Shown: in pieces, positions 1 through 64,000 of the stretch
Layout: the number at the start of each line of letters is the position of its first letter
How positions within the stretch are numbered: position 1 is the first letter of the stretch
Source: an uncultured Clostridia bacterium
Lineage (GTDB): Bacteria; Bacillota; Clostridia; Lachnospirales; Anaerotignaceae
Assembly (NCBI GenBank): GCA_944379995.1
Contig: CALWGF010000003.1
Coordinates: 1-64,000, forward strand
Reading direction: 5' to 3'
DNA length: 64,000 nucleotides
The notes under the pieces: generated by a model
Database searches by the model: none
Seen by the model: the letters and a program-made list of their open reading frames with translations, nothing else
Told to the model about the DNA's origin: nothing
Made by a program: the position numbers and the translations under genes

Positions 1-41
1 GGGAATTTTTTTGCATTATCACTCCGCTAAAGCTTGTACTG

Positions 42-62
42 ACCACCGGCCTAGCCGGAGGT
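42..62 (+). other. GC-rich hairpin, possible insertion-sequence end or terminator
   Basis: An imperfect hairpin has arms ACC-a-CCGGC and GCCGG-a-GGT around a CTA loop, followed by TTTATT. It is far richer in GC than its surroundings. Hairpins of this kind sit near the ends of IS200/IS605-type elements and TnpB guide RNAs, so an element may lie just left of the window. It could equally be an ordinary plus-strand terminator of an unseen gene. No transposase is visible here. Confidence 0.3.
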
Positions 63-81
63 TTTATTGATAAACAACAAT

Positions 82-106
82 AAACGGTACTAAAAAAGTA
101 CCGTTT
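82..106 (-). terminator. Terminator of the hydrogenase operon
   Basis: Perfect 9-bp inverted repeat AAACGGTAC/GTACCGTTT with a 7-nt loop, 12 bp beyond the stop codon of the last hydrogenase gene. The T-rich tract that follows on the minus strand is interrupted, so termination may be leaky. Confidence 0.6.
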
Positions 107-117
107 ATAATTATTGA

Positions 118-1596
118 TTAATCATTTTTTTCATAATGTCTTTCAAGGTCAATAGATTTAAGGTCAAACACTCTTATAGCGTCAAGACTATTTTCTTCTT
201 TTGAAAGTTTTCCGTATTTATCAACTTGTCCAAGGTCTTTTGGTCCATGTGAAAGTGAAGCTGCTCCACCAATACAGCCACCTTTACAAGCCATACCCTC
301 TATAAAATTAAATGGAAGTTTTCCTAGTGAAGCAACTTTTAATGTTTTAACACATTCTGCAAGCCCGTCACATTTTGTAGGTTTAAAATCAGCTTCAATT
401 CCTTCAAGTTTAATTACTTGAGTAACAGCATCTGTTACACCACCACTTCTTGCAAATATTCTTCCATAATATGAAGCATTATCAAGAGCAACTTCGTCAC
501 ATTCTTTAAGATTAATTTCCATAGCATCAAATATAGCTTGAAGTTCCTCAAATGTCATTGTATACTCAACAGCATCTTTTATATCTTCCATTTTTATTTC
601 CATTTTCTTCGCTGTACAAGGTCCAACAAAAACAACCTTTGCATCTGGGTCAGTTGATTTTATAATTCTTGCAATAGCAACCATAGGAGATACTGTTCCG
701 GAAACATGACTCATAAGGTCAGGATACTGTTTCTTTATGTAGTTAACAAAAGCAGGACAGCAAGATGTTGTCATCCATTTTCTTTCGTCTACTGTTTCTG
801 CAAACTCATGAGCTTCGTGATATGAAACTATATCTGCACCAAGGGCAGCTTCTACTGCATGATAAAATCCTATTTTTTCTATACCAGCAATAACTTGTTC
901 AATTTTTACATCTGTAAACTGGCTTGAAATAGCTGGTGCAACAACAGCATATACTTTATATTTTGTATTATTTTCTGAGTCTTTTATAAGTTTCATTATA
1001 TCAAGAACATATGATTTATCAACTATTGCACCAAAAGGACAGTTATAAACACAAGCACCACAAGATACACATTTTGTATCATCAATATGAGCTTTTCTAT
1101 TTTCGTCCATACTTATTGCATTAATAGCACAAGAACGTATACATGGTCTTTGAACTTCACTTATCGCATTAAATGGACAAACAGCTTTACATCTTCCACA
1201 TTCAATACATTTATTTTGGTCGATATATGCTCTTTGGTTCATAATAATAATAGCATCTTTAGGACAGTTTTCATGACATTTGTGTCCAAGGCAACCTCTA
1301 CAAGCCTCTGTTACAACAAATCTATCAATAGGACATTCGTCACAGGCTTCCGGAAGAATTTGTATTACATTATCTCCCTTAAGAGGTTCCATTGTAAGTT
1401 TTGCTCTTTCCTGTATAATATGTCTTTCTTTATATATACAGCAACGAGTCATAGGTTTTGGACCTGGAATAAGAGTTTCAGAAATATCATTAAGACTTTC
1501 AAGAGTATTTGTTAAAGTATTACTTAAAAATCTTTTTACAAGTTCTTTATTAACCATATATTTTATATATTGAACATTACTTTCAAATTTACGCAT
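118..1596 (-). CDS. Ferredoxin-type [FeFe] hydrogenase, group B
   Basis: A 492-residue cytoplasmic iron-sulfur protein that probably makes or oxidises H2 with ferredoxin. The N-terminal third has a CxxC-rich segment and [4Fe-4S] motifs (CIECGRCKAVCP, CVSCGACVYNCP). The H-cluster motifs follow: TTSCCPAF near residue 276, VGPCTAKK near 322 and EGMACKGGCIGG near 432. All four H-cluster cysteines and the proton-relay cysteine (first C of SCCP) are present. TSCCPAF instead of TSCCPxW and the compact ferredoxin architecture fit group B of the usual [FeFe] classification. It is the last gene of the operon with the sensory hydrogenase and phosphatase. A paralogue lies at 20.1 kb. The physiological role of group B enzymes is poorly known. 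Confidence 0.9.
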   Translation of the reverse strand: MRKFESNVQYIKYMVNKELVKRFLSNTLTNTLESLNDISETLIPGPKPMTRCCIYKERHIIQERAKLTMEPLKGDNVIQILPEACDECPIDRFVVTEACRGCLGHKCHENCPKDAIIIMNQRAYIDQNKCIECGRCKAVCPFNAISEVQRPCIRSCAINAISMDENRKAHIDDTKCVSCGACVYNCPFGAIVDKSYVLDIMKLIKDSENNTKYKVYAVVAPAISSQFTDVKIEQVIAGIEKIGFYHAVEAALGADIVSYHEAHEFAETVDERKWMTTSCCPAFVNYIKKQYPDLMSHVSGTVSPMVAIARIIKSTDPDAKVVFVGPCTAKKMEIKMEDIKDAVEYTMTFEELQAIFDAMEINLKECDEVALDNASYYGRIFARSGGVTDAVTQVIKLEGIEADFKPTKCDGLAECVKTLKVASLGKLPFNFIEGMACKGGCIGGAASLSHGPKDLGQVDKYGKLSKEENSLDAIRVFDLKSIDLERHYEKND

Positions 1597-1620
1597 AATT
1601 TACCCCTTTTAAATTATTAT

Positions 1621-2790
1621 TTATGTATATTTTATATTGACTTCTTTACCCATTTTTTCAATTAAATCAGCTAATTTTTTAATCTGATTTATTTTAAAAT
1701 TAAATCCCATAGGGAAACTTTCTGCTTGATGTGCTGGGTTTATAGCCTGTCCGACCCATAAATTAAGCTTATCACAATCTTCTATAAGAAGTCTTGCAAG
1801 CATTGCTGCTGCATTTCTCTCTTGTAACTTAGGAAGTATCCTAGGCATTTCCATAGTATTGTTATATGAAGTTATAAGCTCTATTGCTTTATTTATTGTT
1901 ATAACACCTTCTGTAACAAGTTCTATTCTAGGCAGTATTGCAACAGGCGGAACAGTTGATGTCATTGTAGAAACATCTATTTCTATTTCACAACCAAGCA
2001 TTCTTGCCATTATATTAGCTGTTGTTCCTCCACAAACAACAACTTTTCCTTCAGCTGCAAGTATTTCATTTACAACAGAAAAATCTTCTTCTGGATTTTT
2101 TGGCGGTCCTGTAAAAAGGTTTATTGTATTTTGTTTTCTTATTTTTACAGCAAGTACCGTTGTATCATCTCCAGCTTCGCCTTCATAATATGTATTACAT
2201 TGATTTAATACATATCTTATTGTAGCCTTTGTTGAAACATTATTTTTAGATATTTCTTTAAGATAATTTTCAACATTTTCTCTTTGCCAACCAAGATTAA
2301 GACTTTTTCCAACACCAGCATGTACAACACCATCACTTACAGCTACTATCATACTTTCTTCATCAATGGTAAAATTACTTTCATAAATTATTTTATCATT
2401 TATTACTCTTTTAACCTTATGAATTTCTTTACTTTCACCATTTTTAATAAGAAATATTGAAGGATTATCAAACTCGGCTGCATAAACATTTCCATCATTA
2501 TAAACCTTTATAATTGTAAATGTAGAATATGCAAGTTTTCTTTCAGAACATACAGGCAATGTATGAACTATTGTATCTATTGTATCCTCAAGACTTGCAC
2601 CCTCTTTAAGCATTGTTGCAGCTATTTTAGATGTTAACGTAGCAAGTATATTTGCTTTTACACCACTTCCCAAACCGTCAGACAAAACAAGTATTTTACT
2701 ATCTGGTAAATTTACTTGTTCAACATGGTCACCACAAAGTTCCTCATTATGCTTTATAATACTGTTATAGGCTGTATCAATAAAAAACAA
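1621..2790 (-). CDS. SpoIIE/PP2C-type serine phosphatase linked to the hydrogenase sensor
   Basis: A 389-residue soluble protein. Residues 1-220 form a SpoIIE-type PP2C fold with the metal-binding aspartates in VLSDGLGSG, VAVSDGV and GDDTTVLAV. This predicts dephosphorylation of a Ser/Thr-phosphorylated partner, typically a STAS anti-sigma-factor antagonist. Residues 225-389 form a separate C-terminal region (VVVCGGTTANIMAR) that I do not recognise. The start is TTG, placed by GAGGGTGATTAATT just upstream, and lies 2 nt from the stop of the sensory hydrogenase. The proximity supports a hydrogenase-sensor to phosphatase relay, as in 'phosphatase-linked' group C3 loci. No STAS protein or kinase is encoded nearby. 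Confidence 0.85.
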   Translation of the reverse strand: MFFIDTAYNSIIKHNEELCGDHVEQVNLPDSKILVLSDGLGSGVKANILATLTSKIAATMLKEGASLEDTIDTIVHTLPVCSERKLAYSTFTIIKVYNDGNVYAAEFDNPSIFLIKNGESKEIHKVKRVINDKIIYESNFTIDEESMIVAVSDGVVHAGVGKSLNLGWQRENVENYLKEISKNNVSTKATIRYVLNQCNTYYEGEAGDDTTVLAVKIRKQNTINLFTGPPKNPEEDFSVVNEILAAEGKVVVCGGTTANIMARMLGCEIEIDVSTMTSTVPPVAILPRIELVTEGVITINKAIELITSYNNTMEMPRILPKLQERNAAAMLARLLIEDCDKLNLWVGQAINPAHQAESFPMGFNFKINQIKKLADLIEKMGKEVNIKYT

Positions 2791-2792
2791 AA

Positions 2793-4499
2793 TTAATCAC
2801 CCTCTTTTATAACAACATCTCTAAGTTTTGTAAGAGCAACTTTTGTTTCAGCAGTAGTTTCGCCCATAAGACTTGCTATAAGCTGTGCAACTCTCATCTG
2901 CTTTTCTATAACCTCATTTGTTGTCTTTACAGTTTGCTTTTTAAGAAGTGCCATTTCAGCTTTTCGTTTTTCATCTTGAGTTATATCCTGCATTGTTATA
3001 AGTATTTCGTTTTGCTCTTTTATGTATATAATATTTTGAAGTACAACTTTATCATAATTTTCAAGTTTAACTTTTTTACTTATTATGTCATTTTCATCTT
3101 TAATACACTTTAAAATATTATCAGCAGGAATAATATCTTCAATACTCTTTCCTACTATTTCATTTGCAGATACTCCAAATACTTTTTCAGCAGCAGGATT
3201 AAAATTAACAACTTTAAGATGTCTATTAAGTACAATTATCACATTTCTAGAATTAAAGAATATTGTACCATTAATATTTTCTGCCTTTATACGCATATAA
3301 GGCATACACATATCTGTTGTTGACATACCCTCATAAACAGCTTGTGCTTTTTTTCTACAACTATCATATCCACAAGCACCACAATCAAGTTCATCTGCTT
3401 TTGAATATTTACCCATTCTTTTTAATATTTTTATTATTTCTTCATCAGGTGCTTTTTCACGTATTACAGGATTTGGTTTATAATCAGCTTTTAAATCTAT
3501 TTTACTCCAGTCAATATTGCTTTTATTTATATTCCAACCTTTTTTAGCAAAAAATCTCATTTTCTGTTTACGTAAAAATAAATTATCAAAGTCACTAGGC
3601 ATAAACGGACCATTTATACAAGACTCATAACAAGCAGAAATACCTATATACGCACGTCTTATAGAGCCATTTTCAATAGACTCAAATAAATTTTTAACAT
3701 GGTCTAATCCATTTACTTTTAACATATCATATCCATTTTTTTCTATAACTTCTTGAAGTCCTACCCACATATCACCTGATATTGAATAATTATCACCACA
3801 ACTATTAGGAGTTATATCTGGTACAGACGGTTCCATAGTATCCATATCTATAAAACTATGTTTAAACATTCTCATAATTTCAACAAATGTAATATGAGCA
3901 TTTACAGGTGCATCATCTAAAAACGGATACGTAAGAGCTTTTTTACTCATACATGGTCCTATATATACTGTATATGCATCTGGTTCTTGTTGTTTTATAG
4001 CCTTTCCGACTGCTTCAATAGGAATTACAACAGGCATAAGATACTTTGTAAGTTTTGGATAATATTTTTCTATAAACATATTAACAGAAGGACAACTGCT
4101 GTTTATAATATATTTAACATCTGGATTATTCTCAATATATTTAGTATATTCTTTTATACAAGCCTCTGCTCCTACACCTATTTCACATATTTTACTAAAT
4201 CCAAGTTTTTTTAATGCAGATATAAATTTTTCTGGTTCATCAAAAACACCTATATATGAAGGGTCAATACAAGCAACAACATTTATTCCTGACTTTATTT
4301 TATCCTTAACAATAGAAATATCATTATCCATATTTCTTGCATGTTTTGGACAAGTGACAAAACATTGACCACAAGCAATACATTTTTCTTCATCAATAAC
4401 AGCTATATTATTATCAAACCTTATAGCCTTAACAGGACAACTTCTTACACATTTATAACAATTTTTACAATGCTCTGCTGTGAAATTAAATAATTTCAT
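2793..4499 (-). CDS. hydS: PAS-domain sensory [FeFe] hydrogenase (HydS, group C3-like)
   Basis: A 568-residue protein. In order: two [4Fe-4S] ferredoxin motifs (CKNCYKCVRSCP, CIACGQCFVTCP); an H-cluster domain with NSSCPSV (about 130), YIGPCMSKK (about 180) and ISACYESC (about 287); a four-cysteine Fe-S motif (CGACGYDSC, about 375); a PAS domain (about 415-500); and a charged helical tail. The usual TSCCP is NSSCP here, so the proton-relay cysteine is serine while the cluster ligands remain. This is typical of slow, sensory enzymes. The ATG at 4499 overlaps the preceding stop (TGATG) after AAGGTG; the longer GTG start at 4505 is less likely. Probable role: sensing H2 or redox state and signalling to the adjacent phosphatase. 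Confidence 0.88.
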   Translation of the reverse strand: MKLFNFTAEHCKNCYKCVRSCPVKAIRFDNNIAVIDEEKCIACGQCFVTCPKHARNMDNDISIVKDKIKSGINVVACIDPSYIGVFDEPEKFISALKKLGFSKICEIGVGAEACIKEYTKYIENNPDVKYIINSSCPSVNMFIEKYYPKLTKYLMPVVIPIEAVGKAIKQQEPDAYTVYIGPCMSKKALTYPFLDDAPVNAHITFVEIMRMFKHSFIDMDTMEPSVPDITPNSCGDNYSISGDMWVGLQEVIEKNGYDMLKVNGLDHVKNLFESIENGSIRRAYIGISACYESCINGPFMPSDFDNLFLRKQKMRFFAKKGWNINKSNIDWSKIDLKADYKPNPVIREKAPDEEIIKILKRMGKYSKADELDCGACGYDSCRKKAQAVYEGMSTTDMCMPYMRIKAENINGTIFFNSRNVIIVLNRHLKVVNFNPAAEKVFGVSANEIVGKSIEDIIPADNILKCIKDENDIISKKVKLENYDKVVLQNIIYIKEQNEILITMQDITQDEKRKAEMALLKKQTVKTTNEVIEKQMRVAQLIASLMGETTAETKVALTKLRDVVIKEGD

Positions 4500-4741
4500 C
4501 AGCACACCTTCTTCCTCACAATACTATTAAAGAATTCCTCTGCTGTTTCTGGCTGTACAGAATAAATTTTTTCATCAAATCTTACAGAAACAGCACCTAC
4601 ACAATTTCCAAGACAAAAACTTGCTTTTACATCTACTTTTTCAGTCATATCATTTTCAGATATAAGTTTTTCAAAAATCTTTATTATGTCATAAGAGCCT
4701 TTTAAATGACATGCACTTCCAATACAAACATTAATAACCAT
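4499..4741 (-). CDS. Thioredoxin-like [2Fe-2S] ferredoxin (HymA/NuoE-like)
   Basis: An 80-residue protein with four cysteines arranged as CIGSACH near the N-terminus and SFCLGNC around residue 43. This is the ligand pattern of the thioredoxin-fold [2Fe-2S] domain found in NuoE, HymA and HydC. It lacks the N-terminal helical part of NuoE, so it is the isolated electron-carrier domain. It is the first gene of the operon, starting at an ATG after GGAGAG and overlapping hydS by one base. It probably passes electrons to or from the sensory hydrogenase. Confidence 0.85.
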   Translation of the reverse strand: MVINVCIGSACHLKGSYDIIKIFEKLISENDMTEKVDVKASFCLGNCVGAVSVRFDEKIYSVQPETAEEFFNSIVRKKVC

Positions 4742-4795
4742 AATTTATTTTCTCTCCTTTTGTACTTATTGATAATGACACATATAATCACACCA

Positions 4796-4824
4796 ATTAC
4801 AATATATCTATGCATCTATATCAA
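4796..4824 (-). promoter_or_regulatory. Promoter of the hydrogenase-sensor operon
   Basis: On the minus strand, TTGATA (4824-4819), a 17-bp spacer and TGTAAT (4801-4796); each hexamer matches consensus at 5 of 6 positions. It leaves a leader of about 50 nt. No Rex-like TTGT...ACAA palindrome was seen. Confidence 0.5.
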
Positions 4825-5075
4825 ATTTATATAAAATTAATAATAGATACTTATAATTAGCATACAACATTTTTAAATATTTTTCTATATTATAATTTAT
4901 TTTTTTACATTATAATTCTAATTCAATAATAAATACAATTTATGACCTATAAAATTATAAGTTTTGCACAATAAACATTTTACAAATAATATATTGTATT
5001 CAAAATACTTTAATACTCAATTTAAAACACAATATAAATATGTTTTTATACAATAAATAAAATAATTATTTTTTC
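4825..5075. other. Intergenic, AT-rich, no gene seen
   Basis: This is the middle of the 398-bp divergent region between the hydrogenase operon and the ABC-F gene. It is nearly pure A/T with no convincing ORF, RNA or operator. Confidence 0.6.
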
Positions 5076-5104
5076 TTGAAAACATAGTATTTTTAGTGTA
5101 CACT
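5076..5104 (+). promoter_or_regulatory. Promoter of the ABC-F gene
   Basis: TTGAAA, 17 bp, TACACT, followed by a leader of about 30 nt carrying AAGGAG (5127-5132). The leader is too short for the ribosome-stalling attenuators seen ahead of antibiotic-resistance ABC-F genes. Confidence 0.5.
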
Positions 5105-5139
5105 CAACAGAGCAACTATATTTTATAAGGAGTTTTGAA

Positions 5140-6696
5140 ATGAGTATTTTAAATGTAACAAATTTAAGTCATGGATTTGGTGATAGAGCTATTTTTAATA
5201 ATGTATCATTTCGTCTTTTAAAAGGCGAACATGTTGGATTTATAGGTGCAAATGGCGAAGGTAAATCTACATTTATGAATATTGTAACAGGTAAACTTCA
5301 ACCTGATGAGGGAAAAATAGAATGGGCAAAAAATGTACGTGTAGGTTATCTTGACCAGCATACAGTTCTTGAAAAAGGTATGACTATAAGAGATGTTCTT
5401 AAATCTGCTTTTTCATACCTTTTTGATATGGAAGCAAGTATGAATGAAATGTATGGAAAAATGGGTGATGCTACTCCTGAGGAGCTTGAAACTCTTATGG
5501 AAGAAACAGGCACAATACAAGATTTACTTGACTCTCACGATTTTTATATTATAGATGCAAAAGTTGATGAAGTTGGTCGTGCCCTTGGTCTTGAAGATAT
5601 TGGTTTTGATAAAGATGTTACAGAGCTTAGTGGTGGGCAAAGAACAAAAGTACTTTTGGGAAAACTTCTTCTTGAAAAGCCTGATATACTTCTTTTAGAC
5701 GAGCCTACAAACTATCTTGATGTTCAGCATATAGAATGGCTTAAAAGATACCTTATTGATTATGAAAACGCTTTTATACTTATATCTCATGATATACCAT
5801 TCCTTAATAGTGTTATAAATCTTATATATCATGTTGAAAATCAAGAAATAAATAGGTATGTTGGAGATTATGATAAATTCCAAGAAATATATGCAATGAA
5901 AAAAGCACAGCTTGAAGCAGCATATAAAAGACAGCAGCAAGAAATTGATGAACTTAAAGATTTTGTTGCAAGAAATAAAGCAAGAGTTTCAACAAGAAAT
6001 ATGGCTATGTCAAGACAGAAAAAACTTGATAAAATGGAAATAATAGAACTTGCAAAAGAAAAACCAAAGCCAGAATTTAACTTCAAAGAAGCAAGAGCTT
6101 CAAGTAGATATATATTTAAAACAGAAGACCTTGTAATAGGATATGATGAACCACTTTCAAAACCATTAAATCTTGAAATGGAAAGAGGACAGAAAATAGT
6201 TCTTACAGGTGCAAATGGTATTGGTAAAACAACACTTTTAAAAAGTATATTAGGGCTTATACCACCTCTTTCAGGAAAAGTTGAACTTGGCGACTATTTA
6301 AGTATAGGATATTTTGAACAAGAAAAGAAATATGAAAATAATATAAGCTGTATAGATGAAATATGGGCAGAGTTTCCTTCATTTAATCAGTATGAAGTTC
6401 GTTCTGCTCTTGCAAAATGTGGACTTACTACAAAACATATTGAAAGTATGGTAAAAGTATTAAGTGGTGGAGAACAAGCAAAAGTACGACTTTGTAAACT
6501 TATAAATAGAGAAAGTAACATACTTCTTTTAGACGAGCCTACAAACCATCTTGATGTTGATGCAAAAGATGAACTTAAAAGAGCTTTAAAAGCATATAAA
6601 GGAAGTATACTTCTTATATGTCATGAACCTGAATTTTATGACGGTCTTGCAACAGATGTATGGAATTGTGAAACTTGGACAACAAAACATATTTAA
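5140..6696 (+). CDS. ABC-F family ATPase (YbiT/YkpA-like)
   Basis: A 518-residue soluble protein with two fused ATP-binding cassettes and no membrane segment. Walker A motifs are GANGEGKST and GANGIGKTT, signatures are LSGGQRTK and LSGGEQAK, and both cassettes have LLLDEPTN. The domains are joined by a charged, helical P-site-tRNA-interaction linker (about residues 245-315). ABC-F proteins bind the ribosomal E site and help stalled or slow translation. Length and layout resemble the housekeeping YbiT branch rather than a resistance determinant, though subfamily assignment by eye is uncertain. It is monocistronic. Confidence 0.88.
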   Translation: MSILNVTNLSHGFGDRAIFNNVSFRLLKGEHVGFIGANGEGKSTFMNIVTGKLQPDEGKIEWAKNVRVGYLDQHTVLEKGMTIRDVLKSAFSYLFDMEASMNEMYGKMGDATPEELETLMEETGTIQDLLDSHDFYIIDAKVDEVGRALGLEDIGFDKDVTELSGGQRTKVLLGKLLLEKPDILLLDEPTNYLDVQHIEWLKRYLIDYENAFILISHDIPFLNSVINLIYHVENQEINRYVGDYDKFQEIYAMKKAQLEAAYKRQQQEIDELKDFVARNKARVSTRNMAMSRQKKLDKMEIIELAKEKPKPEFNFKEARASSRYIFKTEDLVIGYDEPLSKPLNLEMERGQKIVLTGANGIGKTTLLKSILGLIPPLSGKVELGDYLSIGYFEQEKKYENNISCIDEIWAEFPSFNQYEVRSALAKCGLTTKHIESMVKVLSGGEQAKVRLCKLINRESNILLLDEPTNHLDVDAKDELKRALKAYKGSILLICHEPEFYDGLATDVWNCETWTTKHI

Positions 6697-6711
6697 AAAT
6701 TATAAAAATAA

Positions 6712-6735
6712 AAACCACAGAATAATCTGTGGTTT
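6712..6735. terminator. Bidirectional terminator between ABC-F gene and yajC
   Basis: Inverted repeat AAACCACAG/CTGTGGTTT with a 6-nt loop, flanked by an A tract on the left and a T tract on the right. It can serve both converging genes. Confidence 0.85.
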
Positions 6736-6743
6736 TTTTATTT

Positions 6744-7205
6744 TTATTTATCTTCTTTTTTACCAAAACCGAATAATGATTTTTTAGGTTTTTCTTCAAC
6801 AACAGGCTCAGCCTCTTTGTTTGAAAGATTTGGTTCTCTAACAAGAGCAACTTCCTGTTTAAGTACAGGTATACGAATACCTTTATTTGTACCAAATTCA
6901 ATAACAAAACATTCAGCTGTTATATCAGCTACTGTTCCAAACATACCATTATTTAATAAAACTGGGTCACCAACTTTAATTACTGAACGCATAGCTTCTG
7001 CTTCTGCTTCTCTTTTCTTTTGTGGTTTTACAGAAAATAAATAGAAAACACCAAAAATAACAACACAATATATAACAACAACCATAACAGGATTTGAGAA
7101 AAATCCACCTGCTGCTTGTGCTGTATTTTCTGCTGCTCCACTTGTAGAAGCTCCACTTCCAACTACGGAACTTGTTGCATTAAGTAAACACATAAAATTA
7201 CTCAT
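6744..7205 (-). CDS. yajC: Preprotein translocase subunit YajC
   Basis: A 153-residue protein. One N-terminal membrane segment (about residues 40-58) is followed by the YajC core: KPQKKR, a 'VGDPVLLNNGMFGTV' stretch and a beta-rich tail. YajC associates with SecDF-SecYEG in the membrane. The region ahead of the membrane segment is unusually long and rich in Gly/Ala/Ser, and the C-terminus has a Lys-rich extension. The start follows AAGGAGAGAATATTA. It lies downstream of tgt, a classic neighbour. Confidence 0.92.
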   Translation of the reverse strand: MSNFMCLLNATSSVVGSGASTSGAAENTAQAAGGFFSNPVMVVVIYCVVIFGVFYLFSVKPQKKREAEAEAMRSVIKVGDPVLLNNGMFGTVADITAECFVIEFGTNKGIRIPVLKQEVALVREPNLSNKEAEPVVEEKPKKSLFGFGKKEDK

Positions 7206-7310
7206 TAATATTCTCTCCTTTTCAATTTATTATTCTTTGAATAATAAAGCATAGTAAATAAATTATATTAAAATCGTTTACAATAGTCAAACATATTTTA
7301 GCATATTTAA

Positions 7311-8444
7311 TTATTTACTATTTTCCTTAAAGCCTTCAAGTTTAGCTTTTTTATATTCAACAAACCTATCTTGTTCTATTGCTTCTCTTATTTCTTCCAT
7401 CATTGTATTGAAGAAATGAAGATTATGCATAACACAAAGACGCATAGCAAGCATTTCTTTTGCTTTGAAAAGATGACGAATATAAGCTTTTGTATATCTT
7501 TGACAAGTTGGACATGTACATGTTTCATCAATAGGTGTATCATCAAGCTCATATTTTGCATTCATAAGATTAAGTTTGCCTTTATTAGTATATACGTTAG
7601 CATGTCGACCATTTCTTGCTGGAAGAACACAATCGAAGAAGTCAACACCTCTTTCAACTGCTTCAAGTATATTTTCCGGTGTACCTACACCCATAAGATA
7701 TGTAGGTTTATTCTGTGGAAGATATGGCACAACTTCTTCAAGTATATGATACATTTCTTCATGTGTTTCACCAACGGCAAGACCACCAATAGCATATCCA
7801 TCTAAATCCATTTCTGATATAACTTTTGCATGTTCAATTCTTATATCAGAATATATAGCACCTTGGTTTATACCAAAAAGCATCTGTTTTTTATTTATTG
7901 TATCATCAAGGCTGTTAAGTCTTTGTATTTCAGCTTTTGAACGAGCAAGCCATCTTGTTGTTCTTGCAACAGATTGTTCAACATAATTTCTTTCAGCAGG
8001 TATTCCAATACATTCATCAAAAGCCATAGCTATTGTTGAAGCAAGATTTGACTGTATTCTCATACTTTCTTCTGGTCCCATAAATATTTTTCTTCCATCT
8101 ATATGGGAATTAAAATATACACCCTCTTCTGTTATTTTTCTTAAAGAAGTAAGTGAAAAAACCTGAAATCCACCAGAATCAGTAAGTATAGGTTTATCCC
8201 AAACCATAAATTTATGAAGACCACCAAGTTTTTTTACAACTTCATCTCCTGGTCTTAAATGAAGATGATATGTGTTTGAAAGTTCAACTTGACATTTGAT
8301 TTTTTCTAAATCTTCAGTTGAAAGTGCTCCTTTTATGGCTGCAAGAGTTCCAACATTCATAAAAACAGGTGTCTGTATTACACCATGAGGAGTATGGAAC
8401 TCACCTCTTTTTGCTCTACCACATGTTTTTAATAATTTGTACAT
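7311..8444 (-). CDS. tgt: tRNA-guanine transglycosylase (queuine/preQ1)
   Basis: A 377-residue enzyme that exchanges guanine at tRNA position 34 for preQ1 in queuosine synthesis. The catalytic motif TDSGGFQVFSL, the second aspartate in FDCVLPARNGRHA and the zinc motif CTCPTCQRYT plus a later His are visible. The ATG at 8444, after GGAGAGT, fits the family N-terminus (MYKLLKTCGRAKRGEF); the upstream in-frame ATG adds ten residues without a good ribosome site. The neighbouring yajC shows the common tgt-yajC order. Confidence 0.95.
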   Translation of the reverse strand: MYKLLKTCGRAKRGEFHTPHGVIQTPVFMNVGTLAAIKGALSTEDLEKIKCQVELSNTYHLHLRPGDEVVKKLGGLHKFMVWDKPILTDSGGFQVFSLTSLRKITEEGVYFNSHIDGRKIFMGPEESMRIQSNLASTIAMAFDECIGIPAERNYVEQSVARTTRWLARSKAEIQRLNSLDDTINKKQMLFGINQGAIYSDIRIEHAKVISEMDLDGYAIGGLAVGETHEEMYHILEEVVPYLPQNKPTYLMGVGTPENILEAVERGVDFFDCVLPARNGRHANVYTNKGKLNLMNAKYELDDTPIDETCTCPTCQRYTKAYIRHLFKAKEMLAMRLCVMHNLHFFNTMMEEIREAIEQDRFVEYKKAKLEGFKENSK

Positions 8445-8594
8445 TAATACTCTCCATTCTTTAAATATAATCACTCAATCAATAAATACTATACATTTAA
8501 ACATTATTTTTTTCAAGTATAATAATTATGTGTATGAAAAATCAACTTTTTTTGATATAATAATTGCAAATAAAATAAGTAATGGAGAAATTTT

Positions 8595-9734
8595 ATGGAA
8601 AAAATAAATCTTATAGCAACAACAACATTTGGGCTTGAAGCCGTTGTTAAAAGAGAACTTATATCTCTTGGTTTTGATGACATAAAGGCATCTGACGGAA
8701 AAGTTGAATTTACAGGTGATGAAAGTACAATAGTTAAAGCTAATATGTGGCTTCGTTGTGCTGGACGTGTTTGGATAAAAATGGGTGAATTTAAGGCAGT
8801 TACTTTTGATGAACTTTTTGAAAAAACAAAGGCTCTTCCTTGGGGTGACTGGATACCTGTTGACGGAAAATTCACTGTTGTAGGTAAATCAGTAAAATCA
8901 ACGCTTTTCAGCGTTTCAGACTGTCAGGCAATAGTTAAAAAAGCTGTTGTTGAAAAACTTAAACAAAAATATAAAGTTGACTGGTTTGATGAAACAGGAG
9001 CAGAATATAAAATACAAGTTGCAATACTTAAAGATATGGTTACTCTTGCAATAGATACATCTGGTTCAAGTCTTCACAAAAGAGGTTATCGTGCCGATGC
9101 TATGACAGCACCTCTAAAAGAGTCACTTGCTGCTGCAATGGTACAATTAAGCTATTGGAGAAAAGACAGAATACTTCTTGACCCATTCTGTGGTTCTGGA
9201 ACAATTCCTATTGAAGCTGCTCTTATAGGAAGAAATATAGCACCTGGTTTAAACAGAAAATTTGCTTCCGAAGAATGGGAAAGAATTGACCCTGCTCTTT
9301 GGAAACAAGCAAGAATTGACGCATATAAAGCAATAGATTATGACACAGAACTTAAAATTTATGGAACTGACATTGACCCTGAAGCAATAGAAGTAGCAAA
9401 AGAAAATGCTATAAAAGCTGGTGTTGATGACTGTATAACATTCGAAGTAAAACCTTGTGAAGAAACAACACTTATGGGAGATTATGGTGTGCTTATAACA
9501 AATCCACCATATGGCGAACGTCTTGGAGAACTTAAAGAAGTAGAAAATATTTACAGAGCATTAGGAAGAATAATGGCTGAAAATACAACTTGGTCAACAT
9601 ATCTTATAACTTCTATGGAATATTTTGAAAAACTTTTCGGAAGAAAAGCTGATGCAAAAAGAAAACTTTTTAATGGTAGAATTAAAACAGATTACTACCA
9701 GTTCTATGGTCCAAGACCACCTAAAAAAAATTAA
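8595..9734 (+). CDS. THUMP-domain 23S rRNA methyltransferase (RlmL/YpsC-like)
   Basis: A 379-residue enzyme with an N-terminal ferredoxin-like/THUMP RNA-binding region (about 1-160) and a Rossmann methyltransferase domain. The SAM site is DPFCGSGTIPIEAA and the target-amine motif is NPPYGERLG, the signature of N2-guanine methyltransferases. The closest known relative in Bacillus is YpsC. The start follows GGAGAAATTTT. An extended -10 (TGATATAAT, 8553-8561) lies upstream. Confidence 0.9.
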   Translation: MEKINLIATTTFGLEAVVKRELISLGFDDIKASDGKVEFTGDESTIVKANMWLRCAGRVWIKMGEFKAVTFDELFEKTKALPWGDWIPVDGKFTVVGKSVKSTLFSVSDCQAIVKKAVVEKLKQKYKVDWFDETGAEYKIQVAILKDMVTLAIDTSGSSLHKRGYRADAMTAPLKESLAAAMVQLSYWRKDRILLDPFCGSGTIPIEAALIGRNIAPGLNRKFASEEWERIDPALWKQARIDAYKAIDYDTELKIYGTDIDPEAIEVAKENAIKAGVDDCITFEVKPCEETTLMGDYGVLITNPPYGERLGELKEVENIYRALGRIMAENTTWSTYLITSMEYFEKLFGRKADAKRKLFNGRIKTDYYQFYGPRPPKKN

Positions 9735-9744
9735 TATTATTTTC

Positions 9745-9780
9745 AAAAAGAGGTCTAATTATATAATAAGACCTCTTTTT
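9745..9780 (+). terminator. Terminator of the THUMP methyltransferase gene
   Basis: A 12-bp stem AAAAAGAGGTCT/AGACCTCTTTTT with a T tract, directly after the stop codon. Confidence 0.9.
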
Positions 9781-10061
9781 TAATTACATTGCACAAAAAT
9801 CAGTCTTATTTTTTATAAAATTATTACAATTAATTTTATTTTATATTTTCGTTAAATATACCTACTTTATATCCAGTTTTTGTATTTTAGAAATATAGTT
9901 TTAACATTATTTATGTTAACTTTATTAAAAAATTAGCATTTTTATGTTTATATTTTTCAATTTATGTTTAATAATATACAACTCTTTTATTTATTTTTTA
10001 ACTAATAATTAATTATCAAATCAAAAATTATAACAAAAACCCTTTTCTTTTTATTTTTTTA
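9781..10061. other. Intergenic, AT-rich, no gene seen
   Basis: About 280 bp of A/T-rich DNA with no credible ORF or structured RNA. An extended -10 element, TGATATAAT (10062-10070), lies at its right edge and probably drives the small HPr-like gene. Confidence 0.6.
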
Positions 10062-10138
10062 TGATATAATAATCATTGTAAAGAACAAAGCTTACTAATT
10101 AAAATTTATATATAAAAATATATAAAGGAGGATTGATT

Positions 10139-10369
10139 ATGATTAAGAAAATCAATATAAAAGGCTTAGATGATATAAAAGCTATAAATCAGGCAGCTTC
10201 CGATTGTAATTATGATGTATGGCTTCATAGTAAGTCAACAATGGTTGATGCAAAATCAATACTCGGATTACTTACTCTTGATTTTAATGAACAGATTGAT
10301 TTAGTAGTTGAAGACGGTGTTAATTCAAAACACTTATTTAACAAATTATCAGATTATATAGCAAAATAA
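10139..10369 (+). CDS. HPr-like small protein lacking the phosphorylation site
   Basis: A 76-residue protein. From about residue 15 it follows the HPr fold: a helix (AINQAASDCNYDV), a strand, then DAKSILGLLTLDF, which matches the HPr 'KSIMGVMSL' segment containing the Ser46-equivalent serine, then IDLVVEDG and a C-terminal helix. The N-terminal strand is present, but the GxHARPA loop carrying the phosphorylated His15 is absent. It should not work as an ordinary PTS phosphocarrier. The ATG at 10139 follows AGGAGG. No PTS genes are nearby. Confidence 0.75.
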   Translation: MIKKINIKGLDDIKAINQAASDCNYDVWLHSKSTMVDAKSILGLLTLDFNEQIDLVVEDGVNSKHLFNKLSDYIAK

Positions 10370-10428
10370 TTAAATTAACAAAAACCTTCTTATAATAAAA
10401 TTTTAATTTAATAACATTCCTACAACCT

Positions 10429-10459
10429 AAAAAGGTGTTCCTATATGGAACACCTTTTT
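10429..10459. terminator. Bidirectional terminator
   Basis: AAAAAGGTGTTCC/GGAACACCTTTTT hairpin with a TATAT loop between two converging genes. Confidence 0.9.
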
Positions 10460-10462
10460 ACT

Positions 10463-11053
10463 TTATCTTGTTTTAAGATAGCCTTTTTCAACTGCTAAAT
10501 CAAGTATAGCTGTTAAAATTTCTGAAAACTCTTTTGGACCATCAAATACAACTTTATTTCTTTTTTCGACTTGGTCACGATATATGCCATGTTCTTTCCA
10601 TGCTCTGCCCTCTGTACCATAATTAAGCATTATAGGCTGTATTCTATCAAGCATAGCAGCAAATTTAGCTTCTTTTGTTTCTACTTTTTCAAATTCTTCC
10701 CATAAACTTTTATATTCATCATACTGGTCTTTAGGTAAAAGCCCATATATTTTTTCTGCTGCTTTTTTCTCTCTTTCTTCTTTATCCATATTAGCTTCTA
10801 CATCATAACAATATGTATCACCTGCATATATTTCAACTAAATCATGCATAAGTACCATTTTAATAGTTTTTAATACATCTACATCATCTCCAACATATTC
10901 AGAAAGTACAAAAGCCATTATTGCCAAATGCCAAGAATGTTCTGCATCATTTTCAGTTCTCTCACAATTTGAAACATATGTCTGGCGGAATATATTTTTT
11001 GCCTTGTCTATTTCATATATAAATTCTAATTGTTTTTTAATTCTTTCTTTCAT
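10463..11053 (-). CDS. HD-domain nucleotidase-like protein (YfbR/HDDC2 family)
   Basis: A 196-residue metal-dependent phosphohydrolase. The HD residues are EHSWHLA, LMHDLVEIYAGD and a downstream Asp in the MLDRIQP segment, with the conserved NYGTEGRAWKEHG tail. Relatives are 5'-deoxynucleotidases acting on deoxynucleoside monophosphates. I chose the ATG at 11053, 4 bp after the stop of the preceding GNAT gene; the longer frame runs through that gene's 3' end. Probably cotranscribed with the GNAT gene. Confidence 0.8.
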   Translation of the reverse strand: MKERIKKQLEFIYEIDKAKNIFRQTYVSNCERTENDAEHSWHLAIMAFVLSEYVGDDVDVLKTIKMVLMHDLVEIYAGDTYCYDVEANMDKEEREKKAAEKIYGLLPKDQYDEYKSLWEEFEKVETKEAKFAAMLDRIQPIMLNYGTEGRAWKEHGIYRDQVEKRNKVVFDGPKEFSEILTAILDLAVEKGYLKTR

Positions 11054-11057
11054 AATA

Positions 11058-11489
11058 TCACGCTCTTTTCCATTCCATTTTATATTCATATTCATTTGTA
11101 TTTTTATCAAAACTTTTTTCTTTAATATAAAAATCATTTTTAATATAAAAATTTAAAGCTTTTTGATTTTTTTCATAAACATTAAGTTCAAGTGTATCAT
11201 AAATATTTTTTAAATATTTAATAAGTTCTGTTCCTATTCCTTTTCCCCTAAAAATATCATCTGTAAATATACCAGCAATATATCCACAATCAACACCTAC
11301 AAATGATTTTACAATATTGTCTTCATAATAAATATATACTTCTGAATTTAATATGCATTTTTTTACAAATTCAAAATTATCATACCAATATTTTTTATTT
11401 ATGAAATTATGAACATAAATATTTGATTTAAGCCATATATTCATAATATCATCAATATTTATAATATTAAAATCAGCTTTTTTAATCAT
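11058..11489 (-). CDS. GNAT-family N-acetyltransferase
   Basis: A 143-residue protein with GNAT features. The acetyl-CoA-binding segment is GIFTDDIFRGKGIGTELIKYLK (RGKGIGT carries the Q/RxxGxG/A pattern), followed by LNVYEKNQKALNFYIKNDF typical of motif B. The substrate cannot be inferred. It starts after AGGTGAATATTT. It lies downstream of the purD terminator and upstream of the HD hydrolase on the same strand. Confidence 0.8.
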   Translation of the reverse strand: MIKKADFNIINIDDIMNIWLKSNIYVHNFINKKYWYDNFEFVKKCILNSEVYIYYEDNIVKSFVGVDCGYIAGIFTDDIFRGKGIGTELIKYLKNIYDTLELNVYEKNQKALNFYIKNDFYIKEKSFDKNTNEYEYKMEWKRA

Positions 11490-11513
11490 AAATATTCACC
11501 TGTTTTAAACAAA

Positions 11514-11541
11514 AAGCTGACACCATAAAAGATATCAGCTT
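11514..11541 (-). terminator. Terminator of the purMND operon
   Basis: AAGCTGA/TCAGCTT arms with a 14-nt loop, followed on the minus strand by a short T tract, immediately after purD. Confidence 0.7.
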
Positions 11542-11548
11542 AAAATTA

Positions 11549-12820
11549 TTAAAGTTTATATTCTTTTCTTCCAATATCTGTGCGGAAATGTTTTTTATCA
11601 AAGTCTACAATTTCAACACCTTCATAGGCTGTTTTTATAGCTTCGTTAATATTATCACCTATACCTGTAATTCCTAAAACACGTCCACCATTTGTAACAA
11701 GTTTTCCGTCTTTTTCTGCTGTACCTGCATGGAATACAACTATATTATTATATTTTTTAATTTCATCAAGCCCTTTTATCTCAAAGCCTTTTTCATATTC
11801 AACAGGGTATCCGCCACTTGCAAGAACAACACATACAGCAGCATTATCATACCATTCTATATTCATATCAGCAAGTTTTCCATCAACACAAGCCTCCATA
11901 ATTTCAAGAAGGTCTGTTTTAAGTCTTGGAAGAACAACTTGTGTTTCAGGGTCACCAAAACGTGCATTATATTCTATAACTTTCATACCATCTTTTGTAA
12001 GCATAAGTCCAAAATAAAGTATACCAACAAAAGGACGTCCTTCTTTTGCCATAGCATCAACAGTAGGCTGGAATATTGTTTTCATACATTCTTCATTCAT
12101 TTCTTCTGTATAGAAAACACTTGGTGAGAATGTACCCATACCACCTGTATTAAGTCCTTTGTCTCCGTCTAAAGCTCTTTTATGGTCTTGAGCACTTACC
12201 ATAGGCACAACTGTTTTACCGTCACAGAATGAAAGCACAGAAACTTCTGGACCTTGTAAAAACTCTTCTATTACAACTGCATTTCCAGCAGAACCGAATT
12301 TTTTATCAAGCATTATTTCCTTAAGTCCTTCTTCTGCTTCTTCTCTTGTCATACAGATTAAAACACCTTTTCCAAGAGCAAGACCATCTGCTTTTATAAC
12401 AATAGGCATTTCTTGACTATCAAGATATTTTTTAGCTTCTTCATAATCTGTAAATGACTCATATTTAGCAGTAGGTATTCCATATTTTTTCATAAGGTCT
12501 TTAGAAAAAGCCTTACTACCTTCAATTATAGCAGCATTTTTTCTTGGACCGAAAACTCTTAAACCTTCTTTTTCAAATGCATCAACAACACCACCAACAA
12601 GAGGGTCGTCCATACCTATTATTGTAAAATCTATATTTTCTTTTTTTGCAAAATCAACAAGTTTATCAAATTCCATAGCACCAATAGGAACACACTCAGC
12701 ATCAAGTCCTATTCCTGCATTACCTGGTGCACAATATATTTTTTCAATATTAGCATTTTTTTTAAGTGACCAAACAATGGCATGTTCACGTCCGCCGCTT
12801 CCTACTACAAGAACTTTCAT
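11549..12820 (-). CDS. purD: Phosphoribosylamine-glycine ligase
   Basis: A 423-residue ATP-grasp enzyme of de novo purine synthesis that makes glycinamide ribonucleotide. The N-terminus VLVVGSGGREHAI, the ATP-grasp core (VIKADGLALGKGV) and EYNARFGDPE are diagnostic. It is the last gene of purM-purN-purD, 3 bp after purN, with AGGAGG before the ATG. Full length. Confidence 0.97.
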   Translation of the reverse strand: MKVLVVGSGGREHAIVWSLKKNANIEKIYCAPGNAGIGLDAECVPIGAMEFDKLVDFAKKENIDFTIIGMDDPLVGGVVDAFEKEGLRVFGPRKNAAIIEGSKAFSKDLMKKYGIPTAKYESFTDYEEAKKYLDSQEMPIVIKADGLALGKGVLICMTREEAEEGLKEIMLDKKFGSAGNAVVIEEFLQGPEVSVLSFCDGKTVVPMVSAQDHKRALDGDKGLNTGGMGTFSPSVFYTEEMNEECMKTIFQPTVDAMAKEGRPFVGILYFGLMLTKDGMKVIEYNARFGDPETQVVLPRLKTDLLEIMEACVDGKLADMNIEWYDNAAVCVVLASGGYPVEYEKGFEIKGLDEIKKYNNIVVFHAGTAEKDGKLVTNGGRVLGITGIGDNINEAIKTAYEGVEIVDFDKKHFRTDIGRKEYKL

Positions 12821-12823
12821 ATA

Positions 12824-13447
12824 TTAAATCCTCCTTACATTATTACCAACAATTTCAATTTTTCCTTCTGCAAAAAGTCTTATTGCCTCAGGGAATATCT
12901 CCCATTCAGCCTCTTCCATAACTCTTTTTTGAAGACTTTCAGGAGTATCATCATCATTTATATAAACCGCTTTTTGAAGTATTATAGGACCTGCATCTGT
13001 TTCTTCTGTAACAAAATGAACAGTTGCTCCTGTAACTTTAACTCCTTTTTCAAGAGCAGCTTCATGTACTTTTAAGCCATAGAACCCATTTCCACAGAAA
13101 GAAGGTATTAAAGAAGGGTGAATATTAATTATTTTATTTCTGAAAGCATTTATAAAGTCAGGACCAATAACAACCATAAATCCTGCCATTATAACAAGAC
13201 CTACTCCCCTACTTTCAAAATGTTCAATAAGTGCTTTTTCGTAAAGAGAACTGTTTTCAAAGTCCTTTTTTCTTATGCATACTCCTTCTATGTTATGCTT
13301 TTTAGCTCTTTCAAGAGCATAAGCATTCGGATTACTGCTTATAAGAGTAACTATTTGGGCATTTTTTATATAACCACTTTCAATACTATCAACTATTGCC
13401 TGAAAATTTGTGCCTCCACCTGAAACAAGAACTCCTATTTTAAGCAT
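12824..13447 (-). CDS. purN: Phosphoribosylglycinamide formyltransferase
   Basis: A 207-residue enzyme that transfers formyl from 10-formyl-tetrahydrofolate to GAR. Catalytic motifs [10 protein letters not shown] (Asn and His) and EETDAGPI (Asp) are present, with the N-terminal [13 protein letters not shown] phosphate loop. Its start overlaps the purM 3' end by 13 bp, implying translational coupling. Confidence 0.97.
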
Positions 13448-14472
13448 ATTTCTACCTCTTTTTCATTTGATGTTATTTTACCTATAACATAAGCTTTATC
13501 ATTCATACCTTCAACAATTTCCATAACTTTTGAAACATTTTCAGGAGCAACAACAAGAACCATACCAATACCCATATTAAAAGTATTGTACATACTCATT
13601 CTTTCAACTTCACCAAGTTCCTGCATAAGCTCGAAAACAGGAAGAACAGGCCATGTTCCTTCTTCAATTGTAGCACATAAATTTTTATTTTTTGGAATAC
13701 ATCTTGGAATATTTTCAATAAATCCTCCACCTGTAATATTGCTTATACCTTTGATTTCAACATTTTTTACAAGTTCGAGAATTTCTTTAACGTAGATTTT
13801 AGTAGGTTTAAGAAGTGCTTCTCCGAGAGTTTCTCCGAGTTTTTCATTATATTCTTTACAGCTTTCCTCTGTAATATTAAATATTTTTCTTACAAGTGAG
13901 TAACCATTACTATGTATACCACTTGATGGAAGTCCGATAATAACATCGCCTTCTTTGATATTTTCACCAGTAATCATATTTTTTTTGTCAACAATACCAA
14001 CAGCAAATCCTGCCATATCATATTCATCTTCTGGATAGAAACCTGGCATTTCCGCAGTTTCCCCACCAATAAGAGCACAACCAGATTGACGGCAGCCTTC
14101 AGCAACACCGCTTACAATATCAGCTATTTTTTCTGGAGTATTTTTTCCACATGCAATATAATCAAGGAAAAAGAGTGGTTCTGCACCATTACAAATTATA
14201 TCATTAACACACATAGCAACACAGTCTATACCTACTGTATTATGCTTGTCCTGTACAAAAGCAAGTTTGAGTTTTGTACCTACACCATCTGTACCAGATA
14301 TAAGAACAGGTTCTTCCATTTTCATCTGTGCTAAAGAGAACAGACCTCCGAAACCTCCTATATCACTTAAAACCTCTTTTCTAAAAGTGCTTTTTACATG
14401 TTCACCCATAAGTTTTACTGATTTGTATCCAGCTTCAACATCAACACCTGCATCTTTGTAATTAAGACCCAT
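13435..14472 (-). CDS. purM: Phosphoribosylformylglycinamidine cyclo-ligase (AIR synthetase)
   Basis: A 345-residue enzyme. Motifs of the PurM/SelD/ThiL fold are seen: [11 protein letters not shown] at the N-terminus, [29 protein letters not shown] and [13 protein letters not shown]. It is the first gene of the purMND run, with AGGAGG upstream. purF, purL, purE and purC are not in the window, and purH is 26 kb away with its own riboswitch. Confidence 0.97.
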
Positions 14473-14525
14473 TTTTTATATCCTCCTTGTATGTGTTGTT
14501 TTATTACAATATGTATAAAAAAAGC

Positions 14526-14553
14526 AAAACAGACCTCTTTCGAAATCTGTTTT
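14526..14553 (-). terminator. Intrinsic terminator ahead of purM (possible attenuator)
   Basis: AAAACAGA/TCTGTTTT arms, then GC and seven T on the minus strand, 55 bp before purM. A possible promoter at 14597-14625 lies upstream, which would place this terminator inside the purM leader. Otherwise it ends the peptidase transcript. Confidence 0.65.
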
Positions 14554-14596
14554 TAACTTTGATTACTGATTGGATTTTCCAATTTTCTATAATATA

Positions 14597-14625
14597 TTTT
14601 TAACATAGAGCCTAAAAAAAGTCAA
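14597..14625 (-). promoter_or_regulatory. Possible purM promoter
   Basis: TTGACT (14625-14620), 17 bp, TAAAAA on the minus strand. The -10 is poor. A small hairpin ATTGGA/TCCAAT lies just downstream, before the terminator. Confidence 0.3.
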
Positions 14626-14636
14626 TAAAAATGCCA

Positions 14637-14665
14637 TATATAGACCTACTTCGTCAGTCCATATA
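14637..14665 (-). terminator. Terminator-like hairpin after the M16C peptidase
   Basis: ATATGGAC/GTCTATAT arms (one G-U pair), then GGCATTTTTATT on the minus strand, 39 bp after the peptidase stop codon. Confidence 0.5.
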
Positions 14666-14703
14666 AAAATTTTTATTATAATATATTTTTTTAGGTTATA
14701 TTT

Positions 14704-17610
14704 TTACATATGTGTAATTTTTTCAAAAATATTTTCATTTTCTTTTATTTTTAATTCATTTCCAATAACACATATACTGCCATTTTCAATAATTTTATTA
14801 AATAATTCTTTATATTTTACAATATTTTCAATATTTGCTGAAAGTATTTCTTCTCTTTCTTTCTGTCTAAACTCATTTGAAACGTTGCACATATAAGCAG
14901 CAAATGACATATCTGCTCTTTCTGACATAGATTTTGGTCTATCATAGCTATTTATTGTCCCTATAATATACTTTTTCATTTCTCTCTCATCTACATCAAA
15001 ATTTTCTATAAATTTACCTATATTATCAAAAGCATAAAGCGTTTCTTTAACATTAGGGTCTCTATAAGAATATAAGTATATATTACCATTTCTAAGTATT
15101 TGACAACTGCTACCATATGCCCCACCCTGTATTCTTACAACATTCCATAAATACTCTAAATTTATAATATTTTTAAGTACACTCATATATCCGGAATATT
15201 CATAACCTAATTTTTTATAATTAAATGCCTTACTATCATAAACAACTTTACCATTTGTTATTATAGCTTCGCTATTTATTGAATAATCAAAATCAGGTTT
15301 TAATTTTTCGTATGTATTATCAGATAATTTTTCAGTGAATTTATCAAAACAGTTTATGAATTTATCAACATATTTTTCTTCTGTTTCTAATGCACCAATA
15401 ACATTTTCTTTATTGAATATATACTTATATGTTTCATATATATTTTTTACTATTTCATCAAATTCACATTCCATTCTTTTTTCAATATCACAAAGAAATT
15501 CATAATATGCCATACCTGATGTTTTATCATTATAAGCAGAGTTTTCAGAAAAATGAGAAAGTGATTTTATGCTTGAAATAATATGTGTACTATTTAATAT
15601 TTTATCTTCCATATCAAGTTTTTCAGATTTTATAATATTTCTAAAATCATCTTTATTTTCAAATACAGTATTAAATATTATTTCTTCAAATATCTCAAAC
15701 ATTTTTTCTGTATTTTCTTCAAGTACTTTACCATTTAAAGAAATCGTTGGGGTATAATCATTATCTGAACGACTAAAAATATCAAAACTTAAAGAAACAT
15801 CACCTGTATACATATTTATTTCTGTTGGAAGTCTTTTAAAATCGTACTTTTTAGTACCCATTCTTCCCATAAGACTTGCTATAAGCCCACCATAACTTAT
15901 AAGATGAGTTGGGACACTTCTGGTATCAAATGCTATTTGTGTATATAATATTCCATTTGTATTATATGGTGTAAATACTACTTTACTTTGTTTTGTTTCT
16001 ATTAATTTATTATTTATTTTTTCAGCTTCTTTTGCAATTTGGTCTATACTAATAACAGGTATTGTTTCTAAATCCTCTTTTGTTTCAATTTTGTTTTGAT
16101 ATTCTCTTAAAGATTTATTTTCTTCTATTATATTGTTTATGTCTTCTTTAGACATACTATTAAGAATATTTTGGAGTTTTTGTTCTATTTCTTTATCAGC
16201 TTTAAGCTGTTTACCTGCCTCCGGTAATAAAACGACCATTGATTTATGATTATTATTAATAAGACATTCTTTTATAACACTTTCAAGATAGCCTTCTTCA
16301 GATAACTCACGTATTTTTTGTATATAACTTCTACTTTCAACAATTTCAAAATTATCAAAACCGTGAAGCCAACTTTTTAATATTTTAAGACCATAGGCAA
16401 GCCCTTTTGGTTTGTATCCATAATTTTCTTCTCGTGCGTGAAAATCAAAAACATTTATACTTGATTTTAAAATATCTTTATCAATACCATCTTTTACTAT
16501 TCTTTCAAGTTCGCTATTTATTATATTTTTAAACTCATCTTTTTTTGTAACATCACAGTTCTTACCTATAATACTTAAAACTGTTTGATATGTTGATGAG
16601 TCATACCAACTTTCAACGTCTTCTGCAATTCCACTATCTATAATTTTTCTTTTTATTGTAGAGCCTTCTGTTTCAAAAAGAATATATGAAAGTATGTTTA
16701 TAGCAGTCATATGAATTGGGTCATTTGATTTTCCTGTTACTATATTATATGCAAAGTATGTACCTTCATCATCAGACTGAGCGGAATAAGTTTCTGAAAA
16801 ATTATTTTCTTCATTAAAAGTATCACATTCAATATTATTATCAATATCAATTTTATTATATTTTGAAAGATATTCTTCATCAATTTTTTTAAGATATTTT
16901 TCTATATCCATATCACCATAAAGGTATATATATGAATTTGAAGGGTGATAATATTTTCTATGAAAATCTAAAAATTCATCATATGTTAAGTCAGTTATAT
17001 ATTCAGGGTCACCACCTGACTCATATTTATATGCTGAATTTTTAAAAAGACTTTTTGATATTACATTTGAAAGTATTCTTTCAGGGTCAGAAAAAGCCCC
17101 CTTCATTTCGTTATATACTACGCCTGTATATTTTAATCTGGTATTATCTTCATTTAATTCATAATGCCAACCCTCTTGAAGAAAAATCTCTTTTCTTTCG
17201 TATATAAGAGTATTAAATACTGCATCAAGATATACATTCATAAGATTTTCAAAATCATATATATTTGTGCTTCCTATTGGATAAACAGTTTTATCTGCAT
17301 ATGTAAGTGCATTCAAATATGTATTAAGAGAACCTTTTGCTAATTCATTAAATGGGTCTTTAACAGGGTATTTTTTTGAACCACAAAGTACAGAATGTTC
17401 CATTATATGGGCTGTACCTTTATGATTTTCAGGTGGTGTTTTAAATGTTATAAAAAAAACTCTATTTTTATCATTATTTAACATATATATTAACCTACTA
17501 CCGCTTTTTTTGTGGTAGAATAAATATATACAAGAATTTATATCTTTGATATTTTGAATTTTTTGAAGTTCAAATCCATAGTATATATTGCCTTTTTCAA
17601 AATTTAACAT
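14704..17610 (-). CDS. M16C insulinase-type metallopeptidase (PreP/Cym1-like)
   Basis: A 968-residue soluble zinc peptidase with four M16 half-domains in one chain. The inverted zinc motif HxxEH is HIMEHSVLCGS near residue 84, with the second ligand Glu in the YNEMKGAFSD region about 80 residues on. The C-terminal half carries the R/Y-type segment GGAYGSSCQ and SYRDPN. Relatives degrade short unstructured peptides. No signal peptide, so a cytoplasmic role is likely. Apparently monocistronic, divergent from rubrerythrin. Confidence 0.9.
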   Translation of the reverse strand: MLNFEKGNIYYGFELQKIQNIKDINSCIYLFYHKKSGSRLIYMLNNDKNRVFFITFKTPPENHKGTAHIMEHSVLCGSKKYPVKDPFNELAKGSLNTYLNALTYADKTVYPIGSTNIYDFENLMNVYLDAVFNTLIYERKEIFLQEGWHYELNEDNTRLKYTGVVYNEMKGAFSDPERILSNVISKSLFKNSAYKYESGGDPEYITDLTYDEFLDFHRKYYHPSNSYIYLYGDMDIEKYLKKIDEEYLSKYNKIDIDNNIECDTFNEENNFSETYSAQSDDEGTYFAYNIVTGKSNDPIHMTAINILSYILFETEGSTIKRKIIDSGIAEDVESWYDSSTYQTVLSIIGKNCDVTKKDEFKNIINSELERIVKDGIDKDILKSSINVFDFHAREENYGYKPKGLAYGLKILKSWLHGFDNFEIVESRSYIQKIRELSEEGYLESVIKECLINNNHKSMVVLLPEAGKQLKADKEIEQKLQNILNSMSKEDINNIIEENKSLREYQNKIETKEDLETIPVISIDQIAKEAEKINNKLIETKQSKVVFTPYNTNGILYTQIAFDTRSVPTHLISYGGLIASLMGRMGTKKYDFKRLPTEINMYTGDVSLSFDIFSRSDNDYTPTISLNGKVLEENTEKMFEIFEEIIFNTVFENKDDFRNIIKSEKLDMEDKILNSTHIISSIKSLSHFSENSAYNDKTSGMAYYEFLCDIEKRMECEFDEIVKNIYETYKYIFNKENVIGALETEEKYVDKFINCFDKFTEKLSDNTYEKLKPDFDYSINSEAIITNGKVVYDSKAFNYKKLGYEYSGYMSVLKNIINLEYLWNVVRIQGGAYGSSCQILRNGNIYLYSYRDPNVKETLYAFDNIGKFIENFDVDEREMKKYIIGTINSYDRPKSMSERADMSFAAYMCNVSNEFRQKEREEILSANIENIVKYKELFNKIIENGSICVIGNELKIKENENIFEKITHM

Positions 17611-17701
17611 TACATCATTCCTTACTTTTTTTAAATTTATTATACTAAATTATAACCTTTTTCAACATCTATTTCAAAGCTAAAAATTTTTAAAAAAAGT
17701 A

Positions 17702-17730
17702 TTGACAAATAATCTTTTCTAATTTATAAT
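17702..17730 (+). promoter_or_regulatory. Consensus promoter of rubrerythrin
   Basis: TTGACA, exactly 17 bp, TATAAT: a perfect sigma-A-type promoter. The -10 lies inside the PerR-like box, so a bound repressor would block polymerase. Confidence 0.85.
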
Positions 17731-17738
17731 CATTATCA
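17724..17738 (+). promoter_or_regulatory. PerR-type operator
   Basis: TTATAATCATTATCA matches the 7-1-7 PerR box TTATAATnATTATAA at all but one position, and covers the -10. PerR is the peroxide-sensing Fur-family repressor that controls rubrerythrins in clostridia. perR itself is not in the window. Confidence 0.75.
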
Positions 17739-17798
17739 GATAACAACAATTTAATTTTATTGAATTATCAAATATATATTTTAGGGAGGAAATTAATT

Positions 17799-18341
17799 AT
17801 GAAAAAATTTGTTTGTTCAGTTTGTGGTTATGTACATGAAGGAGATAGCGCTCCAGAAAAATGTCCAGTTTGTGGCGTAGGTGCTGATAAATTCAAAGAA
17901 CAGGCTGGAGAATTAACATGGGCTGCTGAACACGTTGTAGGTGTTGCTCAGGGTTCAAGCGAAGATATTATGGCTGACTTAAGAGCTAACTTTGAAGGTG
18001 AATGTACAGAAGTTGGTATGTACCTTGCTATGGCTCGTGTAGCTCACAGAGAAGGATACCCAGAAGTAGGTTTATACTATGAAAAAGCTGCTTGGGAAGA
18101 AGCAGAACATGCTGCTAAATTCGCTGAATTATTAGGAGAAGTTATCACAGATTCTACAAAGAAAAATCTTGAACTTCGTATTGCTGCTGAAAACGGTGCA
18201 ACAGAAGGTAAATTTGACCTTGCTAAGAGAGCAAAAGCTGCTAACCTTGACGCTATCCATGACACAGTTCACGAAATGGCTAGAGACGAAGCTAGACATG
18301 GTAAAGCATTTGCTGGTCTTTACAACAGATACTTCAAATAA
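17799..18341 (+). CDS. Reverse rubrerythrin (peroxide reductase)
   Basis: A 180-residue non-heme iron protein. A rubredoxin domain comes first (CSVCG at residues 6-10, CPVCG at 22-26), followed by a four-helix diiron domain with ExxH pairs (EEAEHAAK and [11 protein letters not shown]). This reversed order defines reverse rubrerythrins, which reduce H2O2 to water with NADH via a reductase and protect anaerobes from oxygen. The start follows GGGAGGA. Codon use is richer in C/G-ending codons than the neighbours, suggesting high expression. Confidence 0.95.
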
Positions 18342-18372
18342 TTTATTAAAAACCATATAACTTTTAATAAAA

Positions 18373-18398
18373 GGGATTGCATAATTATATGCAATCCC
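18373..18398 (+). terminator. Rubrerythrin terminator
   Basis: An 11-bp perfect stem GGGATTGCATA/TATGCAATCCC followed by CTTTTTT. Confidence 0.92.
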
Positions 18399-18472
18399 CT
18401 TTTTTATATCAAAGTAACATATTTGTCCTATTTTCCATAGTATATATTAAAAATATATTTTCGGAGGGAAAC

Positions 18473-19836
18473 ATGGGTATAACTACATCAAATAAAAAAA
18501 TTAGTAAATCTGAAATTTTATGTGATGAAATATTAAAAGTTTCAATAGGTCTTCTACTTCTCCTAATATAATTTCAAATCCATCAGATATAATTCTTATA
18601 CTTGATAAATCTGGAAGTATGCAAGAACCTGCTTTTGAAAGTCTTAAAATTGCCGCAAAAGCATTTATTGATGTTATTAAAAATGCTACAAATAATACTT
18701 TAACAAACACTATAAATTCTGGTAGTCGCATTGGAATTGTAAGTTTTTCTAATAATGCTACTTTAGATGCACCACTCTCAGACTCTGTTTTGAATTTAAA
18801 AGCTACAATAGATAAACTTACTTCTGGAGGATTAACAAATCATGCCGAAGCATTTCAAAAAGCAATAGAAAGCTTTGATGCTTTATCCACAAATAATAAA
18901 ATTATACTAATGTTTACAGATGGAAAAACAACATTAGGAAATTCACCAATTGATGTAACAAATCAAGCAAAAGCTAATGGAATAACTATTTATTGTATAG
19001 GTCTTTCTGGTGGTGACAGAATTGATGAAAAAACATTAAATTCTTTGGCTTCTGCTCATTATGATACACATGTTGCAATTACACCACTTGTAACAGAACT
19101 TGAAAATTTATTTACTGAACTAGCTGAAAATATAACTAAAACAGGAGCTACAAATATTTCAATTAATGAAGTTATAAATTCTGATTTTATTATTACAGAA
19201 ATTCTTACACCTTCAAAAGGTGTTGTAAAAATGACAAATATAAATACTCTTACTTGGGATATTGAAGAACTTGGTGTAACAGCAGATGAAGGTGCTTTAT
19301 TAGAATTTTTTATTAAAAACATTTCAAATACAACAGGAACAAAAAAAATAAGTGCTTCAAGTAGTTATACAGATAATGAAAAAAATATTGTGTTGTTTGA
19401 CAACCCATCAGTTTTTGTAAATTGCAATCCTATTATAAAACCTGAAAATTGCCCTACTCCAAAAGATTTAAAATTTGAAAGTTGTCAGGATTTTATATCT
19501 ATTGATATGGGTGATATTTCAATAAATTCCGTTGGTAGAATAGCAGAAATTGATGTAACAATAAAAAATGTTTGTCCTAATAAAAGAGTTGCTCTTGCAG
19601 TTATTTTAACTGAAACTGACGATAAAGGAAATGAATATCAAAGAGGTATGAAAGCTCTTACAATACCTGCACATAATTACCCAAGCTGTAAAGATATTAT
19701 TATAAAATGTATTAAATTCGTTCTTCCTGAAGACCTTAATACTAATGGAAATAAAAACTCTTTATGTTCTGAAAGAAATTTAAAGGTAAGTTTTATTTCT
19801 AATTATATTGATACAGACTATAAATGCTGTAAGTAA
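18473..19836 (+). pseudogene. VWA-domain protein with an apparent -1 frameshift near 18550
   Basis: ATG at 18473 follows a strong CGGAGGG and opens a frame (MGITTSNKKISKSE...) that hits a stop at 18569. The rest, in the next frame, reads SSTSPNIISNPSD and then the VWA domain, with the MIDAS motif DKSGSM near 18604 and TDG near 18920. Adding one base around 18549-18550 joins the two parts into about 454 residues. The later ATG at 18619 would cut away the MIDAS, so it is not a credible start. No slippery heptamer is visible. The C-terminal third is Cys-containing (CPTPKDL, YKCCK). No signal peptide. This may be a true mutation or an assembly error. Confidence 0.75.
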
Positions 19837-19866
19837 TCTGTAAAAATTGTATAATACTTCTTGTTT

Positions 19867-19898
19867 TAATAGCCTATACTATTTTATATAGGCTATTA
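19867..19898 (+). repeat. 12-bp perfect hairpin after the VWA gene
   Basis: TAATAGCCTATA/TATAGGCTATTA with an 8-nt loop but no T tract on either side. It may protect or weakly terminate the transcript. Confidence 0.5.
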
Positions 19899-20084
19899 AA
19901 TAATACATATGTCTTTGTAATACAGTATACAGTTTAAAAAAATAACAAGTTTCATTTCACTATGTATAAAAAATTATATATTTATAATTTTTTTTTGTTT
20001 ATGATTATAATTTTTTCTTTTGTAATTTATATCCATTGATTGACTATTTTATTTCTTATATAATTTTTACGAGGTGATAATAAT

Positions 20085-21611
20085 ATGGGAAGTATGAGAG
20101 GAATTTATAACTCTGTAACAGATATACGTAGACAAGTATTTACTGAAATAGCACGACTTGCATATGAAGGTGGTAACTATGCTGAAAAAATAGAAGCATT
20201 ACCATATAAAATTCTTCCAGGAGAACGTGCAAAATATCGTGATTCAATATTCTTAGAAAGAGCAATAACAGGAGAACGTCTTCGTCTTGGAATAGGTCTT
20301 CCTTTAAGAAGAATGGACGAGCATGCTCCTCTTAGTACAGGAATTGAAGAAAGTGCAATAGCAGAAAAATATTATGATGACCCACTTATAAACATAATAA
20401 AATTTGCTTGTAATGCCTGCCCTGAAAAGAAAATAGAAGTAACATCAACATGTCAAGGTTGTCTTGCTCACCCTTGTGTTGAGGTTTGTCCTAAAGATGC
20501 AATACATATTGTAAACGGAAAATCTCTTATAGACCAAGATAAATGTATTAAATGTGGTAGATGTGTAGATGTATGTCCTTATCATGCTATTAATAAACTT
20601 GAAAGACCTTGTGCTTTAAGCTGTGGTATGGACGCTATAAAATCAGACGAACTTGGAAGAGCTGAAATTGATTATGACAAATGTGTATCTTGTGGTATGT
20701 GTCTTGTAAACTGTCCATTTGGTGCTATTGTAGATAAAGGACAGATTTTCCAAACAATTCATGCAATGAAATCTGGTAAAGAAGTAATAGCTGCTGTTGC
20801 TCCTGCTTTTGTTGGTCAGTTTGGACCTACTGTTACACCAGAAAAAGTTAAATCTGCATTAAAAGAACTTGGCTTTGCAGATGTTGTTGAAGTTGCAATA
20901 GGTGCTGACCTTTGTACTGTTGAAGAAGCTGAAGACTTCCTTAAAAAAGTACCTAATGAACAACCATTTATGGCAACAAGCTGTTGTCCTGCATGGTCAG
21001 TAATGGCTAAAAAACTTTTCCCACAGTTTAAACCATATATTTCAATGGCATTAACTCCTATGGTACTTACAGGACGTCTTATTAAAAAACAAAAACCTGA
21101 TGCAAAAGTTGTATTTATCGGACCTTGTGCTGCTAAAAAACTTGAAGCAAGCAGAAAGAGTGTAAGAAGTGATGTTGATTTTGTATTAACATTTGAAGAA
21201 GTAATGGGTATGTTTGAAGCAAAAGGAATTGACCTTCCTAATGTAGTTGCTGATACACCATTTAATGAAGGTACTGCAAATGGTCGTGGATTTGCTGTAA
21301 GTGGTGGTGTTGCAAATGCTGTTAAAGAATGTATACAGAAAAAATATCCTGATAAAGAAGTTCTTATTGAGTCAGCAGAAGGCTTAAAGAACTGTAAAAC
21401 AATGCTTATGATGGCTAAAGCAGGAAAACGTGATGGATACCTTCTTGAAGGTATGGCTTGTCCTGGCGGTTGTGTTGCTGGTGCAGGAACACTTCAAGCT
21501 GTTATGAAATCAACAACTCTTGTTAAAAAATACACTTCAGAAGCAGAAAAGAAACTTGCTCTTGAAAGCGATTATTTAGATAATCTTCATATTTTAACAG
21601 AAGAAGAATAA
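20085..21611 (+). CDS. Ferredoxin-type [FeFe] hydrogenase, group B (second copy)
   Basis: A 508-residue cytoplasmic hydrogenase. Iron-sulfur motifs (CNACP, CQGCLAHPCVEVCP, CIKCGRCVDVCP, CVSCGMCLVNCP) precede the H-cluster motifs TSCCPAW (about 298), IGPCAAKK (about 345) and EGMACPGGCVAG (about 455). All ligand and proton-relay cysteines are present. It resembles the gene at 118-1596 throughout but keeps TSCCPAW, and its N-terminus differs. It has its own ribosome site (GAGGTGAT) and terminator and stands alone, with no sensor or phosphatase. It is probably the housekeeping group B enzyme. Confidence 0.92.
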   Translation: MGSMRGIYNSVTDIRRQVFTEIARLAYEGGNYAEKIEALPYKILPGERAKYRDSIFLERAITGERLRLGIGLPLRRMDEHAPLSTGIEESAIAEKYYDDPLINIIKFACNACPEKKIEVTSTCQGCLAHPCVEVCPKDAIHIVNGKSLIDQDKCIKCGRCVDVCPYHAINKLERPCALSCGMDAIKSDELGRAEIDYDKCVSCGMCLVNCPFGAIVDKGQIFQTIHAMKSGKEVIAAVAPAFVGQFGPTVTPEKVKSALKELGFADVVEVAIGADLCTVEEAEDFLKKVPNEQPFMATSCCPAWSVMAKKLFPQFKPYISMALTPMVLTGRLIKKQKPDAKVVFIGPCAAKKLEASRKSVRSDVDFVLTFEEVMGMFEAKGIDLPNVVADTPFNEGTANGRGFAVSGGVANAVKECIQKKYPDKEVLIESAEGLKNCKTMLMMAKAGKRDGYLLEGMACPGGCVAGAGTLQAVMKSTTLVKKYTSEAEKKLALESDYLDNLHILTEEE

Positions 21612-21623
21612 TAAAAACATTAA

Positions 21624-21654
21624 AAGAAGTTGTAAATAAAATTTACAACTTCTT
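21624..21654. terminator. Bidirectional terminator
   Basis: A 13-bp perfect stem AAGAAGTTGTAAA/TTTACAACTTCTT with a T tract on the plus strand and a T-rich tract on the minus strand. Confidence 0.9.
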
Positions 21655-21661
21655 TTTTTAT

Positions 21662-22375
21662 TTATATTATAGCCTCAGCAAGTCGTATAATAAGACTATC
21701 TGCAAATCTATAAAACTCAAGGTATCTCATAGTGTTTTCATCAAATTTACAAGCTTCCTGTATTATTTTTTTTGCTTCCTCAATAGTCAAATAACCATCT
21801 CCCAATTCCATATTAAAATATTTTAGAATTCCCTTTGAAATAGCTTTTGAACAAGTATATCTATATAACATACTTTTTAAAAGTTGGGCTTCTTTTTTGT
21901 TAGTCATAAAACCACATTCAATAAGAACAGATGGCATTTTAGTAGAATTAAGAACATATAAATCAGAAGATGTTTTTATTCCCCTATCCTTTAATTTTGT
22001 TGCTTTTACACATTCTTTCTGAATATACTCAGCTAGTTTTAAAGAATTTTTAGATTGAAAAGAATATATAAATGTTTCAAAACCGTTTGCATCATTCCAC
22101 CAACTACCAAAAGCATTTGCATGGACACTAACAAATATATCTGCCTTTTGGTCATTTGCTCTTTTAACTCTAGTAGTAAGTGAAGTGTCCGTTTTCTCTG
22201 GTGCTGTATATATTACATTTATACCTCTTTTTTCAAGAATTTTTCCTGTAACATTAACAACAAAATCATTAAATTCATTTTCTCTCATAAAACTTCCATC
22301 TTCAAATAAAGGAGTTCTTTTTCCAGAAGTATTATTTCCATGACCGTCATCTAAAGCAATTTTTATTAATGACAT
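21662..22375 (-). CDS. N-acetylmuramoyl-L-alanine amidase (Amidase_3)
   Basis: A 237-residue zinc hydrolase that cleaves the lactyl-peptide bond of peptidoglycan. Zinc ligands appear in ALDDGHGNN, NEFN (Glu) and VSVHANAFG, and the catalytic Glu in VLIECGFMTN. After the catalytic domain (about 1-195) comes a short helical tail with no wall-binding repeat. There is no signal peptide, which suggests action after mother-cell lysis or export by another route. I chose the second ATG (22375) because GGGGAG abuts the first. It lies 23 bp after the Cys-rich gene, so both are probably one operon. Confidence 0.88.
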   Translation of the reverse strand: MSLIKIALDDGHGNNTSGKRTPLFEDGSFMRENEFNDFVVNVTGKILEKRGINVIYTAPEKTDTSLTTRVKRANDQKADIFVSVHANAFGSWWNDANGFETFIYSFQSKNSLKLAEYIQKECVKATKLKDRGIKTSSDLYVLNSTKMPSVLIECGFMTNKKEAQLLKSMLYRYTCSKAISKGILKYFNMELGDGYLTIEEAKKIIQEACKFDENTMRYLEFYRFADSLIIRLAEAII

Positions 22376-22398
22376 AGTCATCTCCCCTTAAAAATATA

Positions 22399-22593
22399 TT
22401 ATCTGCAACCACAGCCACAGTTGTTGCAACCATTGCAACTATTACTGTCATCATTTTGTGCTGATTCTCTACCCTGTGCATAACCTTCTTCAAAACCATA
22501 TCTTTTTCCTGCTCTGAAACCTGCGTCATATGCTTCTCTTAATCTGTTATCTGAATTGTTATTACAACCACAGTTATTACATCTACATGACAT
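22399..22593 (-). CDS. Small cysteine-rich protein of unknown function
   Basis: A 64-residue protein with Cys/Asn/Gly-rich ends (CRCNNCGCNN and CNGCNNCGCGCR, 11 cysteines in all). A cysteine-free amphipathic centre contains repeated 'YxxGFxxG'-like steps (YDAGFRAGKRYGFEEGYAQG). It has a strong AAGGAGG. The paired Cys clusters suggest metal binding or disulfide cross-linking, for example in a spore coat, but no family is recognised. It is translated just ahead of the amidase. Confidence 0.7.
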   Translation of the reverse strand: MSCRCNNCGCNNNSDNRLREAYDAGFRAGKRYGFEEGYAQGRESAQNDDSNSCNGCNNCGCGCR

Positions 22594-22707
22594 ATTTCAT
22601 TACCTCCTTGTCCTTTTCTTTACTATAATATATGTTGATTTTAAAAAACTGTTACTGAAATGTATTTTTTTTATTTAAAAGAAAATAATAATTTTGAGGT
22701 GATAATA

Positions 22708-22866
22708 ATGAATAATAATAAAAATGCAAATGACCTTTTAAGTTCTTCAGAAGAAGCAAAAAATATTTATATATCATCAGATGAAAAAGATATGGGAAAT
22801 ATTATGCTTAATTCTGATAGTATAAAATGTGTTGAAGATATGAAAAAATTCAAGAAAAAATTATAA
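22708..22866 (+). CDS. Small acidic/basic hypothetical protein (52 residues)
   Basis: A predicted 52-residue soluble protein with an Asn-rich start, a Ser/Glu-rich middle and a Lys-rich end (KKFKKKL). The ribosome site GAGGTGATAATA is nearly identical to that of the hydrogenase at 20085. No recognised family. Coding potential rests on the ribosome site, spacing and a following hairpin. Confidence 0.5.
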   Translation: MNNNKNANDLLSSSEEAKNIYISSDEKDMGNIMLNSDSIKCVEDMKKFKKKL

Positions 22867-22871
22867 AAAAT

Positions 22872-22907
22872 ATGTGGCATATCTTTAAAATAAAAGATAT
22901 GTCACAT
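22872..22907 (+). terminator. Terminator of the 52-residue protein gene
   Basis: ATGTGGCATATCTTT/AAAGATATGTCACAT, a 15-bp stem with one G-U pair, then TTCTTAATTT. The T tract is imperfect. Confidence 0.6.
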
Positions 22908-22925
22908 TTCTTAATTTATAATCCA

Positions 22926-22954
22926 TTGACATAAAAAAATTAATTTGATAAAAT
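22926..22954 (+). promoter_or_regulatory. Promoter of the parE-parC operon
   Basis: TTGACA, 17 bp, TAAAAT. Transcription should begin near 22961, giving a leader of about 110 nt. Confidence 0.75.
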
Positions 22955-22963
22955 ACATAGGGT

Positions 22964-23035
22964 AACAGATGTTCGGTCTGTTTTTATATAATGATTGTAT
23001 TAGGAGGTCTATATAAAAATAGCTTCCTTTTTTTT
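22964..23035 (+). promoter_or_regulatory. parE leader with hairpin and intrinsic terminator (attenuator-like)
   Basis: The leader holds AACAGA/TCTGTT (22964-22982), then GGAGG-t-CTAT/ATAGCTTCC (23003-23027, one bulged T) followed by eight T (23028-23035). The second hairpin is a good intrinsic terminator lying between the promoter and the parE start at 23072. A short reading frame with an ATG at 22991 runs through it. Confidence 0.55.
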
Positions 23036-23071
23036 GCTATAATTATAAATATATTAAGTAGGTGTTTATTC

Positions 23072-25051
23072 ATGTCTGAAAAAAACATAAATTCTTCATA
23101 CAATAACGAAAGTATTACATCTTTAAAAGGTGCTGACAGAGTACGTCTTCGCCCTTCTGTAATATTTGGTTCTGATAGTATAGAAGGCTGTCAACATTCT
23201 GTTTTTGAAATACTTTCAAACTCAATAGATGAGGCTCGTGAAGGATTTGGAAATAAAATAGATATAAAAGTTTTTAAAGATAATTCAATTTCAATAAAAG
23301 ATTATGGTCGTGGAATTCCTGTTGATTATAATCAAAAAGAAGAAAGATTTAACTGGGAACTTGTATTTTGTGAGCTTTATGCTGGTGGTAAATACAGTAA
23401 TAACAGTGGTGAAAACTACGAATTTAGCCTTGGACTTAACGGACTTGGTACTTGTGCAACACAATATTCTTCTGAATATATGGACGTTATTGTATTTCGT
23501 GATGGATATAAATATGAACTTCATTTTGAAAAAGGCGAAAATATAGGTGGTCTTACAAAAACTAAAACAAGTCAAAAAGAAACTGGTACAGAAATAATAT
23601 GGCGTCCCGACAAAGAAGTTTTTACTGATATAAATATACCAATTTCATATTTTAAAGATATATTGAAAAAACAAGCTATTGTAAATGCAGGTCTTACATT
23701 TGAACTTTATGATGAAAATACAGATGAAACAAGTATATTTGTATATGAAAATGGTATAAAAGACTATATATCCGAAATAAATAATGACAAAGGTTTTACA
23801 GATATACAATACTATGAAACTGAAACTTCTGGTCGTGACAGAGAAGATAAACCAGAATATAAATTAAAATTTCAAACAGCTTTCTGTTTTAATAACGACT
23901 CAAACCTTATTGAGTACTATCACAATTCAAGTTTTCTTGAATATGGTGGTTCACCGGATAAAGCTGTAAAAACAGCATTTGTTTTTGCAATAGACAAATA
24001 CATCAAAAACAATGGTCTTTATAAAAAAGATGAAAAGAAAATTACATTTTCTGATATAGAAGATAGTCTTATACTTGTTATAAATTCATTTTCAACAATG
24101 ACAAGCTATGAAAATCAGACAAAAAAATCTATAACAAATAAATTTATACAAGATGCTATGTCTGATTATTTTAAACATCAGTTAGAAGTATATTTTATAG
24201 AAAATAAAATTGAAGCTGATAAAATAGCTAATCAAGTTCTTGCTAACAAAAGAAGTCGTGAAACAGCAGAAAAAACAAGAGTAAGTATAAGAAAGAAACT
24301 TACAGGAAATATAGATATAAATAATAGAGTTGAAAAGTTTGTAAATTGTCGTTCTAAAGATGTTACAAAAAGAGAAATTTATATTGTTGAGGGTGATTCT
24401 GCTCTTGGCTCTTGTAAGTTAGGAAGAAATGCAGAATTTCAAGCAATAATGCCTGTTAGAGGTAAAATACTTAACTGTCTTAAAGCTGACTATAACAAAA
24501 TATTTGCAAATAGTATTATAACAGACCTTTTAAAAGTTTTAGGCTGTGGTGTAGAAATAAAATCAAAACATAATTCAGACCTTAATTCATTTGATATTAC
24601 ACAGCTTAAATGGGATAAAGTAATAATATGTACTGATGCTGACGTTGACGGTTTCCAAATAAGAACTCTTATACTTACAATGCTTTATCGCCTTGTACCT
24701 TCTCTTATAAAAGAGAAAAAAGTATATATTGCTGAGTCTCCTCTTTATGAAATTACAGCAGGTAAAAATACATTTTTTGCATATTCTGATAACGAAAAAA
24801 CACAAATTTTATCAAAAATAAAAGGAAAGTATAAAATACAACGTTCAAAAGGACTTGGCGAAAATCAGCCAGAAATGATGTGGGAAACAACAATGAACCC
24901 TAAAACACGTCGTCTTATACTTGTTACTCCTGATACTGTTGAAAAAACACAGGAAAAATTTGAACTTCTTTTAGGTGAAAACCTTAAGGGCAGAAAAGAA
25001 TATATAGAAGAATATGGTCATTTATATATTGATTTAAGTGATATAAGCTAA
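23072..25051 (+). CDS. parE: DNA topoisomerase IV subunit B-like (ParE, divergent)
   Basis: A 659-residue type IIA topoisomerase ATPase subunit. GHKL motifs are NSIDEA (Glu base) and DYGRGIP, and the lid is GLNGLGTC. The TOPRIM motifs are YIVEGDSALGS, MPVRGKIL and DADVDGFQIRT. The usual EGDSAGGS, DNGRGIP, GLHGVG and DADVDGxHIR are altered here, so it is a diverged branch; catalytic acids are kept. The start is ATG 23072 after TAGGTG. parC follows 20 bp downstream. No gyrA/gyrB pair is in the window. I call it ParE by length and pairing. Confidence 0.82.
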   Translation: MSEKNINSSYNNESITSLKGADRVRLRPSVIFGSDSIEGCQHSVFEILSNSIDEAREGFGNKIDIKVFKDNSISIKDYGRGIPVDYNQKEERFNWELVFCELYAGGKYSNNSGENYEFSLGLNGLGTCATQYSSEYMDVIVFRDGYKYELHFEKGENIGGLTKTKTSQKETGTEIIWRPDKEVFTDINIPISYFKDILKKQAIVNAGLTFELYDENTDETSIFVYENGIKDYISEINNDKGFTDIQYYETETSGRDREDKPEYKLKFQTAFCFNNDSNLIEYYHNSSFLEYGGSPDKAVKTAFVFAIDKYIKNNGLYKKDEKKITFSDIEDSLILVINSFSTMTSYENQTKKSITNKFIQDAMSDYFKHQLEVYFIENKIEADKIANQVLANKRSRETAEKTRVSIRKKLTGNIDINNRVEKFVNCRSKDVTKREIYIVEGDSALGSCKLGRNAEFQAIMPVRGKILNCLKADYNKIFANSIITDLLKVLGCGVEIKSKHNSDLNSFDITQLKWDKVIICTDADVDGFQIRTLILTMLYRLVPSLIKEKKVYIAESPLYEITAGKNTFFAYSDNEKTQILSKIKGKYKIQRSKGLGENQPEMMWETTMNPKTRRLILVTPDTVEKTQEKFELLLGENLKGRKEYIEEYGHLYIDLSDIS

Positions 25052-25071
25052 TAGAAAGGAGGTTTTTAACT

Positions 25072-27276
25072 ATGGCTAAGAAAAAAATTGATGATGATTT
25101 TCAATCAGTAAATATTATAGAACAAAAAATTACAGATACTCTTGAATTAAACTATATGCCATATGCTATGAGTGTAATAGTATCAAGAGCAATTCCAGAA
25201 ATCGACGGATTTAAGCCTTCTCATAGAAAATTACTTTACAGTATGTATAAATCCGGACTTCTTACAGGTGATAGAAAAAAATCATCTGCTGTTGTTGGTG
25301 ACACTATGAAACTTAATCCACATGGTGATGCTGCAATATATGAAACAATGGTACGTCTTACAGAAGGAAACGGAGCTCTTTTACACCCTTTTATTGACTC
25401 AAAAGGAAACTTTGGTAAACAATATTCTAGAGATATGGCATATGCTGCTGCAAGATATACAGAAGTAAAACTTTCTCCAATATGTAACGAAGTATTTGCT
25501 GATATTGATAAAAATACAGTTGAATTTGTAGACAACTTTGATGCTTCAGAAAAAGAACCTGTATTACTCCCTACTACATTTCCAAATATACTTATAAACC
25601 CAAATCAAGGTATTGCAGTAGGTATGGCAAGTTCAATATGTAGTTTTAATTTAAAAGAAGTATGTGATACAACTATTGCATACATAAAAAATGAAAATTG
25701 TGATATTACAGAAACACTTCTTGCACCTGACTTTTCAACAGGTGGAGAAATAATATATTCTGAAAATGATATTAAAAATATTTATGAAACAGGACGAGGA
25801 AGTTTTAAAATTCGTTCAAAATATAGATATGATGCAAAAAATAGTTGTATTGAAGTTTATGAAATTCCTTATACAACAAATATAGAGTCTATTATTGATA
25901 AAATAATACAGCTTATAAAAGCAGGAAAAATAAGAGATATTACAGATATAAGAGATGAAACAGACCTTAACGGTCTTAAAATTGCAATAGATATAAAGAA
26001 AAGTGCAAAGCCTGATGTACTTATGCAAAAACTTTTTTCTCTTACACCTTTACAAGACTCTTTTAGCTGTAACTTTAATCTTCTTATAAAAGGTCACCCT
26101 ATGACATTGGGAATAAAACCTATTTTAAGAGAATGGGTACTTTTTAGAATGGACTCTATAAGAAATCAAATTGCTTTTGATATTAAAAAGAAAAGCGATA
26201 AAAAACATCTTCTTGAAGGTCTTTCAAAAATACTTATGGATATTGATAAGGCTATTTCTATAATAAGAAATACAGAACTTGAAAATGATGTTGTGCCTAA
26301 TCTTATGACAGGATTTAATATTGATAAAATTCAAGCTGAATATATTGCAGAAATAAAACTTAGAAATATAAATAAAGAATATATACTTAAAAGAATACAG
26401 GAACTTGATACATTAAATTCTGATATAATAGAACTTGAAAATACATTAAACAGCGAAAAGAAAATCAAAAATATAATATGTCAGCAGTTAAAAAGAGTTT
26501 CTAAAAAATATGGAAAAGATAGAGTTTCAACAATTATAAAAGCAGATGAAATACAAACAATATCAACAGATGATTTTATAGAAGATTATGGTGTTAGACT
26601 TTTCCTTACAAGAGAAAATTATTTCAAAAAAATATCTCTTATTTCACTTCGTTCATCTGGGGAACAGAAATTAAAAGAAGGCGACGAAATAATTCAGGAA
26701 GTAGAAACAACAAATAAATCAGAAATTTTACTTTTCTCTGATAAATGTAATGTATATAAATTAAAAACAAATGATATTTCTGATGGAAAAGCAAGTACTC
26801 TTGGTGAATATTTGAATAACCTTTTAGGTCTTGATGATGATGAAAGAATACTTTATATGATACCTATATATGAATATACAGGATTTATGATTTTTATATA
26901 TGAGTCTGGAAAAGCAAGCAGAATTCCTCTTTCAGCATATGCAACAAAAACAAATCGTAAAAAACTTATAAATGCATATTCTTCAAAATCTCCTGTTGTC
27001 TATATGGAAAAATTTGATGAAGAAAGCGATATATTTATATTAAGAGATAAAGACAAAGCATTAATAGTAAATACAGCTCTTATACCAGAGTCTGCAACAA
27101 AAAATGCAACAGGTATTCAAATTTACACATTAAAGAAAAACAGCAAAATTTCATTTGCTACAAATGCAAATAATTTTGAAAGTGATAATAAAACATATTA
27201 TAAAACAGCTTCTATTCCTTCAACAGGTCATACATTAAAAGAAAACGATGTTTTAAATAATGAATTTTTAAAATAA
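25072..27276 (+). CDS. parC: DNA topoisomerase IV subunit A-like (ParC, divergent)
   Basis: A 734-residue cleavage subunit of a type IIA topoisomerase. The N-terminal winged-helix region has YAMSVIVSRAIPEIDGFKPSHRK, and the catalytic tyrosine lies in AAARYTE near residue 128. A coiled-coil tower follows (about 340-470). The C-terminal region is short and shows no clear GyrA box, favouring topoisomerase IV. It starts after AAAGGAGG and ends in a bidirectional terminator. Confidence 0.85.
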   Translation: MAKKKIDDDFQSVNIIEQKITDTLELNYMPYAMSVIVSRAIPEIDGFKPSHRKLLYSMYKSGLLTGDRKKSSAVVGDTMKLNPHGDAAIYETMVRLTEGNGALLHPFIDSKGNFGKQYSRDMAYAAARYTEVKLSPICNEVFADIDKNTVEFVDNFDASEKEPVLLPTTFPNILINPNQGIAVGMASSICSFNLKEVCDTTIAYIKNENCDITETLLAPDFSTGGEIIYSENDIKNIYETGRGSFKIRSKYRYDAKNSCIEVYEIPYTTNIESIIDKIIQLIKAGKIRDITDIRDETDLNGLKIAIDIKKSAKPDVLMQKLFSLTPLQDSFSCNFNLLIKGHPMTLGIKPILREWVLFRMDSIRNQIAFDIKKKSDKKHLLEGLSKILMDIDKAISIIRNTELENDVVPNLMTGFNIDKIQAEYIAEIKLRNINKEYILKRIQELDTLNSDIIELENTLNSEKKIKNIICQQLKRVSKKYGKDRVSTIIKADEIQTISTDDFIEDYGVRLFLTRENYFKKISLISLRSSGEQKLKEGDEIIQEVETTNKSEILLFSDKCNVYKLKTNDISDGKASTLGEYLNNLLGLDDDERILYMIPIYEYTGFMIFIYESGKASRIPLSAYATKTNRKKLINAYSSKSPVVYMEKFDEESDIFILRDKDKALIVNTALIPESATKNATGIQIYTLKKNSKISFATNANNFESDNKTYYKTASIPSTGHTLKENDVLNNEFLK

Positions 27277-27280
27277 TAAA

Positions 27281-27302
27281 AAACCTCCAATATTGGAGGT
27301 TT
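27281..27302. terminator. Bidirectional terminator
   Basis: AAACCTCCAATATTGGAGGTTT palindrome with T/A tracts on both sides, between parC and a converging small gene. Confidence 0.9.
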
Positions 27303-27310
27303 TTTTGTTA

Positions 27311-27565
27311 TTAGCAAAGATAATCATACCATTCCCATTCTGTTTCCATAATATCTTCAGCACTTAAAGATGAAGGTTCCTCTACAAGTTCAAATTCAAT
27401 CTGAAATTCATGGTATCTTTCCCCTTCTATTGTGGCAATACCTGTAATAATGTAATTTTTGCCTTCTCCTTCAATATACTCACCTTCAAGTATAAGTTCG
27501 TCCTCTTCTATTTCAAATACATTAATACCCTTTTTTTTCTGTTCATCTGTAAATTCAATACGCAT
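27311..27565 (-). CDS. Acidic hypothetical protein (84 residues)
   Basis: A strongly acidic, predicted beta-rich protein with alternating strands (NYIITGIATIEG, EFQIEFELVEE) and an aromatic C-terminus (EWEWYDYLC). No family is recognised. Its start has AAGAGGTG at good spacing and it shares a terminator with parC. Confidence 0.6.
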   Translation of the reverse strand: MRIEFTDEQKKKGINVFEIEEDELILEGEYIEGEGKNYIITGIATIEGERYHEFQIEFELVEEPSSLSAEDIMETEWEWYDYLC

Positions 27566-27651
27566 TTTTTACACCTCTTTTTAAAAATATTTTTATTTCT
27601 ATAAAAATATGATATACTATTACAGTAAAAAAGTAAATATTGGAGGCTATT

Positions 27652-28434
27652 ATGAATTACATAGTTCTTGATTTGGAATTTAATCAGCCCTTTAGCTTTA
27701 AAACAGGAAAATCATATGAATTAAATCCTGAATGTCCTTTTGAAATAATACAAATAGGTGCAGTAAAATTAAATAATAATTTTGAATTTATAGAAAAATT
27801 CAATTATATGATAAAACCGGAATTCTATAAAAGAATTCACCCTTATGTTGAGAAAATAACAGGTATTACAGAAAAAGATTTAGAAAATAAATGTTATTTT
27901 AAAGAAGCCTTTAATGCTTTTTTAAAATTTATAGGTAATGAAGATAGTGTTTTATGTACTTGGGGTATTGATGATATAAAATCTCTTTATAGAAACATAC
28001 TTGTACATAATATAGATACTGAACTTATAACAAATAAATATATTAATGTACAATCATATGCAACTAAATATCTTAATTATGAAGCAGGAAAAACGATAGG
28101 TCTTAAAAATGCAGTTACAGAACTTAATATAGAAATCGAAAGCAAATTTCATGATGCATTAAATGATGCTGATTATACTGCAAAAATATTTAAAATCGTA
28201 AAACCTAATAAAATTTCTTTTGATACTTTCAATATAATGGATTTAATACGTAAAAAATCTGATAAACGTATAATAAATAATAAGGCTCTTATTGACCATT
28301 TTACAAAAGAACTTGGCAGAGAATTAACTTGTGAAGAAGAAAAAATAATAAAAAAAGCATATAAACTAGGTAGAAATCAAGTATACGATTCTATATATAT
28401 AAAAAAAGCAAAGTCTAAAAAGAAAAATAAATAA
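27652..28434 (+). CDS. DnaQ-like 3'-5' exonuclease (DEDDh)
   Basis: A 260-residue predicted exonuclease. Catalytic acids are seen in VLDLEFNQ (Exo I), TWGIDDIKSL (Exo II) and FHDALNDADYTA (Exo III, the H and D of DEDDh). The linking segment YVEKITGITEKDL is typical. The C-terminal 60 residues are Lys-rich. The layout resembles KapD/Eri-type single-domain exonucleases acting on nucleic-acid ends. The ATG at 27652 follows GGAGG. Confidence 0.85.
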   Translation: MNYIVLDLEFNQPFSFKTGKSYELNPECPFEIIQIGAVKLNNNFEFIEKFNYMIKPEFYKRIHPYVEKITGITEKDLENKCYFKEAFNAFLKFIGNEDSVLCTWGIDDIKSLYRNILVHNIDTELITNKYINVQSYATKYLNYEAGKTIGLKNAVTELNIEIESKFHDALNDADYTAKIFKIVKPNKISFDTFNIMDLIRKKSDKRIINNKALIDHFTKELGRELTCEEEKIIKKAYKLGRNQVYDSIYIKKAKSKKKNK

Positions 28435-28460
28435 GCATCTGTTTTTATACAGATGCTTAT
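28431..28460. terminator. Bidirectional terminator
   Basis: ATAAGCATCTGT/ACAGATGCTTAT with a 6-nt loop, between the exonuclease gene and holA. Confidence 0.88.
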
Positions 28461-28462
28461 TT

Positions 28463-29491
28463 TTATATACTATATTTAAGTATTAATGTTTCAACTGCTA
28501 TTTCTTCATCAATAATACCTGTTTTTATACTTGTATCAATTTCTATACATTCCTCAAGAGCTTTTTTTAATCCTTTTACTGTAAAGTTTTTTGATTGTGC
28601 AAGACATTCACGAACAACAAAGTCCCTTATACCTACCATTGTACCTATACTTTTCATGTCCTCACCTGCATTATAAAGTATCATACATTGTAATATAAGT
28701 CTAAACTGACGTACAACCATATAAAGTATCATTGCAGGATATTCTTTCATCATAATAAGATTTTTATATATTGTAAGAGCTTTTTCCGGTTTTCTTCTTC
28801 CTATTGCACCAACAAGGTCAAATATTTTTGTTTCAAGTGATTTTGTACATATATCATCAATATCTTTAACAGTTACTTCTTCATTTTCCTTTTTGTATGA
28901 CTCAAGTTTTTCAAGTTCTCTTGAAAGATTTTCAAGTTCTCCACCTGCACTTCTAATAAGATATGAAGCAGTAGCCCTTGATATTAATATTTTATATTTT
29001 TTTAAACTTTTTATTATCCAATCAATAATTTCTTTTTCTTCTGGTGTTTTAAATTCACATATATAACCTATTTTTGAAAATGTTTTATATATTTTTTTTC
29101 TTTTATCAATTTCATCTTCAGAAAATATAACACATACAGTATCAGGAAGATTTTTTATATATTCTTCAATAGCATTAATATCTGTATTACCACTTTTTTC
29201 GTTGTCGTCTTCATCATCTGATTTTTTATTACCTTTAAAATATCCACTATTTCTAACTATAAGTAATTTTTTATCACTAAAAAAAGGCATTGTTTCACAA
29301 AAATCTGATATTTTTTCAAAACTTACATTCTTATCTTCAATACACATATAATTCATCATTTCAAAAGCAGGGTCAATAATTGCTTTTTTTAATCTTTCTT
29401 CATATGCCTTTTTTAAGAAATTTTCTGTTCCGTAAAAAAGATAACATTTCTTTATATCATTAGATTTTATCTGTTTCTGTATCTCTTTCAT
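28463..29491 (-). CDS. holA: DNA polymerase III delta subunit
   Basis: A 342-residue clamp-loader subunit that opens the sliding clamp. N-terminal CYLFYGTENFLKK and the AAA+-like layout without a Walker A lysine fit HolA, as do the helical clamp-loader collar and the position after comEC. Last gene of the comEA-to-holA run, 4 bp after comEC, with GGAGTAA inside the comEC end. Confidence 0.92.
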   Translation of the reverse strand: MKEIQKQIKSNDIKKCYLFYGTENFLKKAYEERLKKAIIDPAFEMMNYMCIEDKNVSFEKISDFCETMPFFSDKKLLIVRNSGYFKGNKKSDDEDDNEKSGNTDINAIEEYIKNLPDTVCVIFSEDEIDKRKKIYKTFSKIGYICEFKTPEEKEIIDWIIKSLKKYKILISRATASYLIRSAGGELENLSRELEKLESYKKENEEVTVKDIDDICTKSLETKIFDLVGAIGRRKPEKALTIYKNLIMMKEYPAMILYMVVRQFRLILQCMILYNAGEDMKSIGTMVGIRDFVVRECLAQSKNFTVKGLKKALEECIEIDTSIKTGIIDEEIAVETLILKYSI

Positions 29492-29495
29492 ATGA

Positions 29496-31805
29496 TTACT
29501 CCGTTTCGATTGCAGGTATTATTTTATAATAATCTTTATGTAAATTTATTGTTATATCTTTATTAACTGATGTATTATAATATTTTATTGCATATTTATC
29601 AAGTATATTTTTAATCTTATTGGAAATATCTTCTTTTGAAGATGAAATTGCATATTCAACATCTATATTTTTTACAAAATTTTCAGTAAATGAGTTATCA
29701 TTACCATTATTTTGTATTTTAATAATATCAGCTTTAATATTGTTATTTGACAAAATTATATTTTCATCTTGCTCATTTATATTTCCTGTAAAAAGTATAC
29801 TATTATTTCTATCATTAAGTTTAATTACAATAGAACCATGTATTTCATTGCCATCATAAATATGACTTTCAGTAATAGGATATAAAATTTCAAAATTTAT
29901 ATTTTCATTTATATTTATAATATCTGATGATGACATTTTATATAATGGTATATTTCTTTCATTTATACTTTCAATAAGACGTGTATATAATCCTGTTTTT
30001 GCAAAATTATAATCTGACATAACAACAGCACTAACATCAAAGTTTTCTATTAGTTCTATTGCACCTTTACAATTTTTCTCTAATGTATTTGATATAAAAA
30101 GTATATCAACATTTTTAATACGTTTATATTCAAGATAAGGTATAACATTATTAACAGCTGTATTACTCCCAAAATCCATAAAATGACCACCGCCATCTAT
30201 AACAGCAGTAAAGCCATCATATGTATTATATACAGCAGCATCACCCTCTCCTACATCTATAAAAGTAACAGTATTTTTCTTTAAAATATAATCCATATTA
30301 ATAGAAATACAAAAGAGTATTGAAAATATTATAGCTATATATTTAAAATATTTTGTTTTTATAAACATATATGATATTGTTATTGCTATGTAAAATAATA
30401 ATACCGAAATAATATCTATACTTCCTATTTTAATATACATATAATTTGATTTTTCTGTTATAGCTGCAAGTTTTTCTGTAAAATTTATAAGTACAAATAC
30501 AGCACCACTAAAAAATATACCAACAGATATATTTATAAATGATAATGCTACTGCTATCATTCCCAATATTACAATAAAACCTGCTATTGGTATAATAACA
30601 ATATTTAATATTATACCTGCAACAGAAACACCATAAAAATAATAAATACATAAAGGTACAGTCATAATATAAGCACCCATTGACACAAATAAAACTGACT
30701 TAACTATTTTATTAATATTGTCAAATTTATTGGAAAGTTCTATTCCTGCACCTACTCCTGTTATTGCTAAAAATGAAAGCTGAAAACCAATACTATATAA
30801 ACTCTTTGGAGATACCAAAAGTATAATCAAAGCAGCTATTCCAACAGAATTAAGTAAATCACTTTCTTCTCTTATTACATTTCCAAAAAGTATTATAATT
30901 GTCATAATACAGGCACGTACAACAGAAGGCGTACAGCCACAGAAAACTGTAAACAATATTATAAAAGGTATTGTTATAATAGAAGCTGTTCTTTTTCTTA
31001 ATTTCATAATTTTATAAAAAATAAAGTATATAAATCCTGAAACAACAGACATATGCAAACCTGAAACAGCCAATATATGACTTATACCAGCTTTTTCAAA
31101 AATATCAGTATAATAATCATCAATATAATTCTTTTCGCCAGTAATCATAGCTTTTAATATTCCACCTTCTCTTATAGGTAACATATTATCTATTTTACTG
31201 TTTATAATCTCTCTAAACACAACTAAATAATAATTAAAATCTTTTATAACATCATAAGATATAATTTCTAATGTATCAGCATATACTTTATACTCTATTC
31301 CTTCATAATACATATAATTACTTTCAGAAAACATACCAGAAAAATTAGAATTTTCTCCCTTTTCAAGAACCCCATATACCTTTATTTTCATACCATGTGT
31401 TATATCAGTAATTTTATCATATACAACAGATATATTCATAGAACTTTCATCCATAATTTTATCATCATATATTTTATTTGCATTTAACTCAATAATTGTA
31501 TATCCATTTTCTGATACATATATACTTTTAACAATTCCCTCAATATGTACTTCTGTTTCATTTTCGCAAAAACTTTCACAATTTAATGATATAGGCTTTT
31601 TATCATATGTAGCAAAACAAAATCCTATTACACTTATAATAGTAAATATAAAAAATATTTTTAATTTATTAAATTTCATAAATACTGCTTCAGATATTAA
31701 TACAAGAATAAAAGACAGGACAATACCTGATTTTTCATTCAGATAATGCCCTGCCAAAAGTCCTAATATATAATAAATTGCAGCATAAATTATAGGTCTT
31801 TTCAT
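29496..31805 (-). CDS. comEC: ComEC/Rec2 DNA-uptake channel protein
   Basis: A polytopic membrane protein (about 769 residues). An N-terminal DUF4131-type region is followed by a competence core (HILAVSGLHMSVVSGF near 245, FCGCTPSVVRA near 295). After several more helices there is a metallo-beta-lactamase-like C-terminal domain (FIDVGEGDAAVY, VIDGGG). ComEC carries transforming ssDNA across the membrane. In the C-terminal domain the usual HxHxDH metal site is not evident (ISNTLEKNCKGA), so nuclease activity is doubtful. The ATG at 31805 follows the gerM stop. Confidence 0.92.
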   Translation of the reverse strand: MKRPIIYAAIYYILGLLAGHYLNEKSGIVLSFILVLISEAVFMKFNKLKIFFIFTIISVIGFCFATYDKKPISLNCESFCENETEVHIEGIVKSIYVSENGYTIIELNANKIYDDKIMDESSMNISVVYDKITDITHGMKIKVYGVLEKGENSNFSGMFSESNYMYYEGIEYKVYADTLEIISYDVIKDFNYYLVVFREIINSKIDNMLPIREGGILKAMITGEKNYIDDYYTDIFEKAGISHILAVSGLHMSVVSGFIYFIFYKIMKLRKRTASIITIPFIILFTVFCGCTPSVVRACIMTIIILFGNVIREESDLLNSVGIAALIILLVSPKSLYSIGFQLSFLAITGVGAGIELSNKFDNINKIVKSVLFVSMGAYIMTVPLCIYYFYGVSVAGIILNIVIIPIAGFIVILGMIAVALSFINISVGIFFSGAVFVLINFTEKLAAITEKSNYMYIKIGSIDIISVLLFYIAITISYMFIKTKYFKYIAIIFSILFCISINMDYILKKNTVTFIDVGEGDAAVYNTYDGFTAVIDGGGHFMDFGSNTAVNNVIPYLEYKRIKNVDILFISNTLEKNCKGAIELIENFDVSAVVMSDYNFAKTGLYTRLIESINERNIPLYKMSSSDIININENINFEILYPITESHIYDGNEIHGSIVIKLNDRNNSILFTGNINEQDENIILSNNNIKADIIKIQNNGNDNSFTENFVKNIDVEYAISSSKEDISNKIKNILDKYAIKYYNTSVNKDITINLHKDYYKIIPAIETE

Positions 31806-31807
31806 AA

Positions 31808-32758
31808 TCAATCACCATATGTTAAATCTGCTTCAAATAGTGTACTAAAATCAATATGTCCTTTAAAATTCTGTTGTTTCTCCCCTTCAATTAAAAATTG
31901 TACTTTTTTAATATTTTCAAGTTCAGTAAGAGAATTAACAATAGAATATATTGTAAACCATTCACCAGTAGAACCACCTGTATGTTTTGTTACAAAATCA
32001 CTACTAAGGTCTACATAGCATATGCCATCTGTTGTTTCTGTTTTTATACTTCTAAGTTTTGTTTCAGAAGGAACAGTTGCATAATTGCCTTCTACTTTAG
32101 GACCTTTTATAAGCTCCTCTATTATATATTTTTCAAGAGGTTCATTTGGATTTACTTCTATTTGTCTTTCTTCAATATTAAATGCAGTAGCATCTTTATT
32201 TGCAAAATATAATTTTACTGTTTTATAATTTTTAGGTTCTGGAGATATACTAGGAGTTGTTATATAATCTTCAGAACTCATAAGACCAATAGGCTCTCCT
32301 TCAGAATTTTTTATTTCAAAACCTTCTACTGTAATTCTAACATAATCTATAAAATCAAGACCTGATAGTGTATTTACTATGGCTGCTCTAACCATAAGCT
32401 CCTCACCATATGATAAATCATTATATTCTGAAGATACATCAACTGTTATAACATTCTTATCAATATTTACACTTTTAAATTCAACTTCTTCTGGTATAAT
32501 GCCAACAAGTGCCTCATCTCTTGGACCTAGTTTTAATTCTTCAAGTACAGATATAACTATATCTTCATTTGTTTCGCCTTTTATTTCATGTCTTTCACTT
32601 TTCATAAGCGATGTTTTTACTTCTTTAAAATATACATCTATACCAACATCTATCATATCATTTTTATTAGTTATATAACGTACTCCAAAAAAGCAACCTA
32701 TAAATAATAATACAATAAATATACTTAATACAATATTTCTAAACATTTTTTTGGTCAA
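31808..32758 (-). CDS. gerM: GerM-like protein with two GerMN domains
   Basis: A 316-residue membrane-anchored protein. A single N-terminal hydrophobic segment (about 8-27) ends in FIGC, close to but not a standard lipobox. Two GerMN domains follow (about 60-155 and 180-300). GerM functions in sporulation and germination in Bacillus. The TTG start has GGGGGTG at 8 bp; the in-frame ATG 12 bp later is too far from it. Here it sits between a two-component system and comEC. Confidence 0.85.
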   Translation of the reverse strand: MTKKMFRNIVLSIFIVLLFIGCFFGVRYITNKNDMIDVGIDVYFKEVKTSLMKSERHEIKGETNEDIVISVLEELKLGPRDEALVGIIPEEVEFKSVNIDKNVITVDVSSEYNDLSYGEELMVRAAIVNTLSGLDFIDYVRITVEGFEIKNSEGEPIGLMSSEDYITTPSISPEPKNYKTVKLYFANKDATAFNIEERQIEVNPNEPLEKYIIEELIKGPKVEGNYATVPSETKLRSIKTETTDGICYVDLSSDFVTKHTGGSTGEWFTIYSIVNSLTELENIKKVQFLIEGEKQQNFKGHIDFSTLFEADLTYGD

Positions 32759-32778
32759 TGGAAAACACCCCCTGACTT

Positions 32779-34281
32779 TTATACAGTTTCTGTTGTTTTA
32801 ACATTATGTCTTAAAGGAATTCTAACTACAAATGTTGTACCTTCATTTTCTTTACTTGTAACTTTAATACTTCCATTATGCATAAGAACTGTTGAATGAG
32901 TTATTGAAAGTCCTAATCCTGTACCACCTGTTTCTCTGTCACGAGTTTTATCAACACGATAAAATCTATTAAATATTTTACCAAGTTCTTCTTCAGCAAT
33001 TCCTATACCAGTATCTACAACTTTAAAAAATGCATTTTGATGGTCACAATCTACATATACAGTTACTGTTCCTCCATTATCTGTATATTTTATACCGTTC
33101 TCAATAAGATTAGATATAGCAAGAGTAAATTTTGTTACATCAACCTCTGCTACAACTTCTTTATCAGCTATAAGCTCAAGATAAATATCTTTTGCCAATG
33201 CAAGAGGAGAAAGTCTTTTTACTATTTCTTTACAAAGTTTAACCATATCTGTTGATTGATATTTTATAGGAATTTCTCTTTGGTCAAGTTTAACAAGTGT
33301 AAGCAAATCATTTATTATTTCTGTCATTCTATCTACTTCAGAATTAATATCTTGTAAAAATTCCACATACATTTCTTTTGGTACTTCCTCTTGAAGAAGT
33401 ATTGACTCACTTAAAACTTTTATAGAACTTAAAGGAGTTTTAAGTTCATGGGATACATTAGAAACAAAAGTTTGTCTTGTACTTTCCACTTGTTCAAGTT
33501 TATCTGCCATATTATTACAGGCTTCTGCAAGGTCAGATATTTCATTATGACTTCTTTTATTAACTATTACTCTTTGGTCAAGATGACCTTCAGACATTTT
33601 TTTAATTACAGCAAGCATATTTTTAAGAGGCTCTGTTGTTATTTGCGACATAAAAAACATTATAATTCCTGATATTATAACAACACCACAAAGAAGTATT
33701 ATAACTTGTTTTTGAATATCACCTATTGTATCAAATATGTCTGATGCTGAGTCTGATATAAGTACTGCTCCTATTTGTTTTGAATTATCATCAACTATTG
33801 TAACTGCTGCATATATAACTTCTCCAGCTTGTTCTCTTGCAATATCTTTATTATCAAGTGACTCTACAACCTCAGGAAGTACAACAGTTTTACCTATAAT
33901 AGTTTTATTAGAGTCATTTACAACTGTTCCTTTTGAGTCTAATACAACAATTCTATATCCACCTTGACGACTTGTTTCTTGAATATCATAATCAAAAAGT
34001 TCTTTTTTGCTTTCGTCAAAAAGATAATTCATAACTGTTATATGACCTGATATAACATTAGCTTGACTAAGCATTTCTTTTTTTCTTTCTTCTATATAAT
34101 ATTTATCCATTGTTCGAAATATTGTACTTGTAAAAAATAAAAGTGGAACAAAACCTATAAATATATAAGTAGCTAAAAGAGTCCATCTAAGACTTTTGAA
34201 TGGTTTTTTACCTTTAGTTAAAATAATAACCAACTCCCCATTTTGTGAATATATACTTTGGCTCACTTGGTTTTTCTTCAA
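32779..34281 (-). CDS. Membrane sensor histidine kinase (PhoR/WalK-like)
   Basis: About 500 residues. A first membrane segment (LLATYIFIGFVPLLFF), an extracytoplasmic region of about 130 residues, a second membrane segment, a HAMP domain, HisKA (NVSHELKTPLSSIK) and an HATPase with GTGLGLSIT. No PAS domain is visible. The start is uncertain: the TTG at 34281 overlaps the response-regulator gene by 68 bp and has a weak ribosome site; a GTG at 34266 is possible. It pairs with the upstream regulator. Confidence 0.9.
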   Translation of the reverse strand: MKKNQVSQSIYSQNGELVIILTKGKKPFKSLRWTLLATYIFIGFVPLLFFTSTIFRTMDKYYIEERKKEMLSQANVISGHITVMNYLFDESKKELFDYDIQETSRQGGYRIVVLDSKGTVVNDSNKTIIGKTVVLPEVVESLDNKDIAREQAGEVIYAAVTIVDDNSKQIGAVLISDSASDIFDTIGDIQKQVIILLCGVVIISGIIMFFMSQITTEPLKNMLAVIKKMSEGHLDQRVIVNKRSHNEISDLAEACNNMADKLEQVESTRQTFVSNVSHELKTPLSSIKVLSESILLQEEVPKEMYVEFLQDINSEVDRMTEIINDLLTLVKLDQREIPIKYQSTDMVKLCKEIVKRLSPLALAKDIYLELIADKEVVAEVDVTKFTLAISNLIENGIKYTDNGGTVTVYVDCDHQNAFFKVVDTGIGIAEEELGKIFNRFYRVDKTRDRETGGTGLGLSITHSTVLMHNGSIKVTSKENEGTTFVVRIPLRHNVKTTETV

Positions 34282-34903
34282 TTTTTTCTCTAAGCCTTCT
34301 TACATGAACATCAACAGTTCTTACATCTCCCGGATAATCATAACCCCATACAGTATCAAGAAGATTTTCTCTACTATATACTTTTCCCGGATTTTCCATA
34401 AAAAGTTCAAGAAGGTCAAATTCTTTTGCTGTAAGGTTAGTTTCTTTACCATCTATAAATACACGTCTGCTTTCATATTCAAGCTCAAGACCTCTTATTT
34501 TAAGAGTTTTTGCGGTTTCTTTAACAGGTACTGTTTTTTTGATACTTCTTCTTAATATAGCCTTTATTCTTGCTTTAAGTTCCAATATATTAAAAGGCTT
34601 TGTTATATAATCGTCTGCACCATATTCAAGTCCCATAATTTTGTCCATATCTTCACCTTTAGCAGTAACCATTATTATAGGTACTTGTGAAAATTCTCTT
34701 GTTTGCTGACAAACATCAAGACCGTCCATTTTTGGTAACATAACATCTAATACAATAAGGTCAAAGTCCCCTTCTTTTATAAGATTAAGAGCTTCTTCAC
34801 CATCATAGGCAGAAGTCACTTCCATTCCATCTTGTTCAAGGGAAAACTTTATGCCTTTTACAATAAGTTTTTCATCATCTACAACTAAAATTTTATAAGC
34901 CAT
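34214..34903 (-). CDS. OmpR/PhoB-family response regulator
   Basis: 229 residues. The receiver domain has the acidic pocket DDE, phospho-acceptor Asp53 (VLDVMLPKMDG), Thr in VTAKG and Lys in ITKPF. A winged-helix DNA-binding domain ends in VHVRRLREKI...GVGYYF. WalR- or PhoP-like in general layout. Starts after TAGGAGG, 13 bp beyond comEA. Its targets are unknown. Confidence 0.93.
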   Translation of the reverse strand: MAYKILVVDDEKLIVKGIKFSLEQDGMEVTSAYDGEEALNLIKEGDFDLIVLDVMLPKMDGLDVCQQTREFSQVPIIMVTAKGEDMDKIMGLEYGADDYITKPFNILELKARIKAILRRSIKKTVPVKETAKTLKIRGLELEYESRRVFIDGKETNLTAKEFDLLELFMENPGKVYSRENLLDTVWGYDYPGDVRTVDVHVRRLREKIEEKPSEPKYIFTKWGVGYYFN

Positions 34904-34916
34904 TTTTACCTCCTAG

Positions 34917-35546
34917 TTATTCTAAAGTAATAAAATCTTTTATTTTTTCAAAAGTTTTATCACCTACACCATAAACATTTTTTATTTCCTCAATATTTTT
35001 AAATCCACCATTGCTTTCTCTATACTCAATAATTCTATCCGATAAAGCATCTCCTATACTTGGAAGAACCATAATTTCTTCTTTTGTAGCAGTATTTATA
35101 TTTATACCATTTGAAAGAACAACATCTTCGGCTGTTTCGCTATCATTTGGCACATTTCTTTCTTGTATAGCTTCACTATAAATTATACATATTTCTCCGG
35201 AATTCTCAATTACAAAATTCTGACCATTAAATAATGGCATATCTAAATATTCATAAGAAACATTAACATTTTCCAAAAGTCCTCCTGCTTTATGTATAAG
35301 CTCTTTAAGAGTTTCATTATTACTCATATTATATACATTAGGATTATGTACACTTCCACTTATCTCAACATATATATTATCTTCATAATTAGATTTTAAT
35401 TCTTCATTAGAACTAATATTATTATCAAATAAAACAGCCCCAAAATTATTATTTATATAATCTTTATACCATATTCCCGAAAAAAGTATTAATATACAAA
35501 TATATATAATTTTAATATTATTTCTTAAGAAAATATTAAATTTCAA
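34917..35546 (-). CDS. comEA: ComEA-like DNA receptor
   Basis: A 209-residue protein anchored by one N-terminal membrane helix (about 10-25), with an SLBB domain (YVEISGSVHNPNVY, about 55-125) and a C-terminal double helix-hairpin-helix (ININTATKEEIMVLPSIGDALSDRII). ComEA binds dsDNA outside the membrane and passes it to ComEC. The start is TTG. It is the first gene of an operon that ends in holA, with comEC four genes downstream rather than next door. Confidence 0.9.
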   Translation of the reverse strand: MKFNIFLRNNIKIIYICILILFSGIWYKDYINNNFGAVLFDNNISSNEELKSNYEDNIYVEISGSVHNPNVYNMSNNETLKELIHKAGGLLENVNVSYEYLDMPLFNGQNFVIENSGEICIIYSEAIQERNVPNDSETAEDVVLSNGININTATKEEIMVLPSIGDALSDRIIEYRESNGGFKNIEEIKNVYGVGDKTFEKIKDFITLE

Positions 35547-35594
35547 AATTTAACCACTTCCACTCATAAAAAAGTTTTTATTTTTGAGAAAATC

Positions 35595-35603
35595 TGATAT
35601 AAT
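35595..35603 (+). promoter_or_regulatory. Extended -10 promoter of the carboxypeptidase gene
   Basis: TGATATAAT (TGn plus TATAAT) 48 bp before the start codon; the -35 is poor, as expected for extended -10 promoters. Confidence 0.45.
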
Positions 35604-35650
35604 AGATAATTGTATTAAATCATTTAAAATATATTTTTAAGGAGAAAAAA

Positions 35651-37051
35651 ATGAGAACAGCTTTTTTAAAACTTTTCATTTTATTATATATTTTTTCTGC
35701 TAATATTTCCACAGTTTATGCAGAAAAAAATACCAATTTGTCATCTATTGAAAATACAGCCGAAAAAACTTCTCTTATAGACGAAAATGCTTCTCTTAAT
35801 ATTATAGGTGAAAGTGCCATACTTATGGACGCTTCAACAGGCGAAATACTCTATGAAAAAAACATGCATGAACAACTTTATCCTGCTAGTATTACAAAAC
35901 TTATGACTGTACTTTTAGCATTTGAATATGGAAAACTTGATGAAACTGTTACATTCTCCGAAGATGCTATTTTTGGTATAGAAAGAAATAGCAGTCATAT
36001 AGCACTTGATGTTGGTGAACAAATAACTCTTGAACAATGTCTTTATGCAATACTTTTACAATCTGCTAATGAAGCATCTTTAGGTGTTGCAGAACATATA
36101 GGTGGTTCAAAAGAAGGTTTTGCCAAAATGATGAATGATAGAGCAAAAGAGCTTGGTTGTAAAAATACAAACTTTGTAAATCCTAATGGACTTCATGATG
36201 ATAATCACTATACATCATCTTATGACATGGCTCTTATTGCTAAAGAAGTATTAAAATATGATAAATTCAAAGAAATAATATCTACATTAAAATATGAAAT
36301 ACCTCCAACAAACAAACAACCAGAAACAAGATATTTATATGCACAACATCAAATGATAAAACCACCTTCAATATATGTTTATGAAGGCTGCGAAGGCGGT
36401 AAAACAGGCTTTACAAATCAAGCCCTCAATACTTTAGTAACATATGCAAAAAGAGATAATACAGAGCTTATAGCTGTTGTTTTAAAAGATACAGGTGCAA
36501 ATACTTATGTTGATACTAAAACACTTTTTGATTATGGTTTTGAAAACTATGAAACATTAACTGCATTTTCATCTGATGAATTTAAAACAAGTGAAAATAT
36601 AACTCAAACATATAAAAAAGATTTTATTGACTTAGGTATGCTTGATATAACAGCTAAAAACAATGTATATGCAACTGTTAAAAAGTCTGAAAACAAACCA
36701 GAGTATACACAAAAATTAAATATAAATAAAGAAAATCTTATTCCTACAATTAATGAAGGTGACTCTGTTGGTACATTAGATATATATAATGGTGATACTT
36801 TAGTAGGTTCTTCTACACTTATAGCAACAAAAACTATTGAAGCAATACCAGAAGCAGAACTTGAGGCACAATATAAAGAAAAAGTAAAAAATATTATATT
36901 TTATGTATTAAAAATTGTAGTAATTATAGCATTGATTATATTAATAATATTTATTATAAACCAAAAGAATAAAGAACGAATTAGATTAATAACTAGACGT
37001 AAAAACAGACAAAAAAAATATAATATGAACAGAAGAAGAACTATAAAATAA
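35651..37051 (+). CDS. D-alanyl-D-alanine carboxypeptidase (S11, DacF-like)
   Basis: A 466-residue penicillin-binding protein with a signal peptide (about 1-24). The serine peptidase domain has SITK (Ser80, Lys83), SAN (138-140) and KTG (251-253). A C-terminal beta-rich domain and, near the end, a membrane helix (IIFYVLKIVVIIALIILIIF) are followed by a basic tail. It trims the terminal D-Ala of peptidoglycan stem peptides on the outer face of the membrane. A C-terminal transmembrane helix is typical of clostridial homologues. Confidence 0.93.
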   Translation: MRTAFLKLFILLYIFSANISTVYAEKNTNLSSIENTAEKTSLIDENASLNIIGESAILMDASTGEILYEKNMHEQLYPASITKLMTVLLAFEYGKLDETVTFSEDAIFGIERNSSHIALDVGEQITLEQCLYAILLQSANEASLGVAEHIGGSKEGFAKMMNDRAKELGCKNTNFVNPNGLHDDNHYTSSYDMALIAKEVLKYDKFKEIISTLKYEIPPTNKQPETRYLYAQHQMIKPPSIYVYEGCEGGKTGFTNQALNTLVTYAKRDNTELIAVVLKDTGANTYVDTKTLFDYGFENYETLTAFSSDEFKTSENITQTYKKDFIDLGMLDITAKNNVYATVKKSENKPEYTQKLNINKENLIPTINEGDSVGTLDIYNGDTLVGSSTLIATKTIEAIPEAELEAQYKEKVKNIIFYVLKIVVIIALIILIIFIINQKNKERIRLITRRKNRQKKYNMNRRRTIK

Positions 37052-37054
37052 TAA

Positions 37055-37080
37055 AAAACCGGATTTATAAATCCGGTTTT
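37055..37080. terminator. Bidirectional terminator
   Basis: AAAACCGGATTT/AAATCCGGTTTT palindrome between converging genes. Confidence 0.9.
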
Positions 37081-37505
37081 TTATTTAGGATTTCAAGTGC
37101 TTTTTTATATTTTTCTATTCTTTTAATATCTTTTTCAGATATATTATTAAGTCGTGTAATATCACTATTATGAATAATATCCTCTTTTTTTACTGCACAT
37201 GCAATGTCATTACATTTAATTTTATTAATATACTCCATATAATCATCATTTTTATTACGAGTAAGATATATAAGTGCTTCTATTATATCTTCTGGTATAC
37301 CCTCTTTTATTAAATCATCAAATGTTAATTCGGTATCCTCAACAACATCATGTAAAAGTGCTGCAACCGTTGTTTTTTCATCTTCCATTTTTTCAGCAAT
37401 ACATAATGGGTGTATTATATAAGGAACACCACCTTTATCATATTTATCCTTATGAGCATTATAAGCTATATTCATAGCCTTTTTAGTTAAATTTGTATAT
37501 ATCAT
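37065..37505 (-). CDS. Single-domain RelA/SpoT-type HD hydrolase (MESH1/SAH-like)
   Basis: A 146-residue HD phosphohydrolase matching only the hydrolase domain of RelA/SpoT: GGVPYIIHPLCIA (His), ALLHDVVEDTELT (HD and ED) and a later VKKEDIIHNSDITRL (Asp, Asn). Single-domain members remove pyrophosphate from (p)ppGpp or related nucleotides. The substrate here is inferred. Its ATG overlaps the ybaK stop by 4 bp, so the two are cotranslated. Confidence 0.78.
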   Translation of the reverse strand: MIYTNLTKKAMNIAYNAHKDKYDKGGVPYIIHPLCIAEKMEDEKTTVAALLHDVVEDTELTFDDLIKEGIPEDIIEALIYLTRNKNDDYMEYINKIKCNDIACAVKKEDIIHNSDITRLNNISEKDIKRIEKYKKALEILNKKPDL

Positions 37506-37972
37506 TTTGTAATTTCAACTTCTTTTGCAGAAACAAATTCTATAAGTTTTTCTGGATTTATTATTATCTGTTGCCCTCTTACACCAGCACTTACAGCTAT
37601 TTCATCAAATAATATAGCTGTTTCATCTATATATGTAGTATATTTCTTTTTCATACCAATAGGAGAACAACCACCTCTTATATATCCTGTAAGCCCAAGA
37701 ATTTCTTTTACATGTATCATTTCAACTTTTTTATTTCCAGAAACTTGTGCTGCTTTTTTAAGGTCAAGTTCACAATCTACCGGTATACAAAAAACATTTA
37801 TACCATTTTTATCACCTCTTGTAACAAGTGTTTTAAAAACTTGTTCTGGGTTCATACCTATTTCTTCTGCTGCATGATTACCTGAAAGATTATTTTCATC
37901 ATAATCATATTCTTTTATAGTATAACTTATTCCTTCTGTGTCAAGCATTCTCATAGCATTTGTTTTTGTCAT
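37502..37972 (-). CDS. ybaK: YbaK-type Cys-tRNA(Pro)/aminoacyl-tRNA deacylase
   Basis: 156 residues. The YbaK fold is shown by KTLVTRGDKNG, the catalytic-type lysine region, LTGYIRGGCSPIG and a GVRGQQIIINPEKL tail. It hydrolyses Cys mischarged on tRNA-Pro by prolyl-tRNA synthetase. Strong AAAGGAGAAA ribosome site. First gene of the pair with the HD hydrolase. Confidence 0.93.
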   Translation of the reverse strand: MTKTNAMRMLDTEGISYTIKEYDYDENNLSGNHAAEEIGMNPEQVFKTLVTRGDKNGINVFCIPVDCELDLKKAAQVSGNKKVEMIHVKEILGLTGYIRGGCSPIGMKKKYTTYIDETAILFDEIAVSAGVRGQQIIINPEKLIEFVSAKEVEITK

Positions 37973-38014
37973 AAATATATTTCTCCTTTACAATAAAAGT
38001 ATGAAAATAAAAAA

Positions 38015-38042
38015 ACAGACCTATGGTAAAACCATAAGTCTG
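38015..38042 (-). terminator. Terminator of rpsT
   Basis: CAGACTTATGGT/ACCATAGGTCTG (one G-U pair) followed by seven T on the minus strand, 20 bp after the rpsT stop. Confidence 0.85.
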
Positions 38043-38061
38043 CAAAATTCTTAATTATAAA

Positions 38062-38328
38062 TTAAGCATTCATTCCGTTTACAAGTCTAGCAAGTGTTGA
38101 TTTCTTTCTAGCTGCAGCGTTTTTGTGGAAAATTCCTTTTGTATATGCTCTATCGATAGCTGAAATTGCACCAACTAATGCTGCTGCTGCTTCTTCTTTG
38201 TTTCCAGCGTTAACAGCTACAACAACTTTTTTAATAGCTGTTTTTGTCTGAGATTTAATCATTCTATTTCTTAATGTCTTTTTGCTGATGACTTTAATTC
38301 TTTTTTTTGCAGATTTGATATTTGCCAC
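38062..38328 (-). CDS. rpsT: 30S ribosomal protein S20
   Basis: An 88-residue, Lys/Ala-rich helical protein with the typical [13 protein letters not shown] start and [16 protein letters not shown] end. It binds 16S rRNA early in 30S assembly. The start codon is GTG after AGGAGG. It is divergent from gpr, a frequent arrangement in Firmicutes. Confidence 0.97.
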
Positions 38329-38417
38329 GTTAGTGTTCCTCCTAAAAATTGTTTTTTTAAATTTACTTTTTTTGTTTTTTTAAATAGATATTGGGGAATA
38401 TCGCTTTTAAAAAAATA

Positions 38418-38466
38418 TTAACCACCATTCTTCGACACGGTTGGGCTTATATTGCCCTGTGGTTAA
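38418..38466 (-). promoter_or_regulatory. Structured leader upstream of rpsT
   Basis: An 8-bp helix TTAACCAC/GTGGTTAA encloses an inner hairpin GGGC/GCCC and a 20-nt segment. It is relatively GC-rich in an AT-rich region, 90 bp ahead of rpsT. It may be an S20 autoregulatory leader. No T tract follows, so any control would be translational or by mRNA decay. The strand is assigned from the gene context; the palindrome could also be a protein-binding site. Confidence 0.4.
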
Positions 38467-38593
38467 ACCAACATAATATATTTTACTTCATAGAACCAAA
38501 TAAGTCAATGAATATATTAAAAAAATTATGTATAAAATAAATTTAAAAATGAGCTATTTTTATAATATACTATACATTTTTTGGAGGAATACT

Positions 38594-39595
38594 ATGGAAA
38601 AGGATTTACACAATATAAATATATATTCAGGAATACGAACAGATTTAGCAATAGAAGCCAGAGAAACAATTAGTGATGAAGAAATAGATGGTGTAAAAAT
38701 AAATACAGAAAATGAAAATGATTGCATAATAACCCATGTTCAAATATTAAATGAAAATGGTAGTGAAATACTCGGAAAGCCAATAGGAAACTATATAACA
38801 ATAGAATGTGAAAAAATGCGTGAAAATGATATTGAAAGTCATGAATATATAATAGAAAAAACTTCTCTATGTATAAAAAAGCTTATGGATATAAACAAAA
38901 TAAAGTCATCAAATACACTTATAGTGGGCTTAGGAAACAGATATGTTACACCTGATGCATTAGGACCTAAAACTATTTCAAAAGTACTTGTAACACGTCA
39001 TATTATGGATACAATATCACAAGATATAAACGGTCAAGTAAGTACAGTGTGTGCTATTTCTCCCGGAGTAATGGGTATTACTGGTATAGAAACAGGAGAT
39101 ATAATAAAAGGTATTACAGAACAAATAAATCCAGATTTAATTATAGCTATTGATGCCCTTGCTGCAAGAAAATTTTCAAGAATAAATGCAACTATACAAA
39201 TGTCAGATATAGGTATAACTCCCGGTGCTGGTATAGGCAACAAAAGAATGGCTCTTAATACTGAAACTTTAGGAATTCCTGTAATAGGTATAGGTGTACC
39301 TACTGTTGTTGATGCTGCAACTCTTGTAAATGATACTTTAGATAGAATACTAGATGATATGATAGCATCTGCAAAAAAAGGTACAGAAATTTATAAAATG
39401 CTTGAAAATCTTGACTCTGATGAAAAATATCAGCTTATAACAGAAATACTTACACCATATGCAGGAAATATGTTTGTTACACCAAAAGAAGTTGATGCTG
39501 TTATTGATAGATTAGCAAATATAATAGGAAATTCAATAAATATATCTTTGCATAAAGGTATTACAATAGATGATATAAATAAGTATAAATATTAA
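38594..39595 (+). CDS. gpr: Spore germination protease GPR
   Basis: A 333-residue aspartic-type protease that degrades small acid-soluble spore proteins at germination. It is made as a zymogen: the auto-processing region YSGIRTDLAIEARE is near the N-terminus. GLGNRYVTPDALGP, SPGVMGITGIE and IAIDALAARK are family hallmarks. ATG 38594 follows TTGGAGGAA. A TGAATA at 38509-38514 resembles a forespore sigma -35. Its presence is strong evidence for endospore formation. Confidence 0.96.
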   Translation: MEKDLHNINIYSGIRTDLAIEARETISDEEIDGVKINTENENDCIITHVQILNENGSEILGKPIGNYITIECEKMRENDIESHEYIIEKTSLCIKKLMDINKIKSSNTLIVGLGNRYVTPDALGPKTISKVLVTRHIMDTISQDINGQVSTVCAISPGVMGITGIETGDIIKGITEQINPDLIIAIDALAARKFSRINATIQMSDIGITPGAGIGNKRMALNTETLGIPVIGIGVPTVVDAATLVNDTLDRILDDMIASAKKGTEIYKMLENLDSDEKYQLITEILTPYAGNMFVTPKEVDAVIDRLANIIGNSINISLHKGITIDDINKYKY

Positions 39596-39609
39596 TATAT
39601 TAAAATAAA

Positions 39610-39655
39610 AAATATAGAGGCATTTATACTATAAAAATTATCTGCCTCTATATTT
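39610..39655. terminator. Bidirectional terminator
   Basis: AAATATAGAGGCA/TGCCTCTATATTT, a 13-bp perfect stem with a 20-nt loop, between converging gpr and the diguanylate cyclase gene. Confidence 0.75.
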
Positions 39656-39667
39656 CAAAAAAATTAT

Positions 39668-40615
39668 TTAAGATTTCTTTTTATTTCTTTTTTCATCATA
39701 AAGACTGTCATCTGCTCTAGCCATTATTTCCTCAAAATACTCTCCTTCTTTAATTGATGTTTTACCTACGGAAATACTTGTCCAAGCTATTTCATGTTTT
39801 TTTGCATCATTAATATTTCTTTTTAATCTTTGTACAAAATCTGTTGCATCTTCTTCTGTTTCAAATCCACCACAAAGAATTATAAACTCATCTCCCCCCA
39901 TACGACATAAAATATCTGTTGAACGTATGGTAGATTGTAATATATTAGAAATTCTTTGAAGTACATGATTTCCAGTTACATGCCCATATACATCATTTAT
40001 CTGTTTAAATTTATCAATATCAATAATAAATAACCATGAATTTTTTTCATTCCATCTTTCATAATATAGCTTGAACGTCCTAAAATTAATTAAATTAGTT
40101 AAACTATCTCTTTCAGCTAACATTTTTAATTCTTCTATTTTCTCTTGAGATTGCTTTACTTGTTCAGAAAGAGTTTTTGGATAATATTCTCCGTCCATTT
40201 GTTCAATATTAGGTATAGATTGATGTATATGTACTATTTTCCAACCGTTTTCTTTTCTTTTATATATAATAGAAAAACGACTATCCATATCAATTATAAC
40301 ATTCTTATCTTCGCTTTCCCAAAAAATATGTATATTTCCATAAACAAAACACTCATTTAATCCAATTTCTTTTTGTTCACACCAAAAATCTTTAAACTTA
40401 AATTTTATGTTTTTACGTTCCTCAAATTCTTCATATACAGCATTTCTAAACTCAAAAATATTTTTATAAAATTCATGTTTTCCTGTACCAATAATTATAC
40501 AATCTTCATCTAAAATATTATTAATAGCCTGAAAACTTTGATATTCTTCAAAATTAAAATAGATATTCCATAACTCTTCTGTTAATTTACATAAATTATC
40601 CATTCTATCATTCAT
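39668..40615 (-). CDS. Diguanylate cyclase with N-terminal SnoaL/NTF2-like domain
   Basis: 315 residues, soluble. Residues 1-135 look like an NTF2/SnoaL-like cone fold (GTGKHEFYKN, SIIYKRKENGWKIVHIHQS). A coiled linker (about 140-165) leads to a GGDEF domain with the active site RMGGDEF and an intact inhibitory I-site RSTD five residues upstream. It should make cyclic-di-GMP under product inhibition. The sensory ligand is unknown. Start ATG 40615; ATG 40603 is an alternative. Apparently monocistronic. Confidence 0.88.
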   Translation of the reverse strand: MNDRMDNLCKLTEELWNIYFNFEEYQSFQAINNILDEDCIIIGTGKHEFYKNIFEFRNAVYEEFEERKNIKFKFKDFWCEQKEIGLNECFVYGNIHIFWESEDKNVIIDMDSRFSIIYKRKENGWKIVHIHQSIPNIEQMDGEYYPKTLSEQVKQSQEKIEELKMLAERDSLTNLINFRTFKLYYERWNEKNSWLFIIDIDKFKQINDVYGHVTGNHVLQRISNILQSTIRSTDILCRMGGDEFIILCGGFETEEDATDFVQRLKRNINDAKKHEIAWTSISVGKTSIKEGEYFEEIMARADDSLYDEKRNKKKS

Positions 40616-40798
40616 ATATTAACCCTTTCAAATATATATAAATATAATTTATTATTTAATAAATAGTATTATATCATAACACAACATAATGTTCTATACT
40701 ATTTTACCAAAATATTTTCGAATATAATAATTTATTTAAACAATAAATACATGTTAATTATATTATATTCCATAAAATAAAAAAATTAACACAAAAAA
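40616..40798. other. Intergenic, AT-rich, no gene seen
   Basis: Contains only A/T-rich DNA and presumably the promoter of the diguanylate cyclase gene. Confidence 0.55.
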
Positions 40799-40837
40799 AT
40801 ATGCTACACTAAGTTATTTATACAAAGTATAGCATAT
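40799..40837 (-). terminator. Terminator of purH
   Basis: ATATGCTATACT/AGTGTAGCATAT (one G-U pair) with seven T following on the minus strand, about 110 bp beyond the purH stop. Confidence 0.75.
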
Positions 40838-40949
40838 CTTATTTATTTCACTATATATAAAAATTATATTATTATATAAATTTAATTAGTGAAAAATACA
40901 CATATTACAATTAAAGTTATTTATATTTAAAAAGTTAATATTAAATTAA

Positions 40950-42506
40950 TTAGTGTCTAAAATGACGCATTCCTGTAAATACCATTGCAATTCCAGCTTC
41001 ATCACAGGCATCTATTGAAGCTTGGTCTTTTATTGAGCCACCTGGCTGAATTATAGCTGTAATACCAGCTTTTGCACATTCTTCAACACAATCTGGGAAT
41101 GGGAAAAATGCATCAGAAGCAAGTGCAGCACCTTTTACAGTATCTGCTCCAAGGTGGTCTATACCATGCTCAATAGCTTGTTTACAAGCCCAAATTCTAT
41201 TTACCTGTCCTGGTCCAATACCAACAGACTGTTTATCTTTTCCTATTGCTATACCGTTTGATTTTGTATATTTAACCATTTTCCAAGCAAAAAGGAGGTC
41301 TTCCATTTCTTTTTCTGTTGGTTTTCTCTTTGTAACAACTTTAAGTTCATTTTCATTAAGAAGTTCATTATCAATATCTTGTACAAGTATACCACCTGAT
41401 ACTTTTTTAATATCTATTGAACCTTTTGGCTGTTTTTTATCAATACCTTCAAGAGTTAAAAGTCTAATATTCTTTTTCTGTTCAAGAATTTCAAGAGCCT
41501 CTTTTGTAAATGAAGGTGCAAGAACTATTTCAACAAATATTTTATTAATTTCTTCTGCTGTTGCTTTATCAATTTCTCTATTAGCAACTATAATTCCGCC
41601 AAAAATAGATACTGGGTCTGAATTATATGCTTTTACATATGCTTCATAAATAGTTTCTGCACTTGCAACACCACAAGGATTTGAATGTTTACAAGCAACT
41701 ATTGTAGGCTCTGTATATTCTTTAAGAAGTTCTAAAGCACCATTTGTATCGTTTATATTATTAAATGAAAGTTCTTTACCATGAAGCTGTACAGCACTTG
41801 TAAGCATACCTTCACCTGCTCCAACTTCTTTATAAAAAGCAGCTTTCTGATGAGGATTTTCACCATAACGCATTTCTTGAACTTTTTCATATGTAAGGCT
41901 TATTGTATCTGGGAATTGTTCAATTCCTGCTGCCTTTTTCATATATTCAGCTATAAGACTGTCATAGTGTGATGTGTGCATAAATACTTTTGCTGAAAGA
42001 TAGAATTTTGTATCAACAGAAATATCTCCTGTTTCTTTAATTTCAGCTATTATTTTTTCATAATCTTTAGGGTCAATAACAACAGCAACATCTTGATAAT
42101 TTTTAGCTGCTGCTCTAATCATTGTTGGACCACCAATATCAATATTTTCAATAGCTTCTTCTCTTGTAACATTTGGTTTTAATATAGTCTGTTTAAAAGG
42201 ATAAAGATTTACAACAACCATATCAATAGTATCTATACCAAGGTCAGCAAGCTGTTTCATATGTTCTTCATTTCCTCTTATTGCAAGAACACCTGCATGT
42301 ATTGAAGGGTGTAAAGTTTTTACTCTACCGTCAAGACATTCTGGAAAACCTGTAACATCTGAAATACCTATAACTTTCAAACCTGCATCTTCAAGAGCTT
42401 TATGAGTTCCACCTGTTGAAATTATTTCATAACCTAAGTTTGTAAGCTCTTTTGCAAAATCAATAATACCTGTTTTGTCTGATACACTAATTAATGCACG
42501 TTTCAC
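40950..42506 (-). CDS. purH: Bifunctional AICAR formyltransferase/IMP cyclohydrolase
   Basis: A 518-residue enzyme doing the last two steps of IMP synthesis. The N-terminal MGS-like cyclohydrolase domain has ISVSDKTGI and the C-terminal formyltransferase domain has the [10 protein letters not shown] motif and a final GMRHFRH. The start is GTG at 42506, after AAGGAGG; the upstream ATG at 42548 lies within the riboswitch terminator. It is alone in its transcript, apart from purMND. Confidence 0.97.
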
Positions 42507-42523
42507 TTTTTTTCCTCCTTTAT

Positions 42524-42645
42524 AAAAAAACAAAGACCACCTGAGCAAAATTATGTTAAAAAAACAAATTGCCCAGGCGGTCGGCTTTAAAAGTACTGCA
42601 CTCCCATGTAGTTAATCTACTTCCGCCAGTCATGCAGTCAAATTT
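42524..42645 (-). promoter_or_regulatory. ZTP (pfl) riboswitch with terminator, controlling purH
   Basis: On the minus strand the leader shows the ZTP-riboswitch hallmarks: CATGACTGGCGG, an ATGGGAGTGCAGT segment, and the conserved CCGCCTGGGCA (42580-42570). GACCGCCTGGGCAA (42582-42569) is complementary to TTGCTCAGGTGGTC (42548-42535), which runs into TTTGTTTTTTT. The terminator therefore sequesters the conserved aptamer element. ZTP (AICAR triphosphate) would stabilise the aptamer and let purH be read. Confidence 0.92.
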
Positions 42646-42713
42646 TTTATTAAGTTAATTACAAATATATATTATAGCCTATTTATAATTAAGTCAAGAA
42701 AAATAATAAAAAT

Positions 42714-43496
42714 TTATACTATTCTTTGTCTTACAACCTCATACATAAGTATTCCTGCTGCCATAGAAGCATTTAGCGACTCTGCTTGTCCCAAAATAGG
42801 AAGCTTTGTAAGTTCATCACACAAACTTACTGCTTTTTGTGAAAGTCCTCTAGCTTCATTACCTATCATAAATGCTGTACCTTTTTTCAAATCAAAATCA
42901 TAAGGATATTTTTCACCTTTAAGATGTGCAGCATATATAGATATACCATTATCTTTTAAAAGTTTAACTGTACTTTCCAAATCACAATTTTGATAAATAT
43001 CAACATGGAATATTGCTCCCATAGTTGAACGAAGAACTTTTGGATTATAAAGGTCAACGCTTCCTTTTGTAAGAAAAATACCACAAGCTCCTGCTGCATC
43101 TGCTGTTCTTATTATTGTACCAAGATTTCCGGGGTCGTTTAATTCTTCAGCTATTATATAAAATCCATTTTTGGGGTTATTAGGAATTATTTCTTCCGGA
43201 TTTATATTTTGTTTTTTACATACAGCAAGTATACCTTGAGGATTTTCAGTATCACAACAAAGTTTAAATATATTATCACTTAATACAAAAACATTTCCCT
43301 TTTTCTGAATATCAGATATATCATGACTTTTTTCATAGCTTTCAGAAACAGCAAACATATCAATAAAATTATTATTTGGTATTTCATTAACAAATCTTTC
43401 TCCTTCTACAACAAAAAGACCTGTTTTATCTCTATCCTTTTTATTTTTAAGTAATTCTATTTTCTTAACTATTTTATTTTGTCTGCTTTCTATCAA
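42714..43496 (-). CDS. TrmH/SpoU-family rRNA 2'-O-methyltransferase
   Basis: A 260-residue protein with an N-terminal L30e-like RNA-binding domain (LFVVEGERFVNE) and a C-terminal SPOUT knot: motif 1 NDPGNLGTIIRTADAAG, motif 2 MIGNEARGLS and motif 3 LPILGQAESLNASMAAGILMYE. It probably methylates a ribose in 23S rRNA or tRNA. The start is TTG after AAGGTGA. It is the third gene behind ktrB-ktrA. Confidence 0.9.
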   Translation of the reverse strand: MIESRQNKIVKKIELLKNKKDRDKTGLFVVEGERFVNEIPNNNFIDMFAVSESYEKSHDISDIQKKGNVFVLSDNIFKLCCDTENPQGILAVCKKQNINPEEIIPNNPKNGFYIIAEELNDPGNLGTIIRTADAAGACGIFLTKGSVDLYNPKVLRSTMGAIFHVDIYQNCDLESTVKLLKDNGISIYAAHLKGEKYPYDFDLKKGTAFMIGNEARGLSQKAVSLCDELTKLPILGQAESLNASMAAGILMYEVVRQRIV

Positions 43497-43500
43497 AAAA

Positions 43501-44163
43501 TCACCTTATACTTTCCATAAAATCTTGTATTACTCTATTCTCTCCAAGAACAATTACTATATCATCTTCCTTAAATACATATGTTGCAGAAGGTGTTACA
43601 TCTACCTTTTCATTATGTTTTATAGCTACAATATTAAGAGCATATTTTGCACGAACTTCACAGCCAGCAATAGTTTTTCCAATCCACTCTTTCATAGGTG
43701 GCACTTCTGCTATACCAAATTCATCGGAAAGTTCTATAAATTCAAAGAAATTTCCATAAAGAAGGCTGTTTGCAACTCTTACACCCATTTCTCTTTCTGG
43801 GAATATAACTCTATCAGCTCCTATTTTTTTAAGTACTTTTTTAGAACGTGCATCAGTAGCTTTTGTAACAACATATTTTACGCCTGCTTCTTTAGCTATT
43901 AAAGTAGACATAATACTTGCTTCAAGGCTACTACCAATAGCTATTACAGCAACATCAAAATTTCCTATACCAAGAGATTTTAAAGCTATTTCATCAGTAA
44001 CATCTGCTTTTACTGCATGTGTAACAAATTCAAGTGCATTTTGTACTGTTTCTGGATTATTATCAACAGCAAGTACTTCACAACCATTTTCTGCAAGAGT
44101 TTTTGCAACACTCATACCAAATCTACCAAGACCTAAAACTATAAACTGATTATTTAATTTCAT
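43501..44163 (-). CDS. ktrA: K+ uptake regulatory subunit KtrA (RCK protein)
   Basis: A 220-residue cytoplasmic protein. An N-terminal RCK Rossmann domain (VLGLGRFGMSVA and a following acidic residue, nucleotide-binding) and a C-terminal TrkA_C domain (about 140-220). KtrA forms a ring that gates KtrB with ATP/ADP, and in Firmicutes c-di-AMP binds the C domain. Starts 15 bp after ktrB with GGAGG. Confidence 0.93.
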   Translation of the reverse strand: MKLNNQFIVLGLGRFGMSVAKTLAENGCEVLAVDNNPETVQNALEFVTHAVKADVTDEIALKSLGIGNFDVAVIAIGSSLEASIMSTLIAKEAGVKYVVTKATDARSKKVLKKIGADRVIFPEREMGVRVANSLLYGNFFEFIELSDEFGIAEVPPMKEWIGKTIAGCEVRAKYALNIVAIKHNEKVDVTPSATYVFKEDDIVIVLGENRVIQDFMESIR

Positions 44164-44178
44164 AAGTATCCTCCAAAA

Positions 44179-45582
44179 TTAACCTACCATTACACTTTCT
44201 TCAGGATATTGAACATGTTCAACATAACTATTTTGTTTTCTTGCAAGACCTATAATTATAGATATAGGCCCAATTCTACCCATAAACATAGCAACAGATA
44301 TTATAATCTTTCCTATTGTTGATAAATAAGGCGTAATACCTGTTGTTATACCAACTGTACCGAGAGCAGAAGCTGTTTCAAAAAGTAAGTCTATAAATTC
44401 ATATTCAATAGCCATACCTTTTTCTGTTATTGTAAGTAACATTGTAACACCTATAACAGCTGTTAAACTTATAAGAAATACTGAAAGTGCTTTTTGTATT
44501 AAACCAAATGGAATTTTTCTACCCCAAATATTAGTTGTTATACTTCCTCTGGCAACAGACATAACAGTTATAATAAGTATAGCCATTGTTGTTGTTTTGA
44601 TACCACCTGCTGTACCTGCTGGTGAACCACCTATAAACATAAGAAGTATGCTTAAAAATTTTGATGCATATGTCATACCTGATTGAGATATAGAATAAAA
44701 TCCAGCTGTTCTTAATGTTACAGACTGCATAAATGATGCTGTTATTTTTCCTGTCATTCCAAGGTTTCCTAAAGTTTCAGGGTTTCCATATTCAAATATA
44801 AATACAAAAATTGCACCACCTAATATAAGAATAGGTGTAAATAAAAGTACTACTTTACTATGGAGTGATAACTTTGATAATGTTGACTTAAAGTTTAATC
44901 TATTTTTAAATTTAAGTCTAATAACTTTAATCATATCAATCCAAACAGTAAAACCTAAACCACCTATTACTATAAGGCTCATTATTATAACATTAATATA
45001 AACATCAGAAACATATGGTGCAAGGCTTGTTGGACCTATTATATCAAAACCAGCATTACAAAATGCTGATATAGAATGGAAACAGCCCATAGCCACACCT
45101 TTTAAAAATCCAAAATCACTTACAAAATGAATAGATAATAATAAAGCACCAACACTTTCAACAATCAATGTACATTTTAGTATGTTTTTTACTAACTTTA
45201 CCATTCCTGCCATAGTATCTTGATTAAGTGACTCTTGTATAACCATTCTTTCTTTTAATGTTATTTTTCTTTTTCTCATTATAAAGAACATAGTAATAAC
45301 AGTCATAAAACCTAAACCGCCAATTTGTATAAGGCATATTATTACAATTTTACCAAATATAGTCCAATGGCTTAATGTATCAACAACTACAAGACCTGTT
45401 ACACAAACCGCAGAAGTAGCCGTAAAAAGTGCATTAACAATACCTATACTTTCACCATCATTACTTGCTATTGGAAGGTTTAAAAGAAATGTTCCAATAC
45501 ATATAACAGCAAAAAATCCTAGTATTACAATTCTTGTAGGGTTAAGCCTATGGTAATTTTTTCTTTTGTCAATATTCTCCAT
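44179..45582 (-). CDS. ktrB: K+ transporter subunit KtrB (TrkH family)
   Basis: A 467-residue polytopic membrane protein with four M1-P-M2 repeats. Selectivity-filter glycines are seen in AVCVTGLV, FCNAGFD, TLRTAGF and ALGTVGI, and the gating-loop motif GGSPAGTAGGIKTTT is clear. ATG 45582 has GGAGA at 8 bp; the upstream ATG (45597) lacks a ribosome site. Operon: ktrB-ktrA-methyltransferase. No K+/c-di-AMP riboswitch was seen in the short leader. Confidence 0.93.
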   Translation of the reverse strand: MENIDKRKNYHRLNPTRIVILGFFAVICIGTFLLNLPIASNDGESIGIVNALFTATSAVCVTGLVVVDTLSHWTIFGKIVIICLIQIGGLGFMTVITMFFIMRKRKITLKERMVIQESLNQDTMAGMVKLVKNILKCTLIVESVGALLLSIHFVSDFGFLKGVAMGCFHSISAFCNAGFDIIGPTSLAPYVSDVYINVIIMSLIVIGGLGFTVWIDMIKVIRLKFKNRLNFKSTLSKLSLHSKVVLLFTPILILGGAIFVFIFEYGNPETLGNLGMTGKITASFMQSVTLRTAGFYSISQSGMTYASKFLSILLMFIGGSPAGTAGGIKTTTMAILIITVMSVARGSITTNIWGRKIPFGLIQKALSVFLISLTAVIGVTMLLTITEKGMAIEYEFIDLLFETASALGTVGITTGITPYLSTIGKIIISVAMFMGRIGPISIIIGLARKQNSYVEHVQYPEESVMVG

Positions 45583-45668
45583 ACCACCTATCTCCATCTT
45601 TTTTAAAATTTATATATTCGAAAAAATTATAACACAAATATATATTAAAGCAATAGAAATATATAAAA

Positions 45669-45689
45669 AAAGACGGAAAAACCGTCTTT
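45669..45689 (-). terminator. Terminator of lgt operon
   Basis: AAAGACGG/CCGTCTTT with T tract on the minus strand. Confidence 0.85.
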
Positions 45690-45694
45690 AAATT

Positions 45695-46558
45695 TTAATT
45701 AATATTATTTGACTTTTTATTTCTCATATATAATATAGCTATTCCAACAAATATCAATACAGCAGATAAAAGCTGTGAAACGGCTATTCCTGTATGTCCA
45801 AGTATAAGCTGGTCAGTTCTTAAACCTTCTATCCAAACTCTTCCTATGGCATATCCAAGTATATATAAGCCAAAAATTTGACCATCAAATTTTTTATTTC
45901 TTTTTAAAATCATAAGTATTATAAAAACACCTAAATTCCATAAAGACTCATACAAGAATGTAGGTTGCACCTGTATATAATCAACACCGTTTACAGTTAC
46001 AATATTATTAATAACACTTTGAGGTATATTGCTAACTTGGTCTTTCATATATCTCATAGCAAAAAGACCGTCTGTATAACCTCCAAAAGCCTCTCTGTTA
46101 AAAAAGTTTCCCCATCTACCTATAATCTGTCCAAGTAATAAACTAGGTGCTGCTGTGTCGGCAAAAAGCCAAAAATTTAACTTTTTCTTTTTTGTAAATA
46201 AAAAAGCTGTTATAACTCCACCTATTATACCACCATAAATAGCAAGACCACCATTTCTTATTGCAAATACTTCTGAAATATGTTGACTGTAATAATCCCA
46301 TGAAAATATTACATAATAAAGCCTTGCACATATAACACATACTACTATTGCAATCATAGTAAAGTCAATATAATCATCTGGCTTTTGATTTGTTCTTTTA
46401 GCTTCATAAATTGCTAATAATAAAGCTAACATTATGCCAGAACCTATTATAACACCATACCAATAAACATTAATACCAAAAATATTAAATGCAACATTAC
46501 TTAATTTATCAATTTCTATTCCCAAATTCGGAAACCATATTTCAGGCATTTCCCCCAT
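45695..46558 (-). CDS. lgt: Prolipoprotein diacylglyceryl transferase
   Basis: A 287-residue integral membrane enzyme with about seven helices. The signature IIGRWGNFFNREAFGG carries the key Arg, Asn and Glu, and the C-terminal GRVWIEGLRTDQL is conserved. It attaches diacylglycerol to the lipobox Cys of prolipoproteins. The start follows AGGAGGAG. It lies 13 bp after ymfH, so the three genes ymfF-ymfH-lgt form one run. Confidence 0.95.
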   Translation of the reverse strand: MGEMPEIWFPNLGIEIDKLSNVAFNIFGINVYWYGVIIGSGIMLALLLAIYEAKRTNQKPDDYIDFTMIAIVVCVICARLYYVIFSWDYYSQHISEVFAIRNGGLAIYGGIIGGVITAFLFTKKKKLNFWLFADTAAPSLLLGQIIGRWGNFFNREAFGGYTDGLFAMRYMKDQVSNIPQSVINNIVTVNGVDYIQVQPTFLYESLWNLGVFIILMILKRNKKFDGQIFGLYILGYAIGRVWIEGLRTDQLILGHTGIAVSQLLSAVLIFVGIAILYMRNKKSNNIN

Positions 46559-46571
46559 TTTTTAACTCCTC

Positions 46572-47846
46572 CTATTCTTTCGGTTTTACAACTGAAAGAA
46601 CCATATCTTTGCTAAAAAATCCTTTAGTTATTATATCTTTTATATAGTCAATATCTATTTCCATAAGGCTATCATAAGCATCTATAATATCCGTATTTTT
46701 AGTTGCAAATTCTATTTGTGCCATTACTTCAGCATCAATAGAATTAAGCCCTCTTATAAATCTTGAACAATGTTTTTTCTTTATTCTATCAAATACAGCA
46801 GACATAATACCTTCTTTTTTCGCCTTTTCAAATTCATATATTATATATTCCGCAACATCTTCAGCAAAAAGACATTGACCTGTAATAACTAAAAATGCAA
46901 ATTCTTTTCCAGAAATAAAATCCATTCCCAATGGTTCTTTCAATATACCTTTTTCATACATTTTTTTATAAAAATTAGAACTTTCACCAAAAAGTATATC
47001 ACTTAAAATTTTAATAGCAAAAGATTTTTTTATATCACTTTTAAAAAAATATTTAGGAAGTTTATAACCTATATTGAAAAAACTTTCTTTTATATCCATT
47101 TTCGCTTCAATATATTTTTCAATTATATTACTTTCTTCATTTTTATATATTACTGAACATTCATTTTTGTTATTAAAATCGGAAAATTCATTTTTTATAA
47201 ATTCAAATATATCATTTTCGTTAAAATTCCCAGCACATACTAAAGCCATATTACTAGGAACATAGAAAGAATTATAACATTTATAAAGCATTTTTTCATC
47301 TATTTTTTCTACACTTTCACAATTTCCTGCTATTTTATTTTTTATAGGGTGATTATTATACATTATATTAAGCATATTATAATAACAACACCAATCAGGA
47401 TTATCTTCATACATAGTTATTTCTTGTTTTATTATATCTTTTTCAGAATTTACATTTTCATTTGTAAAGTATGGTTTTTTTACCATATAAATAAGGGTTT
47501 TTAAATTTTCTTTTAAATTATCATTACAGGTAAAATAATATACAGTTTTACCAAAGTCAGTAAAAGCATTTGCCTCTGCATTTTGTTTTGCAAAAAGAGA
47601 AAAAACATCTCCCTCCGGTTTTGCAAAAAGTTTATGTTCTATAAAATGTGCTGTTCCTAAATTTGAATTATATATTTCATCATCAATTTTGAAAGATATA
47701 TCATTAGCACCATAAAAAACAACTATGGCACATTCATTTGATATATAGTCTTTTTTAGGAATTAAATAGCATTTCATACCATTTTCAAGAGTGTATATAC
47801 TTATACTTTCTTTAAGCACTTCATTTTTTTTAGAAACAGGTATCAT
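46572..47846 (-). CDS. ymfH: M16 zinc peptidase, catalytic partner (YmfH-like)
   Basis: 424 residues. The zinc motif HxxEH is HFIEHKLFA, and a second Glu lies about 75 residues later (DIIKQEITMYEDNPD). The C-terminal half is inactive. It overlaps the upstream partner by 4 bp. Bacillus YmfF/YmfH and AlbE/AlbF show such pairs, working as heterodimers on peptides. No signal peptide. Confidence 0.88.
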   Translation of the reverse strand: MIPVSKKNEVLKESISIYTLENGMKCYLIPKKDYISNECAIVVFYGANDISFKIDDEIYNSNLGTAHFIEHKLFAKPEGDVFSLFAKQNAEANAFTDFGKTVYYFTCNDNLKENLKTLIYMVKKPYFTNENVNSEKDIIKQEITMYEDNPDWCCYYNMLNIMYNNHPIKNKIAGNCESVEKIDEKMLYKCYNSFYVPSNMALVCAGNFNENDIFEFIKNEFSDFNNKNECSVIYKNEESNIIEKYIEAKMDIKESFFNIGYKLPKYFFKSDIKKSFAIKILSDILFGESSNFYKKMYEKGILKEPLGMDFISGKEFAFLVITGQCLFAEDVAEYIIYEFEKAKKEGIMSAVFDRIKKKHCSRFIRGLNSIDAEVMAQIEFATKNTDIIDAYDSLMEIDIDYIKDIITKGFFSKDMVLSVVKPKE

Positions 47847-49078
47847 TTTACTACCTCCTCTTTATCTGATGAAATAAAATATATTGTATCAAGTTTTACT
47901 TTTTCTATAATAGACAAAACATCATCTTTTTTACATTTTTCAATAGCACTAATATAATCTTCAATTGTAATATTTTTTTCTATTAATATATTGTTAAGAA
48001 TGTTGTCACATACAGAAGGCATACTGTCTTCAATATCTTTATACATTTTTATAATATTACTTTTTGCATTTTCAAATACATCATCTGATATTTCATTTTT
48101 AATATTTTTTATTGTTTCTTTTATAATATTTAATGTTTTGGAGTATTCATTTTTATCTATACCAGCCTGAACAATAATTACTCCTTTAAATTTATAAACA
48201 TATGAATTTATATAATAACAAAGACCTTCTTTTTCTCTTGCATTTAAAAATAACAATGAATTAGGGCTTCCCCCAAGTATTTCATTGAATATAATAAGTG
48301 GTATATACTCATCATCACCAAGACATATACCTGTTTTAAACCCTACACAAAGTTTACCTTGTTTTATATCTGCATTTTCAAAAACTTCTTTTTCATCATT
48401 ATAAAATTCTTCATATTCACATTTATTTTTATAATCTCTATAAAGTATATCTGTAAAATTATATCTAATATAATCCTTAACATCTTCTACATTTATATTT
48501 CCTGATATTATAAATTCAAAAATACCATTTTCCATTATATATTTATAGTATTCAAAAAGCTCCTCAGAGGTTATATTTGAAACTACATCATAATCACCTT
48601 TTGAATTTATACCAAAACCCTTTTTATCATACATTTCTTCTATACATCTATCTACAACATACTCACTTAATTTATCTCGTTTTGTTTTTATTTCATTTAA
48701 AAGTCTTCTTTTTTCCCTTTCAAACATATTTTTATCAAAAGCGTTTTTACATACAAAAGGATTATAAAGTACACTTTTTATAAATTCCAAAGGCTCTTTT
48801 AAACTACTTTCTTTTATACATAAGACTTCCATAAAAAATAATATAATATGTTCATCACCTTTTTTTATTACAGAAACATCATAAACAGCACCATTCATAT
48901 CTTCAAGTTTCTCTGTAAAATCTTGTTTTGTTTTATAATCATTTGATGATACAGAAAAAACTTTAGCAAGTAATGCATTTTTAGAAGCATCATAAAAGTC
49001 AGGTTTTGTTCTTATAGCAATACTTATTATAGCTGTTTTAAATTTATCACTTTTAAAAATCTGGGCAGTATTTTTCAT
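47843..49078 (-). CDS. ymfF: M16-like protein without zinc site (YmfF-like)
   Basis: 411 residues. The position of the HxxEH motif is degenerate (KNALLAKVFSVSSND), so it is catalytically dead. The R/Y substrate-binding segment of M16 proteins is kept (LNAREKEGLCYYINSYV). Its partner has the reverse pattern, so the pair forms one active site between them, as in mitochondrial processing peptidase. Starts after GAGAGGTG. Confidence 0.87.
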   Translation of the reverse strand: MKNTAQIFKSDKFKTAIISIAIRTKPDFYDASKNALLAKVFSVSSNDYKTKQDFTEKLEDMNGAVYDVSVIKKGDEHIILFFMEVLCIKESSLKEPLEFIKSVLYNPFVCKNAFDKNMFEREKRRLLNEIKTKRDKLSEYVVDRCIEEMYDKKGFGINSKGDYDVVSNITSEELFEYYKYIMENGIFEFIISGNINVEDVKDYIRYNFTDILYRDYKNKCEYEEFYNDEKEVFENADIKQGKLCVGFKTGICLGDDEYIPLIIFNEILGGSPNSLLFLNAREKEGLCYYINSYVYKFKGVIIVQAGIDKNEYSKTLNIIKETIKNIKNEISDDVFENAKSNIIKMYKDIEDSMPSVCDNILNNILIEKNITIEDYISAIEKCKKDDVLSIIEKVKLDTIYFISSDKEEVVK

Positions 49079-49140
49079 ATTACACCTCTCAAAAAAATTA
49101 TATATTGTTATAATGCCCTTTTGATTTTAAAAAATACAAA

Positions 49141-49171
49141 AAGCCTTCAGATACTAAGTATCTAAAGGCTT
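49141..49171 (-). terminator. Terminator of the CofE-like gene
   Basis: AAGCCTTTAGATACT/AGTATCTGAAGGCTT (one mismatch) then TTTTG on the minus strand. Confidence 0.8.
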
Positions 49172-49194
49172 AAATTTATATATATTTTTATTTA

Positions 49195-50388
49195 TTATTC
49201 ATTTACATAGTTATCAAAGTAACCCTGTACAAGTATAATAGGAGTTCCTTTATCACCACTACCACTTGTAAGGTCACAAAGTGAACCTATAAGGTCTGTA
49301 AGTCTTCTTGGTGTTGTACCCTGTGATGCCATATTTCCTTTAAGGTCTGAGTCTTTTTTGATAATAGCTTCTGAAATAGCTTTTTTAAGTTCTTCACCTT
49401 TAAGGTTAGCAAAATCATTATCAGCAAGGTATTTAAGTTTAAGTTCGTTTGGAGTACCTTCAAGACCGTCTGTATATCCTGGAGAAACAACAGGGTCAGC
49501 AAGTTCCCAAATTTTTCCTACTGGGTCTTTAAATGCACCGTCACCATATACCATAACTTCCATATGTTTTCCTGTTTTTTCAAGAAGTTCTTTCTGTATT
49601 TTTTCAACAAGAGCTTTACAATCTCTTGGGAATAATTTAACGGCATCTTCTGTTGATTTATTTGAACCTAAAAGTCCATATTGGTCATTATAACCACTTC
49701 CGTCAACTGAAGCTGTCATTATTTCGTCCATACCATAAACGATTTTTGCTCCTGCTTTTTTAAGAAGTCTTTTTGTTCTAGCTCTTGTATGTATATCACA
49801 GTTAAGAACGCAGTCTGTATAGTCAAGTATTGCTGTTGGATTATTTGCAAATACAACTTCAACTTCTGCTCCACATTCTTTTATAAGTGATGAATAATAT
49901 TCAATATAATCAACACCTGTAAATACGTGTACTGGATTTCCGAATTTTTCTCTGAAATCAGCTTCTGTTAATATATCTGTCCAAGGATTTACACCTTTTT
50001 CGTCAAGTAAATCATAATCAATAAAGTGATTTCCAACTTCGTCAGAAGGATAACTGAACATAAGAACTATTTTTTTAGCTCCTTTTGCAATACCTCTAAG
50101 ACAAATTGCAAATCTGTTTCTACTTAAAATTGGGAAGATAACACCGATTGTATTATCACCATATTTAGCTTTAACATCTTTTGCAATAGCATCAACTGAA
50201 GCATAATTTCCTTGTGCTCTTGCTACGATTGATTCTGTAATTGCAACAACATCTCTGTCATTAAGTTCAATATTTTCTGATTTTGAAGCTTCAAGAACTG
50301 TATCAACTACGATAGATGCAATATCATCACCTTCATGAATAATTGGTGCTCTTAATCCTCTGGAAACTGTTCCTACCATTCTTCCCAT
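49195..50388 (-). CDS. CofE-like F420-0:L-glutamate ligase family protein
   Basis: 397 residues. The N-terminus (PIIHEGDDIASIV, VVAITESIVARAQGN) matches the CofE/F420-0:gamma-glutamyl ligase family, which adds glutamate to coenzyme F420 with GTP. Further features are RNRFAICLRGIAKGAKK and the acidic MVYGDGAFKDPVG. It is longer than archaeal CofE. Gut Firmicutes with this protein are not known to make F420, so another gamma-glutamyl or amide-forming role is likely. Starts after AAGGAGAAA. Monocistronic. Confidence 0.8.
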   Translation of the reverse strand: MGRMVGTVSRGLRAPIIHEGDDIASIVVDTVLEASKSENIELNDRDVVAITESIVARAQGNYASVDAIAKDVKAKYGDNTIGVIFPILSRNRFAICLRGIAKGAKKIVLMFSYPSDEVGNHFIDYDLLDEKGVNPWTDILTEADFREKFGNPVHVFTGVDYIEYYSSLIKECGAEVEVVFANNPTAILDYTDCVLNCDIHTRARTKRLLKKAGAKIVYGMDEIMTASVDGSGYNDQYGLLGSNKSTEDAVKLFPRDCKALVEKIQKELLEKTGKHMEVMVYGDGAFKDPVGKIWELADPVVSPGYTDGLEGTPNELKLKYLADNDFANLKGEELKKAISEAIIKKDSDLKGNMASQGTTPRRLTDLIGSLCDLTSGSGDKGTPIILVQGYFDNYVNE

Positions 50389-50454
50389 AACCGATTTCTC
50401 CTTTTAAAATAAATTATTTATACCCAATATTTGCCCGATTTTTGGTATATTACT

Positions 50455-50483
50455 ATTATAATGTATTAAAATTCATAAGTAAA
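50455..50483 (-). promoter_or_regulatory. Promoter of the CofE-like gene
   Basis: TTTACT (50483-50478), 17 bp, TATAAT (50460-50455) on the minus strand. Confidence 0.65.
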
Positions 50484-50521
50484 CTACATTTTACTTACAC
50501 TTTATATAAGTAAAACTTATG
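50474..50521. promoter_or_regulatory. Operator-like inverted/direct repeat cluster
   Basis: Three or four copies of AAGTAAA/TTTACTT in mixed orientation lie within 48 bp, with outer arms CATAAGT/ACTTATG. The cluster overlaps the -35 of the CofE-like gene. Looks like tandem binding sites for a transcription factor. Confidence 0.45.
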
Positions 50522-50558
50522 TTTTTATTGTTTAATTTGTAAAAATAAAATTTATAAT

Positions 50559-51662
50559 TTAAAAAAACATATATGTAAAAAGGCTAATTATAGCTAAAAA
50601 TGCAATATTATACAATGTAAATTTTTTAATATACAACCCGTTATTACTGTATTCACTTTGAGTATAAATTTTAAATGATATAAGGCTTGCTAATGATGCT
50701 ACAAGTGTTCCAAGACCACCAATATTAACACCCTGTAAAAGTGCTTTTGAATTATCTGTAAATCCAGAAAGCATAAGAGATGCAGGAACATTACTTATAA
50801 TCTGAGAAAGTATTATTGATGATATTAATTCTCTACCTGTTATTAAACTATTAACTGTATTTTTTACTATTTCTATTCTTCCCATATTACCAACAAATAT
50901 AAAGAAAAATATAAAAGTTATAAGTAAATTAAAATCAATTTCTTTTATAATGCTTCTATCATAAATAATAAAACCTAAAAGAACTATTACAAACATTATT
51001 TTATAATTTACAATATTAAAAACCGTTAAAAGACATATAATAAAAAATACTATATATACTACTAAAGCTCTATTATTAACAGATACATCACTTTTACTAT
51101 TATATTCTATTTTTTCACCTTTACAAAAAGCCATTACTGCAAATATAATAACAAAACTTAAAATACTTATTGGTATTACAATAGAAAAAAATTCTGATAT
51201 ATCCATATTATAATAAGAATACAAATATAAATTTTGAGGATTTCCAACAGGTGTTGCCATACTTCCAAGATTTGCAGCTATTGTTTGCATTACCACTACA
51301 AATATAACTCTATCTTTATACTTTTCACCAAGTACAGCTATTGTTAATGGAACAAATGTTATAAGTGCAACATCATTTGTTATAAACATAGCAGAAAAAA
51401 AGCAAAGCATAACAAGTATAATGGATATATGTTTTATATCTTTTGCCTTTGATATCATAAAAGAGGACATTTTATCAAAAAATCCTGCTTTTTTAATACC
51501 TGCAACAACACCCATAAGACAAAAAAGAAGTGTAATAACTTTTAAATCAATATATTCTATATACTTAATATCTGGCATAATAAAAAACATAGAAATAATA
51601 GCCAATATTCCCGAACAACAAAGAACTGTTTCTTTTTTAAAAAATTCAATTATACTGTTCAA
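50559..51662 (-). CDS. ArsB/NhaD/SLC13-type anion permease
   Basis: A 367-residue protein with about ten membrane segments. The ion-transporter superfamily hairpin motifs are MATPVGNPQNLYL and ISNVPASLMLSGF. Substrate (arsenite, dicarboxylate, or Na+/H+) cannot be told. The start is TTG at 51662 with GGAGG at 7 bp. The in-frame ATG at 51698 lies inside the terminator hairpin of the upstream gene and is rejected. Confidence 0.8.
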   Translation of the reverse strand: MNSIIEFFKKETVLCCSGILAIISMFFIMPDIKYIEYIDLKVITLLFCLMGVVAGIKKAGFFDKMSSFMISKAKDIKHISIILVMLCFFSAMFITNDVALITFVPLTIAVLGEKYKDRVIFVVVMQTIAANLGSMATPVGNPQNLYLYSYYNMDISEFFSIVIPISILSFVIIFAVMAFCKGEKIEYNSKSDVSVNNRALVVYIVFFIICLLTVFNIVNYKIMFVIVLLGFIIYDRSIIKEIDFNLLITFIFFFIFVGNMGRIEIVKNTVNSLITGRELISSIILSQIISNVPASLMLSGFTDNSKALLQGVNIGGLGTLVASLASLISFKIYTQSEYSNNGLYIKKFTLYNIAFLAIISLFTYMFF

Positions 51663-51689
51663 AATTATTCCTCCAATATAAACGCATAA

Positions 51690-51720
51690 AAATTCCAACA
51701 GAACAAGTCTGTTGGAATTT
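51690..51720 (-). terminator. Terminator of the pyrophosphatase gene
   Basis: A 13-bp perfect stem AAATTCCAACAGA/TCTGTTGGAATTT and a T tract on the minus strand. Confidence 0.92.
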
Positions 51721-51737
51721 ATTAAAATAATATTTAA

Positions 51738-53387
51738 TTATTCGCCTTTCATAGCTGTCATAAGTTTTGGTATAAGCTGTTTCTTTCTTGAAACAACGCT
51801 TTCAAGTATAACTTCTCTATTTTCAGGCTGTTTCTTAAATGCTTTTTCAATATATGAAGGTGCATCATCACCTATCATAATAAGAAGTGTTGATTCTTCA
51901 ATTATATTTGTAAGCATAAAGAACATCATATCAACACCCTGTGTTGCAAATGTTTTTTCCATATATTCGAAAAGTTTTGGTTTAATAACATCAAATACTT
52001 TTGAATTCATTGAGCTTATCTGACCTACACCAAATGTTAAGCTATCAGCTGTAAATTTCTTATAATCTTGATAGAATATTTCTTCTGGTGATTTTTCTGC
52101 AAGATTACTTCCTGCATCAAACATTTCTTCAGCAAATGAAACTATATCAATTCCTGCTATTTCAGCAAGTCTTTCAGCAGCAGCTTTATCAACAGCAGTA
52201 CATGTTGGTGAACGGAACATAAGTGTATCAGAAATAATAGCTGAGCAAAGAAGACCTGCTATTTTTGGCTCTATATCAACACAATTTTCACCATACATAA
52301 GATATACTATTGTTGCTGTACAACCAACAGGCTGATTTCTAAAATATACAGGTGACATTGTTTCAATGCTTCCAATTCTATGATGGTCAATAATTTCAAG
52401 TATTTCTGCATTATCAATGCCATCTACTGCCTGTGATTTTTCATTATGATCAACAAGTATAAGTTTTCTTTTATCAAGGTCAAGAAGTGACCTTCTTGAA
52501 ATCATACCATAGTATTTTCCTTCATTATCTATAACAGGGAAATCTCTATGTCTTATTTTACCCATAATCTGCTTAACTTCTTCTGTAAAATCATCAGTTT
52601 TAAAAGTTATAAGATTTTCTGTTTTCATAAAGTAACGTATAGGTGTACTTTGATTTATAAGTCTTGCTGCTGTATAAGTATCGTGAGAAGTTGTTATTAT
52701 ACGGCAACCTCTATCTTCTGCAAGTTTTATAATTGTATGAGTAACAGGAGAACCTGTACAAATTACAAGACAACTTGCTCCACTTTCTATTGCACAAAGC
52801 TGATTGTCATATCTGTTTCCAAGTATTACAATATCACCTTTTTCAACATAAGTTTCAAGAAGGTCTGGGTTTGCTGCTGCAATAAGAATTTTTCCTTCTT
52901 CAACTACACCTTCAATACCACCTACAACCATTTCACCTTCAAGTGTTTCAACCATATTTTTATATGTTGTTTTTGAGTTTGCAAGTATTGAATTATCATA
53001 TATATCCATGTTGGCAGTTGCAAGGTCTTTAATAGAAATAATACCAACAAGTTCATCAATATCATTTGTTACAGGAAGTGTTGATACACCAAGGTCCCTC
53101 ATAAGGTTCCAAGCTTTTTTAATTGAATTTTCACTATCAACACCCGGTGTTTTTCTCATATTTATATCTTTAACCTGATTTCCAGCATCTGTAACATATT
53201 CAGGAATATCAACATTAAATCTTTTTAAAACATATTTTGTTTCGCTGTTTACTTGTCCTGCACGACAAGCCACAAAATCCTTTTCAGGATTTATTTTGTT
53301 TTTAAGATTTGCATATGAAATAGCTGAACATATTGAGTCAGTATCAGGATTTTTATGTCCTATAACCATTATGCTATCTTTTTTCAT
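51738..53387 (-). CDS. ppaC: Manganese-dependent family II pyrophosphatase with CBS-DRTGG-CBS insert
   Basis: 549 residues. The DHH catalytic domain has GHKNPDTDSICSA at the N-terminus and EIIDHHRIGSIE near 340, then a DHHA2 domain with SRKKQLIP at the end. Between the first motif and the DHH lie a CBS motif, a DRTGG domain (about 120-235) and another CBS motif. Such enzymes hydrolyse PPi and are tuned by adenine nucleotides bound to the CBS pair. Starts after AAGGAGG. Confidence 0.94.
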   Translation of the reverse strand: MKKDSIMVIGHKNPDTDSICSAISYANLKNKINPEKDFVACRAGQVNSETKYVLKRFNVDIPEYVTDAGNQVKDINMRKTPGVDSENSIKKAWNLMRDLGVSTLPVTNDIDELVGIISIKDLATANMDIYDNSILANSKTTYKNMVETLEGEMVVGGIEGVVEEGKILIAAANPDLLETYVEKGDIVILGNRYDNQLCAIESGASCLVICTGSPVTHTIIKLAEDRGCRIITTSHDTYTAARLINQSTPIRYFMKTENLITFKTDDFTEEVKQIMGKIRHRDFPVIDNEGKYYGMISRRSLLDLDKRKLILVDHNEKSQAVDGIDNAEILEIIDHHRIGSIETMSPVYFRNQPVGCTATIVYLMYGENCVDIEPKIAGLLCSAIISDTLMFRSPTCTAVDKAAAERLAEIAGIDIVSFAEEMFDAGSNLAEKSPEEIFYQDYKKFTADSLTFGVGQISSMNSKVFDVIKPKLFEYMEKTFATQGVDMMFFMLTNIIEESTLLIMIGDDAPSYIEKAFKKQPENREVILESVVSRKKQLIPKLMTAMKGE

Positions 53388-53543
53388 AATAAAAATCCTC
53401 CTTCTTTATTACTCTTTTTATCTTTTAAAGTATACATTAAATACATATAGTTTATCAATGTAATTTACAAAAAAATATAAACATCATCATATTTTATTAC
53501 ATATACTTTATTTTTTTAATATTTATAGTGATATTTTACTATA

Positions 53544-54749
53544 TTATTTTGAAGCAATAAGTTTTTTAAGAGCATATTCCATACGACTTACTGTAAGTTC
53601 ATACATATCAACTTCTTTTGAAATCATTCTTATTGTATCATAACCGTATGTGTGTATCCATCTACTTTCTAATATAGGATTAAGCCATATTACATTTTGG
53701 TATTTTTTCTTGAATTTTCTTATCCATTCAATGCCTGGTTCTTCATTAAATACACCATAATAGAAATTTCCACCAACACTTAAAAGTTCTGTTGGTGACA
53801 TAGCTGCATCACCTACAAATATAACTTTATAATCTTTATTAAGATTTCTTAAAACCCAATTAGTTTCAACACTTTTGTCATATATACATTCAGGAGTTGT
53901 ATAAAGTTGGTCATATATACAGTTATGAAAATAATATATTTTAAGGTCTTTAAAATGGTTTGATTTACTTACTGCTTGAAAAAGTGCACTACACATTTGG
54001 CTATATCTATGCATAGAACCACCAGAGTCGAATAAAACAATAAGTTTTACTGTATTTTGTCTTGGTCTATCAAAAACAAGTTTGAGTCTACCTGCATTAT
54101 CACAAGTTTTCTGTATAGTTTTTTCAACATCAAGTTCAGTTTTTGGTCCATCAACACGACTTGAGAACTGTCTGAGGCGTCTAAAAGCCACTTGAAGCTG
54201 ACGTGTATCAAGTATATTGTCTTCTCTAAAATCTTTATAATTATGCTCTCCAGCCATTTGTAAAGCTGAGCGAAGTCGTCCTTCGCCACCACCAACTCTT
54301 ATACCTTTTGGACTGTAACCAGAATGTCCCATAGTAGAACCGCCACCTGTACCAATCCAATATATACCACCATCATGTCTTTCTTTTTGTTCTTCAAGAC
54401 GCTCTCTTAAAAGTCTTTGAAGGTCCTCAAGTGTAAGATTTCCATTTCTTAAATCAGCAGCCAATTTATCAAAATCCTCTGCCATTTCTTTAGGGTTTTC
54501 AAGAAAATCATATATTTCTTGTGGTATTTGGTCAAATTTCTTTATATCTTTAAAGTAATCAGCAAAAGCAGTATCAAACTTATCAAATTCACTTTCACTT
54601 CTTACAACTATTGAACGGCAAACATAATAAAATTCTGTAAGACTTGATTTACAAAGGTTCTTTTTAAGAGCCTCCATAACAGTAAGCCACTCATTAACAG
54701 ATACATCAAGACCTGTTTCTCTAAGTTTATAAAAAAAGTCTATAAACAT
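53544..54749 (-). CDS. VWA/CoxE-like protein paired with a MoxR ATPase
   Basis: 401 residues. A helical N-terminal part (about 1-180) precedes a VWA domain with a MIDAS variant FDSGGSM (DxGxS instead of DxSxS), and later FVGDAAM. The protein is soluble. MoxR-CoxE pairs act as chaperone-like machines that insert metals or remodel complexes; the target here is unknown. ATG 54749 has AAAGGCGG and lies 16 bp after the ATPase gene; the longer frame into the ATPase gene is rejected. Confidence 0.85.
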   Translation of the reverse strand: MFIDFFYKLRETGLDVSVNEWLTVMEALKKNLCKSSLTEFYYVCRSIVVRSESEFDKFDTAFADYFKDIKKFDQIPQEIYDFLENPKEMAEDFDKLAADLRNGNLTLEDLQRLLRERLEEQKERHDGGIYWIGTGGGSTMGHSGYSPKGIRVGGGEGRLRSALQMAGEHNYKDFREDNILDTRQLQVAFRRLRQFSSRVDGPKTELDVEKTIQKTCDNAGRLKLVFDRPRQNTVKLIVLFDSGGSMHRYSQMCSALFQAVSKSNHFKDLKIYYFHNCIYDQLYTTPECIYDKSVETNWVLRNLNKDYKVIFVGDAAMSPTELLSVGGNFYYGVFNEEPGIEWIRKFKKKYQNVIWLNPILESRWIHTYGYDTIRMISKEVDMYELTVSRMEYALKKLIASK

Positions 54750-54765
54750 AAAAATACCGCCTTTC

Positions 54766-55599
54766 TTACCATCTTGGACGGACAAAACCTCTTTCTTTAG
54801 CTTTTTCAACAGCCTCAAGGTCTTCATTCTTTTTAAGAAGTACTCCTGCAAAAGGAACTGTTTCTTTTATTGTATCAGGGTCAATTCCACTTATTGCAAG
54901 TGCCTGTATCCAGTCAATAACTTCTGATGTACTTGGTTTTTTCTGAACATCTCTTACATCTCTTATAAGATAGAATGCTTCAAGTACTTTTTCAAGAAGA
55001 TATTCATCTATATTATTAAAATGCACCTTAATAATTTCTGCCATCATTTCTGCATTAGGAAATTCTATATAATGGAAAATACATCTTCTTAAAAATGCAT
55101 CTGGAAGTTCTTTTTCTGCATTTGATGTTATAATTACAATAGGTCTTACTTTTGCTTTTATAGTTTCTTTTGTTTCTGGAATATAAAATTCCATTTTATC
55201 AAGTTCCCATAAAAGGTCATTAGGGAATTCAAGGTCTGCTTTATCTATTTCATCAATAAGAAGTACAACTTGTTCATCACTATTAAAAGCTTCTCCAAGT
55301 TTTCCAAGTTTAATATATTTTTTAATATCATTTACGCCTTCAGTACCAAACTGGCTATCATATAATCTTTGTACAGTATCATATACATAAAGTCCGTCTT
55401 GTGCTTTTGTTGTTGATTTTATATTCCATATTATAAGTTTTTTACCAAGTGCTTTTGATATAGCATCAGCAAGCATAGTTTTTCCTGTTCCTGGTTCACC
55501 TTTTATTAAAAGAGGTTTTTCAAGTGCCATAGATATATTAACACTTCTCATAAGGTCATCTGAAACTACATATTCATTACTTCCGTTAAAGTTATTCAT
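54766..55599 (-). CDS. MoxR-family AAA+ ATPase
   Basis: 277 residues. Walker A GEPGTGKTM near residue 37, Walker B VVLLIDEIDKAD, sensor 1 IITSNAEKELPDAFLRRC. This is the MoxR/AAA_5 layout. First gene of the pair with the CoxE-like VWA protein, starting after AGGGAGA. Confidence 0.92.
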   Translation of the reverse strand: MNNFNGSNEYVVSDDLMRSVNISMALEKPLLIKGEPGTGKTMLADAISKALGKKLIIWNIKSTTKAQDGLYVYDTVQRLYDSQFGTEGVNDIKKYIKLGKLGEAFNSDEQVVLLIDEIDKADLEFPNDLLWELDKMEFYIPETKETIKAKVRPIVIITSNAEKELPDAFLRRCIFHYIEFPNAEMMAEIIKVHFNNIDEYLLEKVLEAFYLIRDVRDVQKKPSTSEVIDWIQALAISGIDPDTIKETVPFAGVLLKKNEDLEAVEKAKERGFVRPRW

Positions 55600-55678
55600 T
55601 TTAAATCTCCCTTCACAAAATCAAGATGTTTCTAAGTTTATCATATAAATTATATTTTTGTCTATTATATAAATAAAA

Positions 55679-55703
55679 AAACGGTATAAAATATATACCG
55701 TTT
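55679..55703 (-). terminator. Terminator of the Na/Pi cotransporter gene
   Basis: AAACGGTATA/TATACCGTTT and seven T on the minus strand. Confidence 0.88.
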
Positions 55704-55715
55704 ATTTATTAAAAA

Positions 55716-57395
55716 TTATTTATTTTCTTGTTGAATTTCATTATGATAAAGTTTTATCTGTCTATTTTCATTAAGCACAACCTGAGCTATATTAAGAGAA
55801 TGGTCTGAAATTCTTTCAAGGTTTGTAAGAATATCTAAGAAATATATTCCCGGTTCAGCACTACATTCATTTGATGCAAGACGCTGAATATGTGCTATTC
55901 TTAATTTACTTCTTAATTCGTCAACAATATCTTCTTCTCTTACAACATTTCTTGCTGCTTCAACATCAAAGTTTTCAAAAGCTTTTATGGCTTCTGCAAA
56001 GCTTGTAAAACTATGTTTAACTATTTCTTTAAGTTCTGTCATAGCAGTATTTGAGAATGTTGTTTTTGACTCATACATTTCAGATGCTATTTCTGCAATA
56101 TTTTCGCAATGGTCACCAATTCTTTCAATATCATCTACAAGATGAAGAAGTGATGTAGCAGTAGTATTTTCAATATCACTTATAGGTTTACTACAAATTT
56201 TAACTACATATTGATTTATACCATCACAAATATTATCAATTTTTTCTTCTCTTTTCATTACCTTTTCTATTTCATCAGGATTTTTTGTATATAAACAATT
56301 TACAGAAGCATCAAGGTTTTTAAGAGCGATATTACCCATTCTTATAACCTCTTTAACTGCAAGCTGTACAGCAACGCTAGGTGTTTCAAGAACTCTGTCG
56401 TCAAGGTGTATAATAACTTTTTCTTCTTCTGTTTCTTTAACTTTATTAAGCTTTTTAGCAAGATATATAATACCATTACTAAATGGGAAAAGAAGTACTG
56501 TTGTAGCAACGTTAAATGATGTATGAACAATACTTATCTGTGTTATTGTTATAAGCTCTTCTCCAAGAGCAGGATTTATCATTTTAAAGTATATAATAGA
56601 TAATATACTAAATATAACTGTACCTATAATATTGAAAAGAAGGTGCATATAAGCAGCACTCTTAGCATTTCTACTTGCACCAATACTTGAAAGCATAGCT
56701 GTTATACAAGTACCTATATTTTGTCCCATAATTACATATACAGCAGCGTTAAAAGGAACAAGTCCTGCAACTGCAAGTGTTTGTAATATACCAACTGAAG
56801 CTGATGAACTCTGAATTATAGCAGTAACAACTGCACCAGCAAGAACACCAAGAAGTGGATTTGCACCAAGTGTTATAAATGCTGTTCTGAATATTTCAGA
56901 ATCTCTTAATGGTTTTACAGCACCTGACATCATATCAATTCCTATAAAAAGAATACCAAATCCTATAAGTATAGAAGCAATTTCTTTCTGTTTATTTTTC
57001 TTAGCTGTTATAAGTGCAACAACACCAATCATTACAACGATAGGTGCCATTGTAGACGGACTTAAAAACTCTGCCCATTCAACACTTGATACAAGCCAAC
57101 CTGTTACAGTAGTACCAATATTAGCACCCATAATAACACTCATAGCTTGCATAAGGTTCATAAGCCCTGCATTAACAAAACCAACAACCATTACTGTTGT
57201 AGCAGAAGAGCTCTGTATTATAGCTGTTACAAAAGCACCTAAAAGAACTCCCATAAGCTTATTTTTAGTAAGAACCTCAAGCATTTTTTTCATTTTTGAA
57301 CCGGCAGCATTTTGAAGCCCCTGTGCCATAATCTGCATACCGTAAATGAAAAGAGCTAAACCTCCTACAAAGGGAAATAAAATATCCGTTAACAT
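55716..57395 (-). CDS. Na+/phosphate cotransporter (NptA family) with PhoU-like domain
   Basis: 559 residues. Two inverted repeats of the Na/Pi transport domain have the QSSSATT and QSSSASV signatures in AIIQSSSA. About eight membrane segments (1-310) are followed by a cytoplasmic PhoU-like helical domain (about 340-545). It takes up or exports phosphate with Na+. Monocistronic, with Pho-box-like repeats upstream. Confidence 0.92.
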   Translation of the reverse strand: MLTDILFPFVGGLALFIYGMQIMAQGLQNAAGSKMKKMLEVLTKNKLMGVLLGAFVTAIIQSSSATTVMVVGFVNAGLMNLMQAMSVIMGANIGTTVTGWLVSSVEWAEFLSPSTMAPIVVMIGVVALITAKKNKQKEIASILIGFGILFIGIDMMSGAVKPLRDSEIFRTAFITLGANPLLGVLAGAVVTAIIQSSSASVGILQTLAVAGLVPFNAAVYVIMGQNIGTCITAMLSSIGASRNAKSAAYMHLLFNIIGTVIFSILSIIYFKMINPALGEELITITQISIVHTSFNVATTVLLFPFSNGIIYLAKKLNKVKETEEEKVIIHLDDRVLETPSVAVQLAVKEVIRMGNIALKNLDASVNCLYTKNPDEIEKVMKREEKIDNICDGINQYVVKICSKPISDIENTTATSLLHLVDDIERIGDHCENIAEIASEMYESKTTFSNTAMTELKEIVKHSFTSFAEAIKAFENFDVEAARNVVREEDIVDELRSKLRIAHIQRLASNECSAEPGIYFLDILTNLERISDHSLNIAQVVLNENRQIKLYHNEIQQENK

Positions 57396-57478
57396 GTATT
57401 TGTCCTCCTCAAAATATTCCTTTTATTGATTATCCCCCACAATTCAACAACAATACCATAACATTATCAAAACACAAA

Positions 57479-57505
57479 TTCAACATTTTTAACATAGATT
57501 TAACA
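57479..57505. promoter_or_regulatory. Possible Pho-box-like repeats
   Basis: Two TTAACA hexamers (57489-57494 and 57500-57505) with an 11-bp period, preceded by TCAACA, as in the Bacillus PhoP consensus TT(A/T/C)ACA repeats. They lie 95-110 bp upstream of the Na/Pi gene but read on the opposite strand. Confidence 0.3.
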
Positions 57506-57677
57506 GACTTTGTGAATATAAACAAAGTAAATTACAATATTGTACAAATTATTCGTAATAAATTAATTTTAAAAAATGTTTATAAATTAATATATATTGT
57601 ATTTTTTATCATCATATAAAACTATATAAAAATACTCTTTCTTATAATTATACCCTATATAAAAAAAATGTATATCA
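57506..57677. other. Intergenic, AT-rich, no gene seen
   Basis: Divergent region between the Na/Pi gene and ddh; no ORF or RNA structure recognised. Confidence 0.55.
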
Positions 57678-57705
57678 TTGTAAATAGAAATTTACTTTAT
57701 ATAAT
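57678..57705 (+). promoter_or_regulatory. Promoter of ddh
   Basis: TTGTAA, 16 bp, TATAAT; leader about 50 nt with AAGGAGG before the start. Confidence 0.55.
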
Positions 57706-57759
57706 TTAAAAAAAATGTTATACTGTTCTTACAAAACTAAATCTAAGGAGGTTTTTTTA

Positions 57760-58749
57760 ATGAGTTCAAAAATCAGAATTGGTATTGCAGGATATGGTAA
57801 CATCGGTAGAGGTGTTGAACTTGCAATAAAACAAAATCCAGATACAGAGCTTGTTGCTGTATTAACAAGACGTAATCCTGAAACTGTAAAAACTCTTACA
57901 GAAGGTGTAAAAGTTGTTCATGTTGATGATGCAGCATCTATGAAAGATGATATTGATGTAATGATTCTCTGCGGAGGTTCTGCAACAGACCTTCCTGTTA
58001 TGGGACCACAGTTTGCAGAAATGTTTAATACAATAGATAGTTTTGATACACATGCTAAAATTCCTGAATATTTTGAAGCTGTTGATGCAGCTGCTAAAAA
58101 AGGAAATAATGTATCTATTATATCAGTAGGTTGGGACCCTGGTATGTTCTCAATCAATAGACTTTATTCAGAAGCAATACTTCCAGAAGGAAGCCATTAC
58201 ACATTCTGGGGAAAAGGTATTAGTCAGGGACATTCAGACGCTATAAGACGTGTTGAAGGTGTTCAAGACGGAAAACAGTATACTATTCCTTCTGAAAAAG
58301 CTATGGCTGCTGCAAAAAGCGGTTCAGAACCAAATCTTACAACAAGAGAAAAACATACTCGTGAATGTTTTGTAGTTGCAAAAGAAGGTGCTGATAAAGC
58401 TGCTATCGAAAAAACAATTAAAGAAATGCCTAACTATTTCTCAGATTATGACACAACAGTTAATTTCATTTCACAGGAAGAACTTAACGAAAAACACAGC
58501 AAAATGCCTCATGGTGGATTTGTAATCAGAAGTGGTAAAACAGGTAATGGTGAAAACCATCATGTAATAGAATACTCATTAAAACTTGATTCAAACCCAG
58601 AATTTACATCAAGTGTTCTTGTTGCTTATGCAAGAGCGGCATATAGACTTGCTAAAAACGGTGACTGTGGTGCAAAATCAGTATTTGATATAGCTCCAGC
58701 TCTTCTTTCTCCAAAATCAGCAGAAGAATTAAGAAAAGAATTACTTTAA
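57760..58749 (+). CDS. ddh: meso-Diaminopimelate dehydrogenase
   Basis: A 329-residue NADPH enzyme that makes meso-diaminopimelate in one step from tetrahydrodipicolinate, for lysine and peptidoglycan. The dinucleotide-binding loop GIAGYGNIGRG, then CGGSATDLP, SVGWDPGMFS and GISQGHSDAIRR are family motifs. ATG 57760 follows AAGGAGG. It implies mDAP-type peptidoglycan or the dehydrogenase lysine route. Confidence 0.97.
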   Translation: MSSKIRIGIAGYGNIGRGVELAIKQNPDTELVAVLTRRNPETVKTLTEGVKVVHVDDAASMKDDIDVMILCGGSATDLPVMGPQFAEMFNTIDSFDTHAKIPEYFEAVDAAAKKGNNVSIISVGWDPGMFSINRLYSEAILPEGSHYTFWGKGISQGHSDAIRRVEGVQDGKQYTIPSEKAMAAAKSGSEPNLTTREKHTRECFVVAKEGADKAAIEKTIKEMPNYFSDYDTTVNFISQEELNEKHSKMPHGGFVIRSGKTGNGENHHVIEYSLKLDSNPEFTSSVLVAYARAAYRLAKNGDCGAKSVFDIAPALLSPKSAEELRKELL

Positions 58750-58757
58750 TAAAAATT

Positions 58758-58786
58758 AAAGGTACAGATTAAAAATCTGTACCTTT
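58758..58786. terminator. Terminator of ddh (bidirectional)
   Basis: AAAGGTACAGATT/AATCTGTACCTTT with T tract. Confidence 0.9.
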
Positions 58787-58787
58787 T

Positions 58788-59699
58788 TTATGTAAATAAT
58801 ATTAATATAGTTGTCATAGCTATAAGACTACAAACTATACATATTGAATTTATAACTCCTGCTAATGAATAATCTCCACCTAACCTTTGACAATATATAG
58901 GTGCTATACTAAGTATTGGCGAAAAAACAGCCATAGTAATTATTGTTTTTATATCTTTACTAAATGGCAATATAAAAAATATTATACAAGCAAAAACAAT
59001 AGAGCCTATATATCTTATAAAAATTATTTTAAATATCTTCTTTGCATTTTCAAAGTCAATATTTATTTCAAATATAATACCTATTAAAAACATAGCAAGA
59101 AATGTATTTGCATTACCAAATAATTTAATTATACTATAAGCTGAATTTGGAAGATAAATGCCTATTGATGTTATTATAAACATAATTATATATGTCATAA
59201 ATGACGGAGAAGATGTAAGAATTTTTAAAAAGTTAGAAAGTGAAAATTTACTGTTTTTATTAACTATTGCTGAAACAACAGCAAATGATATACCTAAACA
59301 CATCATACCATTTCCCATATCAAAAAGACAAAGTGCCGCTAATGTTGTAGATGGAAAAAATGCTTGTGCAAAAGGAATTGTAAAATTACCTATATTATAA
59401 CTTGATGAATTTATCATATAAAATACTTTATCCATTGAACTTTTTCGTTTAGAAACAATAAATCCAACAAAAAGCATTATAATATTTGTTACTATACCTA
59501 AAAATATCATACTTATAAGAGTACTATTTATTACTACTCCTTGAAAACCCGAAGCCAAAGCTGCTGGAAGTGTAATATTCATTATTATTTTAGAAATAAC
59601 TTTACTTTCTGATAATGTTATAATACCTCTTTTTTTAAATAAATATCCTGCAATAATAATTATTATAAAACCTAATGCCCTTGTTAATATTTCTGTCAA
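58788..59699 (-). CDS. AEC-family transporter
   Basis: A 303-residue protein with about ten membrane helices in two halves. The auxin-efflux-carrier features are NITLPAALASGF, the SSSYNIGNFTIPFAQAFF segment and a C-terminal GGDYSLAG. Substrates of bacterial members include malate and other anions. The start is TTG after GGGGGGA. Downstream of it lies ddh, converging. Confidence 0.87.
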   Translation of the reverse strand: MTEILTRALGFIIIIIAGYLFKKRGIITLSESKVISKIIMNITLPAALASGFQGVVINSTLISMIFLGIVTNIIMLFVGFIVSKRKSSMDKVFYMINSSSYNIGNFTIPFAQAFFPSTTLAALCLFDMGNGMMCLGISFAVVSAIVNKNSKFSLSNFLKILTSSPSFMTYIIMFIITSIGIYLPNSAYSIIKLFGNANTFLAMFLIGIIFEINIDFENAKKIFKIIFIRYIGSIVFACIIFFILPFSKDIKTIITMAVFSPILSIAPIYCQRLGGDYSLAGVINSICIVCSLIAMTTILILFT

Positions 59700-59727
59700 T
59701 TATATTTCCCCCCATAATTACAAAAAA

Positions 59728-59751
59728 GAGGCTGTCATTTAAGACAACCTC
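59728..59751 (-). terminator. Terminator of infC-rpmI-rplT
   Basis: GAGGTTGTC/GACAGCCTC (one G-U pair) with T tract on the minus strand, just after rplT. Confidence 0.88.
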
Positions 59752-59764
59752 TTTTTTTATTTAA

Positions 59765-60121
59765 TTAGTTTAATTTGCTTTTAGCTGTTTCTGCTAATTT
59801 AGCGAAAGCTGCTGTATCATTTACAGCAAGGTCAGCAAGCATCTTTCTGTTGATTGTGATGTCTGCTAATTTTAATCCGTGCATTAATTTGCTGTAAGAA
59901 ATGTTGTTCATTCTAGCAGCTGCATTAATTCTTGTTATCCAAAGGCTTCTATATTCTCTCTTTGTCTGTTTTCTACCAGCAAATGCATAAGCCATAGCTT
60001 TCATTACAGACTGTTTTGCAACTCTGTACTGTTTGCTTCTTGCACCACGGTAACCTTTAGCTAATTTTAAAACTTTTTTATGTCTTTTTCTAGCGTTTAA
60101 CGCTCCTTTAACTCTTGCCAT
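59765..60121 (-). CDS. rplT: 50S ribosomal protein L20
   Basis: A 118-residue basic helical protein ([32 protein letters not shown]). It is essential for early 50S assembly and represses its own operon in Firmicutes by binding the leader RNA. Last gene of infC-rpmI-rplT. Confidence 0.98.
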
Positions 60122-60157
60122 TTCAAAAATCCTCCTTGTATACTATCCCCGAAAAAA

Positions 60158-60358
60158 TTATGCGTAAGGTAATAATTTTTTCTTAACGCTGTTAGAAACT
60201 GTTTTATCAACTAATGTAGCTTTTCTTAATTTTCTTTTTCTCTTTGTTGTTTTCTTTCCGAGAATATGCTGTGTATTGGATTTATTTCTTTTAATTTTAC
60301 CTGTTCCAGTAACTTTATAACGTTTTGCAGCAGCTTTTTTTGTTTTTAATTTAGGCAT
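60158..60358 (-). CDS. rpmI: 50S ribosomal protein L35
   Basis: 66 residues, very basic, with [20 protein letters not shown] at the N-terminus. Middle gene of the infC operon, strong AGGAGG. Confidence 0.98.
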
Positions 60359-60382
60359 AATGTATATCCTCCTTAGATTATC

Positions 60383-60895
60383 TTATTTAGAACTTTTAGG
60401 AGCAAGGAACATAACGAGGCTCTTTGCTTCCATTTTTGGTGGTTTATCAACTATTCCATACTCTGAAATGTCTTTAGCAAAATCTTCAAGAATAATAGTA
60501 GCAGTTTTTGAATGTCCTATTTCACGACCTCTAAAACGGATACTAACTTTTACCTTATCTCCATTTTTCAAGAATTCAATAGCTTTTTTAACCTTAACCT
60601 GTACATCGTGTGTGTCGATACTTGGAGACAAACGCAATTCCTTAACATCAACAGTTTTCTGTTTTTTTCTTGCTTCCTTCTCTTTTTTCGCCTGGTCAAA
60701 TTTATATTTTCCGTAATCCATAATACGACATACCGGCGGTTTAGCAGTTGGTGCAATTTTAACAAGGTCTAATTTTCTTTCATCAGCAATTTTCTGTGCT
60801 TCTCTTGATGAAACTATACCAAGCTGATTTCCTTCCTCATCGATAAGTCTTACTTCTTTGTCTCTAATTTGCTCATTGATCATTAATTCTGTAAT
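60383..60895 (-). CDS. infC: Translation initiation factor IF-3 (AUU start)
   Basis: A 170-residue factor that binds the 30S subunit and checks start codons. The N domain is INEQIRDKEVRLIDEEG and the C domain ends in the usual KSLVMFLAP. The only initiation site well spaced from GGGGAGGTG is ATT at 60895 (7 bp); the nearest in-frame ATG (60883) is 19 bp away. AUU starts let IF-3 limit its own synthesis, as known in E. coli. Confidence 0.93.
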   Translation of the reverse strand: MTELMINEQIRDKEVRLIDEEGNQLGIVSSREAQKIADERKLDLVKIAPTAKPPVCRIMDYGKYKFDQAKKEKEARKKQKTVDVKELRLSPSIDTHDVQVKVKKAIEFLKNGDKVKVSIRFRGREIGHSKTATIILEDFAKDISEYGIVDKPPKMEAKSLVMFLAPKSSK

Positions 60896-60927
60896 AGCCG
60901 AGCACCTCCCCAAAATAATATAACAAT

Positions 60928-61068
60928 AAAAAAAGTGAATAGAAGTCTATCCACCTGAAAATACATCATAAAACACAGCACAAAAGTACTGTTTTTAAAC
61001 TACGTATTAACCCAAACACCTATGTATTTAAGGTGAGAAGTGGATACTTCTTCTTTATTACTTGAAGA
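60928..61068 (-). promoter_or_regulatory. L20-type leader of the infC operon with attenuating terminator
   Basis: A terminator hairpin GTGGATAG/CTATTCAC (60954-60935) with seven T precedes infC. Its left arm GTGGATA can pair instead with TATCCAC (61046-61040) far upstream, giving a long-range antiterminator. This is the logic of the Firmicutes L20 leader, where L20 favours termination. The transcript start is predicted near 61062. Confidence 0.8.
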
Positions 61069-61097
61069 ATTATAGCACAACAATATATTTATGTCAA
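61069..61097 (-). promoter_or_regulatory. Consensus promoter of infC operon
   Basis: TTGACA (61097-61092), 17 bp, TATAAT (61074-61069): a perfect match on the minus strand. Confidence 0.9.
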
Positions 61098-61192
61098 TAA
61101 TATTTTCACATTTAATAAATATATTTTTTAATGTTAATTTAATATTTATACTTTAAAATAAAATTACAAAAAACACAGAGGAGGTATAAAAC

Positions 61193-61501
61193 ATGAAAAA
61201 ATTATCATTAAAATCAATTTCAGCTATTATAGCAGCTATAATTATACTATTTTTAATTATGAGTTCTATTTGTATTATGGTTTTTAGAATAGACAGTACA
61301 GAAGCAAGAAATAAAGCTCTTGAACAATCTGGAGGCGGAGAAATTATAAGTGAACAGATTGAAAGTGAAGATTTATTTTTAAATGAATATAGTTATATAA
61401 TAATCAACGGCGATAATTGGTATGATATAGAAATTAATGGATTTGGTCAAATTAAAGAATTTAAACAAGGTACAGGAAACTACCCATTATATAAAGATTA
61501 A
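61193..61501 (+). CDS. Small membrane-anchored PepSY-like protein
   Basis: 102 residues: a basic start, one membrane helix (about 10-31), then a single domain. The segment EARNKALEQSGGGEIISEQI...WYDIEINGFGQIKEF resembles a PepSY/propeptide-like beta-alpha unit. No function can be assigned. GAGGAGG ribosome site and strong terminator show it is a real gene. Confidence 0.7.
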   Translation: MKKLSLKSISAIIAAIIILFLIMSSICIMVFRIDSTEARNKALEQSGGGEIISEQIESEDLFLNEYSYIIINGDNWYDIEINGFGQIKEFKQGTGNYPLYKD

Positions 61502-61502
61502 T

Positions 61503-61540
61503 AAAAAAGGTTAAAGACTTAAAAGTCTTTAACCTTTTTT
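61503..61540. terminator. Bidirectional terminator
   Basis: AAAAAAGGTTAAAGACTT/AAGTCTTTAACCTTTTTT, 18-bp arms with a minimal loop, between the PepSY-like gene and thrS. Confidence 0.92.
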
Positions 61541-61547
61541 ATTATAA

Positions 61548-63458
61548 TTAGTTATTTTCTCTTGTTTTGATTTCTTCTTTAACTCTTGCAATAACATCTT
61601 CAAGGTCAAACTGTCCTTCTTCACCATTTGCTCTTGAACGAAGTGAAACTTTTCCTGCTTCTTTATCTTTTTCACCAACAACGATAATATAAGGTACTCT
61701 TTCGTTTCTTGCTTCTCTGATTTTGTATCCGATTTTTTCAGCTCTGTTATCAGTTTCAACTCTGATACCTTCTGCATCAAGTCTGTCTGCAACAGATTTT
61801 GCATAATCTTCAAATTTTTCAGATATAGGAAGAACTTTAACCTGAACAGGTGAAAGCCATGTTGGGAACTGTCCTGCAAAGTGTTCAATTAATATACCTA
61901 TAAATCTTTCTATTGAACCAAAGCAAACTCTGTGAATCATAACAGGTCTTTTCTTTGTTCCGTCTGCTGCTGTATATTCAAGGTCAAATCTTTCTGGCAT
62001 CTGCATGTCAAGCTGTATTGTACCACACTGCCATGTTCTTCCAAGAGAGTCTTCAAGGTGGAAGTCAATTTTTGGTCCATAGAATGCACCATCACCTTCA
62101 TTTACAACATATTCAATGCCATTTTCATTAAGAGCATCTCTAAGACCATTTGTAGCTATTTCCCAAGCTTCATCAGAACCCATACTATCTTCTGGTCTTG
62201 TTGAAAGTTCTATATGATATTTGAAACCAAAAAGGCTATAAACGCTGTCAATAAGTTTAATTACACCACTTATTTCATCTTTAATCTGTTCTTCTGTCAT
62301 AAATATATGAGCATCGTCCTGATTGAAGCAACGAACACGCATAAGACCATGTAAAGCACCTGATTTTTCGTGTCTGTGTACAAGACCGATTTCACCAACT
62401 CTTAATGGAAGGTCTCTATATGAATGCATATTCTGTTTGTATACAAGCATACCACCTGGACAGTTCATAGGTTTAATAGCAAAGTCCTGTTCATCAATTA
62501 TTGTTGTATACATATTATCTTTATAGTGGTCCCAGTGACCGCTTGTTTCCCAAAGCTGTCTACTTAATATAATAGGTGTTGAAACTTCAACATAACCTGC
62601 TTTTTTATGAATTTCTCTCCAGAAATCAAGAAGAGTATTTTTAACAACCATACCTTTTGGAAGGAAGAATGGGAAACCAGGACCTTCATCAAGGAGTGCA
62701 AAAAGTTGTAATTCTTTTCCAAGTTTTCTATGGTCACGTTTTTTAGCTTCTTCAATCATATTAAGATATGCATCAAGGTCAGCTGCTTTTGTATAAGCTG
62801 TACCATAAATTCTTGAAAGCATTTTGTTCTTTTCATTACCTCTCCAATAAGCACCTGCAACAGATGTAAGTTTAAATGCTTTTACAGGTTTTGTACTCAT
62901 AAGGTGTGGACCTGCACAAAGGTCAACGTATTCACCTTGTTTATAGAATGAAATAACAGCATCTTCTGGAAGGTCATTTATAAGTTCAACTTTATATGGT
63001 TCTTCTCTTTCTTCCATATATTTTATAGCTTCTGCTCTTGGAAGTTCAAATTTTTCAAGTGGAAGATTTTCTTTAACAATAGCTTTCATTTCTTTTTCAA
63101 TAGCTGTAAGTTCTTCTGGTGTAAATGGTGTAGGTCTATCAAAGTCATAATAGAAACCTTCAGCAATAGCAGGTCCTATTGCAAGTTTTGTTTCTGGGTA
63201 AAGTCTTTTTATAGCCTGAGCCATAATATGAGATGCTGTATGACGGAAAGCTCTTTTTCCTTCTTCATCGTCAAATGTACAAATACTTACTTCTGCATCT
63301 TTATCTACAACAAAACGAAGGTCTTGTGTTTCACCATCAACTATTCCACAACAAGCATTTCTTGCAAGTCCTTCGCTTATACTTTTTGCAATATCAAGTA
63401 CGGAAATTGCATTTTCATATTCTTTTACAACTCCGTCTTTAAGTGTTACCTTAATCAT
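61548..63458 (-). CDS. thrS: Threonyl-tRNA synthetase
   Basis: A 636-residue class II synthetase. TGS domain (1-62), the editing/SAD domain with HTASHIMAQA and the zinc-type C..H motif (YVDLCAGPHL), the catalytic core (IKPMNCPGG, MRVRCFNQDDAHIF, VCFGSIERFIGILIEH) and an anticodon-binding C-terminus (VKVLPISEKFEDYA). ATG 63458 fits GAAAGGAGAT. It is controlled by the T-box ahead of it. Confidence 0.98.
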   Translation of the reverse strand: MIKVTLKDGVVKEYENAISVLDIAKSISEGLARNACCGIVDGETQDLRFVVDKDAEVSICTFDDEEGKRAFRHTASHIMAQAIKRLYPETKLAIGPAIAEGFYYDFDRPTPFTPEELTAIEKEMKAIVKENLPLEKFELPRAEAIKYMEEREEPYKVELINDLPEDAVISFYKQGEYVDLCAGPHLMSTKPVKAFKLTSVAGAYWRGNEKNKMLSRIYGTAYTKAADLDAYLNMIEEAKKRDHRKLGKELQLFALLDEGPGFPFFLPKGMVVKNTLLDFWREIHKKAGYVEVSTPIILSRQLWETSGHWDHYKDNMYTTIIDEQDFAIKPMNCPGGMLVYKQNMHSYRDLPLRVGEIGLVHRHEKSGALHGLMRVRCFNQDDAHIFMTEEQIKDEISGVIKLIDSVYSLFGFKYHIELSTRPEDSMGSDEAWEIATNGLRDALNENGIEYVVNEGDGAFYGPKIDFHLEDSLGRTWQCGTIQLDMQMPERFDLEYTAADGTKKRPVMIHRVCFGSIERFIGILIEHFAGQFPTWLSPVQVKVLPISEKFEDYAKSVADRLDAEGIRVETDNRAEKIGYKIREARNERVPYIIVVGEKDKEAGKVSLRSRANGEEGQFDLEDVIARVKEEIKTRENN

Positions 63459-63520
63459 TATTATATCTCCTTTCAAATTAAAAAAATTTCCAATAAAAAA
63501 ACTCCCATACCTTAATATAA

Positions 63521-63755
63521 AAATAAAAAGGGACGAGAGTATTATATTCCCGCGGTTCCACCCTAATTGTAAAAACCACTTAATTAAAAACTTTAACGCA
63601 GTTATACGGACTTTTTTAAAGTCACTCCGAGGTGGTATTCGAACTATCGTAAATAGGAATACTCACACCAATTTTAATAATAAAACTGTATTCCCTCTCT
63701 GAAAGATACTTGACAGCCTACTGTCCTCATCAATGTATTAACAATATATATCAAT
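63521..63755 (-). promoter_or_regulatory. T-box riboswitch for threonine ahead of thrS
   Basis: The T-box sequence AGGGTGGAACCGCGGG is at 63564-63549 on the minus strand. Stem I shows AGAGAGGGAA and, at the 3' side, GAAT-ACC-A with the Thr specifier ACC at 63636-63634. A terminator-like tract TCCCTTTTTATTT follows (63533-63521). Uncharged tRNA-Thr would bind the specifier and T-box and allow readthrough into thrS. Confidence 0.95.
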
Positions 63756-63761
63756 GACGTT

Positions 63762-63789
63762 ATTATATCACATAGAAAAAAGCTGTCAA
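63762..63789 (-). promoter_or_regulatory. Promoter of thrS
   Basis: TTGACA (63789-63784), 16 bp, TATAAT (63767-63762) on the minus strand, just upstream of the T-box. Confidence 0.8.
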
Positions 63790-63912
63790 GGAGTTTTTCA
63801 AATTATAAACAAAACTTTTACAAAAAGCCTATGTTTAATTTAAAATATGACTTTTACCATTTTTTAAAATATGATATATTATTATTTGTGTTTTAAAAGG
63901 AGGTAAAATAAT

Positions 63913-64000
63913 ATGGTTATATTAATAATAATGGCAATAGGCATTTTTATTGGATATAAATATTTCAATGAAAAATATTCAGGTTTAAATGGTAAAATAC
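63913..64000 (+). CDS. 5' end of a membrane protein gene (partial, cut by the window)
   Basis: ATG after AAAAGGAGG; the visible 29 residues start MVILIIMAIGIFIGYKYF, an N-terminal membrane helix, then NEKYSGLNGK. This resembles the start of the small LysO/DUF340-type lysine exporter subunits, but too little is visible to be sure. Confidence 0.55.
   Translation, partial: MVILIIMAIGIFIGYKYFNEKYSGLNGKI

Follow-up and report, generated by a model that had tools for sequence, protein, structure and literature searches.

A conserved hfsABCD-type operon of an uncultured Clostridia bacterium probably encodes a hydrogen- or redox-responsive signalling system

Background

Modules combining the sensory [FeFe] hydrogenase HydS with a phosphatase are widespread in fermenting Clostridia, where they are thought to set the amounts of H2 and ethanol, and they are of relevance to rumen and gut H2 and to biofuel strains. 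One such module occupies an end of the 64,000-nucleotide stretch of DNA analysed here (the window) and raises the question of what its phosphatase acts upon. The original prediction placed H2 or redox state upstream of HydS, HydS upstream of the phosphatase and an unseen STAS protein or other phosphoprotein at the output, and regarded the signalling output of such systems as not worked out. The matter is less open than that, since the operon is already known as hfsABCD or hydS-hydA2 and has been studied genetically elsewhere, so that the arrangement itself is not new.

Deletion of hfsA or hfsB has been shown to increase ethanol yield and adhE transcript provided that hfsC and hfsD are intact, whilst loss of hfsB raises total hydrogenase activity, alters adhE transcription and lifts NADH-ADH activity beyond what the transcript explains (PMC5707799). 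Because hfsB-hfsD transcripts fall two- to six-fold in the hfsA deletion as well (PMC5707799), the epistasis argument loses force. Regulation of fermentation products and adhE in this way is documented for Thermoanaerobacterium and C. thermocellum alone (PMC5707799). HfsB and HfsD are the equivalents of HydS and HydA2 of R. albus (PMC11837493), in which an eight-gene cluster is 111-fold down in low-H2 co-culture with an H2 consumer and H2 sensing by the sensory hydrogenase and its phosphatase has been proposed (PMC6776011). Group B enzymes have been purified and found to reoxidise ferredoxin (PMC12578642).

In this work we have compared the window operon with its relatives across Clostridia. 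The comparison speaks against a STAS output, names a kinase encoded beside adhE as a candidate partner and singles out two parts of the system, the C-terminal helix of HydS and the C-terminal domain of the phosphatase HfsC.

Results

Organization of the operon

According to the ORF listing the region from 4741 down to 118 is filled by four genes, all on the minus strand, in the order typical of hfsABCD/hydS systems: a [2Fe-2S] protein, a PAS-bearing hydrogenase, a SpoIIE-type phosphatase and a further hydrogenase. The hfsA-like gene (4499..4741, 80 aa) encodes a thioredoxin-like [2Fe-2S] protein, the hfsB/hydS-like gene (2793..4505, 570 aa) a group C-type [FeFe] hydrogenase, the hfsC-like gene (1621..2790, 389 aa, TTG start) a SpoIIE-family PP2C phosphatase and the hfsD-like gene (118..1596, 492 aa) a group B [FeFe] hydrogenase. 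The stop codon of hfsA and the ATG of hfsB have one base in common (TGATG, 4501-4499), the overlap growing to 7 bp with the GTG at 4505 chosen by the ORF caller, and gaps of 2 bp and 24 bp separate hfsB from hfsC and hfsC from hfsD, so the tight spacing originally described is borne out.

A terminator-like stem-loop with a 12-pair stem, a consensus match only, follows hfsD (80..108, minus strand), and the stem scan detected no such structure on the minus strand within the operon. The AT-rich intergenic region upstream of hfsA (4742..5139), shared with a divergent ABC-F gene, is the presumed promoter region, and a single promoter for the four genes is plausible. There was no Rex-box-like site upstream of hfsA (the window as a whole has 32 matches, 33.7 being expected by chance), and control of the operon by Rex was rejected on this ground. 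No Rfam match was obtained for window positions 1-9000. The search for an upstream motif common to the family returned short k-mers only; it says nothing about regulation, because coding sequence (the end of purD) precedes the operon in several relatives. In several same-family genomes (L232, L234-L236, L238-L240) hfsA begins tens of bases past the apparent purD end, so that transcription of the hfs operon may start from the purine operon in these genomes; the purD of the window (11549-12820) lies 7 kb from the hfs operon. A second TIGR04105 group B hydrogenase gene (20085-21611, plus strand, 638 bits) is situated 15 kb off with no sensor linked to it, among neighbours that include genes for a VWA-domain protein and a rubrerythrin-like protein, and is also present in a genome of the same genus (G292, 93% identity, L243).

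Iron-sulphur and hydrogenase components

HfsA matches PF01257 (E 1.9e-7) and corresponds to residues 572-629 of T. maritima HydA (7p5h_A, E 8e-11). Pfam and alignment divide HydS into two [4Fe-4S] clusters, the H-cluster domain (Fe_hyd_lg_C), a PF04060 FeS site, a PAS domain (PAS_9, E 7.4e-8) and a C-terminal helix (residues 529-563). The H-cluster cysteines 138, 185, 292 and 296 are invariant among 38 relatives, and S137, G183 and S290 stand at the positions of CpI C299, M353 and M497, the correspondence having been set by eye from the motifs. These positions are altered in sensory enzymes (PMC10055695). With its cysteines kept, the three positions altered and a PAS domain present, HydS belongs to the sensory group C [FeFe] hydrogenases and is predicted to bind an H-cluster and to respond to H2, although H2 rather than redox state is only its putative ligand. 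The best-conserved part of the protein is the C-terminal helix, at 85% compared with 47% for the PAS domain (79% once a divergent subfamily is included); such near-invariance fits a contact with the phosphatase, of which the helix is the probable site.

HfsD scores 575.6 bits against TIGR04105 (cut-off 450) and retains the motifs TSCCP, GPC and MACxxGC (GMAC), the prototypical catalytic residues of group B [FeFe] hydrogenases.

The phosphatase HfsC

HfsC is assigned to the SpoIIE-family PP2C phosphatases by its match to PF07228 (E 3.3e-15, 57 bits, cut-off 25) and by the conserved metal-binding aspartates D21, D38, D153, D208 and D209, invariant among 48 homologues, so that all four original gene identities have been confirmed. 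Residues 1-220 form the phosphatase part and residues 221-389 an uncharacterised alpha/beta domain. The AlphaFold model of the full protein (pLDDT 90) has 3pu9 and SpoIIE 5ucg as its top PDB matches. The C-terminal 169 residues (1621..2130, minus strand) are conserved like the catalytic part (0.58 and 0.60, respectively) and are modelled with a pLDDT of 92. They have no match in Pfam and none in Foldseek with E under 0.001 (best E 0.009); the domain is Rossmann-like alpha/beta, its best structural match reaching a VIA Z of 9.1, and a weak profile match was obtained to the phosphoheptose isomerase 3trj (E 0.0022). These matches were unconvincing and the domain has been given no assignment; it may belong to a family that is not listed. 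Phosphatase activity of HfsC and its contact with HydS are predicted from the sequences. The intact active-site residues of HydS, HfsC and HfsD support function, as distinct from proving it.

Conservation of the module across Clostridia

Gene neighbourhoods were compared at 124 loci, 44 of them located by the phosphatase in a sample of 291 Clostridia-class genomes and 80 by a HydS profile in named genomes. HydS was followed directly by the phosphatase at 117 of the 124, a figure that measures linkage and not frequency because either HydS or the phosphatase served to pick each locus and a small number of genomes are represented twice. Of the seven exceptions, three have a contig end soon after HydS and a fourth is an artefact of the called ORF start; a divergent-type HydS of Thermosediminibacter (L097), with no phosphatase directly downstream, is the sole clear exception besides L055 and L068. 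The group B gene is present too at about half of the 124 loci, and the bifurcating HydABC is encoded nearby at about 24. Full-length orthologues of the phosphatase occur in about 81 of the 291 genomes.

Within the family of the window organism HydS was found in 13 of the 23 other genomes (45-77% identity), and relatives of many genera carry the four hfs genes adjacent to one another as far as contig ends permit, a recurrence that, as gene order goes, is far beyond chance. The pairing proved to be conserved, and the predicted operon layout and sensor-phosphatase-hydrogenase logic hold up.

Tandem HydS genes were seen at one locus (HydS - 2Fe-2S - HydS - phosphatase; L046:2788-6586). Some contigs that bear the label Flexilinea (Chloroflexota) or Bacteroidales carry the module as well (L131, L146, L150, L158, L169), which suggests horizontal transfer or, for the MAGs among them, misbinning.

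Discussion

Which protein does HfsC act upon?

The fold of the HfsC phosphatase domain is closest to SpoIIE, RsbU and RsbX, whose known substrates are STAS proteins, and HfsC might by analogy release a sigma factor by dephosphorylating a STAS anti-anti-sigma protein that has gone unseen. The genome content argues against such partner switching. The window genome (88.8% complete) holds two STAS genes, each with its own partners: spoIIAA lies in a spoIIAA-spoIIAB-sigF operon, and an rsbV-like gene in an Rsb-like cluster adjoins a pair of HATPase genes and has a response-regulator phosphatase of its own. Seven HydS-bearing genomes of the same family, 95-100% complete (G294, G300, G302, G303, G305, G307, G312), have a single STAS match each, which in all four inspected, well-assembled genomes is the SpoIIAA of the sigF operon. 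Neither an orphan STAS protein nor a cognate STAS and HATPase kinase set for HfsC was found in the window genome or the same-family hfs genomes inspected. With these genes accounted for by spoIIA and the Rsb-like cluster an orphan STAS substrate is unlikely in this family, though SpoIIAA itself might conceivably serve as one; the STAS/anti-sigma part of the original prediction was rejected, and we regard partner switching as very improbable.

Another candidate emerged from the clustering of neighbouring genes, by which a 249-aa APH-fold protein (PF01636), AdhE and Rex were found near the module. Many rumen and gut Clostridia carry the string rex-adhE-kinase-hfsA-(hfsA)-hfsB-hfsC-hfsD, and the kinase gene adjoins adhE in 26 of 26 genomes lacking the HydS-phosphatase module and at eight of ten further loci (adjacency was recorded at L177-L202 and also at L072, L076 and L098-L162). 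HfsC and the kinase co-occur in 32 genomes (odds ratio 3.5, p 3e-5, shared ancestry not corrected for). In the literature searched no published description of the APH-kinase/adhE pairing was found beyond the R. albus unit. That hydS unit (Zheng et al. 2014, as summarised in PMC5707799) reportedly has genes for a kinase and a redox repressor. The arrangement suggests that a kinase-phosphatase pair may operate around AdhE in the species with this string, and the rise of NADH-ADH activity after hfsB deletion would agree with a pair acting on AdhE or on an adhE regulator. Against it, an APH-fold enzyme may have a small-molecule substrate; a relative of the kinase was found in none of the 24 genomes of the window family, and full-length AdhE in only three, yet hfsABCD is kept in 13 relatives. 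The pair therefore cannot be the mechanism in the window organism, for which it was rejected, and as a general account of HfsC it appears unlikely.

Proposed mechanism

The reading that we favour with reasonable confidence is that of an hfsABCD-type H2/redox signalling operon in which HydS switches HfsC and HfsD is the metabolic arm. Electrons would move between the H-cluster of HydS on one side and the [2Fe-2S] protein HfsA and the accessory FeS clusters on the other, and the redox or H2 state would be relayed by way of the C-terminal FeS site and PAS domain to the near-invariant C-terminal helix, which would touch and switch HfsC. The phosphatase would then dephosphorylate a protein encoded outside the operon, whilst HfsD, under the same control, would discard ferredoxin electrons as H2. 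The mechanism is likely as far as the phosphatase; within it we infer the order of signal flow, the helix contact and a restraint of HfsC by HydS/HfsA, the last because the hfsA/hfsB phenotype requires intact hfsC and hfsD.

It might instead be argued that HfsABCD works chiefly as a single multi-subunit enzyme or electron-transfer complex, HfsD being tuned directly by HydS and HfsC, given the tightly packed operon, the joint role of hfsD and the other genes in ferredoxin reoxidation (PMC11837493, PMC12288451) and the suggestion that HfsABC is possibly an active hydrogenase (PMC13277313). HydS and HfsC, however, often occur without HfsD and adjoin HydABC instead, and the effects of hfsB loss on total hydrogenase activity and adhE transcription also tell against a complex of this kind, which we hold to be quite unlikely. 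The window operon is a real, conserved and probably H2- or redox-responsive signalling operon, a reading that draws on the domains and residues, the adjacency of HydS and phosphatase, the same-family four-gene operons and the helix conservation, as well as on the hfs genetics (PMC5707799, PMC11837493), the drop of the R. albus cluster (PMC6776011) and ferredoxin reoxidation by group B enzymes (PMC12578642). As a tentative and rather doubtful extension, HydS-HfsC could be a portable H2-responsive phosphatase module with a target that depends on the lineage: in the rex-adhE-kinase genomes it would oppose an AdhE-dedicated APH-fold kinase, AdhE or its regulator being controlled post-translationally, and in the AdhE-poor window family it would act on another phosphoprotein, the C-terminal domain of HfsC selecting the target or reading a metabolite.

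Comparison with known systems

The N-terminal 220 residues of HfsC share the fold and metal-site aspartates of SpoIIE, RsbU and RsbX, from which HfsC differs by its extra conserved C-terminal domain and by having no orphan STAS substrate among the genomes surveyed here. The hfsABCD of T. saccharolyticum / thermosaccharolyticum (GQ354412; PMC5707799, PMC11837493) matches the window operon in its four genes and their order, including the PAS domain of HfsB, the serine phosphatase-like HfsC and the ferredoxin-linked HfsD. It belongs to a different lineage, the likeness to GQ354412 being one of gene content, order and domains, and its ethanol output cannot be that of the window organism, since no full-length AdhE was found in the window genome. 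The R. albus 7 hydS-hydA2 unit (PMC5707799, PMC6776011) likewise combines a sensory hydrogenase, a phosphatase and a ferredoxin-only hydrogenase, which are co-transcribed in that species; its eight genes also encode an alcohol/aldehyde dehydrogenase and additional regulators, whereas the window holds the four-gene core. TmHydS of Thermotoga maritima resembles the window HydS in joining an H-cluster to a PAS domain, and the same three positions are altered in both proteins, as S137, G183 and S290 in the window and as A131, G177 and S267 in TmHydS (PMC10055695).
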